This document shows positions 1-64,000 of a stretch of DNA of 64,000 bases, piece by piece. How positions within the stretch are numbered: the first letter of the stretch is position 1; each line of letters begins with the position of its first letter. The notes below the pieces were generated by a model, which had not been told where the DNA came from, did no database searches, and was given only the letters and a program-made list of their open reading frames with translations. Source of the DNA: Prevotella sp. GTDB taxonomy: Bacteria; Bacteroidota; Bacteroidia; Bacteroidales; Bacteroidaceae. Where the stretch lies: the NCBI GenBank assembly GCA_017470055.1, contig JAFUFD010000038.1, positions 1-64,000 on the forward strand, written 5' to 3'. The translations under genes were made by a program, and so were the position numbers.

Positions 1-130
1 ACTCGTTATTTAGCTCACATTTGCCGTTTATGAATGTTAAATCCGTTAAATCTTACCCTCCCAAACACATTTCTCAACCCCCAAAATCACTTTTCTACCA
101 TTTAACATGTAACTCATTGGTTGTCAATAC

Positions 131-379
131 TTAAAATATTCCCTTTTTGTTAATAGTAGTCCATGTATAATCACACGTATCCCTGGAATTTGGTAAGAAG
201 CGAAGTCTACCACCGTATACATTTATATAGACACTATCAATATTGTTGCTGAAAGATGCACCAATAAGTATTGTGTCTGTTGTACAATTCTTTATTCTCA
301 TACTTTCCATGGTATCCCACACGGGAAGACAAGAAGCAAGAAGCAACAAACAAGATGTCATTGATAAGATTTTTTTCAT
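131..379 (-). CDS. small putative lipoprotein, possibly truncated
   Basis: I do not recognise the family. The 82-residue product starts with a lipoprotein signal peptide (MKK, then a leucine-rich core ending in LLASC), so Cys17 would be lipidated and the protein anchored in an envelope membrane. The rest is a short polar domain with no motif I can name. A TAnnTTTG promoter element lies 24 bases upstream of the ATG, which supports a real gene. The product looks short for such a lipoprotein and may be a 3'-truncated copy in the debris downstream of the RHS locus. It could also be an accessory or immunity lipoprotein of that locus, but nothing proves this. Confidence 0.5.
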   Translation of the reverse strand: MKKILSMTSCLLLLASCLPVWDTMESMRIKNCTTDTILIGASFSNNIDSVYINVYGGRLRFLPNSRDTCDYTWTTINKKGIF

Positions 380-402
380 TGTTTTCTACTAATTATTATG
401 TG

Positions 403-410
403 CAAAATTA
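403..410 (-). promoter_or_regulatory. -7 promoter element of the small lipoprotein gene
   Basis: TAATTTTG on the minus strand matches the Bacteroidales -7 consensus TAnnTTTG and would give a leader of about 20 bases. No clear -33 TTTG is visible. Confidence 0.5.
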
Positions 411-484
411 CAAAAAAATCTTTATTACATATAATATCACCAAAACTTTAAGGTAAATATCTTGCCACATTAATTCGAAATCTA

Positions 485-635
485 TTAATCAAACCAATAT
501 TTGCAACAGGAAAGTGGATCAATGAGAACCGTCTCCGTTTTTCTTGTGTGCCCATCCTCATCGGTCTCTTTGATAACGGTGAGCGAGCCTGTGGAATACA
601 GACCTGAGCAGGAAAGGAATCTCATACTTGTTCAT
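485..635 (-). pseudogene. remnant of an RHS/DUF6443-type protein (tentative)
   Basis: This stretch lies in the 339-base gap between the two flanking genes. On the minus strand an ATG at 635 opens a 25-codon frame. From about 607 to 485 a second frame encodes a peptide containing STGSLTVIKETDEDGH, which resembles the strand-turn segment of Bacteroidetes DUF6443/RHS proteins. The two frames together look like a frameshifted scrap of a larger gene. Only the short match and the nearby RHS gene support this, so the call is weak. Nothing else is visible between 380 and 718 apart from the promoter element at 403-410. Confidence 0.3.
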
Positions 636-718
636 CTGTAAATATCTAATTTCGTGTGCAAATATAGCAAAAATATTGAAAGGACTATGGTTTTCTCACG
701 TTTTTACTATAACGGTCT

Positions 719-1243
719 CTATCGTATTAACAAAAATTCTATTCCCAAATCATAGTGATTCTTTTTAATGGCTTTATACAAATCCTCACATACAATGACA
801 TCATTAATTGCTGGCTGAGAATTAAAAATAACCAAATTCTTGGTCTTATTAGAGTCTAGTCTTATTTTAAGAATAACGTCTGTCCCGTCAGCATATATTG
901 TTCTTGTCTTATCAATGACATCATATATTTTCTTAAAATGTAAAATGTAATAAATTCGATTGCCATATTCCTTGCTAATCGTTTTTACAGGAAGGTATTC
1001 AATCTCATTATTATCACCAGTAAAAGATTCTATTAAATTTTTAAACTCTTCACTAACAACATTCGCTCCTCCTGTACATGCATGAAAATGGCAATACACC
1101 CCATTCCTCAATTCTAACACAAGTGATTGCCAGTTTTCCACTTCTTTCCCATCTCTTGCAATCGGATATGGTACACTCGAAGGGGCATACAATACACCTC
1201 CGAGTGTGTCATTACCATCAATGATTAACTTATAATACTTCAT
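719..1243 (-). CDS. probable immunity protein for the RHS toxin
   Basis: A 174-residue cytosolic protein without signal peptide or membrane segment. The opening MKYYKLIID and the overall size recall polymorphic-toxin immunity families such as Imm11 (DUF1629) or Imm43, but the family assignment is from memory and uncertain. Position is the main argument: it lies 52 bases downstream of the toxin-bearing 3' end of the RHS gene on the same strand, where a cognate immunity gene is expected. It has its own TAnnTTTG element in that gap, so immunity could be made without the large RHS transcript. Base composition is AT-rich, like the toxin tip and unlike the RHS core, which fits tip and immunity having arrived together. 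Confidence 0.6.
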   Translation of the reverse strand: MKYYKLIIDGNDTLGGVLYAPSSVPYPIARDGKEVENWQSLVLELRNGVYCHFHACTGGANVVSEEFKNLIESFTGDNNEIEYLPVKTISKEYGNRIYYILHFKKIYDVIDKTRTIYADGTDVILKIRLDSNKTKNLVIFNSQPAINDVIVCEDLYKAIKKNHYDLGIEFLLIR

Positions 1244-1262
1244 CGTTATAATAAACTTTGTA

Positions 1263-1270
1263 CAAAAATA
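1263..1270 (-). promoter_or_regulatory. -7 promoter element of the immunity gene
   Basis: TATTTTTG on the minus strand lies 19 bases upstream of the ATG, inside the 52-base gap after the RHS gene. A TTG 22 bases further upstream could act as the -33 element. Confidence 0.5.
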
Positions 1271-1295
1271 GTGTTTTATATTCTTTTTATAGCAA

Positions 1296-4200
1296 TTATT
1301 TCCAAAATTTTTTATATAACATATCAGGATTATTTCTTATCGGTTGCTTTACTCTTATCTCAAATTGATTTATGAACTGTTGTTGGTTCACATTTAACAT
1401 ATTATCAATAATACGCATTTGTTCCAAGACCCATTCATGATAAGCATTAGGATGTCTCCCTATATGAGGTAATAAATCTTTATTCCATTCGTTATCGAGA
1501 TTAAGACCGTATTTTTGTGCTATTTTTTCCATTTCAGGAGTGAACTTTTTGTTTTTATTTGTTGCATAATGATGCTCTTGAAGTGGCTTCTGCTGAGGAT
1601 TTATATTATGTTGATTTTGCTGAGAATTTAAACTTTGTTGATATTTTCGATTATCCTGATAACCTCGATACAGTCCGCCTGCTCCGTTAATGGCGGCACC
1701 TTGTAGAGCATATTTTCCGCCTTGTTTTAGAGCGTCACCAATGCTTTCGCCATTAAATAAAGAGAATCCTGTTCCAATAGTAAATCCTCCGATTGCCCCA
1801 CTTGTGGCATCCTGTACAAAATCTCTAAGGATTACATTGCTTATTTTATTTGTTAATTTTGATAAAGGTTCCTCTAAAACGTCACCTATTTTAAGTCCAG
1901 CAACAGATGTCATCATAGACATTCCTGTTGATATTATCACATTATCTAAACTAATACTATTCCAGCCATTATTAAAGCCTTGATTAATAATACTATTTCC
2001 TGCTCCTGCAATTGCAGCACCTAAGATCGGGCATCCTACCATACTAGCCAAAGTCGCCCCGCCTCCAAGGAAGAAAGATGCTAATCCATGACCAAAATCA
2101 TGTATCTCATCCCAATTTAACGCAACGTTAATTATGCCACCAATGGCTAATGCCCACCAGAACTCCCCACTCGGATCATTATATTTCAGCGGATTATTGA
2201 TGCAGTAACTGTACCTGTTGAAACTCTGGGAGAAGTCGGGCATCTGCACGTAGTTGTCGGGGGAGAGGAAACGCCCCAGCATGGGGTCGTATAGGCGACC
2301 GTTCATGTTGATGAGTCCGAACTCTGGCAGCATCTCATGTCCCGTATAGCCACGGTGGAAGCCGATGGTGTTCTTGCTGACAGTCTGTTTTCCCCATGCG
2401 TCATACTCCGCCTCGAAGACGGAGGAGCCTGACTCGTCAAAGAGACGGGTGACACTGCCAAGATGGTCGGTGAAGGCGTAGTAGTAGGTGCCCGTGGACT
2501 GGTTTCCCTCTATGACATAGATGCAGCCGTTGTCCAAGTAGTAGAAGTGTCGGGTTGTTCCGTTCTCCGTAATCCGCTCATAGTCGCCCGCATAGAAGGT
2601 ACTGCGTTTTACCGTTCCGTTCTGACGAAGTACCGTCTTCCACCGTTCCTCGTCTGGACCGTAAGTAAACAACATGCTATAGCCGTTCTCGGAAATTGAC
2701 TCCACTTTGCCAAATGGTGTGTAGATGGTCTGCTGGGTAGCGGTGGATACACGACCCTGAGGGTTGTCTATGGAGGTGACAGCGTGAGGCTTCGGTCCAC
2801 CATAGTAGAGTCCGCCAAGCCCGGTCTTGCTGGATATATTGCCGTTGTCGGTATAGTCCACCTCCTGTGAGACGGCACTGTTCAACTTCACTCCCACCAG
2901 ACGGTCAAGGTCGTCGTACTCGAAGTCCTCCGCCTGCGATGTCATACCCAAACGGCTGCGCAGGTTACCAGTCGCCCCGTCGAAACTGAAAAGCATGCTG
3001 CGTAGCGAGATGTTGCCAGTCTTAGCCAAGCGAAGTTCCGTCAGATAGCCACGGGAGTCGCAGGTCGAGGTGTGGGTCATTAGTGGACTCTGCACCTGGA
3101 GGCTGCCGCTGGGCAGCGTCCCGCCATAGACGACAGTCGTCGAGAGTCCGTTGTCCCCAGTCACCAGACTGACGCAGCGACCTCCGATGTCGCTGCCGAC
3201 CAGATTCCCATAGGCATCATACCTGTAGTTGATGGGCACTCCCTGGGGGTAGGTCTTCGACGAGAGCCGCCCCTTGTCATCGTATTGATAGGTGAAAGTG
3301 ACAGGTGTCTCTCCTGTCATGCTCCGTGTCTCTGAGGAGAGGAGCCCCTTATTATTATAGGTGTAGTTGATGATGCGGTCGCCCGTCTGCTCCTTGACAA
3401 GCCGCTCCTTGTCATAGCCCGACGTGCCATAGGTGTAGGATGTGACGACTCCGCCGCAGTTCCTTGCCGTCAGTTTGCCGACAGCGTCATAGGTGTAGGC
3501 GGTCTCATTGCCCCTCGCGTCGGTCTGGCGGATGACACGTCCCAGTGCGTCATACTCATAGGTACAGATACCAGCGTCAGGGTCCTCCAGTCTGATCTGG
3601 TTACCCGCAGCGTCATAGTCCATATAGACAGTAGCGCCTTCCGAAGAGGCACTGGACGGCTTGCCGTTAGAGTGGTAGGTGTACGATACGGAGGACACTG
3701 GGTCGGTGGACTCCGTCACGTTGCCCCATGCGTCATAGGTCTTTATGTATTCCCTGCCATGATCCGTAGTGGTCGTCGTACGGTTGCCGTAGGTGTAAGT
3801 TGCATTCGTCCCGCTGGAGGATGTATGGCTCACCATACGCCCTAATGCGTCGTAACCCATCGACTCCGTAATGGTGAGGTTGCCCTTCTGGTTTGTACTC
3901 GTTGTCAAGAGTCCCTTGGAGTTATAGGTGTTTGTGGTCTTGATGACCGTACCTCCGACACCCTTGGTCTCCCTGCTCAGTTCATTGTCAAGCGCGTCAT
4001 ACTTTGTCGTCACGGTACCGCCTCCAGCCTTGGTTACAGTTATCGTGTATCCGCTGCCGTTACTATTGGTGGTGCGGTTATAGGTCGTCACCGCCCCCGA
4101 TGGCTTGGTTTCCTTAGTCACCATCCCGAAGCCGTTGTACGTATAGTTGGTAATCAGGGGCTGTGATGAGGGACCGGCATACGTCATATCTATACGTGCC

Positions 4201-7200
4201 ATCACCTCTCCGAACGGGTTGAGACCGTAATAGACGGTGGATGACGCTGGTGTCGTCGACCGCTGAAGGAGGAATTTCCCGCCAGAGTATTGGAAGTTCG
4301 TCACCATGGTGGACATACTTGCTCCGCTGACGGTCTCTTTGGTCGTATTTCCATAAGTGTCGTAGACATACTCCTTGGTGAGCGCCATCGGTGTACCAGA
4401 GTGCTCGACGACCTTGGCGGGAAGTCCGTTGGCGGCATAGGTGTACTTTGTCGTGGTGCTGTAAGCCTGCCCAGAGTCACTGTGTTTCTGCGTTTGCTTG
4501 ACTGTCTCGGGTCTGTAAGCCTTGCCTATCTTGTTGGCGGAATAGGTATACTCCGTCTGCCTGTACATGTTGCTGCCACCAAACTCTGTCCGCTTCTTGG
4601 TAAGGTAGCCCTTGGAGGTATTATAACTGAAAGTGGTCGTCGTGACATTGCCGTAAATGTCCTTCTCAGTAAGGGTAGACGGGTACACCATATAGTTGGA
4701 GCCGTAGTTGACAACCGTAGCGGATGATGCTGATGTGGTCGTAAAACCTCCCTGCGTGGTGGTCGTGGATGTGCTGACAGGCACACAGTGTTGTGTGTTC
4801 CAACCTGTTATCTTTGCAGTGGTGCTCTTCCCCGTGTAGTACTCGCTTGACGTCTGCTCTGTGAATCCGAGTATCCCTCTTCCCTTCAGGTGGGCACGAA
4901 GTTCCTTGTAGGTATAGTCCGTCCGGCGGATGACAGGGGAGGCGCCTGACTCCCTCATCTGGGATACCACACATAGCGGAGCCGCCACATCGATCAGAGG
5001 ATAGACACTGCCACTCCCCTTGGTATAGAGTTTGTCGGAGGTTAGAGAGCCGTAGGTGAAGGAGGTGATGCGTCCGTCGCTGTTCTTGACTGACTTAACC
5101 TTGCCGTCAGATACTTGATGACTGCGGCAACTATACAGATGCATGGTCGGATTGACGTTGGCATTATTGCCTCCCCAGCAGTCATAGCCGTAGTTCAGCA
5201 CATCGAGCCATCCCTTACCTTTAAAGTCACCGACACAGATATGTCCGGCCTTGGCATCGCTTTCCTTTTTGGAGGAGGCTGATTTCTTCAGCGTCAGGCT
5301 GCTCCCGTTTGACACTAGCCATAGTGTATTGGTCTTCAGAAAGCCAGAGGTGACGGTGTAAGCGGCGAAATTGATGACCACATCGGACTTTCCGTCACGG
5401 TCAAGGTCAGTGACGAGACAGTTCCATGTTCCCGTATCAGTGTTTTTAGGAAGAATCTTAACGGGAAGGGTGTACGCAAGTTTCTTCGTGAAGGTGCCGT
5501 TCCCGTTGCCGAGGGAGAAATAGAGTTTGTTGCTGTAGTTGTCATTCCAGACGAAGTCGAGGATGCCGTCCCCGTTGAAGTCTCCCTGCTCTAAATGATA
5601 ACTACTTTTAATACCATCATTTAAAGTAGTATTATCTGAGAAGGTATTATCGCCTAAATTATTGTATATTCTATAACCATCATCGCATATTACCATTATA
5701 TCTGAAAGACCATCACCATTATAGTCTGATGCAAAGACTTTCCTAGGATTGCTTTCTATTTTTAATTTGAAAGACTTTTTAGTAACAATGCTATTGTTTT
5801 CAATTGAAAGTAAGTTGCAATTGTAATAATTATTATGTGATTTAAAGGTATTGAGAAGGAATATATCACTTTGCCCATCATTATCAAAGTCATTATAACA
5901 GAAAAGAGGATACCCATAAATTCCCAAATCAAAATCTTTGGAATAACTGATTGATTTCAAATTTGAGATGTCTTTACCAAAAGCATAAATAAAATAGAAT
6001 ATATGATTATTATCATGTCCAGTTCTATAACCAGGTAGGATAATGTCATTTTTTCCATCACCATCAAGATCTATACAAACAGGAAATCCTTTCTTATCTC
6101 TTTTCGCACCCAGAGAAATTGTCCCATCAAATATAATAGATAATGGAGCCTTATATGAGACACTCCCATTGTTAATTTGAGAATTGTAAATCATCAAATA
6201 GTTATGGGTGCTTTTAGTTTTATGAACACTGGAAGAGTTTGTTATAGTAACAGGAGAAAGATGAACGATATCACTGACTCCATCGCCGTTGAGATCGCCT
6301 GCCATCAGATAACGCTCTCCATATTCATGGAGGTTGTCATCTTGGGGTGGCGTTATCCCCAAAGTAGCGCATGAGGGAGAGAAACTTGGCAAGTTATTCC
6401 AGTCCACCTTTATCTGCCTGCTGCTGCTGTTCCCTGTGGTTCCCGTCTCTGTGATATACGTCAGACGGGAATATTTAGTGGTACAAGCATCAGAAGTCGT
6501 GTCGTAGGTCATCTTATAGATACGGTATACATTGCCTCCCGCTTTGGTGGACACGCTCTTCAGGCGTTTCCCCACATATCCTTTCAGACCGTTTAGCGTG
6601 AAGGTGATGGTGTCGGTACGTGCCTCATACTCAAAGTCGACAGTGTTTCCTCCGCCATAACTGATAGTCTGCGGATAGAGGTACCTGTCTGAGGTCTGAT
6701 ATTGATATGTGATGGTCTGCCCGAGATTGTTGGTACACTTGCTGATATACCATGCGAAAGGTCTCTGAGCGGATGCCACCCTTGTTGTCTGCTGCGTTCC
6801 CGTTGCATGTCCGAACTCATAGGTCATGCCGTCATTGGTGTCGACCTCAAGCCAACTGCTTGTCGAGATGGAGGAGCCGTGAAGGGTGACTTTTGTCAGA
6901 GGCTCACCCTCTGGGGAATAGACTGAGCCGTCTGAGCCTTCCGTGCCAGAGACCTTTATCAGCCGCTTGCCATCCAGATAAAGGGCATCGGAGGTTGAGT
7001 ATTTGATACCTTTAGGCGTCTCCCCGTATAAATAATTCTTCATCCCACGGGTGATGGCGGAGATTCCCGTGATGCTGCATCCCCAGCCGGCGATGCCATT
7101 ACCCGACTGGCTGTTATACGTGAGTGCGATGGAGGGCTTCAAGTCCCCGTAACCTTTTGGCACCTGCACCTGAACAGTATAGGATGCGCCACCTGTAGGG

Positions 7201-7298
7201 GTTACCGCCGCCGTGCCATCCAGTCTGTCCTGACTATATACCTCTATGGGGAACGCTGCCAGTAATGACAGCATTCCTGCTAAAAATCTCTTCCTCAT
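1296..7298 (-). CDS. SpvB/FG-GAP/RHS polymorphic toxin with HNH-type nuclease tip
   Basis: A 2000-residue secreted toxin-delivery protein. Order of parts: signal peptide (1-22); SpvB-like domain (about 30-110, with YNSQSGNGIAGWG); six FG-GAP/VCBS calcium-type repeats of the form DxNGDGxxD (about 335-640); many YD/RHS repeats (about 900-1580); the RHS core (DHLGS near 1613, then RLYDPMLGRFLSPDN near 1676), after which the tip is normally cleaved; a hydrophobic Gly/Ala-rich pre-toxin region (about 1690-1870); and the tip. The tip has EHH near 1907 and LPHIGRHPNAYHEW near 1945, the pattern of AHH-type nucleases of the HNH/EndoVII superfamily. The start lies 8 bases after the upstream sorting-domain gene. 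The tip-coding stretch and codons for about 350-570 are visibly AT-richer than the rest, pointing to recombination. Nuclease activity is inferred. Confidence 0.88.
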   Translation of the reverse strand: MRKRFLAGMLSLLAAFPIEVYSQDRLDGTAAVTPTGGASYTVQVQVPKGYGDLKPSIALTYNSQSGNGIAGWGCSITGISAITRGMKNYLYGETPKGIKYSTSDALYLDGKRLIKVSGTEGSDGSVYSPEGEPLTKVTLHGSSISTSSWLEVDTNDGMTYEFGHATGTQQTTRVASAQRPFAWYISKCTNNLGQTITYQYQTSDRYLYPQTISYGGGNTVDFEYEARTDTITFTLNGLKGYVGKRLKSVSTKAGGNVYRIYKMTYDTTSDACTTKYSRLTYITETGTTGNSSSRQIKVDWNNLPSFSPSCATLGITPPQDDNLHEYGERYLMAGDLNGDGVSDIVHLSPVTITNSSSVHKTKSTHNYLMIYNSQINNGSVSYKAPLSIIFDGTISLGAKRDKKGFPVCIDLDGDGKNDIILPGYRTGHDNNHIFYFIYAFGKDISNLKSISYSKDFDLGIYGYPLFCYNDFDNDGQSDIFLLNTFKSHNNYYNCNLLSIENNSIVTKKSFKLKIESNPRKVFASDYNGDGLSDIMVICDDGYRIYNNLGDNTFSDNTTLNDGIKSSYHLEQGDFNGDGILDFVWNDNYSNKLYFSLGNGNGTFTKKLAYTLPVKILPKNTDTGTWNCLVTDLDRDGKSDVVINFAAYTVTSGFLKTNTLWLVSNGSSLTLKKSASSKKESDAKAGHICVGDFKGKGWLDVLNYGYDCWGGNNANVNPTMHLYSCRSHQVSDGKVKSVKNSDGRITSFTYGSLTSDKLYTKGSGSVYPLIDVAAPLCVVSQMRESGASPVIRRTDYTYKELRAHLKGRGILGFTEQTSSEYYTGKSTTAKITGWNTQHCVPVSTSTTTTQGGFTTTSASSATVVNYGSNYMVYPSTLTEKDIYGNVTTTTFSYNTSKGYLTKKRTEFGGSNMYRQTEYTYSANKIGKAYRPETVKQTQKHSDSGQAYSTTTKYTYAANGLPAKVVEHSGTPMALTKEYVYDTYGNTTKETVSGASMSTMVTNFQYSGGKFLLQRSTTPASSTVYYGLNPFGEVMARIDMTYAGPSSQPLITNYTYNGFGMVTKETKPSGAVTTYNRTTNSNGSGYTITVTKAGGGTVTTKYDALDNELSRETKGVGGTVIKTTNTYNSKGLLTTSTNQKGNLTITESMGYDALGRMVSHTSSSGTNATYTYGNRTTTTTDHGREYIKTYDAWGNVTESTDPVSSVSYTYHSNGKPSSASSEGATVYMDYDAAGNQIRLEDPDAGICTYEYDALGRVIRQTDARGNETAYTYDAVGKLTARNCGGVVTSYTYGTSGYDKERLVKEQTGDRIINYTYNNKGLLSSETRSMTGETPVTFTYQYDDKGRLSSKTYPQGVPINYRYDAYGNLVGSDIGGRCVSLVTGDNGLSTTVVYGGTLPSGSLQVQSPLMTHTSTCDSRGYLTELRLAKTGNISLRSMLFSFDGATGNLRSRLGMTSQAEDFEYDDLDRLVGVKLNSAVSQEVDYTDNGNISSKTGLGGLYYGGPKPHAVTSIDNPQGRVSTATQQTIYTPFGKVESISENGYSMLFTYGPDEERWKTVLRQNGTVKRSTFYAGDYERITENGTTRHFYYLDNGCIYVIEGNQSTGTYYYAFTDHLGSVTRLFDESGSSVFEAEYDAWGKQTVSKNTIGFHRGYTGHEMLPEFGLINMNGRLYDPMLGRFLSPDNYVQMPDFSQSFNRYSYCINNPLKYNDPSGEFWWALAIGGIINVALNWDEIHDFGHGLASFFLGGGATLASMVGCPILGAAIAGAGNSIINQGFNNGWNSISLDNVIISTGMSMMTSVAGLKIGDVLEEPLSKLTNKISNVILRDFVQDATSGAIGGFTIGTGFSLFNGESIGDALKQGGKYALQGAAINGAGGLYRGYQDNRKYQQSLNSQQNQHNINPQQKPLQEHHYATNKNKKFTPEMEKIAQKYGLNLDNEWNKDLLPHIGRHPNAYHEWVLEQMRIIDNMLNVNQQQFINQFEIRVKQPIRNNPDMLYKKFWK

Positions 7299-7306
7299 GA
7301 TATTAG

Positions 7307-7705
7307 TTAATTCTTGATAATCTTGATACTCTGTTCCTCTTCCCCATATACAATATGAAGGATATATATTCCTTGAGACAGCCCACTGACATTCACGCTA
7401 CAGTTAGCGGAATTGGATACTCCTGTCAGTGCGGTCTCTCCGTAGACACCCAGAAGGGTGTATTGATACTCACCGGAGAATTCAGCCTCATCCTCGTACT
7501 TTATCTGGAGGATGTCCGACACGGGATTAGGCGCGGCGGAGAATAACTGGGCATTGTCAGATCCCTTCACCCGTCTGGTTCTTAGAATTCTGTACCTGTT
7601 GATACGGTTGCCGGAGGCATCGTACTCATACGCCACTCCCTGGGCGTGTCCCAGAAGTGGCAGCATGAGCATCGTCAATAATAAAAAAATGCGTGCGTGA
7701 TTCAT
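7307..7705 (-). CDS. small exported protein with T9SS sorting domain
   Basis: About 132 residues: a signal peptide ending near GHAQG, one RHS-like strand turn (YEYDASGNRINRY), then a C-terminal domain with PNPVSD, a GxxV core and an IYILHI...IKIIKN end typical of type A sorting domains of type IX secretion. The ATG at 7705 is preferred over upstream ATGs because the TAnnTTTG element at 7780-7787 would lie inside a gene starting at 7813. It is the first gene of a unit with the RHS gene, 8 bases apart. It has almost no passenger domain, so it may be a remnant of a larger sorted protein or a surface partner of the RHS toxin. Which of these applies cannot be told from sequence. Confidence 0.7.
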   Translation of the reverse strand: MNHARIFLLLTMLMLPLLGHAQGVAYEYDASGNRINRYRILRTRRVKGSDNAQLFSAAPNPVSDILQIKYEDEAEFSGEYQYTLLGVYGETALTGVSNSANCSVNVSGLSQGIYILHIVYGEEEQSIKIIKN

Positions 7706-7779
7706 GATTATATTACTTTTTATTGAAATCTTCATCATGTGAAATATTAGTTTTACTTGATCGCCTATTTTTCGGGCTG

Positions 7780-7787
7780 CAAAAGTA
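7780..7787 (-). promoter_or_regulatory. -7 promoter element of the RHS unit
   Basis: TACTTTTG on the minus strand is a perfect TAnnTTTG. It would start a transcript of about 70 leader bases before the ATG at 7705. No convincing -33 element was found. Confidence 0.55.
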
Positions 7788-7967
7788 CAGAAAATGAGGA
7801 GAAGTTCCATCATCTCAACCGTTTCTTTTTCGAGAAAAGCGAAACGGTAGGCGTTTCATTTTTCAAAAAATGTTTAAAAAGGAGGAGGTTTGTCAATAGA
7901 AGTTAATTTTCCTATAATGGGAGGCATCGGAATGTGGGGGTGGGCGAAGAGGAGGATGGTGCCCCCC

Positions 7968-7998
7968 TTGTGCTCCGAGCGTGATTGCAGTACCTTTG
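7968..7998 (+). promoter_or_regulatory. promoter and long leader of the HU-like gene
   Basis: TTG at 7968-7970, a 20-base spacer and TACCTTTG at 7991-7998 form a textbook Bacteroidales promoter. Transcription from it gives a leader of about 220 bases (roughly 8003-8226) before the HU-like ATG. The leader contains complementary AAGCCTCC and GGAGGCTT segments (near 8055 and 8150-8170) that could pair. I see no gene in this 413-base gap. Confidence 0.65.
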
Positions 7999-8226
7999 CA
8001 CCGTGTTCAGAACACAAGAACCCGTTAGCCGAGTGCCTTCTATCAAGCAGTAGTAAGCCTCCACCGCCAGAGGGCGATGCCTCCAGTAGATGAGTGAACA
8101 GGCTCCGATTGCGCATAGGAGACTCTACTTTCAGAGAAGGGAGGCTTTACTCTTCATGATCGGAGGCTTTGGTAACGGAAAAACAAAAAAACAGATGTTT
8201 AACCTTATTAAAAAAAAGAAAGAGTT

Positions 8227-8718
8227 ATGAGTCAGAAATTCATTAAAGTGCAAAACAAGAACATGCGTTCAACCGCCTTCGGCAAGTACTTCGCTCGTGC
8301 GGTCTATGACAAGAATCCGATTTCCACGAAGGATATTGCCAACTTTATCCAAATGCAGGCAAGTATCAAGAAATCTGACTGCCTTGCCGTACTTGACGAA
8401 CTTGGCGCGGCCCTGAAACACTATCTTGAACTGGGGCAGAAAGTGAAAATCGATGGTATCGGAATTTTCAAAGTAGGCTTCTCCAGCATCGGCGCCGAAA
8501 CAGAGGCTGGTGTATCGGCGAACAATATCTATGGAAAGCGTGTCATCTTCACGCCAGAGACAGTCCGCATAGAGGGACAGCCGGAGTCCCGTAGCCAAGA
8601 GGATGGCTCATACAAGATTGTCAGACCGTTTACCGTAGAGAAAGTCATGGTCAGTGATGTTGTCTTCGAGGAGGCGCGTCAACAGGAGGTTACGACTAAC
8701 GAGGAAGGAGGTGAGTAA
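8227..8718 (+). CDS. HU-like DNA-binding protein (HU-HIG type)
   Basis: A 163-residue protein of the HU/IHF-like family common in gut Bacteroidales. The N-terminal half (about 1-125) shows the family pattern: FIKVQNKNMRSTAFGKYFARAV, a helical stretch with a conserved FI.MQASIKKSDCLAVLDEL, then the beta-arm segment GQKVKIDGIGIFKVG. The C-terminal 40 residues are a variable tail. It is expected to bind DNA in the nucleoid; a specific role is unknown. The stop overlaps the start of the next small gene by one base (TAATG), so the two are probably translated together. A good promoter lies about 230 bases upstream and a strong terminator follows the small gene, making a two-gene unit. Confidence 0.85.
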   Translation: MSQKFIKVQNKNMRSTAFGKYFARAVYDKNPISTKDIANFIQMQASIKKSDCLAVLDELGAALKHYLELGQKVKIDGIGIFKVGFSSIGAETEAGVSANNIYGKRVIFTPETVRIEGQPESRSQEDGSYKIVRPFTVEKVMVSDVVFEEARQQEVTTNEEGGE

Positions 8719-8810
8719 TGAAGCGTGAGACTTGGAAACTGGTGATTCAACTTGTGGTGAGTATTCTCACTGCCATTGCCACCACCCTTGGTGTGACGAG
8801 TTGCATGTAG
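8718..8810 (+). CDS. smalltalk micro-protein
   Basis: A 30-residue product starting MKRETWKLVIQLVVSILTAI and ending TTLGVTSCM. It is one hydrophobic helix followed by a conserved TSCM end, the pattern of the Bacteroidales 'smalltalk' family that accompanies HU-like genes. The ATG overlaps the HU-like stop by one base. The function is unknown; a short membrane peptide is the likely form. The conserved sequence, coupling and terminator make it more than a chance open frame. Confidence 0.8.
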   Translation: MKRETWKLVIQLVVSILTAIATTLGVTSCM

Positions 8811-8816
8811 CGTATG

Positions 8817-8853
8817 ATGACAGGATGTCTCATGTTTTGAGGCATCCTGTCAT
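8817..8853 (+). terminator. intrinsic terminator after HU-like/smalltalk
   Basis: A 16-bp stem (left arm ATGACAGGATGTCTCA, one G-T pair) with a five-base loop is followed by ATTTTATT. It starts seven bases after the smalltalk stop. Confidence 0.85.
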
Positions 8854-8923
8854 ATTTTATTCCTGAAAGATCGGTGGTGTGCATAGGTGCAAAAAATGTT
8901 AAAGAGGTCGTTTGTGTGGAGGT

Positions 8924-8991
8924 ATGAGACAAATAAGGGGTATTTATGTTACAAAAACAAGGGAGAATTTGAAAATTAATTGTTACTTTTG
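8924..8991 (+). promoter_or_regulatory. xylan-type promoter with phased direct repeat (transporter)
   Basis: ATGAGACAAAT (8924-8934) and ATGTTACAAAA (8946-8956) form a direct repeat with a 22-base period. TTTG (8968) follows after 11 bases and TACTTTTG (8984-8991) 12 bases later. The same layout, base for base in spacing, precedes the GH10 xylanase gene. A direct repeat with two-turn phasing just upstream of the core promoter suits an activator with AraC-type DNA-binding domains, for example a hybrid two-component regulator. Confidence 0.65.
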
Positions 8992-9027
8992 CAGCAGAAA
9001 ACGTAAATATTTAAACTAACAACAACA

Positions 9028-10449
9028 ATGGCAACAAACGAAAATGCACAAGAATCGAAAGGTTTTTATAAACTTTCGTGGATTCAAAGAATTGGTTTTG
9101 GCTCGGGTGACTTGGCGCAAAACCTGATTTATCAAACGATTTGTATGTACCTGTTGTTCTTCTACACCGACATCTATGGATTGAATCCTGGTGTAGCAGC
9201 AACCATGTTCCTCGTCGTGCGTCTGGTGGACGTATTATGGGACCCCTTAGTAGGTACTTATGTCGACAAGCACAATCCCCGTTGGGGAAAATATCGCTCC
9301 TATCTGGTGCTGGCAGGTATCCCCCTGACCGTCCTTGCTATCCTCTGCTTCTGGAATGGTATGGAGGGACAGACGGACACCCTGAAACTTATCTATGCCT
9401 ATGTCACCTATGTGGGATTGTCTATGCTCTATACCCTCATTAACGTACCCTATGGTGCCTTGAACTCTTCTTTGACACGAGATACCGACGAGATTACGAT
9501 ATTGACTTCCGTTCGTATGTTCATGGCGAATGTCGGAGGACTCTGTGTGTCTGCCGGTGTTCCTATCCTTGTCGCTATCCTCGCCGCGGCGAAAGACCTG
9601 CCTACGGAGATGGCGTTGTTCATGGGACTGGGCTCGTTGCCATCGTTTATCTTCATGCCTTTGGTGCCAGCCATCAAGAAGAAGGTGGGTAAGAAGAATA
9701 TGTTCTATATTTTCCTGACCATCGCCATTATCGGTATGATGATGTTGTATGTTATCAGTAAGATGGGACCTGTGAAGGATAATATCGTTCTCGTATATGT
9801 CGCCCAGTTTATCAAGTCCACGGGTGTCATTGTCGCCACGGGTTATATGTGGGCACTGATTCCTGAGGTCATCTCTTTCGCAGAGTATACCAGCGGCAAG
9901 CGTATCGCTGGTATTGTGAACGCACTGACAGGCATCTTCTACAAGGCGGGTATGGCTTTGGGCGGTGTTGTTCCTGGCGCTGTGCTCGCATGGACTGGTT
10001 ATCAGGCAGCCGCCGAGCAGGCAAGTACACTGCCTACCGACAGTAATGCGTGGTTCTATGCCATGCTGATCTATGCTTTGGTAGGTCTTGCCTTGCTGAT
10101 CTTCTGTTTTACACAGACCAAGGAGCGTGTGGTAATGGACGAGAGCGAGACCAAGAACGTGAAGGTCAGCGACCTCTGGACGGAGTTCTTCCACAACCGT
10201 CCGTTGCGCATCGTCGCCCTGTTCTTCATCACTGCCTTTGCGATGATGTCAGTAGGTAATGCCGCAGGTGCTTATTTTATGAACGACTTAGAGCAGCAGA
10301 CTCCGTTGGCTCAGGAGGGCATCCGCTGGCTGGTATGTATTATCCCCGCTATTCTGTTGCTCCTCGCCATGTTCATCATCTCGAAATATGAGTTGACGGA
10401 TGAGGTGATTGACGATATCAACAAGAAGATTGAGGAGCGCAATAAGTAA
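9028..10449 (+). CDS. GPH-family glycoside:cation symporter (xyloside transporter)
   Basis: A 473-residue inner-membrane protein with about 12 membrane segments. The early GSGDLAQNLIYQT and the loop DPLVGTYVDKHNPRWGKYR are hallmarks of the glycoside-pentoside-hexuronide:cation symporter family (XylP/XynD/MelB-like). It probably imports xylo-oligosaccharides or xylose released by the neighbouring GH10 and GH43 enzymes with sodium or protons. The role follows from family and context, and the substrate is inferred. A P. bryantii xylan cluster has a comparable transporter (xynD). The gene stands alone behind a promoter shared in design with the xylanase promoter, and it ends at a bidirectional terminator shared with the convergent esterase gene. 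Confidence 0.85.
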   Translation: MATNENAQESKGFYKLSWIQRIGFGSGDLAQNLIYQTICMYLLFFYTDIYGLNPGVAATMFLVVRLVDVLWDPLVGTYVDKHNPRWGKYRSYLVLAGIPLTVLAILCFWNGMEGQTDTLKLIYAYVTYVGLSMLYTLINVPYGALNSSLTRDTDEITILTSVRMFMANVGGLCVSAGVPILVAILAAAKDLPTEMALFMGLGSLPSFIFMPLVPAIKKKVGKKNMFYIFLTIAIIGMMMLYVISKMGPVKDNIVLVYVAQFIKSTGVIVATGYMWALIPEVISFAEYTSGKRIAGIVNALTGIFYKAGMALGGVVPGAVLAWTGYQAAAEQASTLPTDSNAWFYAMLIYALVGLALLIFCFTQTKERVVMDESETKNVKVSDLWTEFFHNRPLRIVALFFITAFAMMSVGNAAGAYFMNDLEQQTPLAQEGIRWLVCIIPAILLLLAMFIISKYELTDEVIDDINKKIEERNK

Positions 10450-10469
10450 TAATAGGTGAGCGAAAAAGG

Positions 10470-10505
10470 ATAGAGGCTGTTTCCGCATGAGGAAGCAGCC
10501 TCTAT
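10470..10505. terminator. bidirectional terminator between symporter and esterase genes
   Basis: A 15-bp stem (ATAGAGGCTGTTTCC, one G-T pair) with a six-base loop lies in the 60-base gap between two convergent genes. Confidence 0.8.
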
Positions 10506-10509
10506 TCGT

Positions 10510-12456
10510 TTATTCTGTGACCTGAAGTTCGAAAGGTGTGGCGGGAAGGTCGTGCTTGGAGTAGAGGTTAGCACGGATGGGGTTGTCTTTCCAAGCGTAG
10601 CGGACGAAGGCAGGTGCAGAAATCGTCGATTCCAACGACACCTGATTGCCTTTAGCCACTGCCTTCACGTTGACAAACCTCTTGTCTGCGCCAGCCAGTT
10701 CGAACTCCGCTTGCTCACCCTCCTGAAGCGGTTGGTCGAAAGTGACGACGACTTGATTGCCCTCTCTCTTCGCACTGACTGGCTGCGGGGAGAGAGCCAC
10801 CTTCTTGCCATATACCAGTTGGTCCATGCAGAGACCGACACGCTCTGCCACCTCTTTTTTGCGCAAGGGGTGAATATCGACGGTTTCACCGAGATCGACG
10901 GCTACAGCGAGTGCGGTATAGGGGTCGTTGGCGGCAACCTGTCGTTGTGCCTCTCGCAACTGCGCCCATCCCGAGTAGGGCTGAGGTTGCTCAGAGGGCT
11001 CCAAGTGATTGGCAAGTTGTACGACGCAGAACGGCAGTCGTGGACTCTTCCATAGCGTGCGCCAGTTGCCTATCATCTTCTGCAGCAGGTCGGCATAAGG
11101 AGCGGGATTGCCCGTATTCGACTCCCCCTGATACCATACGACACCACTGATGGCGTAGGGCGCCAACGGATAGACGACGGCATTGTAAAGGGTGGTGGGG
11201 AGATTCTGGAGCGAGACATCTCCGCTGGGACATGACGGCATCTCCGCACCTGCGTGGTGCTTCCATTGCTCACTGAGCGGGATCACGTCCTTGGGCAATG
11301 GGTTCAGCGAGCAGCGATCGTCGCCAAACGCAATCATGTAGGGCTTCTCCTTGATGAAATGTGCCGTACCGTATTTATTGACAAAGCGGATGGTGATGAC
11401 GTTATCGCCCTCTCGCAGCAGTCCTTCTGGAATATCATAGCGGCGAGGCGGATACTGGTAGTAGGTACGACCGATCTCTTTCCCGTTAAGATAGGTGTAG
11501 TCGGCGTCGAAGAGGGTGCCGAGCAACAACCGTGCCGGCTTGCCAGCATGTGCCTTGTCCACCTGTATGTGCTGGCGGAGCCAGATGCTGCCAATGATGC
11601 CACGACCATTCTTTTTCGCCCATTCCATCGAATACTGGTTGACGGTTTCCCAAGCGCTGTCATCATAGTTAGGAAGGATGAAATGCTCTTGGATGCCAGG
11701 GTCACTCTCGTTCATGATCTCATACCAGCGTTGATCGGCAAGTTGGTTGGCACGAGCCTGCGCCTTCACGTAGTCGTCGTTCTGGTAGAGTTTTGTCTTC
11801 TCCACATAGAGTGGGTAGTCTTTCTCTAAAGAGTCGGCTGACACCCACGCCTCTACAGGGGTACCGCCCCAACTGTTCACGATGATGCCCTGAGGGACCC
11901 CCGTCTGCTTCGCCATCCGTTGCCCGAAGAAAGAGCCGAGGGCGGAGAAAAGCCATGCGTCGTCCTTGGTAAGCGGTTTCCAGTTGATGGAGGTAGGACG
12001 GATATCCTCCTGTACGCCATGGGTGTTCGTCTCGTTCTGGACACGGAACAGGCGGACGTTGGGGTTCGACAACTGGTTGATCTCCTCCACATATTGCGGA
12101 TAGACCCGTTCGATGGTCACGTCCATGTTCGACTGTCCGGAGCAGAGCCACACATCACCCACCAGCACATTGGTCAGCACCACATCGCCCACCATCAGGG
12201 TATAGGGTCCCCCCGCTTTCATCGCAGGTAAATCCGCACGGAATTTCCCGTTGGAATCGGCGATAACAATGGTTTGAAACTTGTTGATGCGGATAGCGAT
12301 ACGCTCTCCTGGATCAGCCGTGCCCCAAATAGGTACTTTTTTGCCACGTTGTACCACCATCCCCGACTGGAACAGTTGTGGGAGTTGTACTTTCGCATGG
12401 GCAAAGAGCACGCAGAGCAGCAGAGAGATAATCGTAGTAATTCTGATTCTCATCAT
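10510..12456 (-). CDS. SASA-domain carbohydrate O-acetylesterase (acetylxylan esterase candidate)
   Basis: A 648-residue secreted protein with a signal peptide (1-21). The catalytic domain is of the sialate O-acetylesterase/SASA type: WLCSGQSNMD carries the nucleophile Ser109, and VDIHPLRK holds the probable Asp527/His529 of the triad. A beta-sandwich insertion (about 270-390) splits the catalytic domain, as is usual in this family. The family name comes from sialate 9-O-acetylesterase, but next to a GH10 xylanase, a GH43 enzyme and a xyloside symporter the likely job is removing acetyl groups from xylan. P. bryantii has a comparable gene (xynE). It is divergent from the xylanase gene and has its own -7 element, without the phased repeat seen for its neighbours. 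Confidence 0.8.
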   Translation of the reverse strand: MMRIRITTIISLLLCVLFAHAKVQLPQLFQSGMVVQRGKKVPIWGTADPGERIAIRINKFQTIVIADSNGKFRADLPAMKAGGPYTLMVGDVVLTNVLVGDVWLCSGQSNMDVTIERVYPQYVEEINQLSNPNVRLFRVQNETNTHGVQEDIRPTSINWKPLTKDDAWLFSALGSFFGQRMAKQTGVPQGIIVNSWGGTPVEAWVSADSLEKDYPLYVEKTKLYQNDDYVKAQARANQLADQRWYEIMNESDPGIQEHFILPNYDDSAWETVNQYSMEWAKKNGRGIIGSIWLRQHIQVDKAHAGKPARLLLGTLFDADYTYLNGKEIGRTYYQYPPRRYDIPEGLLREGDNVITIRFVNKYGTAHFIKEKPYMIAFGDDRCSLNPLPKDVIPLSEQWKHHAGAEMPSCPSGDVSLQNLPTTLYNAVVYPLAPYAISGVVWYQGESNTGNPAPYADLLQKMIGNWRTLWKSPRLPFCVVQLANHLEPSEQPQPYSGWAQLREAQRQVAANDPYTALAVAVDLGETVDIHPLRKKEVAERVGLCMDQLVYGKKVALSPQPVSAKREGNQVVVTFDQPLQEGEQAEFELAGADKRFVNVKAVAKGNQVSLESTISAPAFVRYAWKDNPIRANLYSKHDLPATPFELQVTE

Positions 12457-12484
12457 GTTATGATTAATTTTTGTTGATTTGTTG

Positions 12485-12492
12485 CAAAAATA
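12485..12492 (-). promoter_or_regulatory. -7 promoter element of the esterase gene
   Basis: TATTTTTG on the minus strand lies 28 bases upstream of the esterase ATG. No copy of the ATGTTACAAAA repeat is found at the matching distance. Confidence 0.55.
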
Positions 12493-12539
12493 TAAAAAAA
12501 AGAGGTGAAACGGAAAAGAAATGCGCTTTTTTTAAAGTG

Positions 12540-12607
12540 ATGTGACAAAAAACATAGGTTTATGTTACAAAATCGAATAGGATTTTGCGAAGAATTTATT
12601 ATTTTTG
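12540..12607 (+). promoter_or_regulatory. xylan-type promoter with phased direct repeat (xylanase operon)
   Basis: ATGTGACAAAA (12540-12550) and ATGTTACAAAA (12562-12572) repeat with a 22-base period. TTTG (12584) and TATTTTTG (12600-12607) follow with exactly the spacing seen before the symporter gene. The initial transcribed bases CA(A/G)CAGAAA are also alike. The leader to the ATG is about 90 bases. Confidence 0.65.
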
Positions 12608-12703
12608 CAACAGAAATCCGAAAGATGATGTCATCAGGTAGGAAAGACAGGCTCATAAATATTATAACGAACAATAACTTTTTATACTCATATAAATAAG
12701 ACT

Positions 12704-13966
12704 ATGGTCATGAACAAGAACTTTAAGTTAGTAGTTGTATTTTTGTTTTCGTGGATAACTACAGAAGTAGTATTTGCTCAATCCACGCTGGGAAGTGCGG
12801 ATGGGCAATGCTGCCTCAATCCCACAGAGAATACGTTGAAGGATGCCTATCGTGACTATTGGTACACAGGTGTCAGTGTCAACCAGTGGGAGGTAGAGGC
12901 AGAGCGGAACGCTGCTAACGCTTTTGACGTCACAGGCTTTGTCAGTGGCGACCAGACAGCCGACTGGGCTGTTATCGAGAGGGACTTCAACTGGGTTGTC
13001 GCTGAGAACTGTATGAAGTGTGAGGTGATGCATCCGAAAGAGGGGGTCTATGACTTTACCCTTGCCGACAAATTCGTCAACAAGGCGAAGGCGGCGGGAA
13101 TGAAGGTGCTGGGTCATTGCCTGATATGGCATTCCCAGTGTGCCCCTTGGTTCCATTACGATGAGAAGGGCAATCTGGTGTCCGCAGAGGTGTTGAGAAA
13201 ACGCATGCGAGAGCATATCTATACGATTGTCAGCCATTTCAAAGGTCGTGTGGATGCCTGGGATGTGGTCAACGAGGCTTTCGAGGATGACGGCACACCT
13301 CGCCAGAGCCTGTTCTATCAGATTCTCGGAACCGACTATATACCCCTTGCCTTCCGTTATGCGCATGAGGCTGACCCTCAGGCGGAGTTGTACTACCAGG
13401 ACTTCTCGATGAACAAGGCAGCGAAAGTGGAGGGCGTGGCGAACTTCTTCCGTCCGCTGATCCAGCAGGGGCTGCCCATCAGCGCCATCGGCATGCAGGG
13501 GCATCTGGTACTGGAGGGCAACAACTATATCGAGGAATACGAGCATTCCATCAATACGATAGCCTCTTTAGGTATCCCCACTGCCTTTACGGAACTCGAC
13601 CTTACCGTTCTGCCCAATCCCTACGGCTTCTCGGGGGCTAACATCAGCGACCGTTTCGCCTATCGCCCTGAGATGGACCCCTATAAGAACGGGCTGACCA
13701 AGGAGAAAGAGGCGGAGATAGAGCAGTTCTGGGTGAGTTTCTACCAACTGCTGATCCGCCATCGGAAGGACATCCAACGTGTGAATTTCTGGTGTCTGAA
13801 CGATGCCGGTTCCTGGCGTAACGACTTCCCCATCAAGGGGCGTACCGACTATGCCACGCTGTATGATCGCCAGAACCAGCGTAAGCCTTTCGTGCAGGCA
13901 CTGATCAATCTGGTGAAGCCCCAGCCGAAAGAGGCGAGGAAGAAAACTAAGAAGAACAGAAAATAG
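12704..13966 (+). CDS. xynA: GH10 endo-1,4-beta-xylanase
   Basis: A 420-residue secreted enzyme that cuts the xylan backbone internally. It has a signal peptide (1-25, ending VFAQS), then a single GH10 barrel (about 45-400) without a binding module. The acid/base is Glu191 in VVNEAFED and the nucleophile Glu297 in AFTELDL; GHCLIWHSQ is the usual GH10 strand motif. An ATG two codons later is an equally possible start. A basic KKTKKNRK tail ends the protein. It heads an operon with the GH43 gene (23 bases downstream) and an ECF sigma factor. Size and order resemble P. bryantii xynA-xynB. Start and end products suggest extracytoplasmic hydrolysis feeding the GH43 enzyme and the symporter. Confidence 0.92.
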   Translation: MVMNKNFKLVVVFLFSWITTEVVFAQSTLGSADGQCCLNPTENTLKDAYRDYWYTGVSVNQWEVEAERNAANAFDVTGFVSGDQTADWAVIERDFNWVVAENCMKCEVMHPKEGVYDFTLADKFVNKAKAAGMKVLGHCLIWHSQCAPWFHYDEKGNLVSAEVLRKRMREHIYTIVSHFKGRVDAWDVVNEAFEDDGTPRQSLFYQILGTDYIPLAFRYAHEADPQAELYYQDFSMNKAAKVEGVANFFRPLIQQGLPISAIGMQGHLVLEGNNYIEEYEHSINTIASLGIPTAFTELDLTVLPNPYGFSGANISDRFAYRPEMDPYKNGLTKEKEAEIEQFWVSFYQLLIRHRKDIQRVNFWCLNDAGSWRNDFPIKGRTDYATLYDRQNQRKPFVQALINLVKPQPKEARKKTKKNRK

Positions 13967-13989
13967 TATTAACTTAATAACTACTGACT

Positions 13990-15027
13990 ATGGCAAAGTT
14001 ACCACGTTACTTATTTCCGAGTGATTACATGGCTGACCCTTCAGCCAATGTGTTTAATGGCAAATTGTATGTTTACCCCAGTCATGACTGGGATGCGGGC
14101 GAGTGTTTCGACGATGACGGCGGACACTTCCAGATGAAAGACTACCATGTGCTCTCCTTCAATGATGTGGAGAACGACGAGGCTACCGACCACGGCGTGA
14201 TCCTCGATGTGAAGGATGTGCCCTGGGCAGAGAAGCAGATGTGGGATAATGATGTCGTGGAGAAGGACGGTAAGTACTATCTCATCTTCTCCGCAAAGGC
14301 ATACGATGGCGTGTTCCGTCTGGGCGTTGCCGTCGCCGACAGGCCCGAGGGACCTTTCGTGCCACAGCCGCAGCCCATCCGTGGCTCTTTCTCTATCGAC
14401 CCCAGCGTGTTCAAGGACGATGACGGACAGATATACTGCTATTTTGGAGGACTCTGGGGTGGACAGTTGCAGTGGTGGCACCCGCTGCCTAACGGCGTGG
14501 CGCCCGTCTTCGGCAAGTATGGTGATGATAACGGGCTCATCGACCTCGGTGCGGCACCCGACCATAAGGGCGAACTCTTCGCTAATGCTGATGCACCTGC
14601 CATCCATAGCGGTGTCGTCCGCATGAGCGACGACGTGCTGCAGTTTGCCGAGGCTCCACGTCCTGTTGTCATCCTCGACAAGAACGGGGAACCGCTGAAG
14701 GCTGGCGACCCTCATCGCTTCTTCGAGGCGTCATGGATGCATAAATATAACGGGAAGTACTATTTCTCTTATTCCACGGGCGACAGCCACTTCCTCTGCT
14801 ATGCCATTGGCGACAGCCCCTACGGACCGTTCACCTATCAGGGTGTCATCCTTGATCCCGTAGTAGGCTGGACCACCCATCATAGCATTGTGGAGTACAA
14901 GGGACAGTGGTATCTCTTCTACCACGACTGTGTTCCCTCCAATGATGTGACCCATCTGCGCAGCCTGAAAGTACAGCGCTTGTTCTACAACGAGGACGGA
15001 ACGATACAGAAGGTAGTCAATGAATAA
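13990..15027 (+). CDS. xynB: GH43 beta-xylosidase/arabinofuranosidase
   Basis: A 345-residue five-bladed propeller enzyme without a signal peptide, so probably cytoplasmic. The GH43 triad is visible: Asp16 in MADPSANVF (base), Asp137 in SIDPSVF (pKa modulator) and Glu246 in FFEASWMHK (acid). It would release xylose (or arabinose) from imported xylo-oligosaccharides, matching the symporter nearby. It lies 23 bases after the xylanase gene, and its stop falls eight bases inside the following sigma-factor gene. P. bryantii XynB is a close analogue in size and context. Beta-xylosidase is preferred to arabinofuranosidase from context only. Confidence 0.88.
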   Translation: MAKLPRYLFPSDYMADPSANVFNGKLYVYPSHDWDAGECFDDDGGHFQMKDYHVLSFNDVENDEATDHGVILDVKDVPWAEKQMWDNDVVEKDGKYYLIFSAKAYDGVFRLGVAVADRPEGPFVPQPQPIRGSFSIDPSVFKDDDGQIYCYFGGLWGGQLQWWHPLPNGVAPVFGKYGDDNGLIDLGAAPDHKGELFANADAPAIHSGVVRMSDDVLQFAEAPRPVVILDKNGEPLKAGDPHRFFEASWMHKYNGKYYFSYSTGDSHFLCYAIGDSPYGPFTYQGVILDPVVGWTTHHSIVEYKGQWYLFYHDCVPSNDVTHLRSLKVQRLFYNEDGTIQKVVNE

Positions 15028-15517
15028 TCAGACACTAATAACTGACTATTACGCTCGACATCGTGGTGAAATCGTCGATTTCGTTGCGATTCGAATACAA
15101 GACAGGGACGAGGCTCAGGATATGGTCCAGAACCTCTTCCTGCGTCTGCTCAGTGGTCATCGGTTGATCACTGAGCAGACCATGCCCTGTCTCATCTATA
15201 CCATGGCACGTCATCTGATAGCCGACTACTACCGTCGCCGTCATGTCTACGAGGAATATGAGCATTATATCCGTCGTCATGATGACAGCGACGACACGAT
15301 GGAATCGGTCTTTTCTGCCCGTCAGATCATGGAGCGTATGGAGCATTCCCTGGCTCGCCTTTCCGAGGAGTGCAGGGAGGTTTACCGTCTTCATATCTAT
15401 GACGGCATGAAAGTCAGTGAGATTTCCCAACAGTTGCATGTCCCATACAAAAAGGTGGAGAACCAGTTGGGTATTGCCCGCAAGACCGTGCGACGGCATC
15501 TGAGGGCGTGTGTGTAA
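15020..15517 (+). CDS. ECF-type RNA polymerase sigma factor
   Basis: A 165-residue sigma-70 family protein with region 2 (about 5-75; DEAQDMVQNLFLRLL is the core-binding helix) and region 4 (about 105-160; LSEECREVYRLHIYDGMKVSEI, then a helix-turn-helix ending IARKTVRRHLRA). The ATG overlaps the GH43 stop by eight bases, so it is translationally coupled to the xylan operon. Bacteroidetes ECF factors usually sit beside a FecR-type anti-sigma factor and a SusCD pair; neither is found here. It may respond to xylan use through a different signal or work without a dedicated anti-sigma. Targets are unknown. Confidence 0.85.
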   Translation: MNNQTLITDYYARHRGEIVDFVAIRIQDRDEAQDMVQNLFLRLLSGHRLITEQTMPCLIYTMARHLIADYYRRRHVYEEYEHYIRRHDDSDDTMESVFSARQIMERMEHSLARLSEECREVYRLHIYDGMKVSEISQQLHVPYKKVENQLGIARKTVRRHLRACV

Positions 15518-15525
15518 CTTATAGT

Positions 15526-16167
15526 CTACGCTAATAGTTCCTCTGGGCGGTTGATGAAGGTGGTGGCACCATGGTGGAGGAGGAAGTCACGGTCTCGAAA
15601 GCCCCAGAGGACACTGACGCAGGGGAGTCCCGCGTTATGGGCGGTCTCGATGTCGACATCGCTATCACCGATATAGACGGCATGCTCTTTACCGATACCC
15701 AACTGGCGCAACGCCTCGTGGACGGTGTCAGGAGCAGGCTTCTTGCGGATGCCCTCTGCCTCATGTTCCCCAATAGCGACTTTTATCTCTGGAAAGAAAT
15801 GGCGTACCAGTTCCTGGGTCGCCGGCATGAACTTATTGCTGACAACGGCAAGGTGGTAGCCACGGCGGCTCAGTGTCTGTAATACCTCGGGGATGTCCTC
15901 GTAGGGGCGGGTCGTGTCGAGCGAGTGCTGCATATAATACTGGCGGAAGGTGGCGAAAGCCTCGTCGAAAAGGGGGTTCTCGGCACCGTCGGGTACGGCA
16001 CGCTCCATCAACAGACGGATGCCATTGCCTACGAAGCGGCGTATGTCACCGATGGAATGCTGTGGCATGCCATGGGTGCGCAGCGCAAAATTGACGGACG
16101 CTGCCAAGTCGCCTAATGTGTCGAGCAGCGTCCCGTCAAGATCGAAGATATAGGTTGTATAGTCTAT
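15526..16167 (-). CDS. HAD-superfamily phosphatase (phosphoglycolate phosphatase-like)
   Basis: A 213-residue HAD hydrolase with all core motifs: YIFDLDGTLLDT near residue 7 (nucleophile Asp9), VVSNK in the middle, the lysine stretch GIRKKPAPDT, and YIGDSDVDIETAHNAG. The cap of four helices fits the Gph/PGP subgroup; the substrate is unknown. The start is odd. The frame with motif I has no ATG, GTG or TTG before the motif, and an upstream TGA closes it. The position homologous to the initiator reads ATA (16165-16167). A TTG at 16107 would delete motif I and give a dead protein. Either an ATA start, a recent mutation or a sequence error explains this. It converges with the sigma-factor gene. 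Confidence 0.82.
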   Translation of the reverse strand: MDYTTYIFDLDGTLLDTLGDLAASVNFALRTHGMPQHSIGDIRRFVGNGIRLLMERAVPDGAENPLFDEAFATFRQYYMQHSLDTTRPYEDIPEVLQTLSRRGYHLAVVSNKFMPATQELVRHFFPEIKVAIGEHEAEGIRKKPAPDTVHEALRQLGIGKEHAVYIGDSDVDIETAHNAGLPCVSVLWGFRDRDFLLHHGATTFINRPEELLA

Positions 16168-16185
16168 CGTACCTCAGTTGTTTTG

Positions 16186-18156
16186 TTATGCGTCAATATT
16201 TGCGTAGGTGGCGTTCTTCTCGATGAACTCACGGCGTGGCTCTACGTCATCGCCCATCAGCATGGAGAAGATCTCGTCAGCCTCTGCGGCATTCTCGATA
16301 GTCACCTGCTTCAGCAGACGGTTCTCCGGATTCATGGTGGTCTCCCAGAGTTGCTCCGGGTTCATCTCACCAAGACCTTTGTAACGCTGGGTGTGCAGCG
16401 CCTTATCGTCGTCACGTCCGTCCACATACTTGTCGATGAACGCCTGACGCTGCTGCTCTGTATAGCAGTATTCCGAGAATTTCTTGTAGGTGCACTTATA
16501 GAGAGGTGGGGTGGCGATATAGAGGTGACCACCCTGGATGACCTGTGGCATGAAGCGATAGAAGAGTGTCATGATAAGGGTGTCGATGTGAGAGCCATCG
16601 ACATCGGCGTCGGTCATGATGATGATCTTGTCGTAACGCAACTTGTCGATATTCGCCTCACGGTCGCCCTCGCCCTCTACACCAAAGCGTACGCCGATGG
16701 ACTGGATGATGTTCATCACAGACTCAGCCTCGAAGACACGGTGCCATTGTACTTTCTCCACGTTCAGGATCTTACCGCGCAAGGGGAGGATGGCCTGGAA
16801 ATGGCGGTCACGACCCTGCTTGGCGGAGCCACCTGCGGAGTCACCCTCGACGAGGAATATCTCACAGTCTTTCGGGTCCTTGTTAGAGCAGTCGGCGAGT
16901 TTACCGGGCAGACCGCCACCCGTCATCGGGTTCTTGCGCTGTACGCTCTCACGTGCCTTACGGGCGGCGATACGGGCGGTAGCGGCAAGTACCACCTTGT
17001 CACAGATGAGTTTCGCCTCTTTCGGATGCTCCTCTAAATAGTTGCTCAGTGCCTCGCCTACAGCCTGCTGGACGGCACCAGCGACCTCAGAGTTACCCAG
17101 TTTCGTCTTGGTCTGTCCCTCGAACTGCGGCTCTGCCACCTTGATGGAGATGACGGCTGAGAGACCCTCACGGAAGTCCTCACCGGCTATCTCTATCTTC
17201 GCCTTCTCGATCTGCTTGGAGATCTGGGGGTCGGCATCGGCGTATTTCTTCAGCGTGCGGGTCAGTGCCATACGGAAACCTACCAAGTGGGTACCACCCT
17301 CAATGGTGTTGATATTATTGACGTAAGAGTGGATATTCTCTGTATAGTCGGTATTGTACATCACAGCGACCTCGATGGGCACTCCCTGTTTCTCCGTCTT
17401 CAGGTAGATGACATCGTCGAAAAGGTGGGTACGGTGACGGTCGACGTAGCGCACGAACTCCTTCAGTCCGTCCTTGGCATGGAAGACCTCCTCCCTCAGT
17501 TTGCCTTCCTCGTCAGGGCGCATGTCCTTCAAGGTGATGGTGATGCCGGCGTTCAGGTAGGCGAGTTCACGCATACGGCGGGCGATGATGTCGTACTTAT
17601 ACTCCGTGGTGGTGAAGATGCTGCCGTCGGGCCAGAACTGCTGACGGGTACCTGTCTTGTCGGTGTCACCGACAATCTTCACGTCATAGAGGGGCTTTCC
17701 CTTCTCGTATTCCTGCTGGTAGATATGTCCGTTGCGGAACACCTGCGACATCATGTGGGTAGAGAGGGCGTTGACACAACTGACACCCACACCATGCAGA
17801 CCACCAGACACCTTATAGGAGCCCTTGTCGAACTTACCTCCCGCATGGAGCACGGTCATGACGACCTCCAATGCCGACTTGTGCATCTTCTCATGCTCGT
17901 CGACGGGAATACCACGACCATTATCCAATACTGTGATGGAGTTGTCCTCGTTGATGGTTACCTCAATATGGGTACAGTAACCTGCCATCGCCTCGTCGAT
18001 AGAGTTGTCGACGGTCTCGTTTACCAAGTGATGCAAACCCTTCTCGCTGATATCACCGATATACATGGCTGGGCGCTTACGCACTGCCTCTAAGCCCTCG
18101 AGCACTTGAATATTACTCGCGGAATAATTGTTTTCTTTGTTCAGTTCTTCTGCCAT
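16186..18156 (-). CDS. gyrB: DNA gyrase subunit B
   Basis: A 656-residue ATPase subunit of gyrase, which introduces negative supercoils with GyrA. GHKL ATPase motifs (VNETVDNSIDEAMAG, DNGRGIPVD, GGLHGVGVS) lie in the first 140 residues; the TOPRIM part has EGDSAGG and DADVDGSHI; RYKGLGEMNPEQLW is near the C-terminus. It is the short form lacking the insertion of the E. coli protein, as in other Bacteroidetes. MAEELNK at 18156 is the start because the promoter at 18183-18190 lies within any longer frame. The name gyrB is preferred to parE from overall motif spelling. GyrA is not in the window. Confidence 0.93.
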   Translation of the reverse strand: MAEELNKENNYSASNIQVLEGLEAVRKRPAMYIGDISEKGLHHLVNETVDNSIDEAMAGYCTHIEVTINEDNSITVLDNGRGIPVDEHEKMHKSALEVVMTVLHAGGKFDKGSYKVSGGLHGVGVSCVNALSTHMMSQVFRNGHIYQQEYEKGKPLYDVKIVGDTDKTGTRQQFWPDGSIFTTTEYKYDIIARRMRELAYLNAGITITLKDMRPDEEGKLREEVFHAKDGLKEFVRYVDRHRTHLFDDVIYLKTEKQGVPIEVAVMYNTDYTENIHSYVNNINTIEGGTHLVGFRMALTRTLKKYADADPQISKQIEKAKIEIAGEDFREGLSAVISIKVAEPQFEGQTKTKLGNSEVAGAVQQAVGEALSNYLEEHPKEAKLICDKVVLAATARIAARKARESVQRKNPMTGGGLPGKLADCSNKDPKDCEIFLVEGDSAGGSAKQGRDRHFQAILPLRGKILNVEKVQWHRVFEAESVMNIIQSIGVRFGVEGEGDREANIDKLRYDKIIIMTDADVDGSHIDTLIMTLFYRFMPQVIQGGHLYIATPPLYKCTYKKFSEYCYTEQQRQAFIDKYVDGRDDDKALHTQRYKGLGEMNPEQLWETTMNPENRLLKQVTIENAAEADEIFSMLMGDDVEPRREFIEKNATYANIDA

Positions 18157-18182
18157 TGTTATAAATAGTACTATTATGCTTG

Positions 18183-18190
18183 CAAAATTA
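18183..18190 (-). promoter_or_regulatory. -7 promoter element of gyrB
   Basis: TAATTTTG on the minus strand, 26 bases upstream of the gyrB ATG and directly after the T-run of the rpsT terminator. Confidence 0.6.
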
Positions 18191-18202
18191 CAAAAAAAAA
18201 GC

Positions 18203-18223
18203 CAGATAAACAAAGTTTATCTG
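18203..18223 (-). terminator. intrinsic terminator of rpsT
   Basis: A nine-bp stem CAGATAAAC/GTTTATCTG with a three-base loop, followed on the minus strand by a run of nine T. It lies 25 bases after the rpsT stop. Confidence 0.85.
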
Positions 18224-18247
18224 ACCTTTTTATGCTTTTTTGCTATT

Positions 18248-18499
18248 TTAAAGTTTGTTGATGTGAGCGGCAAGACTGGACTTGATGTTAGCGGCCTTGT
18301 TCTTGTGGATAATATTGGTCTTAGCCAACTTGTCCAGCATCTTCTGTACACTGGGGTACAACTTTGTTGCCTCTTCTTTGTCGGTCATAGCACGCAATTT
18401 GCGAACAGCATTACGCATGGTCTTGGCATAATAGTGGTTATGCTCTGCCTTTTTCTTGTCCTGACGAATTCTCTTCAGGGATGACTTGTGATTTGCCAT
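18248..18499 (-). CDS. rpsT: 30S ribosomal protein S20
   Basis: An 83-residue basic protein with the S20 pattern: [21 protein letters not shown], a long helical middle and the C-terminal [18 protein letters not shown]. It binds the 5' domain of 16S rRNA. It is a single-gene unit ending at the terminator at 18203-18223, as in many bacteria. Confidence 0.95.
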
Positions 18500-18564
18500 T
18501 TTTTTCTTTTAGTTTTATTGTTAATATTAAAGCTTATGGGTCTTACGTCTTATAGGCTGCCCTG

Positions 18565-18604
18565 GGCGGGTTTTGACACCCTCCGCCACCGTTTCCCGAA
18601 GGTA
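18565..18604 (-). promoter_or_regulatory. rpsT promoter element and leader hairpin
   Basis: TACCTTCG on the minus strand (18604-18597) is one base off TAnnTTTG. Just downstream a hairpin (18565-18587: GGGT/ACCC, extended by GGC/GCC across a bulge) could form in a leader of about 90 bases. S20 is autoregulated in some bacteria, but a regulatory role here is only a possibility. Confidence 0.35.
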
Positions 18605-18636
18605 GCACTTGGCTGTGCAGATGACGGATTTAAAAG

Positions 18637-18708
18637 TAGTCCCTAGGAGAGTCGAACTCCTCTTTAGAGAATGAAAATCTCTCGTCCTAGCCGATAGACG
18701 AAGGGACC
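18637..18708 (-). tRNA. tRNA-Glu (TTC)
   Basis: The minus strand reads GGTCCCTTCGTCTATCGG at the 5' end, an anticodon arm with ATTTTCAT (anticodon TTC), a T-arm with GTTCGACTC and a closing AGGGACT plus discriminator A. The cloverleaf is complete and CCA is not encoded. Confidence 0.93.
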
Positions 18709-18728
18709 AGCGTCTCTTTTTGCGGGTG

Positions 18729-18759
18729 CAAAGGTACTGCAATTTTTCCGTCTGGCAAA
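18729..18759 (-). promoter_or_regulatory. tRNA-Glu promoter
   Basis: On the minus strand TTTG (18759-18756), a 19-base spacer and TACCTTTG (18736-18729) precede the tRNA 5' end by 20 bases. Confidence 0.7.
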
Positions 18760-18778
18760 ATTTTCTTGCTGAAAAATG

Positions 18779-18808
18779 TTGTTTTCTCTCATTTTTTATG
18801 TAACTTCG
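18779..18808 (+). promoter_or_regulatory. recO promoter
   Basis: TTG (18779), a 19-base spacer and TAACTTCG (18801-18808, one base off consensus) lie only five bases before the GTG start, implying an almost leaderless mRNA. Confidence 0.45.
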
Positions 18809-18813
18809 CCCTC

Positions 18814-19563
18814 GTGTTAGCAAAAACAGAAGCCATCGTATTACATACTTTGAAGTATGGCGAGTCGAAAGTCATTGTGGATATGTTCACAAAGTCTTTG
18901 GGGAGGTTGTCTTTTGTCGTGTCGGTCCCCAAGACGAATAAGTCGCGCGTCAAGAAACAGTATTTCCAGCCGATGACCTTATTGGAGATCACCTGTGAGG
19001 TGCGACAGCGGGTACAACTTCAGAAACTGTCCGACGCGCGTCTGTTGATTCCTTATGTGTCGATACCCCTCTCGGCGGAGAAACTTGCCATCAGCATGTT
19101 TGTGGCGGAGTTCCTGTATCATGGTTTGCGTTCCGAGCAGTGCAACGAGCCGTTGTTTGACTATATCGCCGACTCCTTGCAATGGTTGGATGCGGCAGGG
19201 GAGGGCTTTGCCAACTTCCATCTCACCTTCCTGATGCGCCTCTCCCGCTTTCTGGGGTTCTATCCGAACCTGGCGGAGACTCCTGAGGGGTCAGTGGCGG
19301 GTAGTGAGCGCTTAGCGGAGTATTTCGACTTGCGTGAGGGGCGGTTCTGTAGTGCCGCACCCTTGCACCGTGACTTCCTCCAACCTGCGGAGGCACGTCT
19401 TGTCCGCCTGTTGATGCGTATGGATTTCTCCACCATGCATCTGTTCCAACTCTCCCGTCATGACCGTCATCGCATTATGGACGTGCTGCTGCTCTATTAC
19501 AAACAGCATCTGCCAGACTTTCCGGAGATGAAAAGTCTGGCAGTGCTCCAACAATTGTGGTAG
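18814..19563 (+). CDS. recO: DNA repair protein RecO
   Basis: A 249-residue RecF-pathway mediator that loads RecA on SSB-coated DNA and anneals strands. The N-terminal OB-fold starts LAKTEAIVLHTLKYGESKVIV, followed by the helical domain (FLMRLSRFLGFYPNL). The size matches the family. I choose the GTG at 18814, since an upstream in-frame ATG-like codon (18766) would add a hydrophobic stretch absent from RecO and would precede the promoter. Convergent with ftsZ with a gap of 10 bases and no obvious terminator. Confidence 0.88.
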   Translation: MLAKTEAIVLHTLKYGESKVIVDMFTKSLGRLSFVVSVPKTNKSRVKKQYFQPMTLLEITCEVRQRVQLQKLSDARLLIPYVSIPLSAEKLAISMFVAEFLYHGLRSEQCNEPLFDYIADSLQWLDAAGEGFANFHLTFLMRLSRFLGFYPNLAETPEGSVAGSERLAEYFDLREGRFCSAAPLHRDFLQPAEARLVRLLMRMDFSTMHLFQLSRHDRHRIMDVLLLYYKQHLPDFPEMKSLAVLQQLW

Positions 19564-19573
19564 GATGCGGATC

Positions 19574-20887
19574 CTATGAGAATACGATAGTACCCTGTAT
19601 AGGCTCCTGTGAAGCCTCGCTCTGCTGTTGTGGCTCATCACCACTCGCCTGGCTGTAGATACTGTCGAGAATCTCACGGGTACGCTTGTAGGTCGGTGTC
19701 TGCTCTACGGCGGAGATGACATCGTCGTTGTCGAGGTCATCGGGGCGGAACAGATAGATATGCGGACGGCGCTTGTAGCGCTTTGTAGAGCCCTCTGAGC
19801 CATAGTAGCGGTTACGGCGGTCCTGACGCTCTGCCTCACGCTCCTGTTGCTCTGCGAGGCGTGTCGCCTCCTCCTGGGTGTGACGCTTCAGGTGTCCGTT
19901 CATGCCGTCTACGTTCTCGATGCCGAAACCAGTGGCGAGGATGGTGACCTTCACCTTCTTGCCCAGTTCGGGATCGGTGGCGAGTCCCCACTTGATCTCG
20001 AAGTCGCCGAATTTCGCCATGAACTCATTGACATCGTTCATCTCCTCCATCATCAGGGAGTCCTTGCCGTCCTTGCTGCCCGCAAACGAGATGCTCAGCA
20101 GAATCTTCTTGGAGTTGAACACGTCGTTGTCGTTGAGCAGCGGAGAGTTCAGGGCGTCGTCGATAGCCTTCTTCACACGTCCTTCGCCCTCGCCATAACC
20201 TGTCGACATGATAGCGACGCCACCATCCTTCAGGACGGTCTTCACATCGTTGAAGTCGAGGTTGATGAGTCCGTGTACGGTGATGATCTCCGCAATCGAC
20301 TTGGCGGCGACGGAAAGGGTGTCGTCGGCCTTTCCGAAGGCATCGAGCACGGAGAGTTCTGGGTAAATCTCACGCAGACGCTCGTTGTTGATGACCAGGA
20401 GGGCATCGACATGCTTCGCCATCTCCTCGACGCCATCGAGCGCCTGGTCAATCTTACGGTCGCCCTCGAAGCGGAAAGGAATCGTGACGATACCTACCGT
20501 CAGGATGCCCATCTCCTTGGAGATACGGGCGATGACGGGGGCTGCTCCAGTACCTGTACCTCCGCCCATGCCTGCCGTGATGAAGGCCATGCGGGTACCA
20601 TCGCTCAGCATGCGCTTGATATCCTCGATACTCTCCTCGGCGGCAGCACGTGCCTTCTCGGGTTTGTTACCAGCACCCAGTCCTTCCTTGCCCAGTTGCA
20701 GATGAACGGGGACGGGGGAGTCGTTAAGTGCCTGGTTATCTGTATTACAGAGCACAAAAGTCACGTCGTGGATACCCTCACGATACATGTGGTTGACGGC
20801 ATTGCCGCCTCCACCGCCAACACCAATCACCTTGATGATGCTGTTCTCCTTTTCGGGTGCACCGAAATCCAGTAATACATTGTCCAT
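19574..20887 (-). CDS. ftsZ: cell division protein FtsZ
   Basis: A 437-residue tubulin-like GTPase that forms the division ring. The GTP-binding part has IGVGGGGGNAVNHM near the N-terminus and the signature GGGTGTGAAP near residue 110; NLDFNDVKTVL is the T7 loop. After the conserved core (to about 330) comes a charged linker rich in E, R and Q and a C-terminal end for partner binding. It is the last gene of the dcw cluster, 14 bases after ftsA on the same strand, so transcription from the mraZ, murG or local promoters is likely. Confidence 0.97.
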   Translation of the reverse strand: MDNVLLDFGAPEKENSIIKVIGVGGGGGNAVNHMYREGIHDVTFVLCNTDNQALNDSPVPVHLQLGKEGLGAGNKPEKARAAAEESIEDIKRMLSDGTRMAFITAGMGGGTGTGAAPVIARISKEMGILTVGIVTIPFRFEGDRKIDQALDGVEEMAKHVDALLVINNERLREIYPELSVLDAFGKADDTLSVAAKSIAEIITVHGLINLDFNDVKTVLKDGGVAIMSTGYGEGEGRVKKAIDDALNSPLLNDNDVFNSKKILLSISFAGSKDGKDSLMMEEMNDVNEFMAKFGDFEIKWGLATDPELGKKVKVTILATGFGIENVDGMNGHLKRHTQEEATRLAEQQEREAERQDRRNRYYGSEGSTKRYKRRPHIYLFRPDDLDNDDVISAVEQTPTYKRTREILDSIYSQASGDEPQQQSEASQEPIQGTIVFS

Positions 20888-20901
20888 ATATGCTAATCTT
20901 T

Positions 20902-22350
20902 TTAATCTTCTTCTTTAATGATCTCCTGCCCGAACTTCTTCAGCCAGCGTCCCATCTTACTGATAGGACTGTTCTCCTTGCGACGCTCTGCCTCGATGCG
21001 AGCCTCCTCCTCGGCTTTCTCACGGGCGAGGCGCTCCTCGTCCTCACGCTTCTGGCGAGCCTCCTCCTCAGCCCTGCGAATCTCCTCTGCGGTGCGTACC
21101 ACCCCTGCTGGGGTCTCCACAGCCTGACGTGCCCTGCGCTGGTCGAGAGGATTGTCCTGCTGAGGCTGTTTTCCGCCAAAGAGGTCTCCGTTGGGGTCGA
21201 TCTCATGCCCTGCGCAGTTGATGTCGCCCTTGGCAAGCAGTCCGAGGACCGTATTCATCCGTCCGTCTTTTGCCGTCACCTCCGGCAGGTTGGAGACGAT
21301 GGTCTGGGTGACGAACTTCGCAGTACGTATCTTGTCGATATGCGTATAGTTCGCAAAAGCCTTCTCGATGTCTCTCATATTGGAGCAGCCGCCAGTGAGG
21401 ATGATGCCGCCCAGCAACTTGTCGCATAACTCCTCTGGAACCTGGCACCAGACATTGGCGATGATCTCCTCCAAGCGTCCCTCCACGATCTCCACGAACT
21501 TACGGCTCTCCACCTGACGGTCTTGGTCGATAGGATATTTCAGGTTGTTGTCGATGTCGTTATTCTCTGTGAAAGCGGAAGCGTATTTCAGTTTCATCCT
21601 CTCTGCGTCGTGCTCCTCCATCTGCAACGAGGCGATATCCTTGGTGATATTATTGCCACCCAGTGGGATGACGGCAAGATGGCGCAGCACATTCTTGGAG
21701 TATACGCTGACCGTTGTCGTGTCGGCGCCTAAGTCTACCAAGGCACAGCCTGACCGCTTCTCCGTCTCGGTGAGGACGCTGTCGGCAAGAGCCAGCGGTG
21801 CCAGGTACATCTCCGCCACGTTGATATTCGCAGTCTCGAAGCACATGTTAAGGTTCTTGTAGAATGCCTTGCGCTGCAGGATGTTGAGGAAGTTACCCTC
21901 GATATGGCTGCACTGGATGCCTACGGGGTCCAGTTGAAGTTGGGAGTCCACCTTGTATTCCTGTACCGCGGCGTCAAGGATTTCCTGGTCAGGGTATTTC
22001 ATGTTACGGTTGGCATCCATCAGTTCTATCACCATGTCTTGTGTCACCACCGTATCGGCGGGCAACTCTTTGGAGATGATGTTACGGATAGAGCGGATGG
22101 ACTGTCCTCCCACTCCCACATACACTTGTGTGATAGATGTCTTGAGTTGTTTCTCCAGTTTGTTGACAATAGAGGCAAGACATTGTGCTGTCTTGTCGAT
22201 GTTGTACACATAGCCCTTGCGGATGAAGGCGGAAGAGTCCTCCTTCACCACGGACAATACTTGGATACTGCCGTCAAGGTTCTTCTTTCCTGCGATACCT
22301 GTCATCTTGGATGACCCCAGTTCGATAGCAACAATAAATTCTTTTGGCAT
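20902..22350 (-). CDS. ftsA: cell division protein FtsA
   Basis: A 482-residue actin-like ATPase that anchors FtsZ filaments to the membrane. The start MPKEFIVAIELGSSKM contains the phosphate-1 motif, GCALVDLGADTT the phosphate-2 motif and GIILTGGCSNM the adenosine motif. The C-terminus holds a long E/R-rich coiled-coil linker (about 400-460) and the amphipathic membrane helix MGRWLKKFGQEII. The linker is longer than in E. coli FtsA. It lies between ftsQ and ftsZ with gaps of 15 and 14 bases. Confidence 0.95.
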   Translation of the reverse strand: MPKEFIVAIELGSSKMTGIAGKKNLDGSIQVLSVVKEDSSAFIRKGYVYNIDKTAQCLASIVNKLEKQLKTSITQVYVGVGGQSIRSIRNIISKELPADTVVTQDMVIELMDANRNMKYPDQEILDAAVQEYKVDSQLQLDPVGIQCSHIEGNFLNILQRKAFYKNLNMCFETANINVAEMYLAPLALADSVLTETEKRSGCALVDLGADTTTVSVYSKNVLRHLAVIPLGGNNITKDIASLQMEEHDAERMKLKYASAFTENNDIDNNLKYPIDQDRQVESRKFVEIVEGRLEEIIANVWCQVPEELCDKLLGGIILTGGCSNMRDIEKAFANYTHIDKIRTAKFVTQTIVSNLPEVTAKDGRMNTVLGLLAKGDINCAGHEIDPNGDLFGGKQPQQDNPLDQRRARQAVETPAGVVRTAEEIRRAEEEARQKREDEERLAREKAEEEARIEAERRKENSPISKMGRWLKKFGQEIIKEED

Positions 22351-22365
22351 CTTTATCTTGTTTTA

Positions 22366-23115
22366 TTATTTTCTTCTCTTCTTGCAGATAATCTGGTTGT
22401 CAAACTCCAGATTGATATAGGAGTATTTGTTCCAGCCAGCCTCACTCAATCCATAGCGATAGAATTTCTCCAGTCGGTTGAGTTGCTGTTGGATATTCCT
22501 CGCCTGTCCTAAATAGATGATATGGTCGCCGATGCGTGGCACCATCTCAATGGAGCCGTCGGCAAGGACATGCAACTGTTCTATCTGGCTCTGCCAGAAA
22601 GTGTCCTGCATGATGACTTTGCCGATGCGAGCCAACTTCTTCTGGGCATAAGGGCGAGTGATATTGCCTGTGGCGATAACCAGGTCGCTGGTATACCGTG
22701 TGTTAGGCATGATGTCGCCATGGGCATCCACGTAATAGTCGTCACCATTGTCTGCCTTGATGCGTACCACGGGAAGTCGTTGGGTGAGGTTGACCTTCAC
22801 GTGTCCGCCTTGTGTCTTGAAGCATTCCGCTTTCTCTACAAAAGGATTTTGCTGGATGGTCTCTTCTATCTTACGGACATTAATCTGTTTCATGGGTTGC
22901 CCCTGGGGATAGATCCTCGCCCGCTGGAGTTGCTCTTTGATCTCCGCGCCACCAAGGAATCCGTCCACCTTGCTGTCCTCGATATTGACATCCACCTGAG
23001 TGCATACCGCTTTCTGGTCATCAGGCTGATTGAAAGCCGTGATGGCGAGAAAGAGATAGCATGCCAGAGCGACATCTATCAAAATGATGGCAGACTTCTT
23101 CCAATTGTAATTCAT
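22366..23115 (-). CDS. ftsQ: cell division protein FtsQ
   Basis: A 249-residue bitopic inner-membrane protein of the divisome. One membrane segment (about 8-28) follows a short cytoplasmic end; a POTRA-like stretch (about 45-115) and the beta domain follow in the periplasm. Sequence similarity in this family is low, so the call rests on size, topology and position between murC and ftsA. The ATG overlaps the murC stop by four bases. Confidence 0.85.
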   Translation of the reverse strand: MNYNWKKSAIILIDVALACYLFLAITAFNQPDDQKAVCTQVDVNIEDSKVDGFLGGAEIKEQLQRARIYPQGQPMKQINVRKIEETIQQNPFVEKAECFKTQGGHVKVNLTQRLPVVRIKADNGDDYYVDAHGDIMPNTRYTSDLVIATGNITRPYAQKKLARIGKVIMQDTFWQSQIEQLHVLADGSIEMVPRIGDHIIYLGQARNIQQQLNRLEKFYRYGLSEAGWNKYSYINLEFDNQIICKKRRK

Positions 23116-24485
23116 CTCTTCTGTAAAATCTCTGTGATCTGTGGCACTTGGTTGTCTAAGTCTCCTGCCCCGAGGACGATCAGTACGTCGAAGTCACGGT
23201 GCTTGACGAGGTCGAGGACATCGTCCTTACGGACAATCTGTTTCTCGACGCCAGGGCGGAGGTTGTTGTATATTAACTCAGAGGTGACTCCCTCGATGGG
23301 TTGCTCACGGGCCGGGTATATCTCTGTGAGGATGACTTCGTCGAGTTGACTCAACGCATCGGCAAAGTCTTTGTAGAAGTCACGGGTGCGGGTATACAGA
23401 TGGGGCTGGAAGATAGCGGTGATCTTCCTGTTGCGGTAGAGTTCTCTGATACTCTTGGCACTTTGGTAGATTTCCTTGGGATGGTGGGCATAATCGCTGA
23501 GGAACACGATCTTGTCGTTCTTCAGTTTGAAGTCAAAGCGGCGGTCAACCCCTTTGAAGGTCTCCATGCCCCGACGAATCTCCTCCGCCGTGCATCCCGC
23601 CAACTGTGCCATCGCCATGGCTGCCACTCCGTTCTCGATATTAATGGGTATGGGTTGCCCCAATGCTACGTGTGGGATATTCTCTATTGGCGAGATGAGA
23701 TCGAAAGTGATCTCACCATTGTCAATCACGATATTCTCCGCATGGAAATCACCCTCGTTCAGCGCATAGTCGTAACGGGCAACCCCCTTCTGCAGTTGCT
23801 CTTTCATCTCCAGGTCACGATGGATGATAAGGGCGCCGCCGGGCTGGATAAGTTCTGTGTAGTGGCGGAAACTCTCCAGATACGCCTCTTTAGTGCCGTA
23901 GATATCCAGATGGTCAGGGTCGGTGGAGGTGATGACAGACATCCAAGGGCGGAGCCAGTGGAAGGAGCGGTCGAACTCATCCGCCTCGATGACCACATAG
24001 TCGGAATCGGAAAGGATATAGTTGGTGCCGTAGTTCTTGGAGATTCCACCCAAGAAGGCGTTACAGTCCAGATGGCTCTGGTGCATGATATGGGCGCACA
24101 TCGTGGAGGTGGTTGTCTTCCCATGCGTACCAGCCACGCAGAGTCCCTTATGGCGCTGGGTAAGCATGCCCAAGACTTGGGCACGTTTCTGGATCTCAAA
24201 ACCGTTCTGACGGAAATATTGTAACTCCTGATGCTCAGCGGGAATGGCTGGCGTATAGATAATCAGACAGGAGTCAGGCTTCTTGCAGGCGGCAGGAATC
24301 GCGTCGATGTTCTCCTCGTAATGAATCAGCATGCCCTCTTTCTCCAGTTGACGGGTCAGGTCACTGGGCGTCTTGTCATAGCCAGCGACAACAAGTCCCT
24401 GGCAAAGGAAGTAACGGGCGATGGCACTCATTCCGATGCCCCCTGCTCCTATGAAGTATACAGCCTTAATATCTTTATTCTCCAT
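23112..24485 (-). CDS. murC: UDP-N-acetylmuramate--L-alanine ligase
   Basis: A 457-residue cytosolic ligase adding L-Ala to UDP-MurNAc in peptidoglycan synthesis, with ATP. The N-terminal domain starts with the Rossmann motif IGAGGIGMSAIARY; the ATP loop is GTHGKTTTSTM near residue 117; the C-terminal domain includes DYAHHPKEI and FQPHLYTRT, both typical of MurC. The ATG lies eleven bases before the murG stop and the stop overlaps ftsQ, so the three genes are translationally coupled. Confidence 0.96.
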   Translation of the reverse strand: MENKDIKAVYFIGAGGIGMSAIARYFLCQGLVVAGYDKTPSDLTRQLEKEGMLIHYEENIDAIPAACKKPDSCLIIYTPAIPAEHQELQYFRQNGFEIQKRAQVLGMLTQRHKGLCVAGTHGKTTTSTMCAHIMHQSHLDCNAFLGGISKNYGTNYILSDSDYVVIEADEFDRSFHWLRPWMSVITSTDPDHLDIYGTKEAYLESFRHYTELIQPGGALIIHRDLEMKEQLQKGVARYDYALNEGDFHAENIVIDNGEITFDLISPIENIPHVALGQPIPINIENGVAAMAMAQLAGCTAEEIRRGMETFKGVDRRFDFKLKNDKIVFLSDYAHHPKEIYQSAKSIRELYRNRKITAIFQPHLYTRTRDFYKDFADALSQLDEVILTEIYPAREQPIEGVTSELIYNNLRPGVEKQIVRKDDVLDLVKHRDFDVLIVLGAGDLDNQVPQITEILQKR

Positions 24486-25590
24486 TGTTCGCTAATTTGA
24501 TAACCTCTTTGGCGATAATCTCCGCCGAGTCGGGTAACGCAAGTTTCAGTATATGTTCTCTCAAAGACGTCAGTTTCTCCTCGTCCTTGACGGTATCTAT
24601 CGCCAATGGGAGTAAGATGGCGGGAGCCTCGCTGTCTTTCACGTAGAGGGCGGCATCCACGTTGACCAGTGCCATGGCGTTCTTCGTCTGGTGGTCCTCT
24701 GCCACATTGGGGCTTGGTACCAAGATGACAGGCTTGCCGATGAGGCAGAACTCAGAGATACTGCTGGCACCGGCGCGACTGATGACCAGGTCGGCAGCCT
24801 TGTAAGCCACGCCCATATCACTGATGAAATCAGTAACGATGAGGTTCTCGGGCTTTCCCTCCTTCTCTAACCGCTCCAGTATCTGTGCATGGTAGTATTT
24901 ACCCGTCTGCCAGATAAACTGTACTCCGCTGTTCCGAATATGGTCTAAATGGCGGATGACACTCTCATTGATGGTGCGCGCTCCAAGGCTTCCGCCCACC
25001 AAGAGGATCGTCTTCTTGTTGGTGTCGAGGTGGAACGAGCGAACAGCCTCCTCCTGGGAGATCGTGGTTTCCAAGAGTGACTGACGGACGGGATTTCCCG
25101 TCTTGATGATCTTCTCCGCAGGGAAGAAACGCTCCATGCCGTCATAGGCGACACAGATCCTCTCTGCCTTCTTCGCCAAGAGTTTATTGGTAACACCGGC
25201 ATAGGAGTTCTGTTCCTGGATAAGACAGGGAATACCCATCGATGCCGCTTTATTGAGCGTGGGACCACTGGCATAGCCTCCCACGCCCACAGCCACTTGT
25301 GGCTTGAAGTCCTTGATGATCTTCTTTGCCATTCGCTGGCTCTTCCATATCTTGTATAGGACCTTGATATTCTTCAGTAAGTTCTTGCGGTCGAATCCGC
25401 AGATGGGCAGACCTTTGATGGCATATCCTGCATCAGGAACACGCTGCATCTCCATGCGCCCTAATGCCCCCACAAACAGGATGTCGGCATCGGGACGTAA
25501 AGCCTTGATAGCGTTGGCAATTGACACTGCGGGGAAAATATGACCGCCAGTACCGCCTCCACTGATAATCACTCTTAAATCCTTACCCAT
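24475..25590 (-). CDS. murG: UDP-GlcNAc:lipid I GlcNAc transferase MurG
   Basis: A 371-residue GT28 enzyme at the inner face of the membrane that makes lipid II from lipid I. It has the glycine-rich loop ISGGGTGGHIFPAVSIA near the start, GVGGYASGPTLNKA and QEQNSYAGVTN in the N-domain, and SRAGASSISEF in the UDP-GlcNAc-binding domain. It overlaps murC by eleven bases. A good -7 element lies 25 bases upstream of its ATG. Confidence 0.96.
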   Translation of the reverse strand: MGKDLRVIISGGGTGGHIFPAVSIANAIKALRPDADILFVGALGRMEMQRVPDAGYAIKGLPICGFDRKNLLKNIKVLYKIWKSQRMAKKIIKDFKPQVAVGVGGYASGPTLNKAASMGIPCLIQEQNSYAGVTNKLLAKKAERICVAYDGMERFFPAEKIIKTGNPVRQSLLETTISQEEAVRSFHLDTNKKTILLVGGSLGARTINESVIRHLDHIRNSGVQFIWQTGKYYHAQILERLEKEGKPENLIVTDFISDMGVAYKAADLVISRAGASSISEFCLIGKPVILVPSPNVAEDHQTKNAMALVNVDAALYVKDSEAPAILLPLAIDTVKDEEKLTSLREHILKLALPDSAEIIAKEVIKLANNGE

Positions 25591-25615
25591 ATACCTTATA
25601 TATAATAGTGCCTTG

Positions 25616-25623
25616 CAAAATTA
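25616..25623 (-). promoter_or_regulatory. internal promoter before murG
   Basis: TAATTTTG on the minus strand with TTCG 20 bases upstream lies in the widest gap of the cluster (59 bases, ftsW-murG). It could drive murG-murC-ftsQ-ftsA-ftsZ separately. Confidence 0.5.
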
Positions 25624-25649
25624 CAAATTAAATTTCTTTTTGGCGAATG

Positions 25650-26891
25650 TTATTCGATATTTTTTGCGTCAACGGTTTCTTTCTTCATTTTCGCCGATCG
25701 GCTGATGCTAAGGATAGCCCCTACATAGGCGCAATTGATGATGGTCGACGTACCACCCTTGGAGATCAAGGGCAGTGGCTGTCCTGTCACGGGAGCCAGT
25801 CCTACGGCAACCATCATGTTGAATGCCGCTTGGACAACCAGAAGAAGGGCAAGTCCCATGGCCAGGAAAGCAGGGAAGTTGTTCTCGCACCGACTGGCAA
25901 TACGTGCCGCACGGTATAGCAGGATGATGTATAGGAATACCACAAAGGTCGCCCCGAGGATTCCCAACTCCTCAATGACGATGGCGTAGATGAAGTCGGA
26001 GAACGCCTGTGAGAGGAAGTCACGCTCTACAGACTGTCCGGGACCTTTTCCGATGACATTACTTGACACGATAGCGATATTGGCATGTGCCACCTGTGCG
26101 TCTTTGTCAAGGTCGTACTCCTGAGGCGTTACGTCATTCTTGCCGAATTTAAGGATACGCCCTTTCCAGGTGTCCGCACGGTGGAGCATTTTCTCCAGTT
26201 TGCTCTTTTTCCTCGGCTGGTCAGTCTGTTCTGTTTGTACTGTCTCCTGTCCTGTTGTGTCATGTCCGACCAGCATCACCATGGCGATGGCAAAGAACAC
26301 GAACAGTCCGATAATACCGACCAGTTTCCCCAGTTGCTTGAGCGGAACGAGTCCGATGAACATCATGAGGACAACAACGGCAAACAGCAAGGCAGCCGTA
26401 GACAGGTTCTCCAATCCGATAAGGAAACAAGTGGGCAGCGTGATCCAGAGAATCCATTTGAAGGCTTTCTTGTCGGCTCCCGTCTCCCGTTGCATGGCAC
26501 TGAGAATCTGTGCTGTCGCCAGGACAATGGTTCCTTTGGCAATCTCGGAGGGCTGGAAGGTGAATCCAAGTAGCGAGATGACGCGGTTGGCACCGTTGAT
26601 GGTCTGTCCGCCAATGAGTACCCATAGCAGAGTGACTGCGCTGATCAGCAGGAGGAAAGGCGTCATCAACTTAAAGAACCTGCAAGGGATGTTCAGGGTG
26701 ATGATGGCGACAAGTACACCGAAAAAGATAGTCCCTGTGTGATAGACAATAGGACCGATGTAGTTATGGCTCTTATAGGTCAGGTTGCTGGAGGCAGAGA
26801 ACACCTCCACAATACTGATCATGCAAAGGAAGAAGAACACCATCCAGATGACCTTGTCTCCTTTAAAAATATTGCCTATCTTCTTATTCAT
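25650..26891 (-). CDS. ftsW: FtsW, SEDS-family septal glycan polymerase
   Basis: A 413-residue membrane protein with about ten membrane segments. It polymerises lipid II at the septum with a class B penicillin-binding protein (FtsI, encoded upstream). The family signature is seen near the C-terminus: FNMMVAVGLAPVTGQPLPLISKGGTS. A hydrophilic loop of about 60 residues (about 215-275, rich in K and D) precedes the conserved HANIAIVSSNVIGKGPG segment and is characteristic of Bacteroidetes FtsW. It lies between murD (4 bases) and murG. Confidence 0.94.
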   Translation of the reverse strand: MNKKIGNIFKGDKVIWMVFFFLCMISIVEVFSASSNLTYKSHNYIGPIVYHTGTIFFGVLVAIITLNIPCRFFKLMTPFLLLISAVTLLWVLIGGQTINGANRVISLLGFTFQPSEIAKGTIVLATAQILSAMQRETGADKKAFKWILWITLPTCFLIGLENLSTAALLFAVVVLMMFIGLVPLKQLGKLVGIIGLFVFFAIAMVMLVGHDTTGQETVQTEQTDQPRKKSKLEKMLHRADTWKGRILKFGKNDVTPQEYDLDKDAQVAHANIAIVSSNVIGKGPGQSVERDFLSQAFSDFIYAIVIEELGILGATFVVFLYIILLYRAARIASRCENNFPAFLAMGLALLLVVQAAFNMMVAVGLAPVTGQPLPLISKGGTSTIINCAYVGAILSISRSAKMKKETVDAKNIE

Positions 26892-26894
26892 ACG

Positions 26895-28226
26895 TTATAG
26901 ATTTCTAACCAGTTCCTTGAATTGCTCGCCTCTGTCTTCCATGTTCTTGAAGAGGTCAAAGGAGGCACAGCATGGGCTCAGCAGGACTGTCATACCAGGC
27001 TCGGCAAGTTCGTAGCAAGCCTCGACACACTCTCTCATGGAGTGTGTGTCCCGTACAGGGATTCCCATGTCGTCGAAATTGTCGTGCAGTTTCTGGTTGT
27101 CCGCACCGAGATATACTAATCCTGCACACTTCTCTTTCACCAATGGCTTGATGGGCTCGTAGTCGTTGCCCTTGTCCTTACCGCCAATGATGAGTATCGT
27201 CTTGGTCTTCATCGCCTCTAAGGCATACCAGCAGGCGTCCACGTTTGTCGCTTTGGAGTCGTTGATGTATTGAACGCCTCTGACGGTGCATACTTTCTCT
27301 AATCGGTGCTCAACGCCAGGGAAGTCGCCCAAAGACTTGCGGATGATCTCTTTCTTGATACCAGCGATATTGGTGGCGATACCAGCGGCAAGGGAGTTGT
27401 AGATATTATGCTTACCCGTCAGACTGAGTGCTTCCTGCTCCATATTGAAAGGCTCGGGCTTCTCTATTTTGTATTGCCCCTCCTCAATATAACCAATACT
27501 ACCTTTCTCCTTCAGTTCAGAGAAGGGATACTGGATGGACTGGATATTGTATTTCTCCAGTTCTTTCTTGATGATAGGATCGTCGTTCCAATAGATAAAG
27601 GCGTCTTGCGTCGTCTGGTTCTGGATGATGCGCATCTTGGAGTCTACATAGTTCTGCATACAGAAGTCATAACGGTCCAGATGATCGGGCGTGATATTCA
27701 GCAAGATGGCAATATTGGCACGGAAGTCATACATGTTATCCAACTGGAAAGAACTCAGTTCTATGATATAGTATTCGTGCGGGTCTTCTGCCACCTGCAA
27801 AGCAAGGGAGTTTCCAATATTTCCTGCGAGTCCTGCGTCATAGCCAGCCTCTTTGAAAATATGGTAGATAAGGCTCGTCGTGGTGGTCTTTCCGTTCGAG
27901 CCTGTGATACAGATCATCTTCGCATTGGTGTATCTTCCCGCAAATTCTATCTCACTGATGATATGGATCCCTTTCTCTTTGATCTTCACGATCATAGGCG
28001 CCGTGTCAGGAATACCAGGACTCTTGATGATCTCGTCCGCATTGAGAATCTTCTCTTCTGAGTGTTGACCTTCCTCCCATTCTATCTGGTGGTCGTTCAA
28101 CAGTCGCTTGTATTTCTCATTAATCTTCGACATGTCACTGACAAACACGTCGAAACCCTCTTTCTTGGCGAGAACAGCCGCACCGGCTCCGCTCTCTCCT
28201 GCCCCTAATATGACGATTCTGCTCAT
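26895..28226 (-). CDS. murD: UDP-MurNAc-L-Ala--D-Glu ligase
   Basis: A 443-residue cytosolic ligase that adds D-glutamate to UDP-MurNAc-L-Ala. The N-domain begins with VILGAGESGAGAAVLA; the ATP loop is GSNGKTTTTSLIYH near residue 110; NDSKATN and LSPCCASFDLF are MurD-specific C-domain motifs. The ATG overlaps the mraY stop by four bases. Confidence 0.96.
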   Translation of the reverse strand: MSRIVILGAGESGAGAAVLAKKEGFDVFVSDMSKINEKYKRLLNDHQIEWEEGQHSEEKILNADEIIKSPGIPDTAPMIVKIKEKGIHIISEIEFAGRYTNAKMICITGSNGKTTTTSLIYHIFKEAGYDAGLAGNIGNSLALQVAEDPHEYYIIELSSFQLDNMYDFRANIAILLNITPDHLDRYDFCMQNYVDSKMRIIQNQTTQDAFIYWNDDPIIKKELEKYNIQSIQYPFSELKEKGSIGYIEEGQYKIEKPEPFNMEQEALSLTGKHNIYNSLAAGIATNIAGIKKEIIRKSLGDFPGVEHRLEKVCTVRGVQYINDSKATNVDACWYALEAMKTKTILIIGGKDKGNDYEPIKPLVKEKCAGLVYLGADNQKLHDNFDDMGIPVRDTHSMRECVEACYELAEPGMTVLLSPCCASFDLFKNMEDRGEQFKELVRNL

Positions 28227-29497
28227 CTTATTTTTAATGTTATAATGGTTAATGCTACTAAGATAATGGTGGTAATCCAGAAACGGATGGTGATCTTTGA
28301 CTCATGGAACGGTCGGTGAGGCCATCCTTTAAGAATATACGTACTTGTCTGATCAAGTTGTGAGTCTAACTTGCGGAAGGTGTCGTGGATAGGGGTGGCA
28401 CGGAATACCCTTACACGCTTACCCTTGCGTTTCTGTATCTTAAACCATTGGGTTTGTATGATAACACTGAGACTCTCAACGAAGAAGATGCCACAGAGTA
28501 TGGGAAGCAAGAGTTCCTTATGGACGATGACGGCGCAAACACCGATAATGCCGCCAATGGTCAGAGACCCTGTGTCGCCCATAAACACCTGTGCCGGGTA
28601 TGCGTTATACCAGAGGAATCCTATCATGGCACCAATGAATGCGCTGAGAAATACGACCAGTTCCTGAGAGCCGGGAATGTACATGATGTCAAAATAGGCT
28701 GCGTAGACGATGTGGCTGCTCACATAGGCAAAGATCGCCAAAGCGACTCCTATGATCGCGGAGTTTCCCGCGCACATACCGTCCATGCCGTCGTTGAGGT
28801 TGGCTCCATTGCTGACAGCGGTGACCACGAAGATGGTCATGAGCACAAACAAGACCCAGCCTGCCGCCACCTTGTATTTCCCGCAGAACGACATGATGTC
28901 AGAATAGTTCAGGTTGTGGTTCTTGAAGAAAGGAATGGTCGTCTGTAATGACTTCACATTCTCTGCCTTATGCTTGACGACGACCTCCTGTCGGTTCTGT
29001 TGGGGTACGGAGATGTTCTCTCGTACGACAGCGTCAGGACTAAGCCATAGGACGAGTCCCACAATGAAGCCGATAGATACCTGTCCGATAATCTTGTATT
29101 TACCTTTCAGTCCCTCTTTGTTCTTTCTGAAAATCTTGATATAGTCATCCATAAAGCCCAGGAATCCCAGCCAGACGGTAGTAACAATCATCAGGATTAA
29201 ATAGATGTTACGCATGCGTCCTAAAAGGAGTATAGGTACCAGAATCGACACGATGATAATGATGCCTCCCATGGTGGGAACACCTTTCTTTTCCACGCCA
29301 AAGGGGTCGATGCTCGCATCACGGGCGGTCTCAGAGATGTTACGGCGTTTCATCCATTTGATAAACCGCTCTCCAAACCATGCGGAGATCATCAACGATA
29401 GGATGAGGGCGAGTAGGGCACGGAAAGAGATATACGACCAGATATGTGCTCCTGGAATGTTGAATTGCTCAAGGAATCTAAACAGATAGTATAACAT
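28223..29497 (-). CDS. mraY: phospho-MurNAc-pentapeptide translocase MraY
   Basis: A 424-residue inner-membrane enzyme with about ten membrane segments that makes lipid I from UDP-MurNAc-pentapeptide and undecaprenyl phosphate. The catalytic sites DDYIKI near residue 116 and NGANLNDGMDGM in the middle, plus MGDTGSL, are intact. It is about 60 residues longer than the E. coli enzyme through an extracytoplasmic insertion (about 155-205), a usual feature in Bacteroidetes. The start lies three bases after the murE stop. Confidence 0.95.
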   Translation of the reverse strand: MLYYLFRFLEQFNIPGAHIWSYISFRALLALILSLMISAWFGERFIKWMKRRNISETARDASIDPFGVEKKGVPTMGGIIIIVSILVPILLLGRMRNIYLILMIVTTVWLGFLGFMDDYIKIFRKNKEGLKGKYKIIGQVSIGFIVGLVLWLSPDAVVRENISVPQQNRQEVVVKHKAENVKSLQTTIPFFKNHNLNYSDIMSFCGKYKVAAGWVLFVLMTIFVVTAVSNGANLNDGMDGMCAGNSAIIGVALAIFAYVSSHIVYAAYFDIMYIPGSQELVVFLSAFIGAMIGFLWYNAYPAQVFMGDTGSLTIGGIIGVCAVIVHKELLLPILCGIFFVESLSVIIQTQWFKIQKRKGKRVRVFRATPIHDTFRKLDSQLDQTSTYILKGWPHRPFHESKITIRFWITTIILVALTIITLKIR

Positions 29498-29500
29498 AGT

Positions 29501-30958
29501 CTATTGGTTTTCAAAGATTTCACGTACCACTTCACGGTCGTCAAAATGATGTTTGACACCCTTAATCTCCTGATAGTCCTCATGTCCTTTTCCTGCGATA
29601 AGGATCACGTCGCCTTTCTGTGCCATCATACTTGCCGTTCGGATAGCCTCCTTACGGTCCGTGATACTGATGGTCTTCTTCTTTTGTTGGGCGTTAAGAC
29701 CCGCCAGCATGTCGTTGATGATGTCCTGTGGCTCCTCAAAGCGAGGATTGTCACTGGTAATGATCACCCGGTCGCTTTGTTTTGCCGCTTCCTGCGCCAT
29801 CAACGGGCGCTTGCCTTTATCTCGGTTTCCGCCAGCGCCACATACGGTGATGACCTGTCCGCCTTTCCCGTCCAAGACCTCATGGATGGCATTCAGGACA
29901 TTCTCCAGGGCATCTGGCGTATGGGCATAGTCGACGATGGCAGTGACTCCTTCCTTAGAGCGGATAGGCTCCAACCTGCCCGCCACACTCTTGAGCGTGC
30001 TTAAGATAACAAGGATGTCCTCTGGATTCTTGCCTAACATCACGGCTGCCCCATAGACAGCAAGCAGGTTGCTGACATTGAACTTTCCGATAAACTGTAC
30101 TCCGACCTCTCTGCCGTCAATCTCCAGATACATGCCCTCGAAGTGGCATTCGATGATGCGGGCACGGAAGTCAGCCATTGATCGGGTAGAGTAGGTCTTG
30201 ATCCTTGCCTTACAATTCTGTACCATCACAGAACCGTTCTTGTCGTCTGCGTTGGTGATGGCAAAGGCTTCTTTGGGCAGACCATCGAAGAATGCTTTCT
30301 TGGCATCGCGATAGTTCTCGAAAGTCTTGTGATAGTCCAGATGGTCGCGGGTCAGGTTGGTGAAAAGTCCCCCTGCGAATACAAGACCGCCAATGCGCTG
30401 TTGGGCGATGGCGTGGCTGGAGCACTCCATGAAAGCGTATTCACATCCTGCCTCCACCATTTTACCCAGGAGACGGTTCAATTCAATAGGGTCAGGTGTC
30501 GTGTGGTCAGCAGGAATAGCCTCGTCCTCAATATAGTTGCAGACAGTAGAGAGTAAACCGCATTTATGTCCGAACTTACGGAACATATTATATAATAAGG
30601 TAGCAATAGTCGTCTTTCCATTCGTTCCTGTCACACCTACCAACTTGAGTTTCTTGGAGGGCTCACCGAAGAAAACGGTTGCCACAGGTCCCACGGCGCT
30701 CTCTGTGGAAGCGACTTGTATGTAAGTGACTCCCTCTGTCTTCTCTTCAGGTAAATCCTCGCAGAGAATGGCAGAGGCTCCTAACTCCAATGCCTTGGGG
30801 ATGAATTTATGCCCGTCTGTCTGGGTTCCCTTGATGGCGACAAACAGATGTCCCTGCTCTATCTTTCGGGAATCAATATTAACACCCGTGATGTTGATAT
30901 GCTCATCACCGATGACGCAAATGGGCTTGACATACTTAAGCAGTTCACTTAATCTCAT
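29501..30958 (-). CDS. murE: UDP-MurNAc-tripeptide ligase (meso-DAP adding)
   Basis: A 485-residue cytosolic ligase. The ATP loop [14 protein letters not shown] lies near residue 111. [10 protein letters not shown] contains the DNPR motif that selects meso-diaminopimelate, so the peptidoglycan should be of the DAP type. It sits between the penicillin-binding protein gene (20 bases) and mraY. murF, the next enzyme, is not in the window. Confidence 0.95.
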
Positions 30959-30978
30959 AGATACCTTTTATATTAATT

Positions 30979-33126
30979 TTATTCTAAATTCAGCACACAT
31001 TCACTTCCTGGTGCAATTTGCTTGCCCGCAGGATAACTCTGGCTCCTCACTTTGCCCCTGCCATGAAGTCTTACCCTTAGCCCTTGGCTTTCTAACAGGT
31101 AGACGGCGTCCTTGGCGCCCATGCCAATAACGTTAGGGGTAACGTCCTTCTCTAGTTTCGCCTGTTGCAAGGCAACAAGGCTAGGCTTGCGTTCCGCCTT
31201 TCCCCAGATAGGATTGCCGTTGGCATACGATCCGCTCCACGACTGATTTGTCTTGATGCCTAAATGGGAGAGGACATAGTCGGCTTCCAGAATATTGCCG
31301 TCCTTCACATCAGGAATACTGATAGAGGTGCTGTCATGAGCGTCCTTTACGTTTAATTTCAGGTTACGTGCCATCACACCCTCCGCAATATGGTGGAATA
31401 CCACACCACTCATGCCACCGCCAGAGGCAGGGAGTCCTGATTTCTTCAGACAGACGATACAGGTGTAGCGTGGGTCGTTAGCAGGGAAGTACCCAGCAAA
31501 AGAAAGCCAGTATTTGACCGTTCCTGTTTTATACCCACCTCCTTCTGCAATCTGTGCCGTACCAGTCTTGCCTGCTACCTTGAACATGCGTGAGCCAGCC
31601 TTTCTTCCAAGTCCCTGACTGACGACATGCTCCAGAATGGTCTGCATCGTCTTGACCGTTTGTGGCTTGGCAATCCTTCGCTCCATCACCTTCTCTGGAG
31701 GGAATTCTGCGACAACTTTCCCGTCTTTCATGACACATTTCACGAAACGGGGTCTCATCATGACTCCATCATTGGCAATGGCGTTGTAGAACGTGACGGT
31801 GGAAATGGGTGGAATCTGGGTCTCATAGCCAATAGACATCCAAGGGAGCGCCGTCTTACTCCAGTTCGTCCAATGTCCGTATTTGTCTTTCTCCGGCATA
31901 CGGATGTGAGGGCGAGCATAGCCCTTGATGGGGAGTTTGAGGTCGGCGGCAAGTCCTGTGCGGTAAATGCCCTCAATGAATTTCTCAGGTCTATTTCCGT
32001 ATTTCTCATCGATAATACGGCTCACACCGATGTTTGAACTGACTTCCAGGATACGGGGTAGCGAGATATTCCCATAGCCACCTCGCCGCCAGTTGTGGTC
32101 TTTCATCTCACGACCATGCATCGGCCAGACGCCGCCACCCGTCTCTACACGATAGGTGGTGTCAACGACACCGTCGTCGAGGGCAACGAGGATGGAGGCG
32201 GTCTTGAAGACAGAGCCAGGCTCACGCAGGTCGGCAACAGCATTATTCTTCACTTCCCGATACTCGCCGTCCGGACAGCGGGTCATGTTGACAATTGCCT
32301 TGATGTCACCCGTCTCCACCTCCATGAGGATGGCAACGCCGAGGTCACCGCCAATCAGTTTCAACTCGTCGATGACAGCACGCTCGGCAAGGTCCTGCAT
32401 GTTGACATCTATGGTGGTCACGATATCACAACCGTCGATAGGCATTGTGACGGGTATATTCATGTACTTATTTAAGATCTTACGCCTATTGGTTAATCCG
32501 GGAGTACCACGTAAGGTGGAGTCGAAAGCAAGTTCCAGTCCAAGGCGGGCACTGTCTTTTGCGCCAAACATAGAGCCTATGGTGCGCTCTCCCAGTGAGC
32601 CGAAGGGATGGCGGCGGGCATTGAATTCCTCCTCATGGAAACCGCTTTTGTATTTCGATAAGCAGAAAAGAGGCAGTTGCTTCACTTCTGTATAGGTGTT
32701 ATAGTCGATACGGCGCGGCCAGATGGGCCAATGCTGGGATTTCTTCTGCCGTCCCTCTTCCAGGTCCCTCTTAAACTCCTCAGCGGTCTTCTGCGGGAAA
32801 ATCTCATGGAGCCCCATGCAGATAGAGTCCACTTTCTCCTGCCAGATGGAGTCTTTCTCCTCTCCGCCAGCCTTGAAGTCCATATATATCTTATACTCAG
32901 GAATGGAACTTGCCATAATCTGCCCGTCGCTGCTGAGGATATTTCCACGTTTGGGCTTCACACTGACACTGTCGCGTTTCAGACGGTCGGCGACATCTGT
33001 CCAGTATTGCTTCTTAGCCGTCATGATATAGAGCGCCTTGCCGATGACAGCAAGTCCTATAATGGTGAGCACTACGGCTATAGCCATGTAGCGCGGCATT
33101 ACTTTATCATTGTCGAATTTACTCAT
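30979..33126 (-). CDS. ftsI: FtsI-type class B penicillin-binding protein with PASTA domain
   Basis: A 715-residue septal transpeptidase. One membrane anchor (about 12-32) is followed by the pedestal domain and the transpeptidase domain with SVFK (active serine, near residue 308), SSN (near 362) and KTG in GKTGTAQIAEGGG (near 526). The last 60 residues form one PASTA domain (VTPNVIGMGAKDAVYLLES), as is usual in Bacteroidetes FtsI. It should work with FtsW. It lies nine bases downstream of ftsL. Confidence 0.94.
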   Translation of the reverse strand: MSKFDNDKVMPRYMAIAVVLTIIGLAVIGKALYIMTAKKQYWTDVADRLKRDSVSVKPKRGNILSSDGQIMASSIPEYKIYMDFKAGGEEKDSIWQEKVDSICMGLHEIFPQKTAEEFKRDLEEGRQKKSQHWPIWPRRIDYNTYTEVKQLPLFCLSKYKSGFHEEEFNARRHPFGSLGERTIGSMFGAKDSARLGLELAFDSTLRGTPGLTNRRKILNKYMNIPVTMPIDGCDIVTTIDVNMQDLAERAVIDELKLIGGDLGVAILMEVETGDIKAIVNMTRCPDGEYREVKNNAVADLREPGSVFKTASILVALDDGVVDTTYRVETGGGVWPMHGREMKDHNWRRGGYGNISLPRILEVSSNIGVSRIIDEKYGNRPEKFIEGIYRTGLAADLKLPIKGYARPHIRMPEKDKYGHWTNWSKTALPWMSIGYETQIPPISTVTFYNAIANDGVMMRPRFVKCVMKDGKVVAEFPPEKVMERRIAKPQTVKTMQTILEHVVSQGLGRKAGSRMFKVAGKTGTAQIAEGGGYKTGTVKYWLSFAGYFPANDPRYTCIVCLKKSGLPASGGGMSGVVFHHIAEGVMARNLKLNVKDAHDSTSISIPDVKDGNILEADYVLSHLGIKTNQSWSGSYANGNPIWGKAERKPSLVALQQAKLEKDVTPNVIGMGAKDAVYLLESQGLRVRLHGRGKVRSQSYPAGKQIAPGSECVLNLE

Positions 33127-33135
33127 GACGTTCTT

Positions 33136-33573
33136 TTATTCTGGAATTTGTATGATATAAGGCGGCTGGTCGGCAATATGCAACAGCGAGTCCTTGTTTT
33201 GTTTCAATATCTCAAGAACGTGGCTCTCACGGCATTTCTCAGTAAGGGTACTGGAGGCGGCGAGTGCTTTGTTCTTGGCGTCTTTCAACTCTGTCTCAAG
33301 TTTGTCAATAGCCTGCATGTCTTGCTGGCATTGATAGCGGAAGGCGACATAGACGATGGTGAAGGCAACGATAAGCACAAACAGCCAGATTTGTGAGCGT
33401 ACCATTTCGGCAGTGAGGATGTCACCACCAAGAATAGTCCGGAGATTGACTTGCTGCGAAGGGCGAGGGTCTTCCTCGCTTGCGGTCTCCTTGATTTTCT
33501 TGATAGTCTCTTCCAGAGCCTTTTTGCTGTCATCTTCTTGTGGCTCGACGATGATTTCCTCTTCTTCTTTCAT
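33136..33573 (-). CDS. FtsL-like division protein
   Basis: A 145-residue bitopic protein: an acidic cytoplasmic part (1-60), one membrane segment (IWLFVLIVAFTIVYVAF, about 62-79) and a periplasmic coiled coil. It fits the FtsL-like (FtsL/DivIC) proteins found between rsmH and ftsI. Sequence alone is not decisive; topology and place are. Gaps to its neighbours are five and nine bases. Confidence 0.75.
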   Translation of the reverse strand: MKEEEEIIVEPQEDDSKKALEETIKKIKETASEEDPRPSQQVNLRTILGGDILTAEMVRSQIWLFVLIVAFTIVYVAFRYQCQQDMQAIDKLETELKDAKNKALAASSTLTEKCRESHVLEILKQNKDSLLHIADQPPYIIQIPE

Positions 33574-33578
33574 GCCTC

Positions 33579-34493
33579 TTATTGCTTTTCTGCGATGCGG
33601 AGTTTGGCGCTCCTGCTTCGTGGGTTGTTCTGAAGTTCCTGCTCATCGGGCGTGATGACCTTGTTGTTGATCAGTCGGAACGGACTGGAGACGCGCCCGA
33701 AAAAGTCCTGTTCTATCTTGCCCTCCGCATTGCCCGCTTTCATCATGTTCTTGACGATACGGTCCTCTAATGAGTGGTAGGTGATGATGCTAAGTCGTCC
33801 TCCTTTTTTTAGTACTTGGCTTGCTTCGTTCAGCATGTCGCGAAGAGCATCCATCTCGTGGTTGACCTCTATCCGAAGTGCTTGAAAAAGTCGGGCAAGG
33901 TCTTTTTTCTCTTTCTCTGAGCGCATCAACTTCTCCGTGGCAGCGATGAGGTCACCTGTCGTGTTGATGCGCCGTTGCTGGCGGTAAGTAGTGATAGCGT
34001 TGGCGATACGGCGTGAGTTCTTCATCTCCCCGTAGAGGTAGAAGATGTCAGCCAGTTTCCCCTCGTCATACTCATTGATGATGTCTGCGGCAGTCTTGCC
34101 AGCGCGCTTGTTCATGCGCATATCCAAAGGGGCGTCGAAGCGGAAGGAGAATCCTCTGGTCTCATCGTCAAAGTGATGGGACGACACTCCCAGGTCAGCA
34201 AGCAGCCCGTCAATTTCCTCTATCTGATAATATCTCAGCCAATTGCGAAGGTATCTGAAATTGCTTCGCACGAAGGTGAAGCGACGATCATCGACAATAT
34301 TGTTCTCTGCGTCGGCGTCTTGATCGAAACTGTATAAGTGTCCCCTTTCTCCCAGTCGGGTAAGAATCTCTTTACTATGCCCGCCTCCTCCGAAGGTCAC
34401 GTCCACATAGATACCATCGGACTTGATGTCAAGTCCGTCGACGCTCTCATGAAGGAGCACGGGTACATGGTATGTCTTTGCTGTCGTGACCAT
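33579..34493 (-). CDS. rsmH: 16S rRNA (cytosine1402-N4)-methyltransferase
   Basis: A 304-residue SAM-dependent methyltransferase (formerly MraW) acting on C1402 of 16S rRNA. YHVPVLLHESVDGL, DVTFGGGGHS (SAM loop), GLLADLGVSSHHFD and ITYHSLEDRIVKN are family hallmarks. The start is ATG 34493, since a longer frame would add 35 unrelated residues overlapping mraZ. Interestingly rsmI, whose product methylates the 2'-OH of the same nucleotide, is also in the window at 56.8 kb. Confidence 0.95.
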   Translation of the reverse strand: MVTTAKTYHVPVLLHESVDGLDIKSDGIYVDVTFGGGGHSKEILTRLGERGHLYSFDQDADAENNIVDDRRFTFVRSNFRYLRNWLRYYQIEEIDGLLADLGVSSHHFDDETRGFSFRFDAPLDMRMNKRAGKTAADIINEYDEGKLADIFYLYGEMKNSRRIANAITTYRQQRRINTTGDLIAATEKLMRSEKEKKDLARLFQALRIEVNHEMDALRDMLNEASQVLKKGGRLSIITYHSLEDRIVKNMMKAGNAEGKIEQDFFGRVSSPFRLINNKVITPDEQELQNNPRSRSAKLRIAEKQ

Positions 34494-34510
34494 TGCTTTC
34501 TCTCTTTGTT

Positions 34511-34960
34511 TTATTCTTCTGGCACCATGAGTTCTTCCAGGGCGTTGCCGAACTCCTCTGGGGACATCAACTGCTCCTCTGCCTTTTGAATACCCCATAT
34601 CTCGATGGTGTCGCCCATTCCCACAAATTTGATGTCTTGCTCTATGTCCGCCATTCGCTGATAGCGTTTGGGAATGAGGAGGCGACCGTTGCCGTCGAGC
34701 GTGACAAGTTCAACCTCGCTGACGAACTGGCGGAAAACTCGCTGGTGCTGCTTGTTCCACCTGTTCAGGCGTTGGCGCATAGCGTCCATTTGCTCATTCC
34801 ATACGGACTCAGGATATAGCACAAGGCAGGGTTGGAATATGTCCTTGCGGAGTATAAGACGCTCCTCTCCGCCTGCCTGCAACACCTTTCGGAAGGTGGC
34901 TGGAAGGAATGCGCGCCCCTTAGCGTCTGTTTTTGCCTCTATATTACCTAAAAATCGCAT
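34511..34960 (-). CDS. mraZ: MraZ, transcriptional regulator of the dcw cluster
   Basis: A 149-residue SpoVT/AbrB-like protein with two tandem MraZ units (about 5-55 and 80-125; the second has LVTLDGNGRLLIPKRY). It forms a ring and binds direct repeats upstream of its own gene. The start MRFLGNIEAKTDAKGR at 34960 matches the family; any longer frame would enter the promoter. The cognate box is visible 47-71 bases upstream. First gene of the dcw cluster. Confidence 0.95.
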   Translation of the reverse strand: MRFLGNIEAKTDAKGRAFLPATFRKVLQAGGEERLILRKDIFQPCLVLYPESVWNEQMDAMRQRLNRWNKQHQRVFRQFVSEVELVTLDGNGRLLIPKRYQRMADIEQDIKFVGMGDTIEIWGIQKAEEQLMSPEEFGNALEELMVPEE

Positions 34961-34989
34961 GCGTACTTCTTTATAAATTATATCGGATG

Positions 34990-35031
34990 CAAAATTACAC
35001 AAAATTCTCCACATTCCCCCACATTTCCCCA
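34990..35031 (-). promoter_or_regulatory. mraZ promoter with MraZ box
   Basis: On the minus strand TGGGG (35031-35027), TGGGG (35021-35017) and TGGAG (35011-35007) are spaced by exactly five bases each, the known MraZ box of TGGGN direct repeats with 10-base period. TAATTTTG (34997-34990) follows. The box covers the -33 region, so MraZ binding should repress the cluster. Confidence 0.75.
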
Positions 35032-35148
35032 CAAATATTTTAGTGAATATTCCTTAAAAATTTACGGAATCAACTTATTAGTTTGGTTTACAGTGGTTTA
35101 CGGTTTTGAGAAAATGGTGGGGCGAATTTGGCAGAGATGCTTTAGATG

Positions 35149-35325
35149 CAACGTGACACAGATAACAGATAACAGTTAGGTAATTTTGGATATTTAAATC
35201 TAATATAAATTTTATTATATATATATTATATATAATCTATATAAAATAATTATTATACTAAAGATATTCACTTCGTGCAGATTACACACTAAACCTATCT
35301 GTTATCTGTTATCTGTGTCACGTTG
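35149..35325. repeat. long inverted repeat with AT-rich centre
   Basis: The arms 35149-35181 and 35293-35325 are inverted copies of 33 bases with one mismatch. Each arm contains a 7-base tandem repeat (ACAGATA). Partial symmetry continues outward (GGGGCGA and GCAGAGA on both sides with indels). The 111-base centre is strongly AT-rich and contains no gene. The structure looks like a MITE-type element or a large cruciform. No transposase or clear target duplication is seen. Confidence 0.7.
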
Positions 35326-35374
35326 TTCTCTGCTCGCCCCTAAAAACGCTAGCCTTAATGCCCAGAATAGTAAA

Positions 35375-35473
35375 CCTATATGTTTTACGTTGCTTTCGAT
35401 ATAGTTTTAGGGGGTAAAACCCTTATTTTTTAGGGGGTATAAACCCTATCGGAAGCAGTGTAAAGTATATAGG
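35375..35473. repeat. imperfect hairpin with internal direct repeats
   Basis: The arms 35375-35407 and 35441-35473 pair over about 31 of 33 positions if read as RNA, because most differences are G-U pairs. The loop side holds two direct copies of TTTTAGGGGGTAwAAACCC. A partial copy of the right arm (GYRRTGTAAAGT...TATAGG) follows at about 35478-35495. This and the inverted repeat at 35149-35325 fill most of the 674-base gap between mraZ and glsA. Confidence 0.6.
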
Positions 35474-35599
35474 AAAGCGATGTAAAGTTATAGGGAAAAC
35501 AGGAGGATGGGAATAGGAGTCGGGAGGCGTAGGAATAAAAAACGTTAAGTTTTTGCACATTTTTTGGGTAAAAGTGCATTTTTTCTCAAACTAATTTGT

Positions 35600-35607
35600 T
35601 ATTTTTG
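35600..35607 (+). promoter_or_regulatory. -7 promoter element of glsA-glsB
   Basis: TATTTTTG lies 27 bases upstream of the glsA ATG and follows the repeat-rich gap. Confidence 0.55.
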
Positions 35608-35634
35608 CAAACTGTTAGTACTTTTTGAGAGAAC

Positions 35635-36462
35635 ATGGACCAAATCACGGAGAAAACGATTGACATAGAAATGATTCTGAAAAGCAAGATGGGACCTAAG
35701 GCGAAATGGGTCCCAGGCTTTATGATATCTTGGCTTAAACGGATCGTCCATCAGGACGAGGTCAATGCTTTCCTGTGGGAGAGTCGTGATAAGGTCGGCA
35801 CAGAATGGCTGGAGGCTTGTGTGGAATACCTCAAGATGACATTGGTGGTTAAGGGGAAGGAGAACTTGCCAGACAAGAACGACGGGAAGTTGTATACTTT
35901 TGTGTCTAACCACCCATTGGGTGGGGAAGATGGTGTCGCCTTAGGCGCTATCATCGGTCGTCATTATGATAGTCGTTTCCGCTATCTGGTCAACGATCTG
36001 CTGATGAATCTTCCAGGGCTTGCCCCCCTCTGCATTCCTATCAACAAGACAGGTAGTCAAAGCAGGAACTTCCCTGCCATGGTAAAGGCTGGTTTCGAGA
36101 GCGACAACCATATGCTCATGTATCCGGCGGGCATTTGTTCTCGTCGGCAGCCTGATGGAAGCATTCGTGACATACCTTGGTCGAAAACATTCATTACGAA
36201 GAGTGTGGAGTGCCAGCGTGATGTGGTACCCATTCATTTCAGTGGTTGCAACTCGAAATTCTTCTATCGGCTTGCTAATTTCAGCGACAAGCATCTGAAA
36301 TTCAATCTTGCCATGCTCTTCTTGGTCGATGAGATGTACAAGAATGTGGGGAAGACTTTTGAGGTGAAAATCGGCAAACCAATTCCCTGGCAGACCTTTG
36401 ACAAGAGTAAAACGCCGATGGAATGGGCGAAATTTGTGCAAGATAAAGTCTACGAACTATAA
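35635..36462 (+). CDS. glsA: O-acyltransferase of glycine-lipid synthesis (GlsA-like)
   Basis: A 275-residue PlsC-family acyltransferase. The catalytic NHPLGGEDG motif lies near residue 90, and YPAGICSRR is the substrate-binding motif. Bacteroides GlsA adds the second acyl chain to N-acyl-glycine (commendamide) to give glycine lipids. The call rests on the motif and on the adjacent GlsB-like N-acyltransferase gene 16 bases downstream. A general 1-acylglycerol-phosphate acyltransferase is the alternative. It probably acts at the inner face of the cytoplasmic membrane. Confidence 0.78.
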   Translation: MDQITEKTIDIEMILKSKMGPKAKWVPGFMISWLKRIVHQDEVNAFLWESRDKVGTEWLEACVEYLKMTLVVKGKENLPDKNDGKLYTFVSNHPLGGEDGVALGAIIGRHYDSRFRYLVNDLLMNLPGLAPLCIPINKTGSQSRNFPAMVKAGFESDNHMLMYPAGICSRRQPDGSIRDIPWSKTFITKSVECQRDVVPIHFSGCNSKFFYRLANFSDKHLKFNLAMLFLVDEMYKNVGKTFEVKIGKPIPWQTFDKSKTPMEWAKFVQDKVYEL

Positions 36463-36478
36463 ACAACCTACTTTAGAA

Positions 36479-37477
36479 ATGGAACAGGAAATCATCCAGC
36501 CTATTGACAAGGAATTGCTGAAAAGTGAGTTGACCCCTGAGAGGCAGTTGCGACTTACCAATAAGAGTAACAACGAGATCTATGTTGTGACAGCGCATAA
36601 TGCGCCTAACGTCCTCAAGGAGATAGGACGCCTGCGTGAGATCGTTTTCCGTGAGGCTGGCGGTGGTACAGGAAAGGAAGTGGACCTTGATGAGTTCGAC
36701 CTTTGCGACAATTGCTATAAGCAGTTGATCGTATGGAATCCTGATGCCGAGGAGATCATTGGTGGCTATCGGTATCTGCTGGGTACCGATTGGGAGTATG
36801 ATGACAAGGGGCAGCCTATTTTGGCGACCAGCCATATGTTCCATTTCTCCGAGAAATTTATTAAGGATTATGCGCCTAAGACGGTTGAGTTAGGTCGCTC
36901 TTTCGTGTCGCTGCCTTATCAATCTTCCCGTATGGGTGCTAAGAGTCTTTTTGCCCTTGATAATCTGTGGGACGGGTTAGGTGCTATTACGGTGATACGT
37001 CCTAACGTCCGTTACTACTTTGGCAAGATGACGATGTATCCTTCTTATATCCGAAAAGGTCGTGACATGATCCTCTACTTCCTTAAGAAGTATTTTGACG
37101 ACAAGGAGAAACTGATTATCCCGATGAAACCGTTAATAATTGAGACTGACGAGCAAGAACTGAAGGACTTGTTCTGCAAGAATTCCTTCAAGGAAGACTA
37201 TCGTATTCTCAATCGCGAAATACGTAAGTTGGGTTATAACATTCCTCCATTGGTCAATGCTTATATGGGGCTCTCACCTACGATGAAACTTTTCGGAACA
37301 GCCATTAATTATGGCTTTGGTGACGTGGAGGAAACGGGTATCCTTATCTCTATTGATGAGATTTTCGAGGAGAAGAAGAAACGTCATATTGATTCCTTTA
37401 TCCGTGAGCACCATGATGAGTTGCAACTTACCTCTGGCGCCAATAAATTGATTTACAAGGATAGGGAGCAATCTTAG
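36479..37477 (+). CDS. glsB: N-acyltransferase of glycine-lipid synthesis (GlsB-like)
   Basis: A 332-residue GNAT/OlsB-like protein. It contains RLREIVFREAGGGTGKEVDLDEFD, near residues 45-70 (written here with the conserved core REAGGGTGKE), and VELGRSFVSLPYQ, both typical of the 'hemolysin-like' acyltransferases. Bacteroides GlsB makes commendamide (N-3-hydroxypalmitoyl glycine) from acyl-ACP and glycine. The ATG at 36479 is preferred to a frame starting inside glsA. Convergent with dgt; the stop codons overlap by four bases. Confidence 0.78.
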   Translation: MEQEIIQPIDKELLKSELTPERQLRLTNKSNNEIYVVTAHNAPNVLKEIGRLREIVFREAGGGTGKEVDLDEFDLCDNCYKQLIVWNPDAEEIIGGYRYLLGTDWEYDDKGQPILATSHMFHFSEKFIKDYAPKTVELGRSFVSLPYQSSRMGAKSLFALDNLWDGLGAITVIRPNVRYYFGKMTMYPSYIRKGRDMILYFLKKYFDDKEKLIIPMKPLIIETDEQELKDLFCKNSFKEDYRILNREIRKLGYNIPPLVNAYMGLSPTMKLFGTAINYGFGDVEETGILISIDEIFEEKKKRHIDSFIREHHDELQLTSGANKLIYKDREQS

Positions 37478-38817
37478 ACAATAGGGAGCGAGATACCATT
37501 GATCTTCTGATAGACATCCAAAGCGTAGACATCTGTCATGCCTGCGATATAGTCGATGACAGCCATCAGGCGTGTCTCTAAGTCTTGCGCGTCAATGTCG
37601 TACTGACTTGAGACTCGGTCGATTAACTGCTTGGAATAAAAACGCTTAGGGTGCATGACGGCTTCCACCATCTGCTCCATGAGTGTTGCCATAATCTTGT
37701 AACCAGACAACTCAACATCCAAAACGGGACGGCTGCGATAGATACGCTCCACTGATAGCGTCGCACATTCCCGATAAGCCTTTACTGGAATCTCGCTGAT
37801 ATTGCCAATAAGACTCCCCGTGAAGGTGCCTGCCAAAATCTCCTGCTCATGGTCTATAAAAGTATTGACGCATTCGTTTTCTAACTTGCCAATAACACAT
37901 GCCCTCATATAGACCACTTTCTCGTTAGGATCTTGCAATCCTTCGTCAGCGATCCGTTTCCTTATCTTTGCCTGATTCTCCTCATCGAAGAAACTCAATA
38001 AAAGATTTTCAGTCTCCTCATAGGAGAGGATCTTCAATTTGTGTGCGTCCTCTATGTCCATAATCTCATAGCAGATGTCGTCAGCAGCCTCTACCAAATA
38101 GACTAAGGGATGGCGCACATATCGTAGTGGTTCTCCTTCCTTGGAAATGCAAATTATTCCCATTTCATCGGCAATTTTCTGGAAAGAATCCTGCTCAGAA
38201 TGGAAGAATCCGAACTTCCCCTTCTTGCTGGCGGCAGAGGACGCATAGGGATATTTGACGATACTTGCCAACGTACTGTAAGTCATGACAAATCCGCCTG
38301 GGCGGCGACCTTTAAACTGGTGGGTGAGCAGTCGGAAGGCATTGGCGTTTCCCTCAAAGTGGGTGATGTCATCCCAGAAGACGGGAGAGACCTCCTTTTG
38401 CAGGACGTTGCCAGGACCCTCAGTGAAAAATGTCTGGATGGCTTTCTCTCCGCTATGTCCAAATGGCGGATTGCCCAAGTCGTGGGCAAGGCATGCGGTG
38501 CTGACGATCTGCCCAATCTGCTCAAACATCGTGTCTTTAAGTTCGGGATGCTTCTCTTTGATAATTCGTTGTGCCACATCATTGCCTAACGACATGCCCA
38601 CACTCGCCACTTCCAAAGAGTGGGTGAGACGGTTATGCACAAAGATGCTACCAGGCAAAGGGAATACCTGTGTCTTATTTTGTAGTCGGCGAAAAGGAGC
38701 CGAGAAGATCAGTCGGTCATAGTCCCGCTTGAACTCAGTGCGGTCGTCGTGGCGTTCCGTGTGGCGGTATTCCTGCCCTAACCGCTTGTTTGATATAAGT
38801 CTGTTCCAATCCATCAT
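37474..38817 (-). CDS. dgt: dGTP triphosphohydrolase
   Basis: A 447-residue HD-domain enzyme that splits dNTPs, classically dGTP, into nucleoside and triphosphate. RRLQNKTQVFPL and NRLTHSLEVASVG (first H) lead to ACLAHDLGNPPFGHSGE (HD pair, near residue 112), and YLVEAADDICYEIMDIEDA follows. It is preceded by a TACCTTTG element only four bases from the ATG (38817), so its mRNA is probably leaderless; a second ATG is the next codon. Divergent from dut, so two dNTP-pool enzymes share one upstream region. Confidence 0.92.
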   Translation of the reverse strand: MMDWNRLISNKRLGQEYRHTERHDDRTEFKRDYDRLIFSAPFRRLQNKTQVFPLPGSIFVHNRLTHSLEVASVGMSLGNDVAQRIIKEKHPELKDTMFEQIGQIVSTACLAHDLGNPPFGHSGEKAIQTFFTEGPGNVLQKEVSPVFWDDITHFEGNANAFRLLTHQFKGRRPGGFVMTYSTLASIVKYPYASSAASKKGKFGFFHSEQDSFQKIADEMGIICISKEGEPLRYVRHPLVYLVEAADDICYEIMDIEDAHKLKILSYEETENLLLSFFDEENQAKIRKRIADEGLQDPNEKVVYMRACVIGKLENECVNTFIDHEQEILAGTFTGSLIGNISEIPVKAYRECATLSVERIYRSRPVLDVELSGYKIMATLMEQMVEAVMHPKRFYSKQLIDRVSSQYDIDAQDLETRLMAVIDYIAGMTDVYALDVYQKINGISLPIV

Positions 38818-38821
38818 GATG

Positions 38822-38829
38822 CAAAGGTA
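38822..38829 (-). promoter_or_regulatory. -7 promoter element of dgt
   Basis: TACCTTTG on the minus strand ends four bases before the ATG; transcription would start at or next to the start codon. Confidence 0.6.
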
Positions 38830-38922
38830 CGATTATGTGAGCAGAAAACCAAGAAATTCTTGTTTTTTATCGAAAAACCTACTTTTTCTTTAGAAAAATA
38901 TGGCTATTTGAAGAGAAATGAC

Positions 38923-38930
38923 TAATTTTG
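38923..38930 (+). promoter_or_regulatory. -7 promoter element of dut
   Basis: TAATTTTG lies 26 bases upstream of the dut ATG; a TTTG lies 12 bases further upstream. Confidence 0.55.
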
Positions 38931-38956
38931 CACATTATAAATAGTAACATTTCGAA

Positions 38957-39394
38957 ATGATTCAGATAAAAGTTGTCAATCGTGGGCATCAGCAACTGCC
39001 CGTATATGCTACGCCACAGAGCGCAGGCATGGATCTTCGTGCCAATATCGCGGAGCCGATTATTCTCCATCCTATGGAGCGTCGTTTGATACCTACAGGG
39101 TTACATATCGCATTGCCTGAAGGATATGAGGCTCAGGTGCGTCCTCGTAGCGGTCTCGCCTTGAAGCATGGACTGACGGTGTTGAACTCTCCAGGAACCA
39201 TAGACGCAGACTATCGGGGAGAGATCGGAGTCCTGCTGATTAACCTCTCGCAGGAGGACTTTGTCATTAATGACGGGGAGCGTATTGCCCAGATGGTTAT
39301 TGCCCGTCATGAACAGGCGGATTTTGTCGTGGTGGAGGAACTCGACCAGACTGAGCGTGGCGAAGGCGGCTATGGACATACAGGTGTGAAATAA
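38957..39394 (+). CDS. dut: dUTP diphosphatase
   Basis: A 145-residue trimeric dUTPase making dUMP and keeping uracil out of DNA. The five motifs are in order: [43 protein letters not shown] and the C-terminal [11 protein letters not shown]. It opens a run of four genes (TPR protein, DUF4292 lipoprotein, EnvC-like protein), an order common in Bacteroidales. Confidence 0.95.
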
Positions 39395-39407
39395 ATATCT
39401 AATCTCG

Positions 39408-41138
39408 GTGACAAGGCTTAGAATTCTCATATTCCTATTGGTGGCATGGCTTGGATTACCTGCATTCTCACAGGTGGTAGAAGCGGAGCGTCGCTATGAT
39501 GCTTTCTTTTTGGAGGCAATCTGTGAGCGTGCCAAAGGGAACAATGATGCCGCTTTTGACTTGTTGCGTCATTGCGTGGAAATCGACTCTACCAAGTCAG
39601 AGGCATATTATTACCTTGCCCAATATTATGGCGCCTTGAAGAAAAAAGACCAAGCCGTTGCCTGTATCGAGAAGGCGGCAGCCCTTGAGCCTGCCAACTC
39701 CACCTATCAGGAGACATTGGCAAACACCTATATCAATTTGCGCCAGTACGATAAAGCGGCAATGGTGTTAGAGAATCTCTATGACAAACACCGTGACCGT
39801 GACGACGTGCTGGGTATCCTCATCCAACTTTACGAGGAGCAACATGAGTATGAGGCGGCCATCAAGACCCTTGCGAAATTAGAGACAATAGAGGGAAAAA
39901 GTGAACGGCTCTCTTATGCGAAGAGTAATTTCTATACCCAGTTAGGTGACAAGAAAGCCGCTATCAACGAGATGAAACATCTTGCGGATCAGTATCCTAA
40001 CGACCAGAACTATCGAGGATTATACGCCAACACCCTTTTTGTCAATGGTCAGAAGAAGAAAGCCCTTGAGATATACAATGACATCTTGCGGATAGAGCCA
40101 GAGAACCGTAATGCCTTAATGGCCTTGCTTGCCTATGAGAAAGATGAGGGAGACCCTGATAAGGCTGCCGCACTGACCGAGCAGGTGTTGTTAAGCAAGA
40201 ATATCACCTCTCAAGACCGTATCTTGTTGATGCGCCAGGAGATTGGACAAAGTGAGCAGGAGGGAGGCGACTCTACCCGTGTCCTCTACCTTTTCCACAA
40301 GATGTTGGAGCAGCCGCAGATGGATGCTGATGTCGCTATTCTCTGTGCTACCTATATGAACCTCAAGAAAATGCCCAATGACACAATCAGTGCCGTGTTG
40401 GAGCAAGTGCTGCAGGTCGCCCCTGACAATGCGGCGGCTCGTCTGCAACTGGTCAGTTATGCCTGGCAGGCAGAGGATATGTCTCGTATCATAACACTCT
40501 GTCAGGATGCCCGACAATATAACCCTGATGAAATGGCTTTTTATTATTATCAGGGTATTGCCTACTATCGTCAGGAGCAGTTGGATCATGCCCTTAATGC
40601 GTTCCAAAATGGTATAGGGGTCATTAATCAGCAGAGCGACCCTGATATTGTCAGTGATTTCTATGCGGTCATGGGTGACATCCTGCACCAGAAAGGACTT
40701 GACAAGGAGGCTTTTGCCGCCTATGACTCCTGTCTGGTATGGAAAGACGATAACTACGGCTGTCTGAACAACTATGCCTATTACCTGAGTGAGAAAGAGA
40801 TTCATCTGGAAAAAGCAGAGCAGATGTCATATCGTGCCATCAAGGCTGAGCCGAAAAATGCCACCTTCCTCGACACTTATGCGTGGATTCTCTTCAAGCA
40901 GTCACGCTATGCTGAGGCAAAGATATATATTGACCAGACTTTGCAGTGTGACTCCGACTCCTCTGCGGTTCTCTTGGAGCATGCAGGCGATATCTACTAC
41001 CATGCTGGCGATAAAGAACGTGCGGTGGTTCTCTGGCAGCAAGCACTGGAGAAGTCGTCGGATAATTCAGAGGTCAAAGATGAGCGCAAGCAAGTATTAA
41101 CCCGAAAGATAAAACTTAAAAAATACCTAAAAGAATGA
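39408..41138 (+). CDS. exported tetratricopeptide repeat protein
   Basis: A 576-residue protein with a signal peptide (1-21, ending FSQVVEA) and about a dozen TPR units, for example SEAYYYLAQYYGALKKKDQAV and FLDTYAWILFKQSRYAEAKIY (shown as short cores only: YYYLAQYYG, TYAWILFKQ). The start is GTG at 39408, 13 bases after dut. It ends in a four-base ATGA overlap with the DUF4292 lipoprotein gene, so the two are made together. A role in assembling envelope proteins is plausible from the TPR solenoid and from the neighbours, but the function is unknown. Confidence 0.82.
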   Translation: MTRLRILIFLLVAWLGLPAFSQVVEAERRYDAFFLEAICERAKGNNDAAFDLLRHCVEIDSTKSEAYYYLAQYYGALKKKDQAVACIEKAAALEPANSTYQETLANTYINLRQYDKAAMVLENLYDKHRDRDDVLGILIQLYEEQHEYEAAIKTLAKLETIEGKSERLSYAKSNFYTQLGDKKAAINEMKHLADQYPNDQNYRGLYANTLFVNGQKKKALEIYNDILRIEPENRNALMALLAYEKDEGDPDKAAALTEQVLLSKNITSQDRILLMRQEIGQSEQEGGDSTRVLYLFHKMLEQPQMDADVAILCATYMNLKKMPNDTISAVLEQVLQVAPDNAAARLQLVSYAWQAEDMSRIITLCQDARQYNPDEMAFYYYQGIAYYRQEQLDHALNAFQNGIGVINQQSDPDIVSDFYAVMGDILHQKGLDKEAFAAYDSCLVWKDDNYGCLNNYAYYLSEKEIHLEKAEQMSYRAIKAEPKNATFLDTYAWILFKQSRYAEAKIYIDQTLQCDSDSSAVLLEHAGDIYYHAGDKERAVVLWQQALEKSSDNSEVKDERKQVLTRKIKLKKYLKE

Positions 41139-41983
41139 AACCATCATGTATTATGAGATTCGCCGCATTGGTACTACCACTGATGTTGGTTGCCTGTGGC
41201 ACAAACAAGAAGGCTGTCAATGACACAAAGACTCCTGCATCCACATCTTTGAAGTCACAGCAGTTCTTACGGCAAGTGAACGACAACGCCCAGTACACTA
41301 AGTTCATTACTTCGAAGGTGAAGTTCTCGGTGGAGGTGGGCAACCAGCAGTTGACCCTAACGGGTAACCTGAAGATGAAACGTGACGACGTGATTCGTCT
41401 GCAATTGATGGCATTTGGTTTCGTAGAGGCAGGACGTTTGGAGTTCACCAAGGACTATGTTCTGATTATGGACCGCATCAATAAGCAGTTTATCAAGGCT
41501 CCTTATAATCAGTTGGACTTCCTTCGCAATAGCGGTTTGAACTTCTATTCCCTTCAGGCTTTGTTCTGGAATGAGTTGTTCCAGCCAGGCAAGACGAAAA
41601 TCTCCGATGATTTGTTGCAGAACTATCAGACAGACCTGATGGGCGAGGACGCTATCATCTCCATGGAGAACGGCAAACTCTCCTACCGTTGGCTTGCTGA
41701 TAAGGCGGGAGCACAGATCAAGATGGCAAATATCATGTACGAGGATAAGATCCGTGGTAACTACCAGTTGAACTGGGACTATGAGGACTTCCGTAATAAT
41801 GGAAAGCGGCTGTTCCCCTTTACTCACCAAATACTTTTTAATACACCAGGAAAGGCGATTAAGATGGGTATGAATCTTAACTACCTGGGTAATGACGAGG
41901 AGTGGGAGACTCGTACGGAGATATCAGGGAAGTATCGTGAGGTGACTATTGACGAGATTCTTCGTCGCTTTATGGCTCTTTAA
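41135..41983 (+). CDS. DUF4292 lipoprotein
   Basis: A 282-residue lipoprotein with the lipobox LVAC (Cys near residue 21). The rest is a beta-rich domain (VKFSVEVGNQQLTLTGNLKM, then RLQLMAFGFVEAGRLEFT) that matches the Bacteroidetes family DUF4292. The pattern resembles LolA/LolB-like lipid-binding folds, but that is an impression. The start overlaps the TPR gene (ATGA), and the EnvC-like gene follows after seven bases. Confidence 0.8.
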   Translation: MKPSCIMRFAALVLPLMLVACGTNKKAVNDTKTPASTSLKSQQFLRQVNDNAQYTKFITSKVKFSVEVGNQQLTLTGNLKMKRDDVIRLQLMAFGFVEAGRLEFTKDYVLIMDRINKQFIKAPYNQLDFLRNSGLNFYSLQALFWNELFQPGKTKISDDLLQNYQTDLMGEDAIISMENGKLSYRWLADKAGAQIKMANIMYEDKIRGNYQLNWDYEDFRNNGKRLFPFTHQILFNTPGKAIKMGMNLNYLGNDEEWETRTEISGKYREVTIDEILRRFMAL

Positions 41984-41990
41984 AGGATAG

Positions 41991-43589
41991 ATGAGGCGAA
42001 TAGGTGTTATATTAGTCCTGCTCTCTTTTGCCTTGAGTCCGTATGCTCAACAGAAGCGTACACCGGCAAAAGGGAAGGGTAAGACGACTGCGGTTGCCAA
42101 GAAAAAGACGGTGACCAAGAAAACTACGACCAAGAAGACGACATCCACAGCGAAGTCGTCTAAGCAACCTGTCTCCGTGCAGAGTCTGCAAAGTCAGCGC
42201 GAGAAGATTCAGCAGCAGATCAAGGAACAAGAGCAGCGTTTGCGTTCTAATGAGCGTGATGTGAAGAAACGCTTAGAGAACCTGATGATACTCAATACGG
42301 AGATTGCGGTCAAGCGTCGTACGATAGACACTATTCGTAAAGACCTCTCATCACTCGAAGTAGAGATAGAGGTTCTTAATACGGAACTTGCCCAACTGAA
42401 GTCAGAACTTGATGACTGTAAGGAGAAATACGTAAAGTCGATGCGTTATATGCATCGCAACCAGTCGATGCAAAGCAAACTGATGTTTATCTTCAGTGCC
42501 AATAGTTTTGCCCAGATGTATCGCCGCATGCGGTTCATGAGGGAATATGCCTCATACCAACGCTCTCAAGGCGAGGATGTCAAGGTAAAGCAGGCAGAGG
42601 TGAATGCCAAACAGGTAGAGTTGCTTGCCGCCCATGATAACAAGACACAACTCTTGGCACGGGGTGAGAGTGAGCGCCGTTCTCTGGAGGGGAAGCAGAC
42701 AGAACAGAAGAATGTGGTGTCTGGTCTGCAGAAGCAACAAAAGGAGATCCAAAATGTGATTGCCCAACAGAAGAAGAAAGATGCGGCACTCAATGCCCAG
42801 ATTGACCGTTTGATAGCCGAGGAGGTGGCACGACAGAAAGCCCGTGCTGCCGCAGAGGCAAAGCGTAAGGCAGAGGCCGAGGCGGCAAAGAAACGTGCTG
42901 CCGAATTGGCACGCAAGAAGGCCGCAGCCGAGGCGGCGGCGAAAGAGAATGCCCGTCGTGTGGCTGAGGCGAAGGCTCGTGAGGAGAAGGCAAAGGCAGA
43001 AGCCCGTGCCGCTCGTAATAAGAAGGCTCGTGAGGAGGCAGAGCGTAAGGCTAAGGAGGCGGAGGCAACGCGTCTTGCCGCCGAGCGTCGCGCAGAGTCA
43101 GAGGCTCGTGAGCATGCCAAGGAGGTTGCTGAGGCAAAGAAGAACACAGAGACGCTCGATTATACGATGAGTACGGACGACCGTCGTATCAGTGGTAATT
43201 TTGAGAGCAACCGTGGTCGTTTGCCGATGCCTATCACTGGTCCTTACCGTATCGTGAGTCATTTCGGTCAGTATAATGTGGAGGGACTGCACAATGTCAC
43301 TCTTGACAATAAGGGTATTAACATCAAGGGACAGTCGGGCGCACAGGCTCGCTCCATCTTTGATGGTGAGGTTAGTGCGGTGTTTAGTTTCGGAGGTACC
43401 ATGGTGGTGATGGTTCGCCATGGTAGTTATATCTCCGTCTACTGCAATCTGGTCTCTGTCAATGTGCATAAAGGACAAAAGGTTACTACCCGTCAGGTGT
43501 TGGGAAAAGTCGGACAAGACGATATCCTCCAGTTCCAGTTGCGTAAAGAGACAGCGAAACTCAATCCTGAGTCTTGGCTTGGGAGATGA
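41991..43589 (+). CDS. EnvC-like murein hydrolase activator (degenerate M23)
   Basis: A 532-residue exported protein: signal peptide (1-20), a K/T-rich linker, a long coiled coil (about 60-180), a second E/A/K/R-rich coiled coil (about 260-390), and a C-terminal LytM/M23 domain (about 405-532). The zinc-ligand sites of active M23 peptidases are missing: the expected HxH reads VYCNL and the expected H in LHFE is LQFQL. This is the EnvC pattern, so it should activate amidases at the septum rather than cut murein. No FtsEX genes are near. The stop runs 29 bases into the convergent M20 gene. Confidence 0.87.
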   Translation: MRRIGVILVLLSFALSPYAQQKRTPAKGKGKTTAVAKKKTVTKKTTTKKTTSTAKSSKQPVSVQSLQSQREKIQQQIKEQEQRLRSNERDVKKRLENLMILNTEIAVKRRTIDTIRKDLSSLEVEIEVLNTELAQLKSELDDCKEKYVKSMRYMHRNQSMQSKLMFIFSANSFAQMYRRMRFMREYASYQRSQGEDVKVKQAEVNAKQVELLAAHDNKTQLLARGESERRSLEGKQTEQKNVVSGLQKQQKEIQNVIAQQKKKDAALNAQIDRLIAEEVARQKARAAAEAKRKAEAEAAKKRAAELARKKAAAEAAAKENARRVAEAKAREEKAKAEARAARNKKAREEAERKAKEAEATRLAAERRAESEAREHAKEVAEAKKNTETLDYTMSTDDRRISGNFESNRGRLPMPITGPYRIVSHFGQYNVEGLHNVTLDNKGINIKGQSGAQARSIFDGEVSAVFSFGGTMVVMVRHGSYISVYCNLVSVNVHKGQKVTTRQVLGKVGQDDILQFQLRKETAKLNPESWLGR

Positions 43590-44631
43590 TAAGTCTTACA
43601 TAGGTATTGATGGCATGATGAATCTCGTCAATACCGATGAACTCATCGGCAGAGTGACTGCGGCTTGACTCCCCAGGCCCTAACTTGAGGGAGGGGAAGG
43701 GCATCAGTGCCTGGTCAGAGAGTGTAGGGCTACCAAAGGGCTTCATCCTCATCTTCTTGCATTGCTTGATCAAAGGGTGACTTTCCGGAATGGAAGAGGA
43801 GTGCAAGCGGAAAGAGCGTGCCTTCAACTCACTCTTCATATGCTTTTGCAGGAAAGCAAAGAGGTATTCGTTCTGATAGTATTCGTTGGTGCGTACGTCG
43901 ATGACAAACTCCAGTTTGTCAGGAATGACGTTATGCTGTGTGCCGGCATGGATCATAGTGACCGTCGCCTTCGTCTCACCTAATAGCGGACTGACCTTGC
44001 GGAATCGGTAGTCACGTAGCCATCGCAGATCGTCTAAGACCTCATAGATGGCATTCACTCCTTCGTTACGGGCTGCGTGTCCGCTCTTTCCGTGAGCCAC
44101 ACCGTCGATGACCATCAGTCCTTTCTCTGCAATAGCGGGTTGCATACCCGTAGGCTCGCCTACGATGGCGACATCGATTGAGGGCAGGGTTGGCAGGACC
44201 AGTGAGAACCCGTTCTGTCCACTGATTTCCTCCTCACAGGAAGCCACATATATTATATTATAAGGTATGTCCTTTTCCTCACGGAGAATTCGGAATGCCT
44301 GTAGCAGACTGACCAGTCCGCCCCCACAGTCATTTGCTCCCAGTCCATAGAGTTTGCCGTCTTCGATAGTGGGTGTGTAGGGGTCACGAGTCCAAGTGGC
44401 AACAGGCTTTACGGTGTCGATGTGCGCGTTGAGTAATAGGGTAGGTTTCCTCTTGCTGAGCCGCTCTGCAACGACAAGGTTGTTGCCTACCCGTTTGCAG
44501 GGTAGTCCCCACTCCTTGATTTGCTGTTGTAAGAGGTCTGCGGCCGCCTGCTCGTCACGGCTAATGGAAGGAGTACTGATGAGTCTGCTCAGCAGTGCTA
44601 CCGCTTCGTTGGTGTATTTCTTATATGCCAT
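43561..44631 (-). CDS. M20 metallopeptidase, ArgE/DapE-type deacylase
   Basis: A 356-residue zinc hydrolase. Metal ligands are visible in NAHIDTV, GANDCGGG, SCEEEISG, GEPTG and the C-terminal SHSADEFI; the dimerisation lid starts near HGKSGHAARNEG. The substrate is probably an N-acyl amino acid. In Bacteroidetes arginine synthesis a related enzyme deacylates N-succinyl- or N-acetylcitrulline/ornithine, a likely but unproved role here. ATG 44631 is chosen because the -7 element at 44640-44647 lies inside longer frames. Its 3' end overlaps the EnvC-like gene by 29 bases, tail to tail. Confidence 0.82.
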   Translation of the reverse strand: MAYKKYTNEAVALLSRLISTPSISRDEQAAADLLQQQIKEWGLPCKRVGNNLVVAERLSKRKPTLLLNAHIDTVKPVATWTRDPYTPTIEDGKLYGLGANDCGGGLVSLLQAFRILREEKDIPYNIIYVASCEEEISGQNGFSLVLPTLPSIDVAIVGEPTGMQPAIAEKGLMVIDGVAHGKSGHAARNEGVNAIYEVLDDLRWLRDYRFRKVSPLLGETKATVTMIHAGTQHNVIPDKLEFVIDVRTNEYYQNEYLFAFLQKHMKSELKARSFRLHSSSIPESHPLIKQCKKMRMKPFGSPTLSDQALMPFPSLKLGPGESSRSHSADEFIGIDEIHHAINTYVRLIISQAKTQD

Positions 44632-44639
44632 TTCGATTG

Positions 44640-44647
44640 CAAAGATA
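44640..44647 (-). promoter_or_regulatory. -7 promoter element of the M20 gene
   Basis: TATCTTTG on the minus strand ends eight bases before the ATG, giving a very short leader. Confidence 0.55.
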
Positions 44648-44689
44648 CAGAAAAATCTCAAACCCTCTTCTTTTTTAATAAAAATGTTG

Positions 44690-44697
44690 TATCTTTG
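44690..44697 (+). promoter_or_regulatory. -7 promoter element of the acyl-CoA ligase gene
   Basis: TATCTTTG on the plus strand. The downstream leader carries AAGGAGAG (44711-44718), a strong Shine-Dalgarno match that is rare in this window. Confidence 0.6.
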
Positions 44698-44721
44698 CAG
44701 CAAATAAAACAAGGAGAGCAT

Positions 44722-46530
44722 ATGCAGATAAACAGCCACATGTCAGTGTTGATACACGACTTAGCCAAACACTATGGTGACCGTGAGATGCTGATTTATC
44801 AGGATTTCGGCGGTAAGGAGTGGAAATCGTTATCGTTTAATCAAGTGTCGCAGACTGTCAAACAGGTCAGTAATGCCCTGTTGAACCTTGGGGTGAAAGT
44901 CCAGGAGAATATCGGTATCTTCTCTCAGAACTCTGTGCAGTATCTGGAATGTGACTTCGGAGCCTGGGGCGTCCGTGCCGTCACGATACCTTTCTATGCA
45001 ACCAGTTCGGAGCAGCAGATCCAGTTTATGATCAATGATGCGAAGGTGCGTTTCCTCTTTGTCGGTGAGCAGGAGCAGTACGACCGTGCTCGTCGAGTGG
45101 TGTCACTCTGTCCTACTTTGGAGCGTATTATCGTTTTCGACCCGCTTGTGCATATCTCATCCCACGACCCCAACGCCCTTTATTTCAGCGATTTCCTGAA
45201 GTTAGGCGACAACCTGCCCCGTCAGACGGAGGTGGAGGCTCGTCAGCAAGAGGCTTCGTTTGATGATATCGCTAATATCCTTTACACCAGTGGTACGACG
45301 GGTGATTCCAAGGGCGTTATCCTTCCGCATTCCATGTTCCATGCCGCCTTTGAGGCTAACAACAAGTGTGTACCAGTGAACGAGAATGACCGTGTGATGA
45401 ACTTCCTCCCCTATACGCATATCTTTGAGCGTGGATGGGCTATCCTCGCCCTCACCAAGGGCGCGCGGATGATCGTCAATACCCATCCGCAGGAGGTGCA
45501 GCAGTCGATGCGTGAGACACATCCCACCTGTATGTCGAGCGTTCCCCGCTTCTGGGAGAAGGTATATATGGGAGTCATGGATAAGATAGAGCACTCCAGT
45601 GCGATGCAACGCAAACTCTTCAAACACGCGCTCGCCGTAGGACGTAAGCACAATATCGAATATCTCTCGTTGGGCAAGAAGCCCCCTATGGCTCTCCATT
45701 TAGAGTATGAGATGCTCAATCGTACCGTCTTCTCCTTAGTACGTAAGGAGTTGGGCTTGGAGAATGCCCATTTCTTCCCCACGGCAGGTGCTGCGGTGAG
45801 TGCCCATGTGGAGGAATTTGTCCATTCCATCGGCATTAATATGATTGTGGGCTATGGCTTGACCGAGTCTCTTGCCACCGTTTCCTGCGACCATCTTGGG
45901 GAGTCGTTCACCGTAGGCTCAGTGGGTCGTCCTATCGAGGGTATCGATATCAAGATCAGCGAGGAAGGCGAGATTCTGCTGAAGGGTCCGACGATAACGC
46001 CAGGCTATTACAACCGTGAGGATCTCACAAAACAGTCGTTCACGGAGGATGGCTATTTCAAGACGGGTGACGCCGGCTATCTGAAGGATGGTGAGTTGTT
46101 CTTGAAAGAGCGTATCAAAGATCTCTTTAAGACCAGCAATGGTAAGTATATCGCTCCTCAGATGATTGAGTCGAAACTGTTGGTGGATAAGTATATCGAC
46201 CAGATTTGTATCATTGCCGATCAGCGTAAGTTCGTCTCTGCGCTCATCGTCCCTGTCTATCCGCTTTTGGAGGAGTATGCCCGTGAGCATAATATCCCGT
46301 TTGAGAGCCGTGGGCAACTTTGTGATGCTCCGCAAATCTATGAGATGATGAAAGAGCGTATTGATACCCTCCAGCAGCAACTTGCCCACTATGAGCAGGT
46401 GAAACGTTTCACGCTCCTGCCTCACCACCTCTCTATGGAGAAGGGAGAATTGACTAACACGTTGAAGATCCGCCGCCGTGTGCTTTATGAGAACTATAAG
46501 GCGGAGATTGATAAGATGTACGAAGACTAA
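44722..46530 (+). CDS. long-chain acyl-CoA ligase (AMP-forming)
   Basis: A 602-residue ANL-superfamily enzyme that activates fatty acids with ATP and CoA. The P-loop YTSGTTGDSKGVILPH lies near residue 190; VGYGLTESLATVS and YFKTGDAGYLKDG (adenylate and ATP motifs) follow, then the hinge and C-domain with LFKTSNGKYIAPQ. The ATG at 44722 is preferred to an upstream TTG, which overlaps the promoter element, and it has a clear Shine-Dalgarno sequence. The stop overlaps the prfB start by one base (TAATG), so a lipid gene and a translation factor are coupled. Confidence 0.9.
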   Translation: MQINSHMSVLIHDLAKHYGDREMLIYQDFGGKEWKSLSFNQVSQTVKQVSNALLNLGVKVQENIGIFSQNSVQYLECDFGAWGVRAVTIPFYATSSEQQIQFMINDAKVRFLFVGEQEQYDRARRVVSLCPTLERIIVFDPLVHISSHDPNALYFSDFLKLGDNLPRQTEVEARQQEASFDDIANILYTSGTTGDSKGVILPHSMFHAAFEANNKCVPVNENDRVMNFLPYTHIFERGWAILALTKGARMIVNTHPQEVQQSMRETHPTCMSSVPRFWEKVYMGVMDKIEHSSAMQRKLFKHALAVGRKHNIEYLSLGKKPPMALHLEYEMLNRTVFSLVRKELGLENAHFFPTAGAAVSAHVEEFVHSIGINMIVGYGLTESLATVSCDHLGESFTVGSVGRPIEGIDIKISEEGEILLKGPTITPGYYNREDLTKQSFTEDGYFKTGDAGYLKDGELFLKERIKDLFKTSNGKYIAPQMIESKLLVDKYIDQICIIADQRKFVSALIVPVYPLLEEYAREHNIPFESRGQLCDAPQIYEMMKERIDTLQQQLAHYEQVKRFTLLPHHLSMEKGELTNTLKIRRRVLYENYKAEIDKMYED

Positions 46531-47651
46531 TGATAACACAAGACCAGTTGAAGGATGTCTTGGATAGGGTGGAGAAATTGCACCACTATCTCAAGATTGA
46601 CGAGAAGAAGATAGAGTTCGAGGAGGAGGACCTTCGCACACAGGCTCCCGACTTCTGGGAAGACCAGAAGCGTGCTGAGGAGCAGATGAAGAAGGTGAAG
46701 GCAATCAAGAAATGGATTGACGGCTATCAGGAGGTTCGCAGTGCCGCTGACGAACTCCAACTCGCCTTTGACTTCTATAAGGAGGAGATGGTAACGGAAG
46801 AGGAGGTGGATGCCGACTACGCCAGAGCCATCGAACTGATAGAGTCCTTAGAACTCAAGAACATGCTTCGCCAGAAAGAGGACCCGATGGAGTGTGTGCT
46901 CAAGATTAACTCGGGGGCAGGCGGCACGGAGAGCCAGGACTGGGCTTCCATGCTGATGCGTATGTACCAGCGATGGGCAGAGGCTCATGGCTATAAGGTC
47001 AGCATCTCTAACCTGCAAGACGGCGATGAGGCTGGTATTAAGAGCGTCACCATGCAGATAGAGGGTGGCGAGTATGCCTATGGCTTTCTGAAGAGTGAGA
47101 ACGGTGTACACCGTCTGGTGCGTGTCTCTCCTTTCAATGCACAGGGTAAGCGCATGACCTCTTTCGCCTCCGTCTTCGTCACTCCGTTGGTGGACGACAC
47201 GATAGAGGTGTATGTCGACCCCGCCAAACTCTCGTGGGACACGTTCCGCTCCAGTGGCGCAGGAGGTCAGAATGTCAATAAGGTGGAGTCGGGTGTCCGT
47301 CTGCGATATTGGTATACCGACCCAGATACAGGTGAGGAAGAGGAGATCCTCATCGAGAATACGGAGACGCGCGACCAACCGAAGAACAAGGAGCGTGCCA
47401 TGGCACTGCTGCGATCGCAACTCTACGACCGTGCGATGAAAAAACGCATGGAGGCACAGGCGAAGATAGAGGCAGGTAAGAAGAAGATTGAATGGGGCTC
47501 GCAGATTCGCTCTTATGTCTTCGACGACCGTCGTGTGAAAGACCATCGCACCAACTACCAGACCTCAGATGTCGATGGGGTGATGGATGGAAAAATCGAC
47601 GATTTCATCAAGGCTTACCTGATGGAATTCCCAGTAACAGATGAAGAGTAA
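46530..47651 (+). CDS. prfB: peptide chain release factor 2
   Basis: A 373-residue class I release factor for UGA and UAA. The stop-recognition SPF is in VRVSPFNAQGKR (near residue 197) and the catalytic GGQ in SSGAGGQNVNKVESG (near 242). The frame is continuous: the programmed +1 frameshift (in-frame UGA near codon 25) known from many prfB genes is absent. It starts one base inside the acyl-CoA ligase stop and is followed by a 47-residue membrane protein gene. Confidence 0.95.
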   Translation: MITQDQLKDVLDRVEKLHHYLKIDEKKIEFEEEDLRTQAPDFWEDQKRAEEQMKKVKAIKKWIDGYQEVRSAADELQLAFDFYKEEMVTEEEVDADYARAIELIESLELKNMLRQKEDPMECVLKINSGAGGTESQDWASMLMRMYQRWAEAHGYKVSISNLQDGDEAGIKSVTMQIEGGEYAYGFLKSENGVHRLVRVSPFNAQGKRMTSFASVFVTPLVDDTIEVYVDPAKLSWDTFRSSGAGGQNVNKVESGVRLRYWYTDPDTGEEEEILIENTETRDQPKNKERAMALLRSQLYDRAMKKRMEAQAKIEAGKKKIEWGSQIRSYVFDDRRVKDHRTNYQTSDVDGVMDGKIDDFIKAYLMEFPVTDEE

Positions 47652-47671
47652 CTTTAAAACTTATAAATATT

Positions 47672-47815
47672 ATGAGCAAGAAAAATCAAGCAAAGCGTGA
47701 CGCATACGCTAAGAAGCAGGAAGCAAAAGGTAAGAATCTGATTATGTGGATTATTGGTGTCTTAATCGCGTTAGGTCTGATTTTTGCCATTACTACCAGT
47801 CTCTCGTTGGCATAA
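47672..47815 (+). CDS. 47-residue single-span membrane protein
   Basis: A short protein with a basic N-terminal helix (MSKKNQAKRDAYAKKQEAKG) and one membrane segment (about 22-43, LIMWIIGVLIALGLIFAI). It lies 20 bases after prfB, and its stop overlaps the CYTH start by one base (TAATG). I recognise no family with a known role. Good spacing, coupling and a clear K-rich plus hydrophobic layout argue that it is expressed. Confidence 0.65.
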   Translation: MSKKNQAKRDAYAKKQEAKGKNLIMWIIGVLIALGLIFAITTSLSLA

Positions 47816-48291
47816 TGGCGCTGGAGATTGAGCGTAAATTCTTGGTACTGGATGACTCCTACAAACAGGAGTCATTCAGCCATAGTCATATCCTGCAAGG
47901 ATATATCTGCAGTGAGCGTGGCAGGACTGTGCGAGTCCGTATCCGTGACGACCACGCCTTTATCACCATCAAGGGTCCCAGCATGGATGGCGGTCTCTCC
48001 CGCTATGAGTTTGAGCAGGAGATTCCCCTGGAAGACGGCAAACAACTCATGCGTCTTTGTGAGCCAGGCATCATCGACAAGACACGTTGGCTTATCAGGA
48101 GTGGTGCGCATGTCTTTGAGGTCGATGAGTTTTTGGGTGATAACGAGGGGCTGGTGATGGCGGAAGTGGAACTCTCATCGGTTGATGAGAGTGCAAGAAT
48201 ACCCAGTTTTATTGGTAAGGAAGTGACAGGAGACCGCCGTTATTACAATAGTCAGTTACGACAGCATCCCTATCGGTATTGGGATAAATAG
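47815..48291 (+). CDS. CYTH-domain protein (triphosphate tunnel enzyme)
   Basis: A 158-residue cytosolic protein with the CYTH signature EIERKF at residues 4-9 and alternating charged strands (RTVRVRIRDD, ITIKGP, YEFEQEIPLED, VFEVDEF, LVMAEVEL) that build the triphosphate tunnel. Bacterial members hydrolyse inorganic triphosphate or thiamine triphosphate; the substrate here is unknown. The ATG overlaps the stop of the 47-residue gene. A longer frame starting at 47746 would overlap that gene and lacks support. Confidence 0.87.
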   Translation: MALEIERKFLVLDDSYKQESFSHSHILQGYICSERGRTVRVRIRDDHAFITIKGPSMDGGLSRYEFEQEIPLEDGKQLMRLCEPGIIDKTRWLIRSGAHVFEVDEFLGDNEGLVMAEVELSSVDESARIPSFIGKEVTGDRRYYNSQLRQHPYRYWDK

Positions 48292-48301
48292 TAGATGAAA
48301 A

Positions 48302-49225
48302 ATGATGAGAAATTGGCTGTTGGCGCTTAGCAGTTGGCTTTTAGCCTTGGGTTGCGGAGCACAGTCTCCACAGCAGGTAGAGCAGGAGGAGCGAGAAGTT
48401 CCTCAGGCGGATCGTGCCTTTACATACAATAGGGAGTACACCAAGGAGGATAGTGCCTTGGTGGTGAGACTGTTAGAAGAGGCAAAGACAAAGCGAGGCA
48501 AGGAGAATCGGATGATGTACTTCGGCAAGAAATTCTTAGGGTTGCCTTACGTGGGGCATACCCTGGAGAATGGTGACGAGGAACACCTGATCGTCAATCT
48601 GCGTGAACTCGATTGTACCACTTTCGTAGAGACGGTACTTGCCTTGACCCTTTGTGACAGGGACGACAACCGTACGTTTGACGACTATTGCAATAACTTG
48701 ATGAGGATTCGCTATCGTCATGGGAAGATGACGGACTATACCTCCCGCCTGCACTATTTCACTTGGTGGGGAGATGATAATGTCGCATTGGGTCTGGTGA
48801 AGGACATCGGTATCATGGACAATCTTTTTACCGCTATGCAAACCGTTCATGTCAATTATATGTCAGCACACCCTAACCTGTATAAGCAACTGAGGAACCA
48901 TCCAGATTTTGTGCCTGTCATCAAAGCCTACGAGGAGGAGACCAATGGCAAGCAATATCCTTATATTCCCAAGAGTAATTTGGGATGGTCTCCGTCGACA
49001 CCGTTGGCGATGGTTCGGGACGGGGATATCGTCGCCATGCTGACAGATAAGGACGGTTTAGACACTCGCCATATCGGTATTGCCTTCTGGCAGAACGGGA
49101 AACTGCATCTGCTCCATGCCTCCAGCCTCTATAAGAAGGTGCTGATGAGCAAGGAGACTTTCTATGCGTATGAGGCGAGACAACCTAAGCATATTGGTAT
49201 CAGAGTGTGGAGAGCGGTGGAGTGA
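48302..49225 (+). CDS. DUF1460 exported amidase-like protein
   Basis: A 307-residue exported protein. The signal peptide ends in LLALGCGAQS, which could be a lipobox or a signal peptidase I site. The domain DUF1460 belongs with NlpC/P60-like cysteine amidases: the probable nucleophile is Cys in RELDCTTFVET (near residue 103), with His in DTRHIGIAFW (near 260). A role in murein peptide trimming or recycling is the usual guess; direct evidence is absent. The stop shares four bases with the LicD gene start (GTGA). Confidence 0.8.
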   Translation: MMRNWLLALSSWLLALGCGAQSPQQVEQEEREVPQADRAFTYNREYTKEDSALVVRLLEEAKTKRGKENRMMYFGKKFLGLPYVGHTLENGDEEHLIVNLRELDCTTFVETVLALTLCDRDDNRTFDDYCNNLMRIRYRHGKMTDYTSRLHYFTWWGDDNVALGLVKDIGIMDNLFTAMQTVHVNYMSAHPNLYKQLRNHPDFVPVIKAYEEETNGKQYPYIPKSNLGWSPSTPLAMVRDGDIVAMLTDKDGLDTRHIGIAFWQNGKLHLLHASSLYKKVLMSKETFYAYEARQPKHIGIRVWRAVE

Positions 49226-50004
49226 GGAAGATTACGGATATACAGGAACTGCGTAGTATCCAGATGGGAATCTTGGATGACGTGCATCGCTTTTGTGAGG
49301 AGCAGGGACTGCGCTACTCCCTCAGCAGTGGTACACTGATAGGTGCCGTGCGCCACAAGGGCTATATCCCTTGGGACGATGATATCGATATTTATATGCC
49401 CCGAGGCGACTACGAGCGTTTTTTGCAAGATTATTGTGACCAGACGGGACACTATCGTGTGTTGAACCCCCAAAAGGAGTCCCATTATTATTATACTTTT
49501 GCCAAGGTGGTCGACCTGCGCACACGGATGATTGAGAAAGAGACAGAAGGCTATGAGATTGGTGTCTATATTGATGTATTCCCTGTCGACTATGTGACAG
49601 AGGACATGCAGGAGCGTGAGCGTATCTTCCGCCTGAAGAGACTCCTCTACAAGATTCGTCGCTGTAAGATATCCCATAGCAACCCCTTGCGTTCCCGTCT
49701 TGCCTATTGGTGCTATCGCAGTCTGCCTGTTACGGTAGGGATGCTGAACCGTTGGATTGAGAAAATAATTGTGCGGAAAGAGCCTACCCGGACACTCTGC
49801 CACATGACAGAGGCAGGACCTGCTATCAAGGGCTGTTTCCCCGCTAAGGATATGGAGACGTATATCGACTTGCCTTTTGAGGATCGTATCTACAAGGCGA
49901 TGGTAGGCTATGACGACCATCTGACGAGGACGTATGGCGACTATATGCAACTGCCTCCCGAAGACCAGCGGACTACCCACCAGTTTGAGGCGTACTGGAT
50001 TTAG
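49222..50004 (+). CDS. LicD-family phosphoalcohol transferase
   Basis: A 260-residue LicD/fukutin-type enzyme. The nucleotidyltransferase-fold motif is intact: GTLIGAVRHKGYIPWDDDID (near residues 34-53), where the DDDID aspartates bind metal. LicD proteins move phosphocholine or similar groups from a CDP-activated donor to a glycan. The GTG at 49222 overlaps the DUF1460 stop; a GTG at 49207 is an alternative. It converges (four-base overlap) on a unit encoding a cytidylyltransferase/PLP-enzyme fusion and an opine-type dehydrogenase, which could make its donor. The acceptor glycan is unknown and no glycosyltransferases are near. Confidence 0.85.
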   Translation: MRKITDIQELRSIQMGILDDVHRFCEEQGLRYSLSSGTLIGAVRHKGYIPWDDDIDIYMPRGDYERFLQDYCDQTGHYRVLNPQKESHYYYTFAKVVDLRTRMIEKETEGYEIGVYIDVFPVDYVTEDMQERERIFRLKRLLYKIRRCKISHSNPLRSRLAYWCYRSLPVTVGMLNRWIEKIIVRKEPTRTLCHMTEAGPAIKGCFPAKDMETYIDLPFEDRIYKAMVGYDDHLTRTYGDYMQLPPEDQRTTHQFEAYWI

Positions 50005-51008
50005 GTATTAATAGTTAACATGGTTTTACCCCATTCATACACCTTATTAATATAAGGGCAGTGGATGTGATGCTCGTGCATCAAACGATGAATGATGGCA
50101 AGACCGTAAGGAAAATCCTCTGTGAAATAACGGCTCTGGAAGTCAGGAACGAAAGCGTTCCCTATTTTCTTCATGGGCGAGAGGATGCCTTTGAAAGCCT
50201 CAATGGAGTGCAGTTTCTGGGTTAGTGTGGCGGCATTAGTGCTCTCGTAATAGTCGAGGACAGTGGGAATAGCGCCAGGAGTAACGGGTAGTATATCGAG
50301 TAAAAGGAAAAACTCCTTGTCCATGTCGATGAGCAGTTGGGAAGCCTCGTCCGTCCAATCGCTATAGAACTGGCTCTGTATGGGATATGTAACGCCCTCG
50401 TGCCAGTCATGCCACATGTCATAGAGGCGGGAGGTATGCAATAAAGGGTTACTATTCGTCAGACTGACCTCATAGTGACTGGCAAGCAGATGAACAGGGG
50501 TGTCGAACATCTTGCCGAGTGTCTCAGCAAGTGAAAGACCTTCTCCCCTCTCTACGGCAATACTTAGGGAGGACTTATAGCCTAACAGGTGAGCGGATTT
50601 GCCATAGTCCTCCACACGGGCGATAAAGGGGACACGTTGGAAACCATACAAAGGGGTGGTCTCAGGGAGTATTCCCATTGCCTCGAAGAAGAACCCCGTA
50701 CTGCTGACCACACTACCCACGGCAGTATGGGGGGGCAGATATGGAAGAATCGCTTGCAGGGTGTCTGCGATACCATAGCCAGGAAGGCAGAGGAGGATAA
50801 GGTCTGCTTGTGGAATCAGTTCGGCAGGATTTGCCGAAAGGCGGGAGATAGTGCCCTCAAGGGTCTTGCCCTCTGGAGTCGTGATATGCAAGGTCTTGTC
50901 CCATTGCTCCGGATGACGGGTCAGCAGACTGACCTCATAGCCCTTATTGGCAAGATAGCCGGTGATGACATGTCCGAGGTTGCCCCCTCCGCAGATACAG
51001 ATATTCAT
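50001..51008 (-). CDS. octopine/nopaline-type NAD(P) dehydrogenase
   Basis: A 335-residue cytosolic dehydrogenase. The N-terminal Rossmann motif is ICGGGNLGHVITGYLANKGY, and the C-terminal half has the opine dehydrogenase pattern (SLTNSNPLLHTSRLYDMW, where the His is the likely catalytic residue). Enzymes of this family join an amino group to a 2-keto acid by reductive condensation. Its ATG overlaps the stop of the cytidylyltransferase/PLP fusion by four bases, so both serve one pathway. I propose that it alkylates the amine of phosphoethanolamine or CDP-ethanolamine, for example with pyruvate; this is inference. Confidence 0.82.
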   Translation of the reverse strand: MNICICGGGNLGHVITGYLANKGYEVSLLTRHPEQWDKTLHITTPEGKTLEGTISRLSANPAELIPQADLILLCLPGYGIADTLQAILPYLPPHTAVGSVVSSTGFFFEAMGILPETTPLYGFQRVPFIARVEDYGKSAHLLGYKSSLSIAVERGEGLSLAETLGKMFDTPVHLLASHYEVSLTNSNPLLHTSRLYDMWHDWHEGVTYPIQSQFYSDWTDEASQLLIDMDKEFFLLLDILPVTPGAIPTVLDYYESTNAATLTQKLHSIEAFKGILSPMKKIGNAFVPDFQSRYFTEDFPYGLAIIHRLMHEHHIHCPYINKVYEWGKTMLTINT

Positions 51009-52816
51009 AATGACCTTAACGCTTCAATCAGATGGTCGTTGTCCTCAGTGTCTCGCACTGACAGGCGGATATAGTTGCCGCCTCTCAGTCCGTTCTTCGA
51101 GTCGCAGTCTTTTGCCATGATATTGAAACGCTCCAATAAAAGCAAGGTCAGTTCTGCGGAGGTGTATTTGTCGATGACCTGACAGCAGAAATAGTTTGCC
51201 TGGGTGGGCAGTACCTTCAGATAGGGGATGGTACGTAGCAACTTGCCAAAGCGGTCACGCTCGGCGATGAAACGGTGACACGCTTGTACGTAGTCTTTCT
51301 CGTATTTGCCGAAGATCTGCATATAGAACTCACCGAAAGAGTTGATATTCCAGATACTCACGTCTTCCTTGATACGACAGATGGTGTCGGTGTCGGCAGA
51401 GGCAAGGATGCCTAAGCGTAGTCCGGGAACGCCATACGACTTGGAGATGCTCTTCATCACGACCAGTCCCTTATATGACTCTAAGATATCGTTGTGTAAC
51501 AGACTATTGTGCTCAAAGTCCTCGCTGAAGTCCACAAACGACTCATCGACGATGAGGCGGATACCTTGTTGGCGGCTCCAGGTGATGAGGCTTCGCAGTC
51601 CCTCCATGGGGATAAAGTTGCCAGAGGGGTTGTCTGGGTTGATAAGCAGCAAACTGTCAATTTGTCTCTCGCCAAAGAAGTGGATGAGGTCGTCTGCCGT
51701 GTAACTCAGATCGTCGTTGTCTGGTTGGAATGCGACAATCTGGTCTGGGCGCAGGCGATGGGGATATTCCTCAAAAGTAGGATAGATGACACCGATTCTC
51801 CCCTGTGTCCCTTCCATCAGGCTCTTGATCAGTTCTGCGGCTCCATTGCCTGCCACCACATAGTCTTGCTTGATACCAAAATACTTGCCGGCAAGGAGGG
51901 AGTTGACAAACATCCCGGAGGGATACTCTGTCAATAGGGTGTCGAAGTTGGCACGCAACTCATCCTTCATCCGCTGGGGAGGGAAGTAGGGATTTACCAG
52001 ATAGCAATAGTCAAGCATCTTGGGGAATCGCCAGTGTCCGCCATAGCGGTAGTTGAAGCGGTGCAGCATCTCCTCGCCCTCGGCGAAGATCGTCTCTGCG
52101 ATATCCAAGTCTTGGATATCGTCTATCTCATACCATTTCTCATTACCGATAGGCAGTGCTTTCAGGTCGGCATGGTCGATCAGAGTGATGACACGCAGCA
52201 CCTGCTCGTAATACTCGTTGTTGCCCAAGGCGGCGCAATATGCCTCTAAGAAGGGCACGTATTTATGCTGTGCAAAATCACGTGAGAACTTGTAGATATT
52301 GACAGTCTTGTAATATTGGTCGACATCCGCATATTTGAAAGCCTTCTTCGGAACAAAGTTGACGATATGATTGTCTGCGTCGATGCGCACCATCGTGCCG
52401 TCCATCCATGACTCGTATTTGGCGACGAGGGCAAGGTTGGGGTAGGGATTCTCTACCAGCATCTGAAACAAGCGGTCGCTGAAGATAAGGTCACTCTCTA
52501 TCAATAGCGTGTCGTCCTCCTGGAATTGCTGTTTCACCAGCGACAACGAGTAGATATTATTCGTCTTGTCGTAGATGGGGTTCTCGGCAAACTCTATCCT
52601 CAAACGGTCATGATAGCGGTCACCGATATAGTCACGGAGTTCCTGGCCCTTATAGCCGACCACGATGATGACACGGCTGAGGGAGAGTTGCGACAACTGC
52701 CCTAACAGCCGGTCTATCAGTCGTACACCATTCACTGGGACCATGCATTTCGTCTGGTCCTTGGTCAGTTCACCGAGTCTGCGACCCATACCTGCCGCCA
52801 AGATAATTGCCTGCAT
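51005..52816 (-). CDS. bifunctional nucleotidyltransferase / CobD-like PLP enzyme
   Basis: A 603-residue fusion. Residues 1-235 are a sugar-nucleotide-type transferase of the LicC group (LAAGMGRRLGELTKDQTKCM, ESDLIFSD). Residues about 245-603 are a fold-type I PLP enzyme of the HisC/CobD group (NPDNPSGNF, DESFVDF, and SISKSYGVPGLRLG with the PLP lysine at Lys459). A decarboxylase of CobD type acting on phosphoserine would give phosphoethanolamine, which the first domain could turn into CDP-ethanolamine. A transaminase making aminoethylphosphonate is the alternative, but no PEP mutase is present. Fifteen bases separate it from metG upstream. Confidence 0.83.
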   Translation of the reverse strand: MQAIILAAGMGRRLGELTKDQTKCMVPVNGVRLIDRLLGQLSQLSLSRVIIVVGYKGQELRDYIGDRYHDRLRIEFAENPIYDKTNNIYSLSLVKQQFQEDDTLLIESDLIFSDRLFQMLVENPYPNLALVAKYESWMDGTMVRIDADNHIVNFVPKKAFKYADVDQYYKTVNIYKFSRDFAQHKYVPFLEAYCAALGNNEYYEQVLRVITLIDHADLKALPIGNEKWYEIDDIQDLDIAETIFAEGEEMLHRFNYRYGGHWRFPKMLDYCYLVNPYFPPQRMKDELRANFDTLLTEYPSGMFVNSLLAGKYFGIKQDYVVAGNGAAELIKSLMEGTQGRIGVIYPTFEEYPHRLRPDQIVAFQPDNDDLSYTADDLIHFFGERQIDSLLLINPDNPSGNFIPMEGLRSLITWSRQQGIRLIVDESFVDFSEDFEHNSLLHNDILESYKGLVVMKSISKSYGVPGLRLGILASADTDTICRIKEDVSIWNINSFGEFYMQIFGKYEKDYVQACHRFIAERDRFGKLLRTIPYLKVLPTQANYFCCQVIDKYTSAELTLLLLERFNIMAKDCDSKNGLRGGNYIRLSVRDTEDNDHLIEALRSL

Positions 52817-52831
52817 AACTTCAATTTTTTA

Positions 52832-54898
52832 TTATCCCACCACGCTACCTGGCTTTACGTCTTTTGTCGTCGTTACCACACTAAGGCTCTCGTCGAAGTC
52901 GACAGCAGAGAGAATCATGCCCTGACTCTCAATGCCCATCATCTGACGGGGAGCGAAGTTGGCGACAAAGAGGATGCGCTTGCCGATAAGGTCGGCGGGG
53001 GTCTCATAGAAGGCGGCGATACCACTGAGGATGGTACGGTCGGTACCGGTGCCGTCGTCGATGGTGAACTGCAGGAGTTTCTTCGACTTCTTCACTTTCT
53101 GGCAGTCTTTGATAAGTCCCACACGGATATCGAGTTTCTCGAAGTCCTCGAAACTGACAGTGTCCTTGATGGGAGCAGCCTTGTATTGTGCTGCCTCATT
53201 CTGTTTCTTCGTCGCCTCCAGTTTATCGAGTTGCTTCTGAATAACCTCATCCTCAATCTTCTCGAAGAGCAGACTGGGCTCACCCAACTGGTGACCAGCC
53301 TTCAACAGGTCGGTGCTACCCAGTTGCTCCCAGTCGAACGACTGGATATTCAGCATCTCACGCAGTTTCTGACTTGAGAAAGGCAGGAACGGCTCGAAGG
53401 CAATGGCAAGGTTTGCCACCAGTTGCAGGGAGATATTCAGAATCGTCTCCACACGTTTCATGTCCGTCTTTGCCACCTTCCATGGCTCACAGTCAGTGAT
53501 GTATTTGTTGCCGATACGGGCGAGGTTCATCGCCTCCTTCTGTGCCTCACGGAACTTAAACTGGTCGAGGAGTGCCTCCACACGACTCTTCACGTCCTTA
53601 AACTCTCCGAGTGTCTGGCGGTCAATCTCCTGTAGTTCCCCACAGGTAGGAACGACACCGTTCCAGTATTTCTTGGTCAGTTGCAGGGCACGGTTGACGA
53701 AGTTGCCATAGATAGCAACCAGTTCGTTGTTATTACGGTCTTGGAAGTCCTTCCAAGTGAAGTTGTTGTCTTTCGTCTCAGGGGCATTCGCCGTCAGCAC
53801 ATAACGCAGCACGTCCTGTTTGCCAGGCATGTCCACGAGGTATTCGTGCAACCACACCGCCCAGTTGCGAGAGGTGGAGATCTTGTCGTTCTCCAGGTTC
53901 AGGAACTCATTGGCGGGCACGTTGTCCGGCATGATATACTTGCCGTGCGCCTTCATCATCACGGGAAAGATGATACAGTGGAACACGATATTGTCCTTTC
54001 CGATGAAATGTACCAGACGGGTATCCTCATCCTGCCACCATTTCTCCCAGGAGCCCCAACGCTCCGGCTCACGGTCGCAGAGTTCCTTGGTGTTGCTGAC
54101 ATAGCCAATGGGTGCGTCGAACCATACGTAGAGCACCTTACCGTCGGCTCCCTCCACAGGAACGGGGATTCCCCAGTCCAAGTCACGGGTCATGGCACGG
54201 GGCTGCAAGTCCATATCGAGCCATGACTTACACTGTCCGTAGACGTTCGGACGCCATTCCTTATGGCTCTCAAGGATCCATTGCCTCAACCAGTCCTGAT
54301 ACTCGTTCAGGGGCAGATACCAGTTCTTGGTCTTCTTCAGTACAGGGGTAGAACCGCTGATGGTCGACTTGGGGTTGATGAGTTCCGTAGGACTCAGGTC
54401 ACGTCCGCATTTCTCGCACTGGTCACCATAAGCACCCTCGTTATGGCAATGGGGGCACTCACCCGTCACATAACGGTCGGCGAGGAACTGCTTCGCCTCC
54501 TCGTCGTAGAGTTGCTCGGTGGTTTCCTCCACCAGTTTTCCATCATCATAGAGTTTGCGAAACCACTCGGCGGCAAACTGATGGTGTGTCGCACTGGTGG
54601 TGCGACTATAGATGTCGAAAGAGATACCGAACTCCTTGAAGGAGTCCTTGATCATCTTGTGATAGCGGTCTACCACATCCTGTGGGGTGATACCTTCCTT
54701 ACGGGCACGGACGGTGATGGGCACACCATGCTCATCGCTACCGCCAATAAAAAGTACCTCTTCTTTCTTCAGTCTCAGATAACGTACATAGATGTCTGCA
54801 GGTACATACACACCAGCCAAGTGACCGATATGCACACCGCCATTAGCGTAGGGCAGTGCGGATGTCACGGTCGTTCGCTTAAACTTCTTTTCAGCCAT
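52832..54898 (-). CDS. metG: methionyl-tRNA synthetase
   Basis: A 688-residue enzyme. The class I HIGH motif is in [12 protein letters not shown] (near residue 22), a zinc knuckle [17 protein letters not shown] follows, and the KMSKS loop reads KISTS ([11 protein letters not shown]). An EMAP-II-like tRNA-binding domain forms the C-terminal 110 residues ([17 protein letters not shown]). It heads a unit with the CobD-like fusion and the opine-type dehydrogenase. Confidence 0.96.
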
Positions 54899-54926
54899 TA
54901 TTTCTTCCTTATTTATAATTTGTGTG

Positions 54927-54934
54927 CAAAGGTA
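54927..54934 (-). promoter_or_regulatory. -7 promoter element of metG
   Basis: TACCTTTG on the minus strand, 28 bases upstream of the metG ATG. Confidence 0.6.
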
Positions 54935-54955
54935 CGAAAATATTGAGAATTTTCG

Positions 54956-54963
54956 TAATTTTG
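54956..54963 (+). promoter_or_regulatory. -7 promoter element of the BASS transporter gene
   Basis: TAATTTTG ends four bases before the ATG at 54968; the transcript is expected to start at the start codon itself. Confidence 0.6.
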
Positions 54964-54967
54964 CACC

Positions 54968-55942
54968 ATGAAATTGAAAATCATACAGAACATCAGTCGT
55001 TGGCTGTCGGCAAATGCATCACTGACGGTGATAGCCGTTGCTGTGTTTACCTTCTTCGTGCCCGATACTTTCAACTGGGTGAGGGGGAATACGCAGACCA
55101 TTATCTTGGGTATTATCATGTTGACAATGGGATTGACACTGACAATAGAGGATTTCCGTATTCTCGCCCGTCGTCCCATGGACATCTTCATCGGAGCCTG
55201 TGCACAGTTTGTCATCATGCCTTGTGTCGCCTATCTGTTGGTGCATGTGTTCCGTCTGGAGCCTGCTCTTGCCTTGGGTATCTTGTTGGTGGGCTGTTGC
55301 CCTGGAGGTGTGTCAAGCAACATCATGTCTTATCTCTGTCATGGTGATGTTGCCTTCTCTGTCGGAATGACTTGTGCCTCCACCTTACTGGCACCGGTGA
55401 TGACCCCCTTGTTGATGGAACTGACGGCAGGGGAGATCATAGAGATTGACGCTATCGGCATGTTCCTGAATATCCTGATAGTGACGATTATCCCTGTGGG
55501 TATCGGCTGCTTCCTTAATTACACCTATTCCAAGAAAGAAGTGTTTCCCACTATCCAGTCTTTGATGCCGGGATTGAGTGTTACGTGTCTTTCCTGTATT
55601 GTGGGTGGCGTGATATCTACGGTCCATGATGACTTGGTGGCTCGTGGCTTATTACTGTTCCTATGGACCTTTGCGGTGGTGTTCTGTCATAACACCTTAG
55701 GTTATCTGTTTGGATGGACATCAGGACGTTTGGCGGGATTTAATACTGCAAAGAAACGAACCATCTCTATTGAGGTGGGTATGCAGAATGCTGGACTTGC
55801 CACAGTTCTTGCCGGCACTTTCTTTGCTGCTCAGCCTCTTGCCGTCCTGCCCTGTGCCATCTCGTGTGCTTGGCATAGCATCAGCGGTACCATCCTTGCT
55901 GGGCTTTTCCAACAATATGATAAAAGAAAAGGGAAACAATGA
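54968..55942 (+). CDS. bile acid:sodium symporter (BASS) family transporter
   Basis: A 324-residue membrane protein with about nine to ten segments. Family motifs are [31 protein letters not shown] and [14 protein letters not shown]. Members move bile acids, pyruvate, pantoate or other organic anions with sodium; PanS-like ketopantoate transport is one option and the substrate cannot be read from sequence. The stop overlaps the fRMsr start by four bases (ATGA). Confidence 0.87.
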
Positions 55943-56388
55943 AAAAGGACGAGAAATACAGATTGCTGACCGCACAGGTCAAGTCATTGATAGCAGGTGA
56001 GACAGATCCTATCTCCGTCATGGCGAATGTCAGTGCCGCTATCCATGAGGAGATGGGCTTCTTCTGGACAGGTTTCTATATCGTCCATGGCGATGAGTTG
56101 CGCTTAGGACCTTTCCAAGGTAGTGTTGCTTGTATGCATATTCCTTATGGACGTGGCGTCTGTGGTACGGCATGGCAGCGTAAGGCTACCGTCATTGTTC
56201 CTGATGTCGAGGAGTTTCCAGGGCATATCGCTTGCAGCAGTCTTTCCCGTTCAGAGATTGTTGTTCCCGTCTTCGATACCGCAGGTACTGTTAGGGCAGT
56301 CCTTGATATAGACAGCCGTGACCTCAATACCTTTGATGAAATCGACCAGAAATGGTTAGAGGAGATAGTAAAAGAACTATCGATATAA
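55939..56388 (+). CDS. free methionine-(R)-sulfoxide reductase (GAF domain)
   Basis: A 149-residue single GAF-domain enzyme of the fRMsr/MsrC family that reduces free methionine-R-sulfoxide using thioredoxin. The three family cysteines are visible in VACMHIPYGRGVCGTAW and HIACSS, with the ending VRAVLDIDS. It overlaps the BASS transporter gene and ends in a terminator that begins within its stop codon. Confidence 0.88.
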   Translation: MKKDEKYRLLTAQVKSLIAGETDPISVMANVSAAIHEEMGFFWTGFYIVHGDELRLGPFQGSVACMHIPYGRGVCGTAWQRKATVIVPDVEEFPGHIACSSLSRSEIVVPVFDTAGTVRAVLDIDSRDLNTFDEIDQKWLEEIVKELSI

Positions 56389-56416
56389 AAAAGAGAGGCA
56401 CAAACCTCTCTTTTTT
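56387..56416. terminator. bidirectional terminator after the fRMsr gene
   Basis: A 12-bp stem (AAAAAAGAGAGG) with a six-base loop and flanking A and T runs, overlapping the fRMsr stop codon by two bases. Confidence 0.85.
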
Positions 56417-56435
56417 GTGATCCGCTTGGGGCTCG
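56411..56435 (-). repeat. duplicated 3' end of tRNA-Lys
   Basis: These 25 bases recur exactly at 56527-56551 and include the last 18 bases of the tRNA-Lys gene plus part of its terminator. A further fragment, CTTGGGTTTGAGCC at 56484-56497, is a near copy of the tRNA T-arm in inverted orientation. Duplicated tRNA 3' ends are typical of attachment sites, so this may be the scar of an integrated and lost element. Confidence 0.65.
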
Positions 56436-56508
56436 TAATCGTTTCGCAGAAACGCTTTCATAAAGCCTGCGACTGAAAGAACCCTTGGGTTTGAGCCTCT
56501 TTAAAACA

Positions 56509-56532
56509 AAAAAAGACCCAAAGGTCTTTTTT
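56509..56532 (-). terminator. terminator of tRNA-Lys
   Basis: A 10-bp stem (AAAAAAGACC/GGTCTTTTTT) with loop CAAA, one base downstream of the tRNA 3' end on the minus strand. Confidence 0.8.
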
Positions 56533-56533
56533 G

Positions 56534-56606
56534 TGATCCGCTTGGGGCTCGAACCCAAGACCCCAACATTAAAAGTGTTGTGCTCTACCAACTGAGCTAG
56601 CGGATC
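56534..56606 (-). tRNA. tRNA-Lys (TTT)
   Basis: The minus strand begins GATCCGCTAGCTCAGTTGG, has CTTTTAA as anticodon loop (anticodon TTT), T-arm GTTCGAGCC and closes with GCGGATC plus A. The cloverleaf is complete and CCA is not encoded. Confidence 0.95.
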
Positions 56607-56625
56607 ATTGCTTTAAAAGCGGGTG

Positions 56626-56633
56626 CAAAATTA
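56626..56633 (-). promoter_or_regulatory. -7 promoter element of tRNA-Lys
   Basis: TAATTTTG on the minus strand lies 19 bases upstream of the mature tRNA 5' end. Confidence 0.6.
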
Positions 56634-56758
56634 CATATAAAAAATGAATCTGCCAAATTTCTTAGGATTTTTTTCTTTTAGTGCTTATGATAATCCTCAC
56701 AATCATCTGCAAAGATATAAAATAATCTTAATAGTTTTATCTCTTTTATTATTTTTAT

Positions 56759-56789
56759 TTTGTATTTCTCCCAATTTGCACTATCTTTG
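56759..56789 (+). promoter_or_regulatory. rsmI promoter
   Basis: TTTG (56759), a 19-base spacer and TATCTTTG (56782-56789) lie nine bases before the ATG. Confidence 0.65.
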
Positions 56790-56798
56790 CACAGAATT

Positions 56799-57476
56799 AT
56801 GGGCATATTATATATTGTACCCACGCCTGTGGGCAACATGGAAGATATGACTCTTCGAGCCATCCGAATCCTGAAAGAAGCCGACCTTGTGTTGGCGGAG
56901 GATACTCGGACATCAGGTATTCTGCTGAAGCATTTCCAGATTCAGCAGCGTCTCCTTTCCCATCATAAGTTCAATGAGCATGGTACCAGTGCCGCTATCG
57001 TAGAGCGATTGCGGGCGGGGCAGACCATCGCCTTGATCAGTGATGCGGGAACCCCAGGCATCTCCGACCCGGGTTTCTTCCTGGTTCGTGAGGCTGTCCG
57101 TGCGGGCATCGAGGTTCAGACACTGCCTGGTGCCACCGCTTTCGTACCTGCCTTGGTGAGTAGCGGACTGCCCTGTGACCGTTTCTGTTTCGAGGGATTC
57201 CTGCCTCAGAAGAAGGGACGGCAGACGAAGATACAGAGTCTGGCGGGCGAGGAGCGTACGATGGTGTTCTATGAGTCGCCCTATCGGGTACTGAAGACGC
57301 TTCAGCAGTTTGCGGAGGTGATGGGTGCCGACCGTCAGGTGAGTGTATGCCGTGAGATTAGTAAGGTGCATGAGGAAAGTGTCCGTGGCACGTTACAGGA
57401 GGTTATCGCCCATTTCACCGAGCATGAGCCGCGAGGGGAGTTCGTGATTGTCCTGGCGGGGAAGATGAAGGAGTGA
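56799..57476 (+). CDS. rsmI: 16S rRNA (cytidine1402-2'-O)-methyltransferase
   Basis: A 225-residue tetrapyrrole-methylase-fold enzyme. Motifs: LYIVPTPVGNMEDMTLRAI, LAEDTRTSGILLKHF, ISDAGTPGISDPGF and LPGATAFVPAL. It methylates the ribose of C1402, the nucleotide whose base is methylated by RsmH. The start at 56799 follows the promoter; a longer frame would run through it. It lies 27 bases upstream of a coiled-coil lipoprotein gene. Confidence 0.94.
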   Translation: MGILYIVPTPVGNMEDMTLRAIRILKEADLVLAEDTRTSGILLKHFQIQQRLLSHHKFNEHGTSAAIVERLRAGQTIALISDAGTPGISDPGFFLVREAVRAGIEVQTLPGATAFVPALVSSGLPCDRFCFEGFLPQKKGRQTKIQSLAGEERTMVFYESPYRVLKTLQQFAEVMGADRQVSVCREISKVHEESVRGTLQEVIAHFTEHEPRGEFVIVLAGKMKE

Positions 57477-57503
57477 TGGAGTAATAGAAGTTAAGAAATA
57501 GAT

Positions 57504-58355
57504 ATGAAAAAGTTATTGATTTTGGCACTTGGGGCCGTAGCACTGGTAGCCTGCAAGCAGCAGGGACCAAAGGCAGAGGAGTTGATGCTTGCCCAGCAGG
57601 CTGACTCGCTGAACCGTATTATCCAGCAGAAAGACAATGAGATTAACGACATGATGGGGACCTTCAATGAGATTGAGGAAGGCTTCCGTGCTATCAATGC
57701 CGCTCAGGACCGTGTGACCCTTGCCAAGGACGGTGAGGGAGCCAACCGTGCTCAGAGTATTCGTGACAATATCGCTCAGATTCAGGAGACGATGCAGCGC
57801 AACCGTGAACTGATCAATAAGTTGAAAAACCAGTTGCGTCAGAGTTCTGTGAAGGGTGATGAGTTGCGTAAGACTGTTGAGGGGCTGGTGGCCCAGTTAG
57901 AGGAGAAAGACAAGGAGATCAACCAGTTGCGTCTGGATCTGAAGGCACGTGACATCCGTCTGTCGGAGTTGGGTAGTGAACTTGCCGACATGACGGTTGA
58001 GAACTCTCAGCAGAAAGCGGAGATCAATCAGAAGGCTGAGACGATCTCAGCGCAGGACAAGCAGTTGAACACCGCCTGGTTCGTGTTCGGAACGAAGAAG
58101 GAGTTGAAAGAGCAGCATATCATCGAGAACGGCAAGGTGCTGCAGTCGAACTTCAATCGTGAGTACTTTACCAAGATTGATATTCGTGTCGACAAGGAAA
58201 TAAAACTCTATTCCCGCTCAGCGAAGTTGCTAACCACCCATCCTGCATCCAGTTATGTCTTGGAGCGTGATGCCAACAAGCAGTATGTGCTGCGCATCAC
58301 CAACCCGCAGATCTTCTGGTCTACCAGCAAGTATCTGGTCATCCAGGTCAACTAA
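57504..58355 (+). CDS. coiled-coil lipoprotein
   Basis: A 283-residue lipoprotein: lipobox LVAC (Cys17), a long coiled coil rich in Q, E, N and K (about 25-190), then a compact C-terminal domain (about 190-283) with AWFVFGTKKELKEQHII and a NPQIFWSTSKYLVIQ end. Similar proteins are common in Bacteroidales but I know no assigned role. Its last eight bases overlap the convergent SprT-like gene. Confidence 0.75.
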   Translation: MKKLLILALGAVALVACKQQGPKAEELMLAQQADSLNRIIQQKDNEINDMMGTFNEIEEGFRAINAAQDRVTLAKDGEGANRAQSIRDNIAQIQETMQRNRELINKLKNQLRQSSVKGDELRKTVEGLVAQLEEKDKEINQLRLDLKARDIRLSELGSELADMTVENSQQKAEINQKAETISAQDKQLNTAWFVFGTKKELKEQHIIENGKVLQSNFNREYFTKIDIRVDKEIKLYSRSAKLLTTHPASSYVLERDANKQYVLRITNPQIFWSTSKYLVIQVN

Positions 58356-58992
58356 GGGCTTCAGGCAATACGTCTGTATCCAGCAACTGCTGATACTCTT
58401 GCAGGGATATGCGTTGTCCACGTAGTGAGCGTGTCTTGCTCCAGATGGCATAACGCATATCCCTACTTACTTTCCAGTGGTGCTCGGCAATCAATGGCGA
58501 GGCATTCGCCTGTTTGTCGATATATTTCCTGTAGGCGGGATTGACTACCGACTGGAAGCAACGCCCGTCTGCCAGTCTGGCGAGTAGCAACAGGTATTGC
58601 TGTTCTGTCTGCTGATTGACGGTCAGACCATCGGTACGGGAGGAGATGGTGATATGCCATCCGTCCCGGTTCAGTCGTGCCATCCACTGGCGGAACAGTG
58701 TTCCATGGGTGGAGGTGTCACGCAGTCCTTTGTATGTAATATAATAATGTATCATCTCATGGAGGAGAGTCGACTGGTAGTCATGCTCCTCCATCTGATA
58801 GAAATCGCTGACCTTGATGGTATACCCCACGTTCTGATATCCCCTGAACAGTCCTTTGCGCACCCTGTGACACGAGAACTGTCCCAGCATCCGTCGTGCA
58901 TGATTCACCACAAAGCGTGGCTCTGGCAGTTCCTCGCCAAAGTATTGCCTGTTGAATTGCTGGAACCAACTCCGTAACTGCTGTGCTGTCAT
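58348..58992 (-). CDS. SprT-like zinc metalloprotease
   Basis: A 214-residue SprT/Spartan-like protein. The zinc site HEMIHYY lies near residue 78, and a third ligand is likely in STHGTLFRQWM (near residues 92-102). In eukaryotes the family degrades DNA-protein crosslinks; bacterial roles are poorly defined. The ATG at 58992 lies eight bases after a TATCTTTG element, so the leader is minimal. No zinc-ribbon with CxxC pairs is visible at the C-terminus. Confidence 0.82.
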   Translation of the reverse strand: MTAQQLRSWFQQFNRQYFGEELPEPRFVVNHARRMLGQFSCHRVRKGLFRGYQNVGYTIKVSDFYQMEEHDYQSTLLHEMIHYYITYKGLRDTSTHGTLFRQWMARLNRDGWHITISSRTDGLTVNQQTEQQYLLLLARLADGRCFQSVVNPAYRKYIDKQANASPLIAEHHWKVSRDMRYAIWSKTRSLRGQRISLQEYQQLLDTDVLPEALS

Positions 58993-58999
58993 ATCCTCG

Positions 59000-59007
59000 C
59001 AAAGATA
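59000..59007 (-). promoter_or_regulatory. -7 promoter element of the SprT-like gene
   Basis: TATCTTTG on the minus strand ends seven bases before the ATG. Confidence 0.6.
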
Positions 59008-59055
59008 GAGATTTCTTTTGTAACTTCCAAACAAAAGCAATTAAAAATCAGAATA

Positions 59056-59089
59056 AAATCGGGATGCCTCGACAAAGGCATCCCGATTT
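59056..59089 (-). terminator. intrinsic terminator of the SusC/SusD unit
   Basis: A 14-bp stem (AAATCGGGATGCCT/AGGCATCCCGATTT) with a six-base loop lies 26 bases after the susD-like stop, and a T-rich stretch follows on the minus strand. Confidence 0.85.
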
Positions 59090-59115
59090 CTTATGGAGTG
59101 AGTATGTGATATTTC

Positions 59116-60525
59116 TTACTTAGGCAGGTTATCTGACCAGCCCTCGTTCTGTTCCGTGCCATATCCTGCGTTAATCTCAGCAGCAGGGATAGGATAAACG
59201 AACTTTGCCACGTCGAAGTTCGTTGATGTGGTGGCAACGGTAATCTTCAGACCTTGACGACGAGCGTCATACCAACGGTGTCCCTCTAAGTAGAGTTCAC
59301 GAACTCGCTCATCATTGATGAATGAGATGAGATCAGCCTTTGTTGAGGGCAGGTCATCTGTGCTGGCAATATCTGCGTCACGCTGAGCCGTGAAGAACAA
59401 AGCGTCCTTTGCGTCGTCAAGATTACCCAGATTTGCCTCACACTCTGCAAGAATCAGATACATTTCCGATACACGGAAGATGGGGATGTTGCTAACAGCC
59501 TGAGCAGTAGGAAGACCACAATATTTGTAAGCATAGTTGTCTAACACGCCGGCACGATAGTCGTTATCGCCAAACAATGAGACAGTGAAGTCTGTAATGT
59601 TACCTTTGTATGAGCCATACAAAGTGTTCAGTGCGTTAGCAGACAAGTTGTCGTCATTGGTTTTATTGATGGTGAGAATATCCTCAGCCGAAATAGCATT
59701 AGATGACCACATAGATACATAATTGGCAGCGGTAGCGCCATCAGACCCACGCTCCTCAATAGCATTCTCAGCAGCAGCCTTGGCAGCAGCGTAGTTACCC
59801 ATATAGAGATTGACACGAGCCTCCAAAGCATAGATGGCAGCGAGGTTGAAGTAGAACTGGGGGGCACCGTTCATCTCGTCCTCACCAGTATAGAAATCCT
59901 TCGCTTTCTCAATATCGCTAAGAATTTGAGCATAGCAGTCGGCAACGCTGGAGCGATGTACCTCATCGTTGATAGTATAAGGCTCGTCTTTTACAAGAAT
60001 AACACCCAACTGGCTGTTTGTCTGACCAGCCTGATAAGGAAGACCAAAGATGTTAGTTAAAGTGAAGGTGGCAAGGGCACGCAGTGCATAGCATTGTGAG
60101 AGGTAGGAATGGATAGCGTATTCGTCTTCCTCTGTCACTCCTGCCTCCAGGATTTTCTCAGCACCATTGATCGTACGTACAGAGCGGTCAATCACTTTGT
60201 ATCCGTAGTTCCAGATATCATCCAACTCACCATTGGTGTCTGTGATACCGTATGAGTTGATGGCAAAGAAATGTCCAGTAGAAGAACTTGCTGTGGCTAT
60301 GTCAGAAGCCATATCACCTAAGGCTACCACGTAGTTCCCATAGAAACGGTAACTTCCAAGTGCATAGTAGGCACCAATCATGCCGTTCTTCACATCCTGT
60401 GCTGTATTGAAAGCGGTCTCTGATGTTTTGTTCTGATCCATTTCGACATCGAAGTAGGAATCATTACAAGAGACAAGTCCCATGGTCAAAGCAGCACCTA
60501 TTGCAAATACTTTAATATTTTTCAT
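59116..60525 (-). CDS. SusD/RagB outer-membrane glycan-binding lipoprotein
   Basis: A 469-residue lipoprotein with signal peptide and lipobox GLVSC (Cys20). It has the SusD-type TPR framework: SQCYALRALATFTLTNIFGLPY, then NLAAIYALEARVNLYMGNYAAAK, shown here by cores ALRALATFTL and ALEARVNLYMG, and the C-terminal FINDERVRELYLEGHRWYD. It caps the SusC-like channel encoded just upstream (24-base gap) and binds a glycan or peptide at the cell surface. The substrate is unknown since no enzyme gene lies in the unit; the unit ends at a strong terminator. Confidence 0.93.
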   Translation of the reverse strand: MKNIKVFAIGAALTMGLVSCNDSYFDVEMDQNKTSETAFNTAQDVKNGMIGAYYALGSYRFYGNYVVALGDMASDIATASSSTGHFFAINSYGITDTNGELDDIWNYGYKVIDRSVRTINGAEKILEAGVTEEDEYAIHSYLSQCYALRALATFTLTNIFGLPYQAGQTNSQLGVILVKDEPYTINDEVHRSSVADCYAQILSDIEKAKDFYTGEDEMNGAPQFYFNLAAIYALEARVNLYMGNYAAAKAAAENAIEERGSDGATAANYVSMWSSNAISAEDILTINKTNDDNLSANALNTLYGSYKGNITDFTVSLFGDNDYRAGVLDNYAYKYCGLPTAQAVSNIPIFRVSEMYLILAECEANLGNLDDAKDALFFTAQRDADIASTDDLPSTKADLISFINDERVRELYLEGHRWYDARRQGLKITVATTSTNFDVAKFVYPIPAAEINAGYGTEQNEGWSDNLPK

Positions 60526-60549
60526 TGTTATCTTATTTTTCTGGTTTCA

Positions 60550-63500
60550 TTAAAAACTTACGTTCAAACCGAATACGACGTTACGTGACTGTGGGAAGTT
60601 CCACCATTGTACACCGTTGGCACCGACACTGGCAGGATCTAAGCCACGATAGTCGCTTGCGCCCCATGTATAGAGGTTGTCTGCCTGAACATAGACTCTC
60701 AGGCGGCTGATGTAAATCTTCTCTGTCAAAGATGATGGGAAGGTGTAACCTAAAGTGATGTTGCGTAGTTTTACATAGTTTCCGTTCATCAAGAAACGCG
60801 AAGATGCGGAGTTAGCCAATGAACTTTCAGTTCCAAGTCCGTAACCGACATTCAGACGAGGTACGTCTGTGATGTCACCCGGCTTCTGCCAACGGTTCTC
60901 ATATACATATTCCGTGAAGTTCTCACCAAAGGATCCACCAATCTGCTCGTCATAGCGCAGGTTGTTACCATAAATCTTACGACCGAACGAGTAGTTCAAC
61001 TGGAATGAGAAGTCAATACCCTTCCAATTCAGGTTGTTGGTGAAAGCGCCATAGAAACTTGGGTTGGCATCGCCTACATAGCGCTTAGCGGCAGCATTGT
61101 AGTTTGTAGTGGTCTCGTCACCCTCTTCATTCAGATACCACAGGGCATCACCAGTTTGTGGATCAACGCCTGCATATTCCTTCATCTTGAACTGATAGAT
61201 AGGACGACCAACCTCTGTAATCTGATAGGTTCCCTCAATAGGCATGTCGGTAGAGAGTTTCTTCACCTCGTTCTTGTTGTGAGAGCCTGTGAATGACACA
61301 TTCCAGTTCCAGTCCTTATTCTTGATGATATTGGCACCAATGGTAAACTCAATACCCTTATTCTGTAACTCACCAATATTCTTATAGAAAGAGGTCAGTC
61401 CCATTGCATAGGAAGCAGGAACGGCGAATACCATGTCAGTTGTGTTATGGACATAGTAGTCGAACTCAATGTTGAAGCGCTTGAAGAGCGTAGCATCGAA
61501 ACCGATATTGAACTTCTTGGTACGCTCCCATTTCAAGTCATCGTTACCCATCTGCTCATAAGCCATACCTGGCTGGCTGTTGTAGTTCCAGCCAAAACCA
61601 TACAAGTCTTTAGATGCATACCATGAATTGCCAACCTCAGAGTTACCAGATGAGCCATAAGAAGCACGTATGGTCAAGTTGTCAAGCCAGTTCTTGGTAC
61701 TCTCCATAAACTTCTCGGAAGAAATGCGATACTTTGCACCTACTGATGCAAATACACCCCAGCGATTACCGCTGGCGAAGCGGGAAGAACCATCGGCACG
61801 GAGACTTGCAGAGAGATAGTATTTGTTAGCATAGTCATATTCTACGTTTCCGAAGAAAGAGGCTAATGTTAAGCGATCCATCTGAGTAGCAGCAGACCCT
61901 GGAGTAGCAGCAAGTTGCACCTGTGGCATGTCCTCGACAGGATAATTGGATCCAGCAAGATAAGCCTGCTTTAAAATAGTCTTCTGAGCCTCCTGACCTA
62001 ACATCACATTCAAGTTGTGAACCTTATTGAAGGTTTTGATGTAGTTCAAAGTGTTAGTGACAGACAGGTGGATGTTGTAACTATTGGAATTCTCACCCAT
62101 ACCGCGCATCTCTTCTCCCTGAGGTTGCAAGAATGACCAGAAACCAAATTCGTCTACGATGTGGGCATCAATGCTTCCGCGGGTCAAGAAATAGAGTTCT
62201 GGCGTGAAGTTTATTTGTGCCCAAGGAGAGAATAATACGCGATACTGCTTGGCGAGGCTTTGGTCACCGAGGTCGCTACGGATGGCAACAGGGTTATAAC
62301 CGTTGACAGTATAGAAGTTCCATGTGCCGTCTTCCTTTTTGACAGGTGACAATGGACTCTGCATATATGCCTGGGTAATGGGATCGGTAAAGTAACCACC
62401 ACCAGAGCCCATGTTAGTCTCAGAATAGACAAGGTTGGTGTTGAAACCAAACTTCACAATCTTAGAAGGGGCATGCTCAAAATTGAAACGGAAGGAGTAA
62501 CGTGTCAGATCCTTACCGATGACGACAGCCTCATCTCTCAAATAGTCTAATGACAGGTAATAAGAAGGTGTGCCTGCAACAGCACCGCCACCCTGAACAT
62601 CTACAGAATAGTTCTGAGTGAGTCCGTTGCGGGTGATGGCATCCAACCAGTTGGTTGTCTTGCCTTCCTCTGTGTATAACTCTGCGCCCCATACCATGAA
62701 ATCCTTGTAGCCCTCAGCGTCGTAGTTCAGACCCAGTGCATCCATATAGTATTGAACAGCACCATCTTCTCCCAGATCAGTTTTTTCGTTGGCACAAGCC
62801 TCAGCCCACAATTCATTATACTTATCCGCAGTTACAGGATAAGACTTGAAGTGCTTGTAGGCAGGCATGAACTGCCAACCAACCTTTGCATTGAAATTTA
62901 CCTTTGCCTTTCCACTTTTACCTTTTTTAGTGGTGATGACGATAACACCATTGGCAGCACGGGCACCATAGATAGAGGTGGCAGTTGCGTCTTTCAGGAC
63001 GGTAATGGACTCGATATCATTGGCATTCAGGTTGGCAAGGGGAGATATCTCCTGTCCCTCGTCAGCACGAATACCTACTACGTCAGAAGAGAAAGCGACA
63101 CCGTCTATTACATACAAAGGCTGTGTGCCTGAGTTCAGTGAGTTACGACCACGGATGAAGACTGTAGCAGGAGCACCAGGCTGACCAGACTCCATTGTCA
63201 ACTGTAAACCAGAAACAGAACCCTCCAAAGCCTTGATGGGGTTGGCATCTGTCTTATTGGCAATAGTTTTTGAACTGACTGTTGAAGCAGCACCAGTGAA
63301 GGCAGCCTTACGTGTCACACCATAACCAGTTACGACAATCTCACTAAGCGCATTCTCGTCGTCTGCCAACACGATACGCATGTTAGCACGAGCACTAACT
63401 TCCAGTGGCTCCATACCTACGTAAGTGATGCGTAAGATTTTCTTGCCTTCAGGAAGAGTCAACTCAAAGCGACCGTTTGCGTCGGTTACTGTACCTACGT

Positions 63501-63646
63501 TCGTTCCAATGACTTGGACAGAGGCACCGATAACGGGCTCGTTGTCCACTTGAGTAACGACCGTACCATTAACTTTAGTTTGAGCAGTTACCCCCCCCCA
63601 AGAACAGGAAAAGGCCTGCCAAAAACATCATTAGTCTTTTTTTCAT
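60550..63646 (-). CDS. SusC/RagA TonB-dependent outer-membrane channel, start out of frame across G9
   Basis: A TonB-dependent channel of about 1031 residues. The continuous frame (63549 to 60550, 999 residues) begins inside the carboxypeptidase-like domain (NEPVIGASVQVIGTNVGTV); the TonB plug follows (VVTGYGVTRKAAFTGA, ALEGSVSGLQL, VFIRGRNSLNSG, VLKDATATSIYGARAANGV), then the barrel ending VFGLNVSF. Its signal peptide lies upstream in another frame: ATG at 63646 reads MKKRLMMFLAGLFLFLG, then a run of nine G on the coding strand (63591-63599) shifts translation to a stop after about 23 codons. Eight G would restore one frame through VTAQTKVNGTVV. So the gene is either phase-variable and OFF, or carries a homopolymer sequencing error. 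Confidence 0.9.
63591..63599 (-). repeat. poly-G tract (G9) in the SusC signal-peptide codons
   Basis: Nine consecutive C on the plus strand. The tract is the only reason why the start codon and the SusC body are in different frames; loss of one base joins them. Confidence 0.8.
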
Positions 63647-63788
63647 AAACTCTCTCTTGTTAATTATAAAAATAATGATTTAAATAACTTTTTACCGTAA
63701 AAAACTCATCTTTTATGTCCACCTCCCCCGACGAGGTTTTCTTTTCCTAATATATATGCTAACTATGGCACTTTCATTGAAGATTCTG

Positions 63789-63820
63789 CAAAATTACAAC
63801 AATTATTCACAATTGGCAAA
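63789..63820 (-). promoter_or_regulatory. promoter of the SusC/SusD unit
   Basis: On the minus strand TTTG (63820-63817), a 20-base spacer and TAATTTTG (63796-63789) match the Bacteroidales consensus. The leader to the ATG at 63646 is about 140 bases. No gene is seen from 63647 to 64000, and the far end is AT-rich. Confidence 0.7.
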
Positions 63821-64000
63821 TAATTTTTATGAAAAAGCGTCTTTTTCTGTCGTTTTTTAACATTTTGGGCGCTTTTTATACCTAATTAATGTGATTTTTT
63901 GCCAAAATCTTTCGATTTGTCATAAAGTGTACAACAACACTTCTCGCTCGTATATAATATATAATTAAGGTACGCGCACGTATAAGGTATTTTCTCCACC

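Follow-up and report, generated by a model that had tools for sequence, protein, structure and literature searches.

Three adjoining genes in a gut Prevotella genome raise the question of what a nucleotidyltransferase–PLP enzyme fusion, an octopine-dehydrogenase-family reductase (ODH) and a LicD-family phosphotransferase might make together. The window analysed here was a stretch of 64,000 nucleotides (Prevotella sp. GCA_017470055.1, contig JAFUFD010000038.1, positions 1–64,000, forward strand). Our reading, held with moderate confidence, is that the set would make CDP-N-(carboxyalkyl)ethanolamine, from which LicD would transfer a phospho-tag to an O-glycan; its substrates, products, step order and acceptor are inferred. 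The tag is probably a small charged group, that is, phosphoethanolamine with an extra acid arm, on a surface sugar chain. The pathway logic as such is strongly supported, and pyruvate as the keto acid is a guess. We concluded that the set is a new variant of the Lic/Pnt nucleotidyl-activation pathways.

Organization of the gene set

The features of the locus are as follows.
49222..50004, + strand: LicD-family phosphotransferase (260 aa; begins with GTG and runs towards ODH; Pfam LicD, 7.2e-45)
50001..51008, − strand: ODH (335 aa; Octopine_DH, 1.9e-28; PDB 3c7a, 1.5e-29)
51005..52816, − strand: nucleotidyltransferase–PLP enzyme fusion, predicted to be bifunctional (603 aa)
52082..52816, − strand: LicC/PntC-like nucleotidyltransferase domain of the fusion (aa 1–245; PDB 1jyk (LicC), 2.5e-12; 6pd1 (PntC-AEPT), 8.7e-9)
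51005..52081, − strand: CobD-like PLP domain of the fusion (aa 246–603 plus stop codon; PLP lysine K459; PDB 6oux, 1.9e-42)
51005..51008, − strand: ATGA stop/start overlap of fusion and ODH, translational coupling (from sequence)
52832..54898, − strand: metG, directly upstream of the fusion (family match; context, outside the pathway)

An ORF re-check and the Pfam matches bore out the three ORFs and families that a first-pass annotation had placed here. That annotation also described four-base head-to-tail overlaps, which holds for the fusion and ODH, with their common ATGA at 51005–51008; LicD and ODH are instead convergent and overlap tail to tail (50001–50004). At its 5' end LicD shares GTGA (49222–49225) with the AmiA-like gene upstream, and its start position agrees with the starts of its orthologues.

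Co-occurrence and spread

Among 100 genomes, our own counted, 17 carried both ODH (E ≤ 1e-50) and the fusion (E ≤ 1e-60), none carried ODH alone, four carried the fusion alone and 79 carried neither (Fisher test, 9e-16, phylogeny not controlled). The linkage of ODH and fusion is far above chance. In one of the 79 genomes, weakly similar homologues of ODH were present, at 26% and 32% identity. We also took the best 80 of 326 ODH loci, which were thus selected by ODH and several of which end at contig ends; these held the fusion in 78 cases, LicD in 66 and all three genes in 65. Co-occurrence of the three families elsewhere, a check set beforehand, was thus strongly borne out by the 17 genomes with both genes versus none with ODH only, and by the 65/80 complete loci.

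The family genomes with a fusion match numbered 96 (own counted); 80 + 4 stretches were taken and 12 were left out (seven partial, five full-length). Of 102 fusion loci, 69 had ODH, 15 had a reductase of the ornithine-cyclodeaminase family (OCD), none had both and 18 had neither. These counts exclude locus L063, its fusion lying on another contig (L064), and score L064 as 'neither' even though its genome has ODH. The partner ORF started between −100 and +200 of the fusion stop in 63/69 ODH loci and 15/15 OCD loci. LicD lay inside the stretch taken in 74 loci and was not seen there in 28. The reductase is optional, as 18 loci had neither ODH nor OCD in the stretch taken and 10 of these still had LicD; these loci, and the 28 in which LicD was not seen, count against the proposed pathway. 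In a phylum-wide draw the fusion occurred in only 2/395 genomes, own genome included, so the set is largely confined to the host's family and a few other families of the order. Thirteen viral stretches matched a pattern in a search for ODH relatives, and none of the 13 encodes one.

The PLP and nucleotidyltransferase domains

In the first step of the proposed pathway, the PLP domain would decarboxylate O-phospho-L-serine to phosphoethanolamine. Pfam assigned the C-terminal part of the fusion to aminotransferase class I/II and the N-terminal part to NTP transferase. The top NCBIfam match of the fusion was the CobD model (1.1e-48), at 166 bits under a cut-off of 290.55, so the fusion is not filed as CobD itself. 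The nearest solved chain to the PLP domain is 6oux, titled 'threonine phosphate decarboxylase-like enzyme', and SMUL_1544 carries an identical annotation. We take 6oux to have phosphoserine-decarboxylase type activity, and SMUL_1544, which serves norcobamide, presumably decarboxylates phosphoserine to ethanolamine phosphate.

In a tree lacking Cj1436 and Cj1437, 12 fusion PLP domains and 6oux formed a 99/97 clade separate from HisC and CobD-type rows, with long branches flagged. Alignment of 101 fusions (locus L156 fell below the score limit and was omitted) showed D424 and R467 in all 101 and K459 in 100. The genome also has a separate HisC (344 bits, cut-off 276.55) and a separate CobD-like gene (271 bits, under the cut-off of 290.55). 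The evidence favours a domain of the O-phosphoserine decarboxylase type rather than a HisC-like one. Against the proposed pathway, transaminase activity is possible for the PLP domain, the 6oux clade joins long branches, and one of the 101 fusions lacks the PLP lysine.

The same logic could operate on another amine. That is, the PLP domain might yield serinol phosphate (from DHAP) or 1-amino-2-propanol phosphate (from phosphothreonine), which would then be CDP-activated, N-alkylated and transferred. Cj1436 and Cj1437 are, we assume, members of the fusion's PLP superfamily. The Campylobacter capsule is reported to use the former as a serine-phosphate decarboxylase and the latter as a serinol-phosphate enzyme, and CobD does rank first in NCBIfam, though under its cut-off. 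Given that the PLP domain grouped with 6oux and not with CobD or HisC rows, in the tree without these two Campylobacter proteins, we consider a different amine unlikely. Cj1436 and SMUL_1544 resemble the proposed domain as producers of ethanolamine phosphate; unlike Cj1436, which is reported to serve amidation of capsule glucuronic acid, the decarboxylase-like domain here is fused to a nucleotidyltransferase.

In the second step, the nucleotidyltransferase domain of the same protein would convert phosphoethanolamine to CDP-ethanolamine. Residue E107 of the fusion aligned with Tde-PntC E104, where LicC has Asp, and both E107 and D109 were invariant in the 101 sequences. Since Tde-PntC E104 can contact a primary amine (PMC6697681), these data favour a LicC/PntC-type cytidylyltransferase that has kept the amine-contacting Glu. 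Like Treponema PntC-AEPT (PMC6697681), the fusion joins a nucleotidyltransferase to a PLP enzyme, would activate an amino-alkyl head group used to tailor the cell surface and has this Glu. The Treponema system differs in that its transaminase is of class V and a phosphonate is involved; here the PLP part is CobD-like and a separate reductase is added to the set. The domain order matches PntC-AEPT, as a phosphonate route with a 2-aminoethylphosphonate transaminase would have it, but the PLP domain is class I/II and CobD-like and 6pd1 is named class V, and we regard this route as extremely improbable. A search of the own genome (a draft, 95% complete) found no PEP mutase over the cut-off (28.7 bits vs 31.5). 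The first-pass assignments of the PLP and nucleotidyltransferase domains therefore stand to the extent that they fit better than the rivals tested, by the tree, the separate HisC and CobD-like genes, the PEP mutase result and the Glu signature.

The reductase

In the third step, ODH would reductively condense the primary amine, probably CDP-linked, with a 2-oxo acid to give an N-(1-carboxyalkyl) group, or with pyruvate an N-(1-carboxyethyl) group. We place the nucleotidyltransferase before ODH because the gene fusions pair PLP with nucleotidyltransferase and ODH with LicD. ODH, which also matches Rossmann-type models at its N-terminus, shares the fold family and the catalytic His–Asp and Arg of octopine dehydrogenase (OcDH; PDB 3c7a): H191, R293 and D298 correspond to OcDH H212, R324 and D329 and were kept in 65/65 sequences, an alignment that leaves out five ODH-LicD ORFs and adds L063. 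In contrast, the residues that bind the arginine side chain are replaced. The guanidinium-binding E142 of OcDH is Gln in ODH, and T143 and I215 are Arg (R125 and R194, both family-specific and invariant), replacements that would suit an anionic amine. ODH also differs from OcDH in its tie to LicD. A single ODH-LicD ORF was found in 15 of the best 80 of 326 ODH loci and in 5/102 fusion loci, which supports joint action of the two proteins.

Opine dehydrogenases join amino acids to keto acids, and ODH or OCD could accordingly make a free opine-like metabolite apart from the CDP-amine route, with linkage an operonic convenience. The single ODH-LicD ORFs, the conserved slot with its exchanged reductases and the lost arginine-binding residues all argue against this, and we judge it very unlikely.

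LicD and the probable glycan acceptor

In the last step, LicD would take phospho-(N-carboxyalkyl)ethanolamine off its CDP donor and place it on a sugar; the likeliest acceptor is an outer sugar of the general protein O-glycan. The protein scored 154.3 bits against a Pfam LicD cut-off of 22.6 and contains a DDD motif, which we take to be typical of LicD proteins. As in the Lic phosphocholine pathway, a LicC-like cytidylyltransferase accompanies a LicD transferase. Unlike in that pathway, none of the neighbouring genes examined resembles a choline kinase, Glu stands in place of LicC's Asp, and the substrate would probably come from phosphoserine and be N-alkylated at the amine.

The gene metG marks a conserved edge of Bacteroides O-glycosylation (LFG) loci, whose layout we took from a 2025 review (PMC12871550). 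In two relatives the set follows metG and a wzx that scored 834 (L224) and 843 (L221) against an O-glycosylation-flippase cut-off of 720; in L224 the set is further accompanied by glycosyltransferases and a FUT8-like gene, so that its surroundings share metG, wzx, glycosyltransferases and a FucT-like gene with the LFG locus. Because the set sits inside such metG–wzx loci in some relatives, the general protein O-glycan is the likely acceptor. The same paper names phosphate among rare modifications, and its text contains neither 'LicD' nor 'opine' (PMC12871550). P. gingivalis and P. intermedia O-glycans are reported to carry phospho-substituted HexNAc.

The same donor could instead serve a lipid or LPS/capsule. 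Matches to wzx and metG were found in only 21 and 18 of the 102 fusion stretches, and the only NCBIfam model that LicD matched was one for lipid cholinephosphotransferases, at 78 bits against a cut-off of 225. Longer stretches at the best 80 of 326 ODH loci had a wzx homologue in 51 and metG in 44, most wzx being unscored by the family model. Together with the flippase scores of L224 and L221, and with an ORF in L151 that combines ODH, LicD and a glycosyltransferase-like part (labelled by eye, its relatives having no Pfam match), this makes a lipid or LPS/capsule target doubtful. Against the main reading, the wzx of L049 and L058 scored 640 and 618, below 720. In our window only metG, of metG, wzx and glycosyltransferases, adjoins the set; the best O-glycosylation-type wzx of the genome (560 bits, under 720) is on contig C105, not the contig of the set, and a FucT search of the genome gave only weak matches (4.6e-4 and 7.9e-4).

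The first-pass annotation correctly gave N-(1-carboxyethyl)phosphoethanolamine as a known glycan substituent: N-[(R)-1-carboxyethyl]ethanolamine phosphate is reported in O-polysaccharides (O-antigens) of Proteus and Klebsiella (PMC9630907). By comparison of structures, this would be the predicted product here, given pyruvate and an R centre. Among the matches listed, no paper joins LicD with an opine dehydrogenase, and no title deals with biosynthesis of this substituent; we also found neither an assay nor a glycan structure for any member of the set. The set is a candidate for making carboxyalkyl-phosphoethanolamine tags; many Prevotella and their relatives, with Hoylesella timonensis and H. 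buccalis among the carriers, would then be expected to bear a glycan substituent not yet reported.

Exchange of the reductase

The OCD reductase that fills the ODH slot in 15/102 fusion loci is barely similar to ODH; it was called with an HMM built on two sequences, and 2/15 were checked by family search. A search of the own genome, run without a positive control, gave no OCD match at E ≤ 0.001. This second reductase family and the metG/O-glycosylation context were both absent from the first-pass annotation. We tentatively suggest that the slot is a swappable cassette, ODH or OCD, with fusion and LicD kept. CDP-ethanolamine might then be N-carboxyalkylated with opposite stereochemistry or different keto acids, varying the tip of the surface glycan and altering its reading by hosts, phages and glycan-binding proteins. 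Our guess from octopine and SbnB products is that ODH gives R and OCD gives S.

A quick tree (SH-aLRT only; recombination inside the fusion gene is possible) required 13–15 separate ODH/OCD changes, and the OCD labels scattered on it like shuffled ones (shuffled mean, 14.2 changes). In three locus pairs with colinear flanks, ODH and OCD were cleanly exchanged as one gene, and this swap of two reductase families provides an unusual natural experiment tying enzyme identity to glycan diversification.

Organization and linkage of the gene set

Three genes make up the set, and metG lies upstream of the fusion:

49222-50004, plus strand: LicD, intact ORF with a significant family match
50001-51008, minus strand: ODH (octopine-dehydrogenase family), intact ORF with a significant family match
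51005-52816, minus strand: NTP-PLP fusion, intact ORF with a significant family match
52832-54898, minus strand: metG, the gene upstream of the fusion

An ATGA overlap joins the fusion and ODH, the 3' ends of the convergent LicD and ODH have four bases in common, and LicD shares a GTGA overlap with the preceding AmiA-like gene.

A scan of named genomes gave 326 ODH relatives, of which the best 80 were taken as loci; record titles of the nearest were mostly Prevotella or Prevotellaceae, with many rumen MAGs. Among these best 80 of 326, the fusion was present in 78 (77 as one ORF) and not found in L082 and L140. LicD was present in 66, and contig ends cut some of the 14 loci where it was not seen. 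ODH and LicD formed a single ORF in 15 of the 80, and locus L151 carried a third part behind ODH-LicD within one ORF. The first-pass annotation had named co-occurrence of the three families elsewhere as a check, and all three were found together in 65 of the 80 loci. A survey of 100 genomes found ODH (E <= 1e-50) with the fusion in 17, the fusion alone in 4, and neither in 79, one of which held weak ODH homologues. The fusion occurred in 96/399 genomes of the family and in 2/395 of a phylum-wide draw. The linkage of the gene set and its logic are strongly supported, and the proposed chemistry, as read from sequence, is well motivated.

Exchange of the reductase

The most surprising part of our findings was exchange of the reductase. 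The 102 fusion loci contained ODH (69), an ornithine-cyclodeaminase/mu-crystallin-family reductase, OCD (15), neither (18), or both (0), a mutual exclusion with Fisher p = 3e-9, phylogeny not controlled. Two OCD proteins matched Pfam OCD_Mu_crystall in a family search (5.6e-25 and 2.4e-33), and the remaining 13 were called with an HMM built from those two (199 to 510 bits). Against NCBIfam, these two checked proteins came closest to models that included imine reductases and SbnB, all below cut-off. The partner ORF started between −100 and +200 bases from the fusion stop in 63/69 ODH and 15/15 OCD loci, and exactly at −4 in 37/68 same-strand ODH and 7/15 OCD loci. Similarity between ODH and OCD was weak (best E 1.6e-4), consistent with a common Rossmann fold.

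A quick tree of 101 fusions required 15 changes to account for its 15 OCD rows, 13 of them forced by starred branches, and the scatter of OCD labels equalled that of shuffled labels. Eight pairings were compared. L177/L181 showed a one-gene exchange between flanks of 88% and 95% DNA identity, with LicD 98% identical in amino acids; homology returned directly behind the exchanged reductase, as it did in the one-gene exchanges of L198/L199 and L235/L236. L177, already in the first pair, showed a one-gene exchange of this kind with L175 too. No colinear resumption downstream of the reductase was found in L177/L174, L176/L195, L228/L211 and L180/L194. Because the same fusion and LicD are found with either reductase, our data argue that ODH and OCD would work on the same amine. 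LicD was present in 10 of the 18 fusion loci having neither reductase, and such LicD-bearing loci may make a plain tag. At L183:8867-10045, a CDP-glycerol glycerophosphotransferase-family gene lies directly behind the fusion, in the usual ODH/OCD place.

Predicted chemistry

The best solved match of the PLP domain was 6oux (1.9e-42); Salmonella CobD matched at 1.8e-27. The 6oux molecule name is identical to the SMUL_1544 annotation, and we take 6oux to be SMUL_1544, presumably the phosphoserine decarboxylase serving norcobamide. 6oux and 12 fusion PLP domains formed one clade (99/97, with a long-branch warning from the program), outside which HisC rows grouped with the HisC-like row of the window's own genome and CobD-type rows with 3ftb. 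Left out of this tree were Campylobacter Cj1436, described as converting serine phosphate to ethanolamine phosphate, and Cj1437, whose described product is serinol phosphate. Elsewhere in the own genome are a HisC that passes its cut-off and a CobD-like gene that falls just short of its own; thus, the fusion is needed for neither job.

The solved chains closest to the NTP domain were LicC and the PntC-AEPT fusion. PntC Glu104 is positioned for contact with the primary amine, and LicC has Asp there (PMC6697681). The NTP domain shares the Glu of PntC, unlike LicC, with Glu107 at this position in 101/101 sequences (position from the printed alignment). No PEP mutase over cut-off was found in the own genome, which favours phosphoethanolamine over aminoethylphosphonate as the likelier predicted substrate.

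Octopine dehydrogenase (OcDH) aligned along the length of ODH (1.5e-29). OcDH His212, Arg324 and Asp329, numbered from that alignment, correspond to ODH H191, R293 and D298, each kept in 65/65 sequences. In OcDH, Glu142 and Trp278 hold the guanidinium of a bound arginine analogue through their side chains (PMC2924402), whereas in ODH these residues are not kept: the first position is Gln in 64/65 sequences and the second falls in a gap. Moreover, the Thr143 and Ile215 positions are Arg (R125, R194) in 65/65. From these differences we infer that the ODH amine would be anionic, bearing phosphate or pyrophosphate. Fusion of the PLP to the NTP domain, and of ODH to LicD in some genomes, suggests that the likely order would be decarboxylation, cytidylylation, N-alkylation and transfer.

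A Proteus/Klebsiella review lists N-[(R)-1-carboxyethyl]ethanolamine phosphate as an O-polysaccharide component (PMC9630907). No literature joining LicD with an opine dehydrogenase was found in the open library, an absence that is not proof, nor was any three of LicD, opine dehydrogenase, octopine dehydrogenase, Prevotella, CDP-ethanolamine and CobD found together; two papers co-mentioning LicD with carboxyethyl or ornithine cyclodeaminase were unrelated, judging by titles.

Candidate acceptors

Bacteroides general protein O-glycosylation (LFG) loci are described with metG and the flippase gene wzx at the start and two glycosyltransferases at the end (PMC12871550). In loci L224 and L221, metG and wzx precede the fusion, ODH and LicD, and the additional ORFs that come next are alike in the two; in L224 they were identified as one FUT8-like gene and three glycosyltransferases. 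A FucT family is reported in such loci (PMC8698959). The wzx of these two loci scored 834 (L224) and 843 (L221) against the NCBIfam O-glycosylation-flippase model (cut-off 720), and others fell below it (L049, 640; L058, 618; own-genome contig C105, 560). On C105, wzx is followed by a relative (55% identity) of the unnamed protein adjoining LicD in L224, and in L074, the closest relative, wzx lies ~7 kb beyond ODH on one stretch. Precedents for phospho-tags on a general O-glycan are the glycerol phosphate on HexNAc described for P. gingivalis and the HexNAc-phosphate-C6H12O5 described for P. intermedia. Since only 21/102 fusion stretches had a wzx match and only 18/102 a metG match, the acceptor may differ between loci.

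A protein of ~340 aa, 'u352' (L049:10928-11986 and homologues), recurs beside LicD and is fused to ODH-LicD in L151. Three copies checked had no Pfam match; by eye, it looks like a GT-A-like glycosyltransferase.

Possible other CDP-alcohol cassettes

In the own genome, at L071:8487-12349 (contig C108), a nucleotidyltransferase gene overlaps that of a HisC-like PLP enzyme by 4 bp; beside them lie one gene for an HpnL-like membrane protein and one resembling CDP-alcohol phosphatidyltransferases. This is perhaps a second CDP-amino-alcohol cassette, supplying a lipid head group. A likeness to phosphocholine-type clusters is seen at L072:3367-7942 (contig C112), where a LicC-like gene accompanies a second LicD and a protein of which one half is kinase-like. 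Single IspD-LicD ORFs lie immediately ahead of the NTP-PLP fusion at L166:3507-5246 and L197:5137-6999, and would provide a second CDP-alcohol route beside it.
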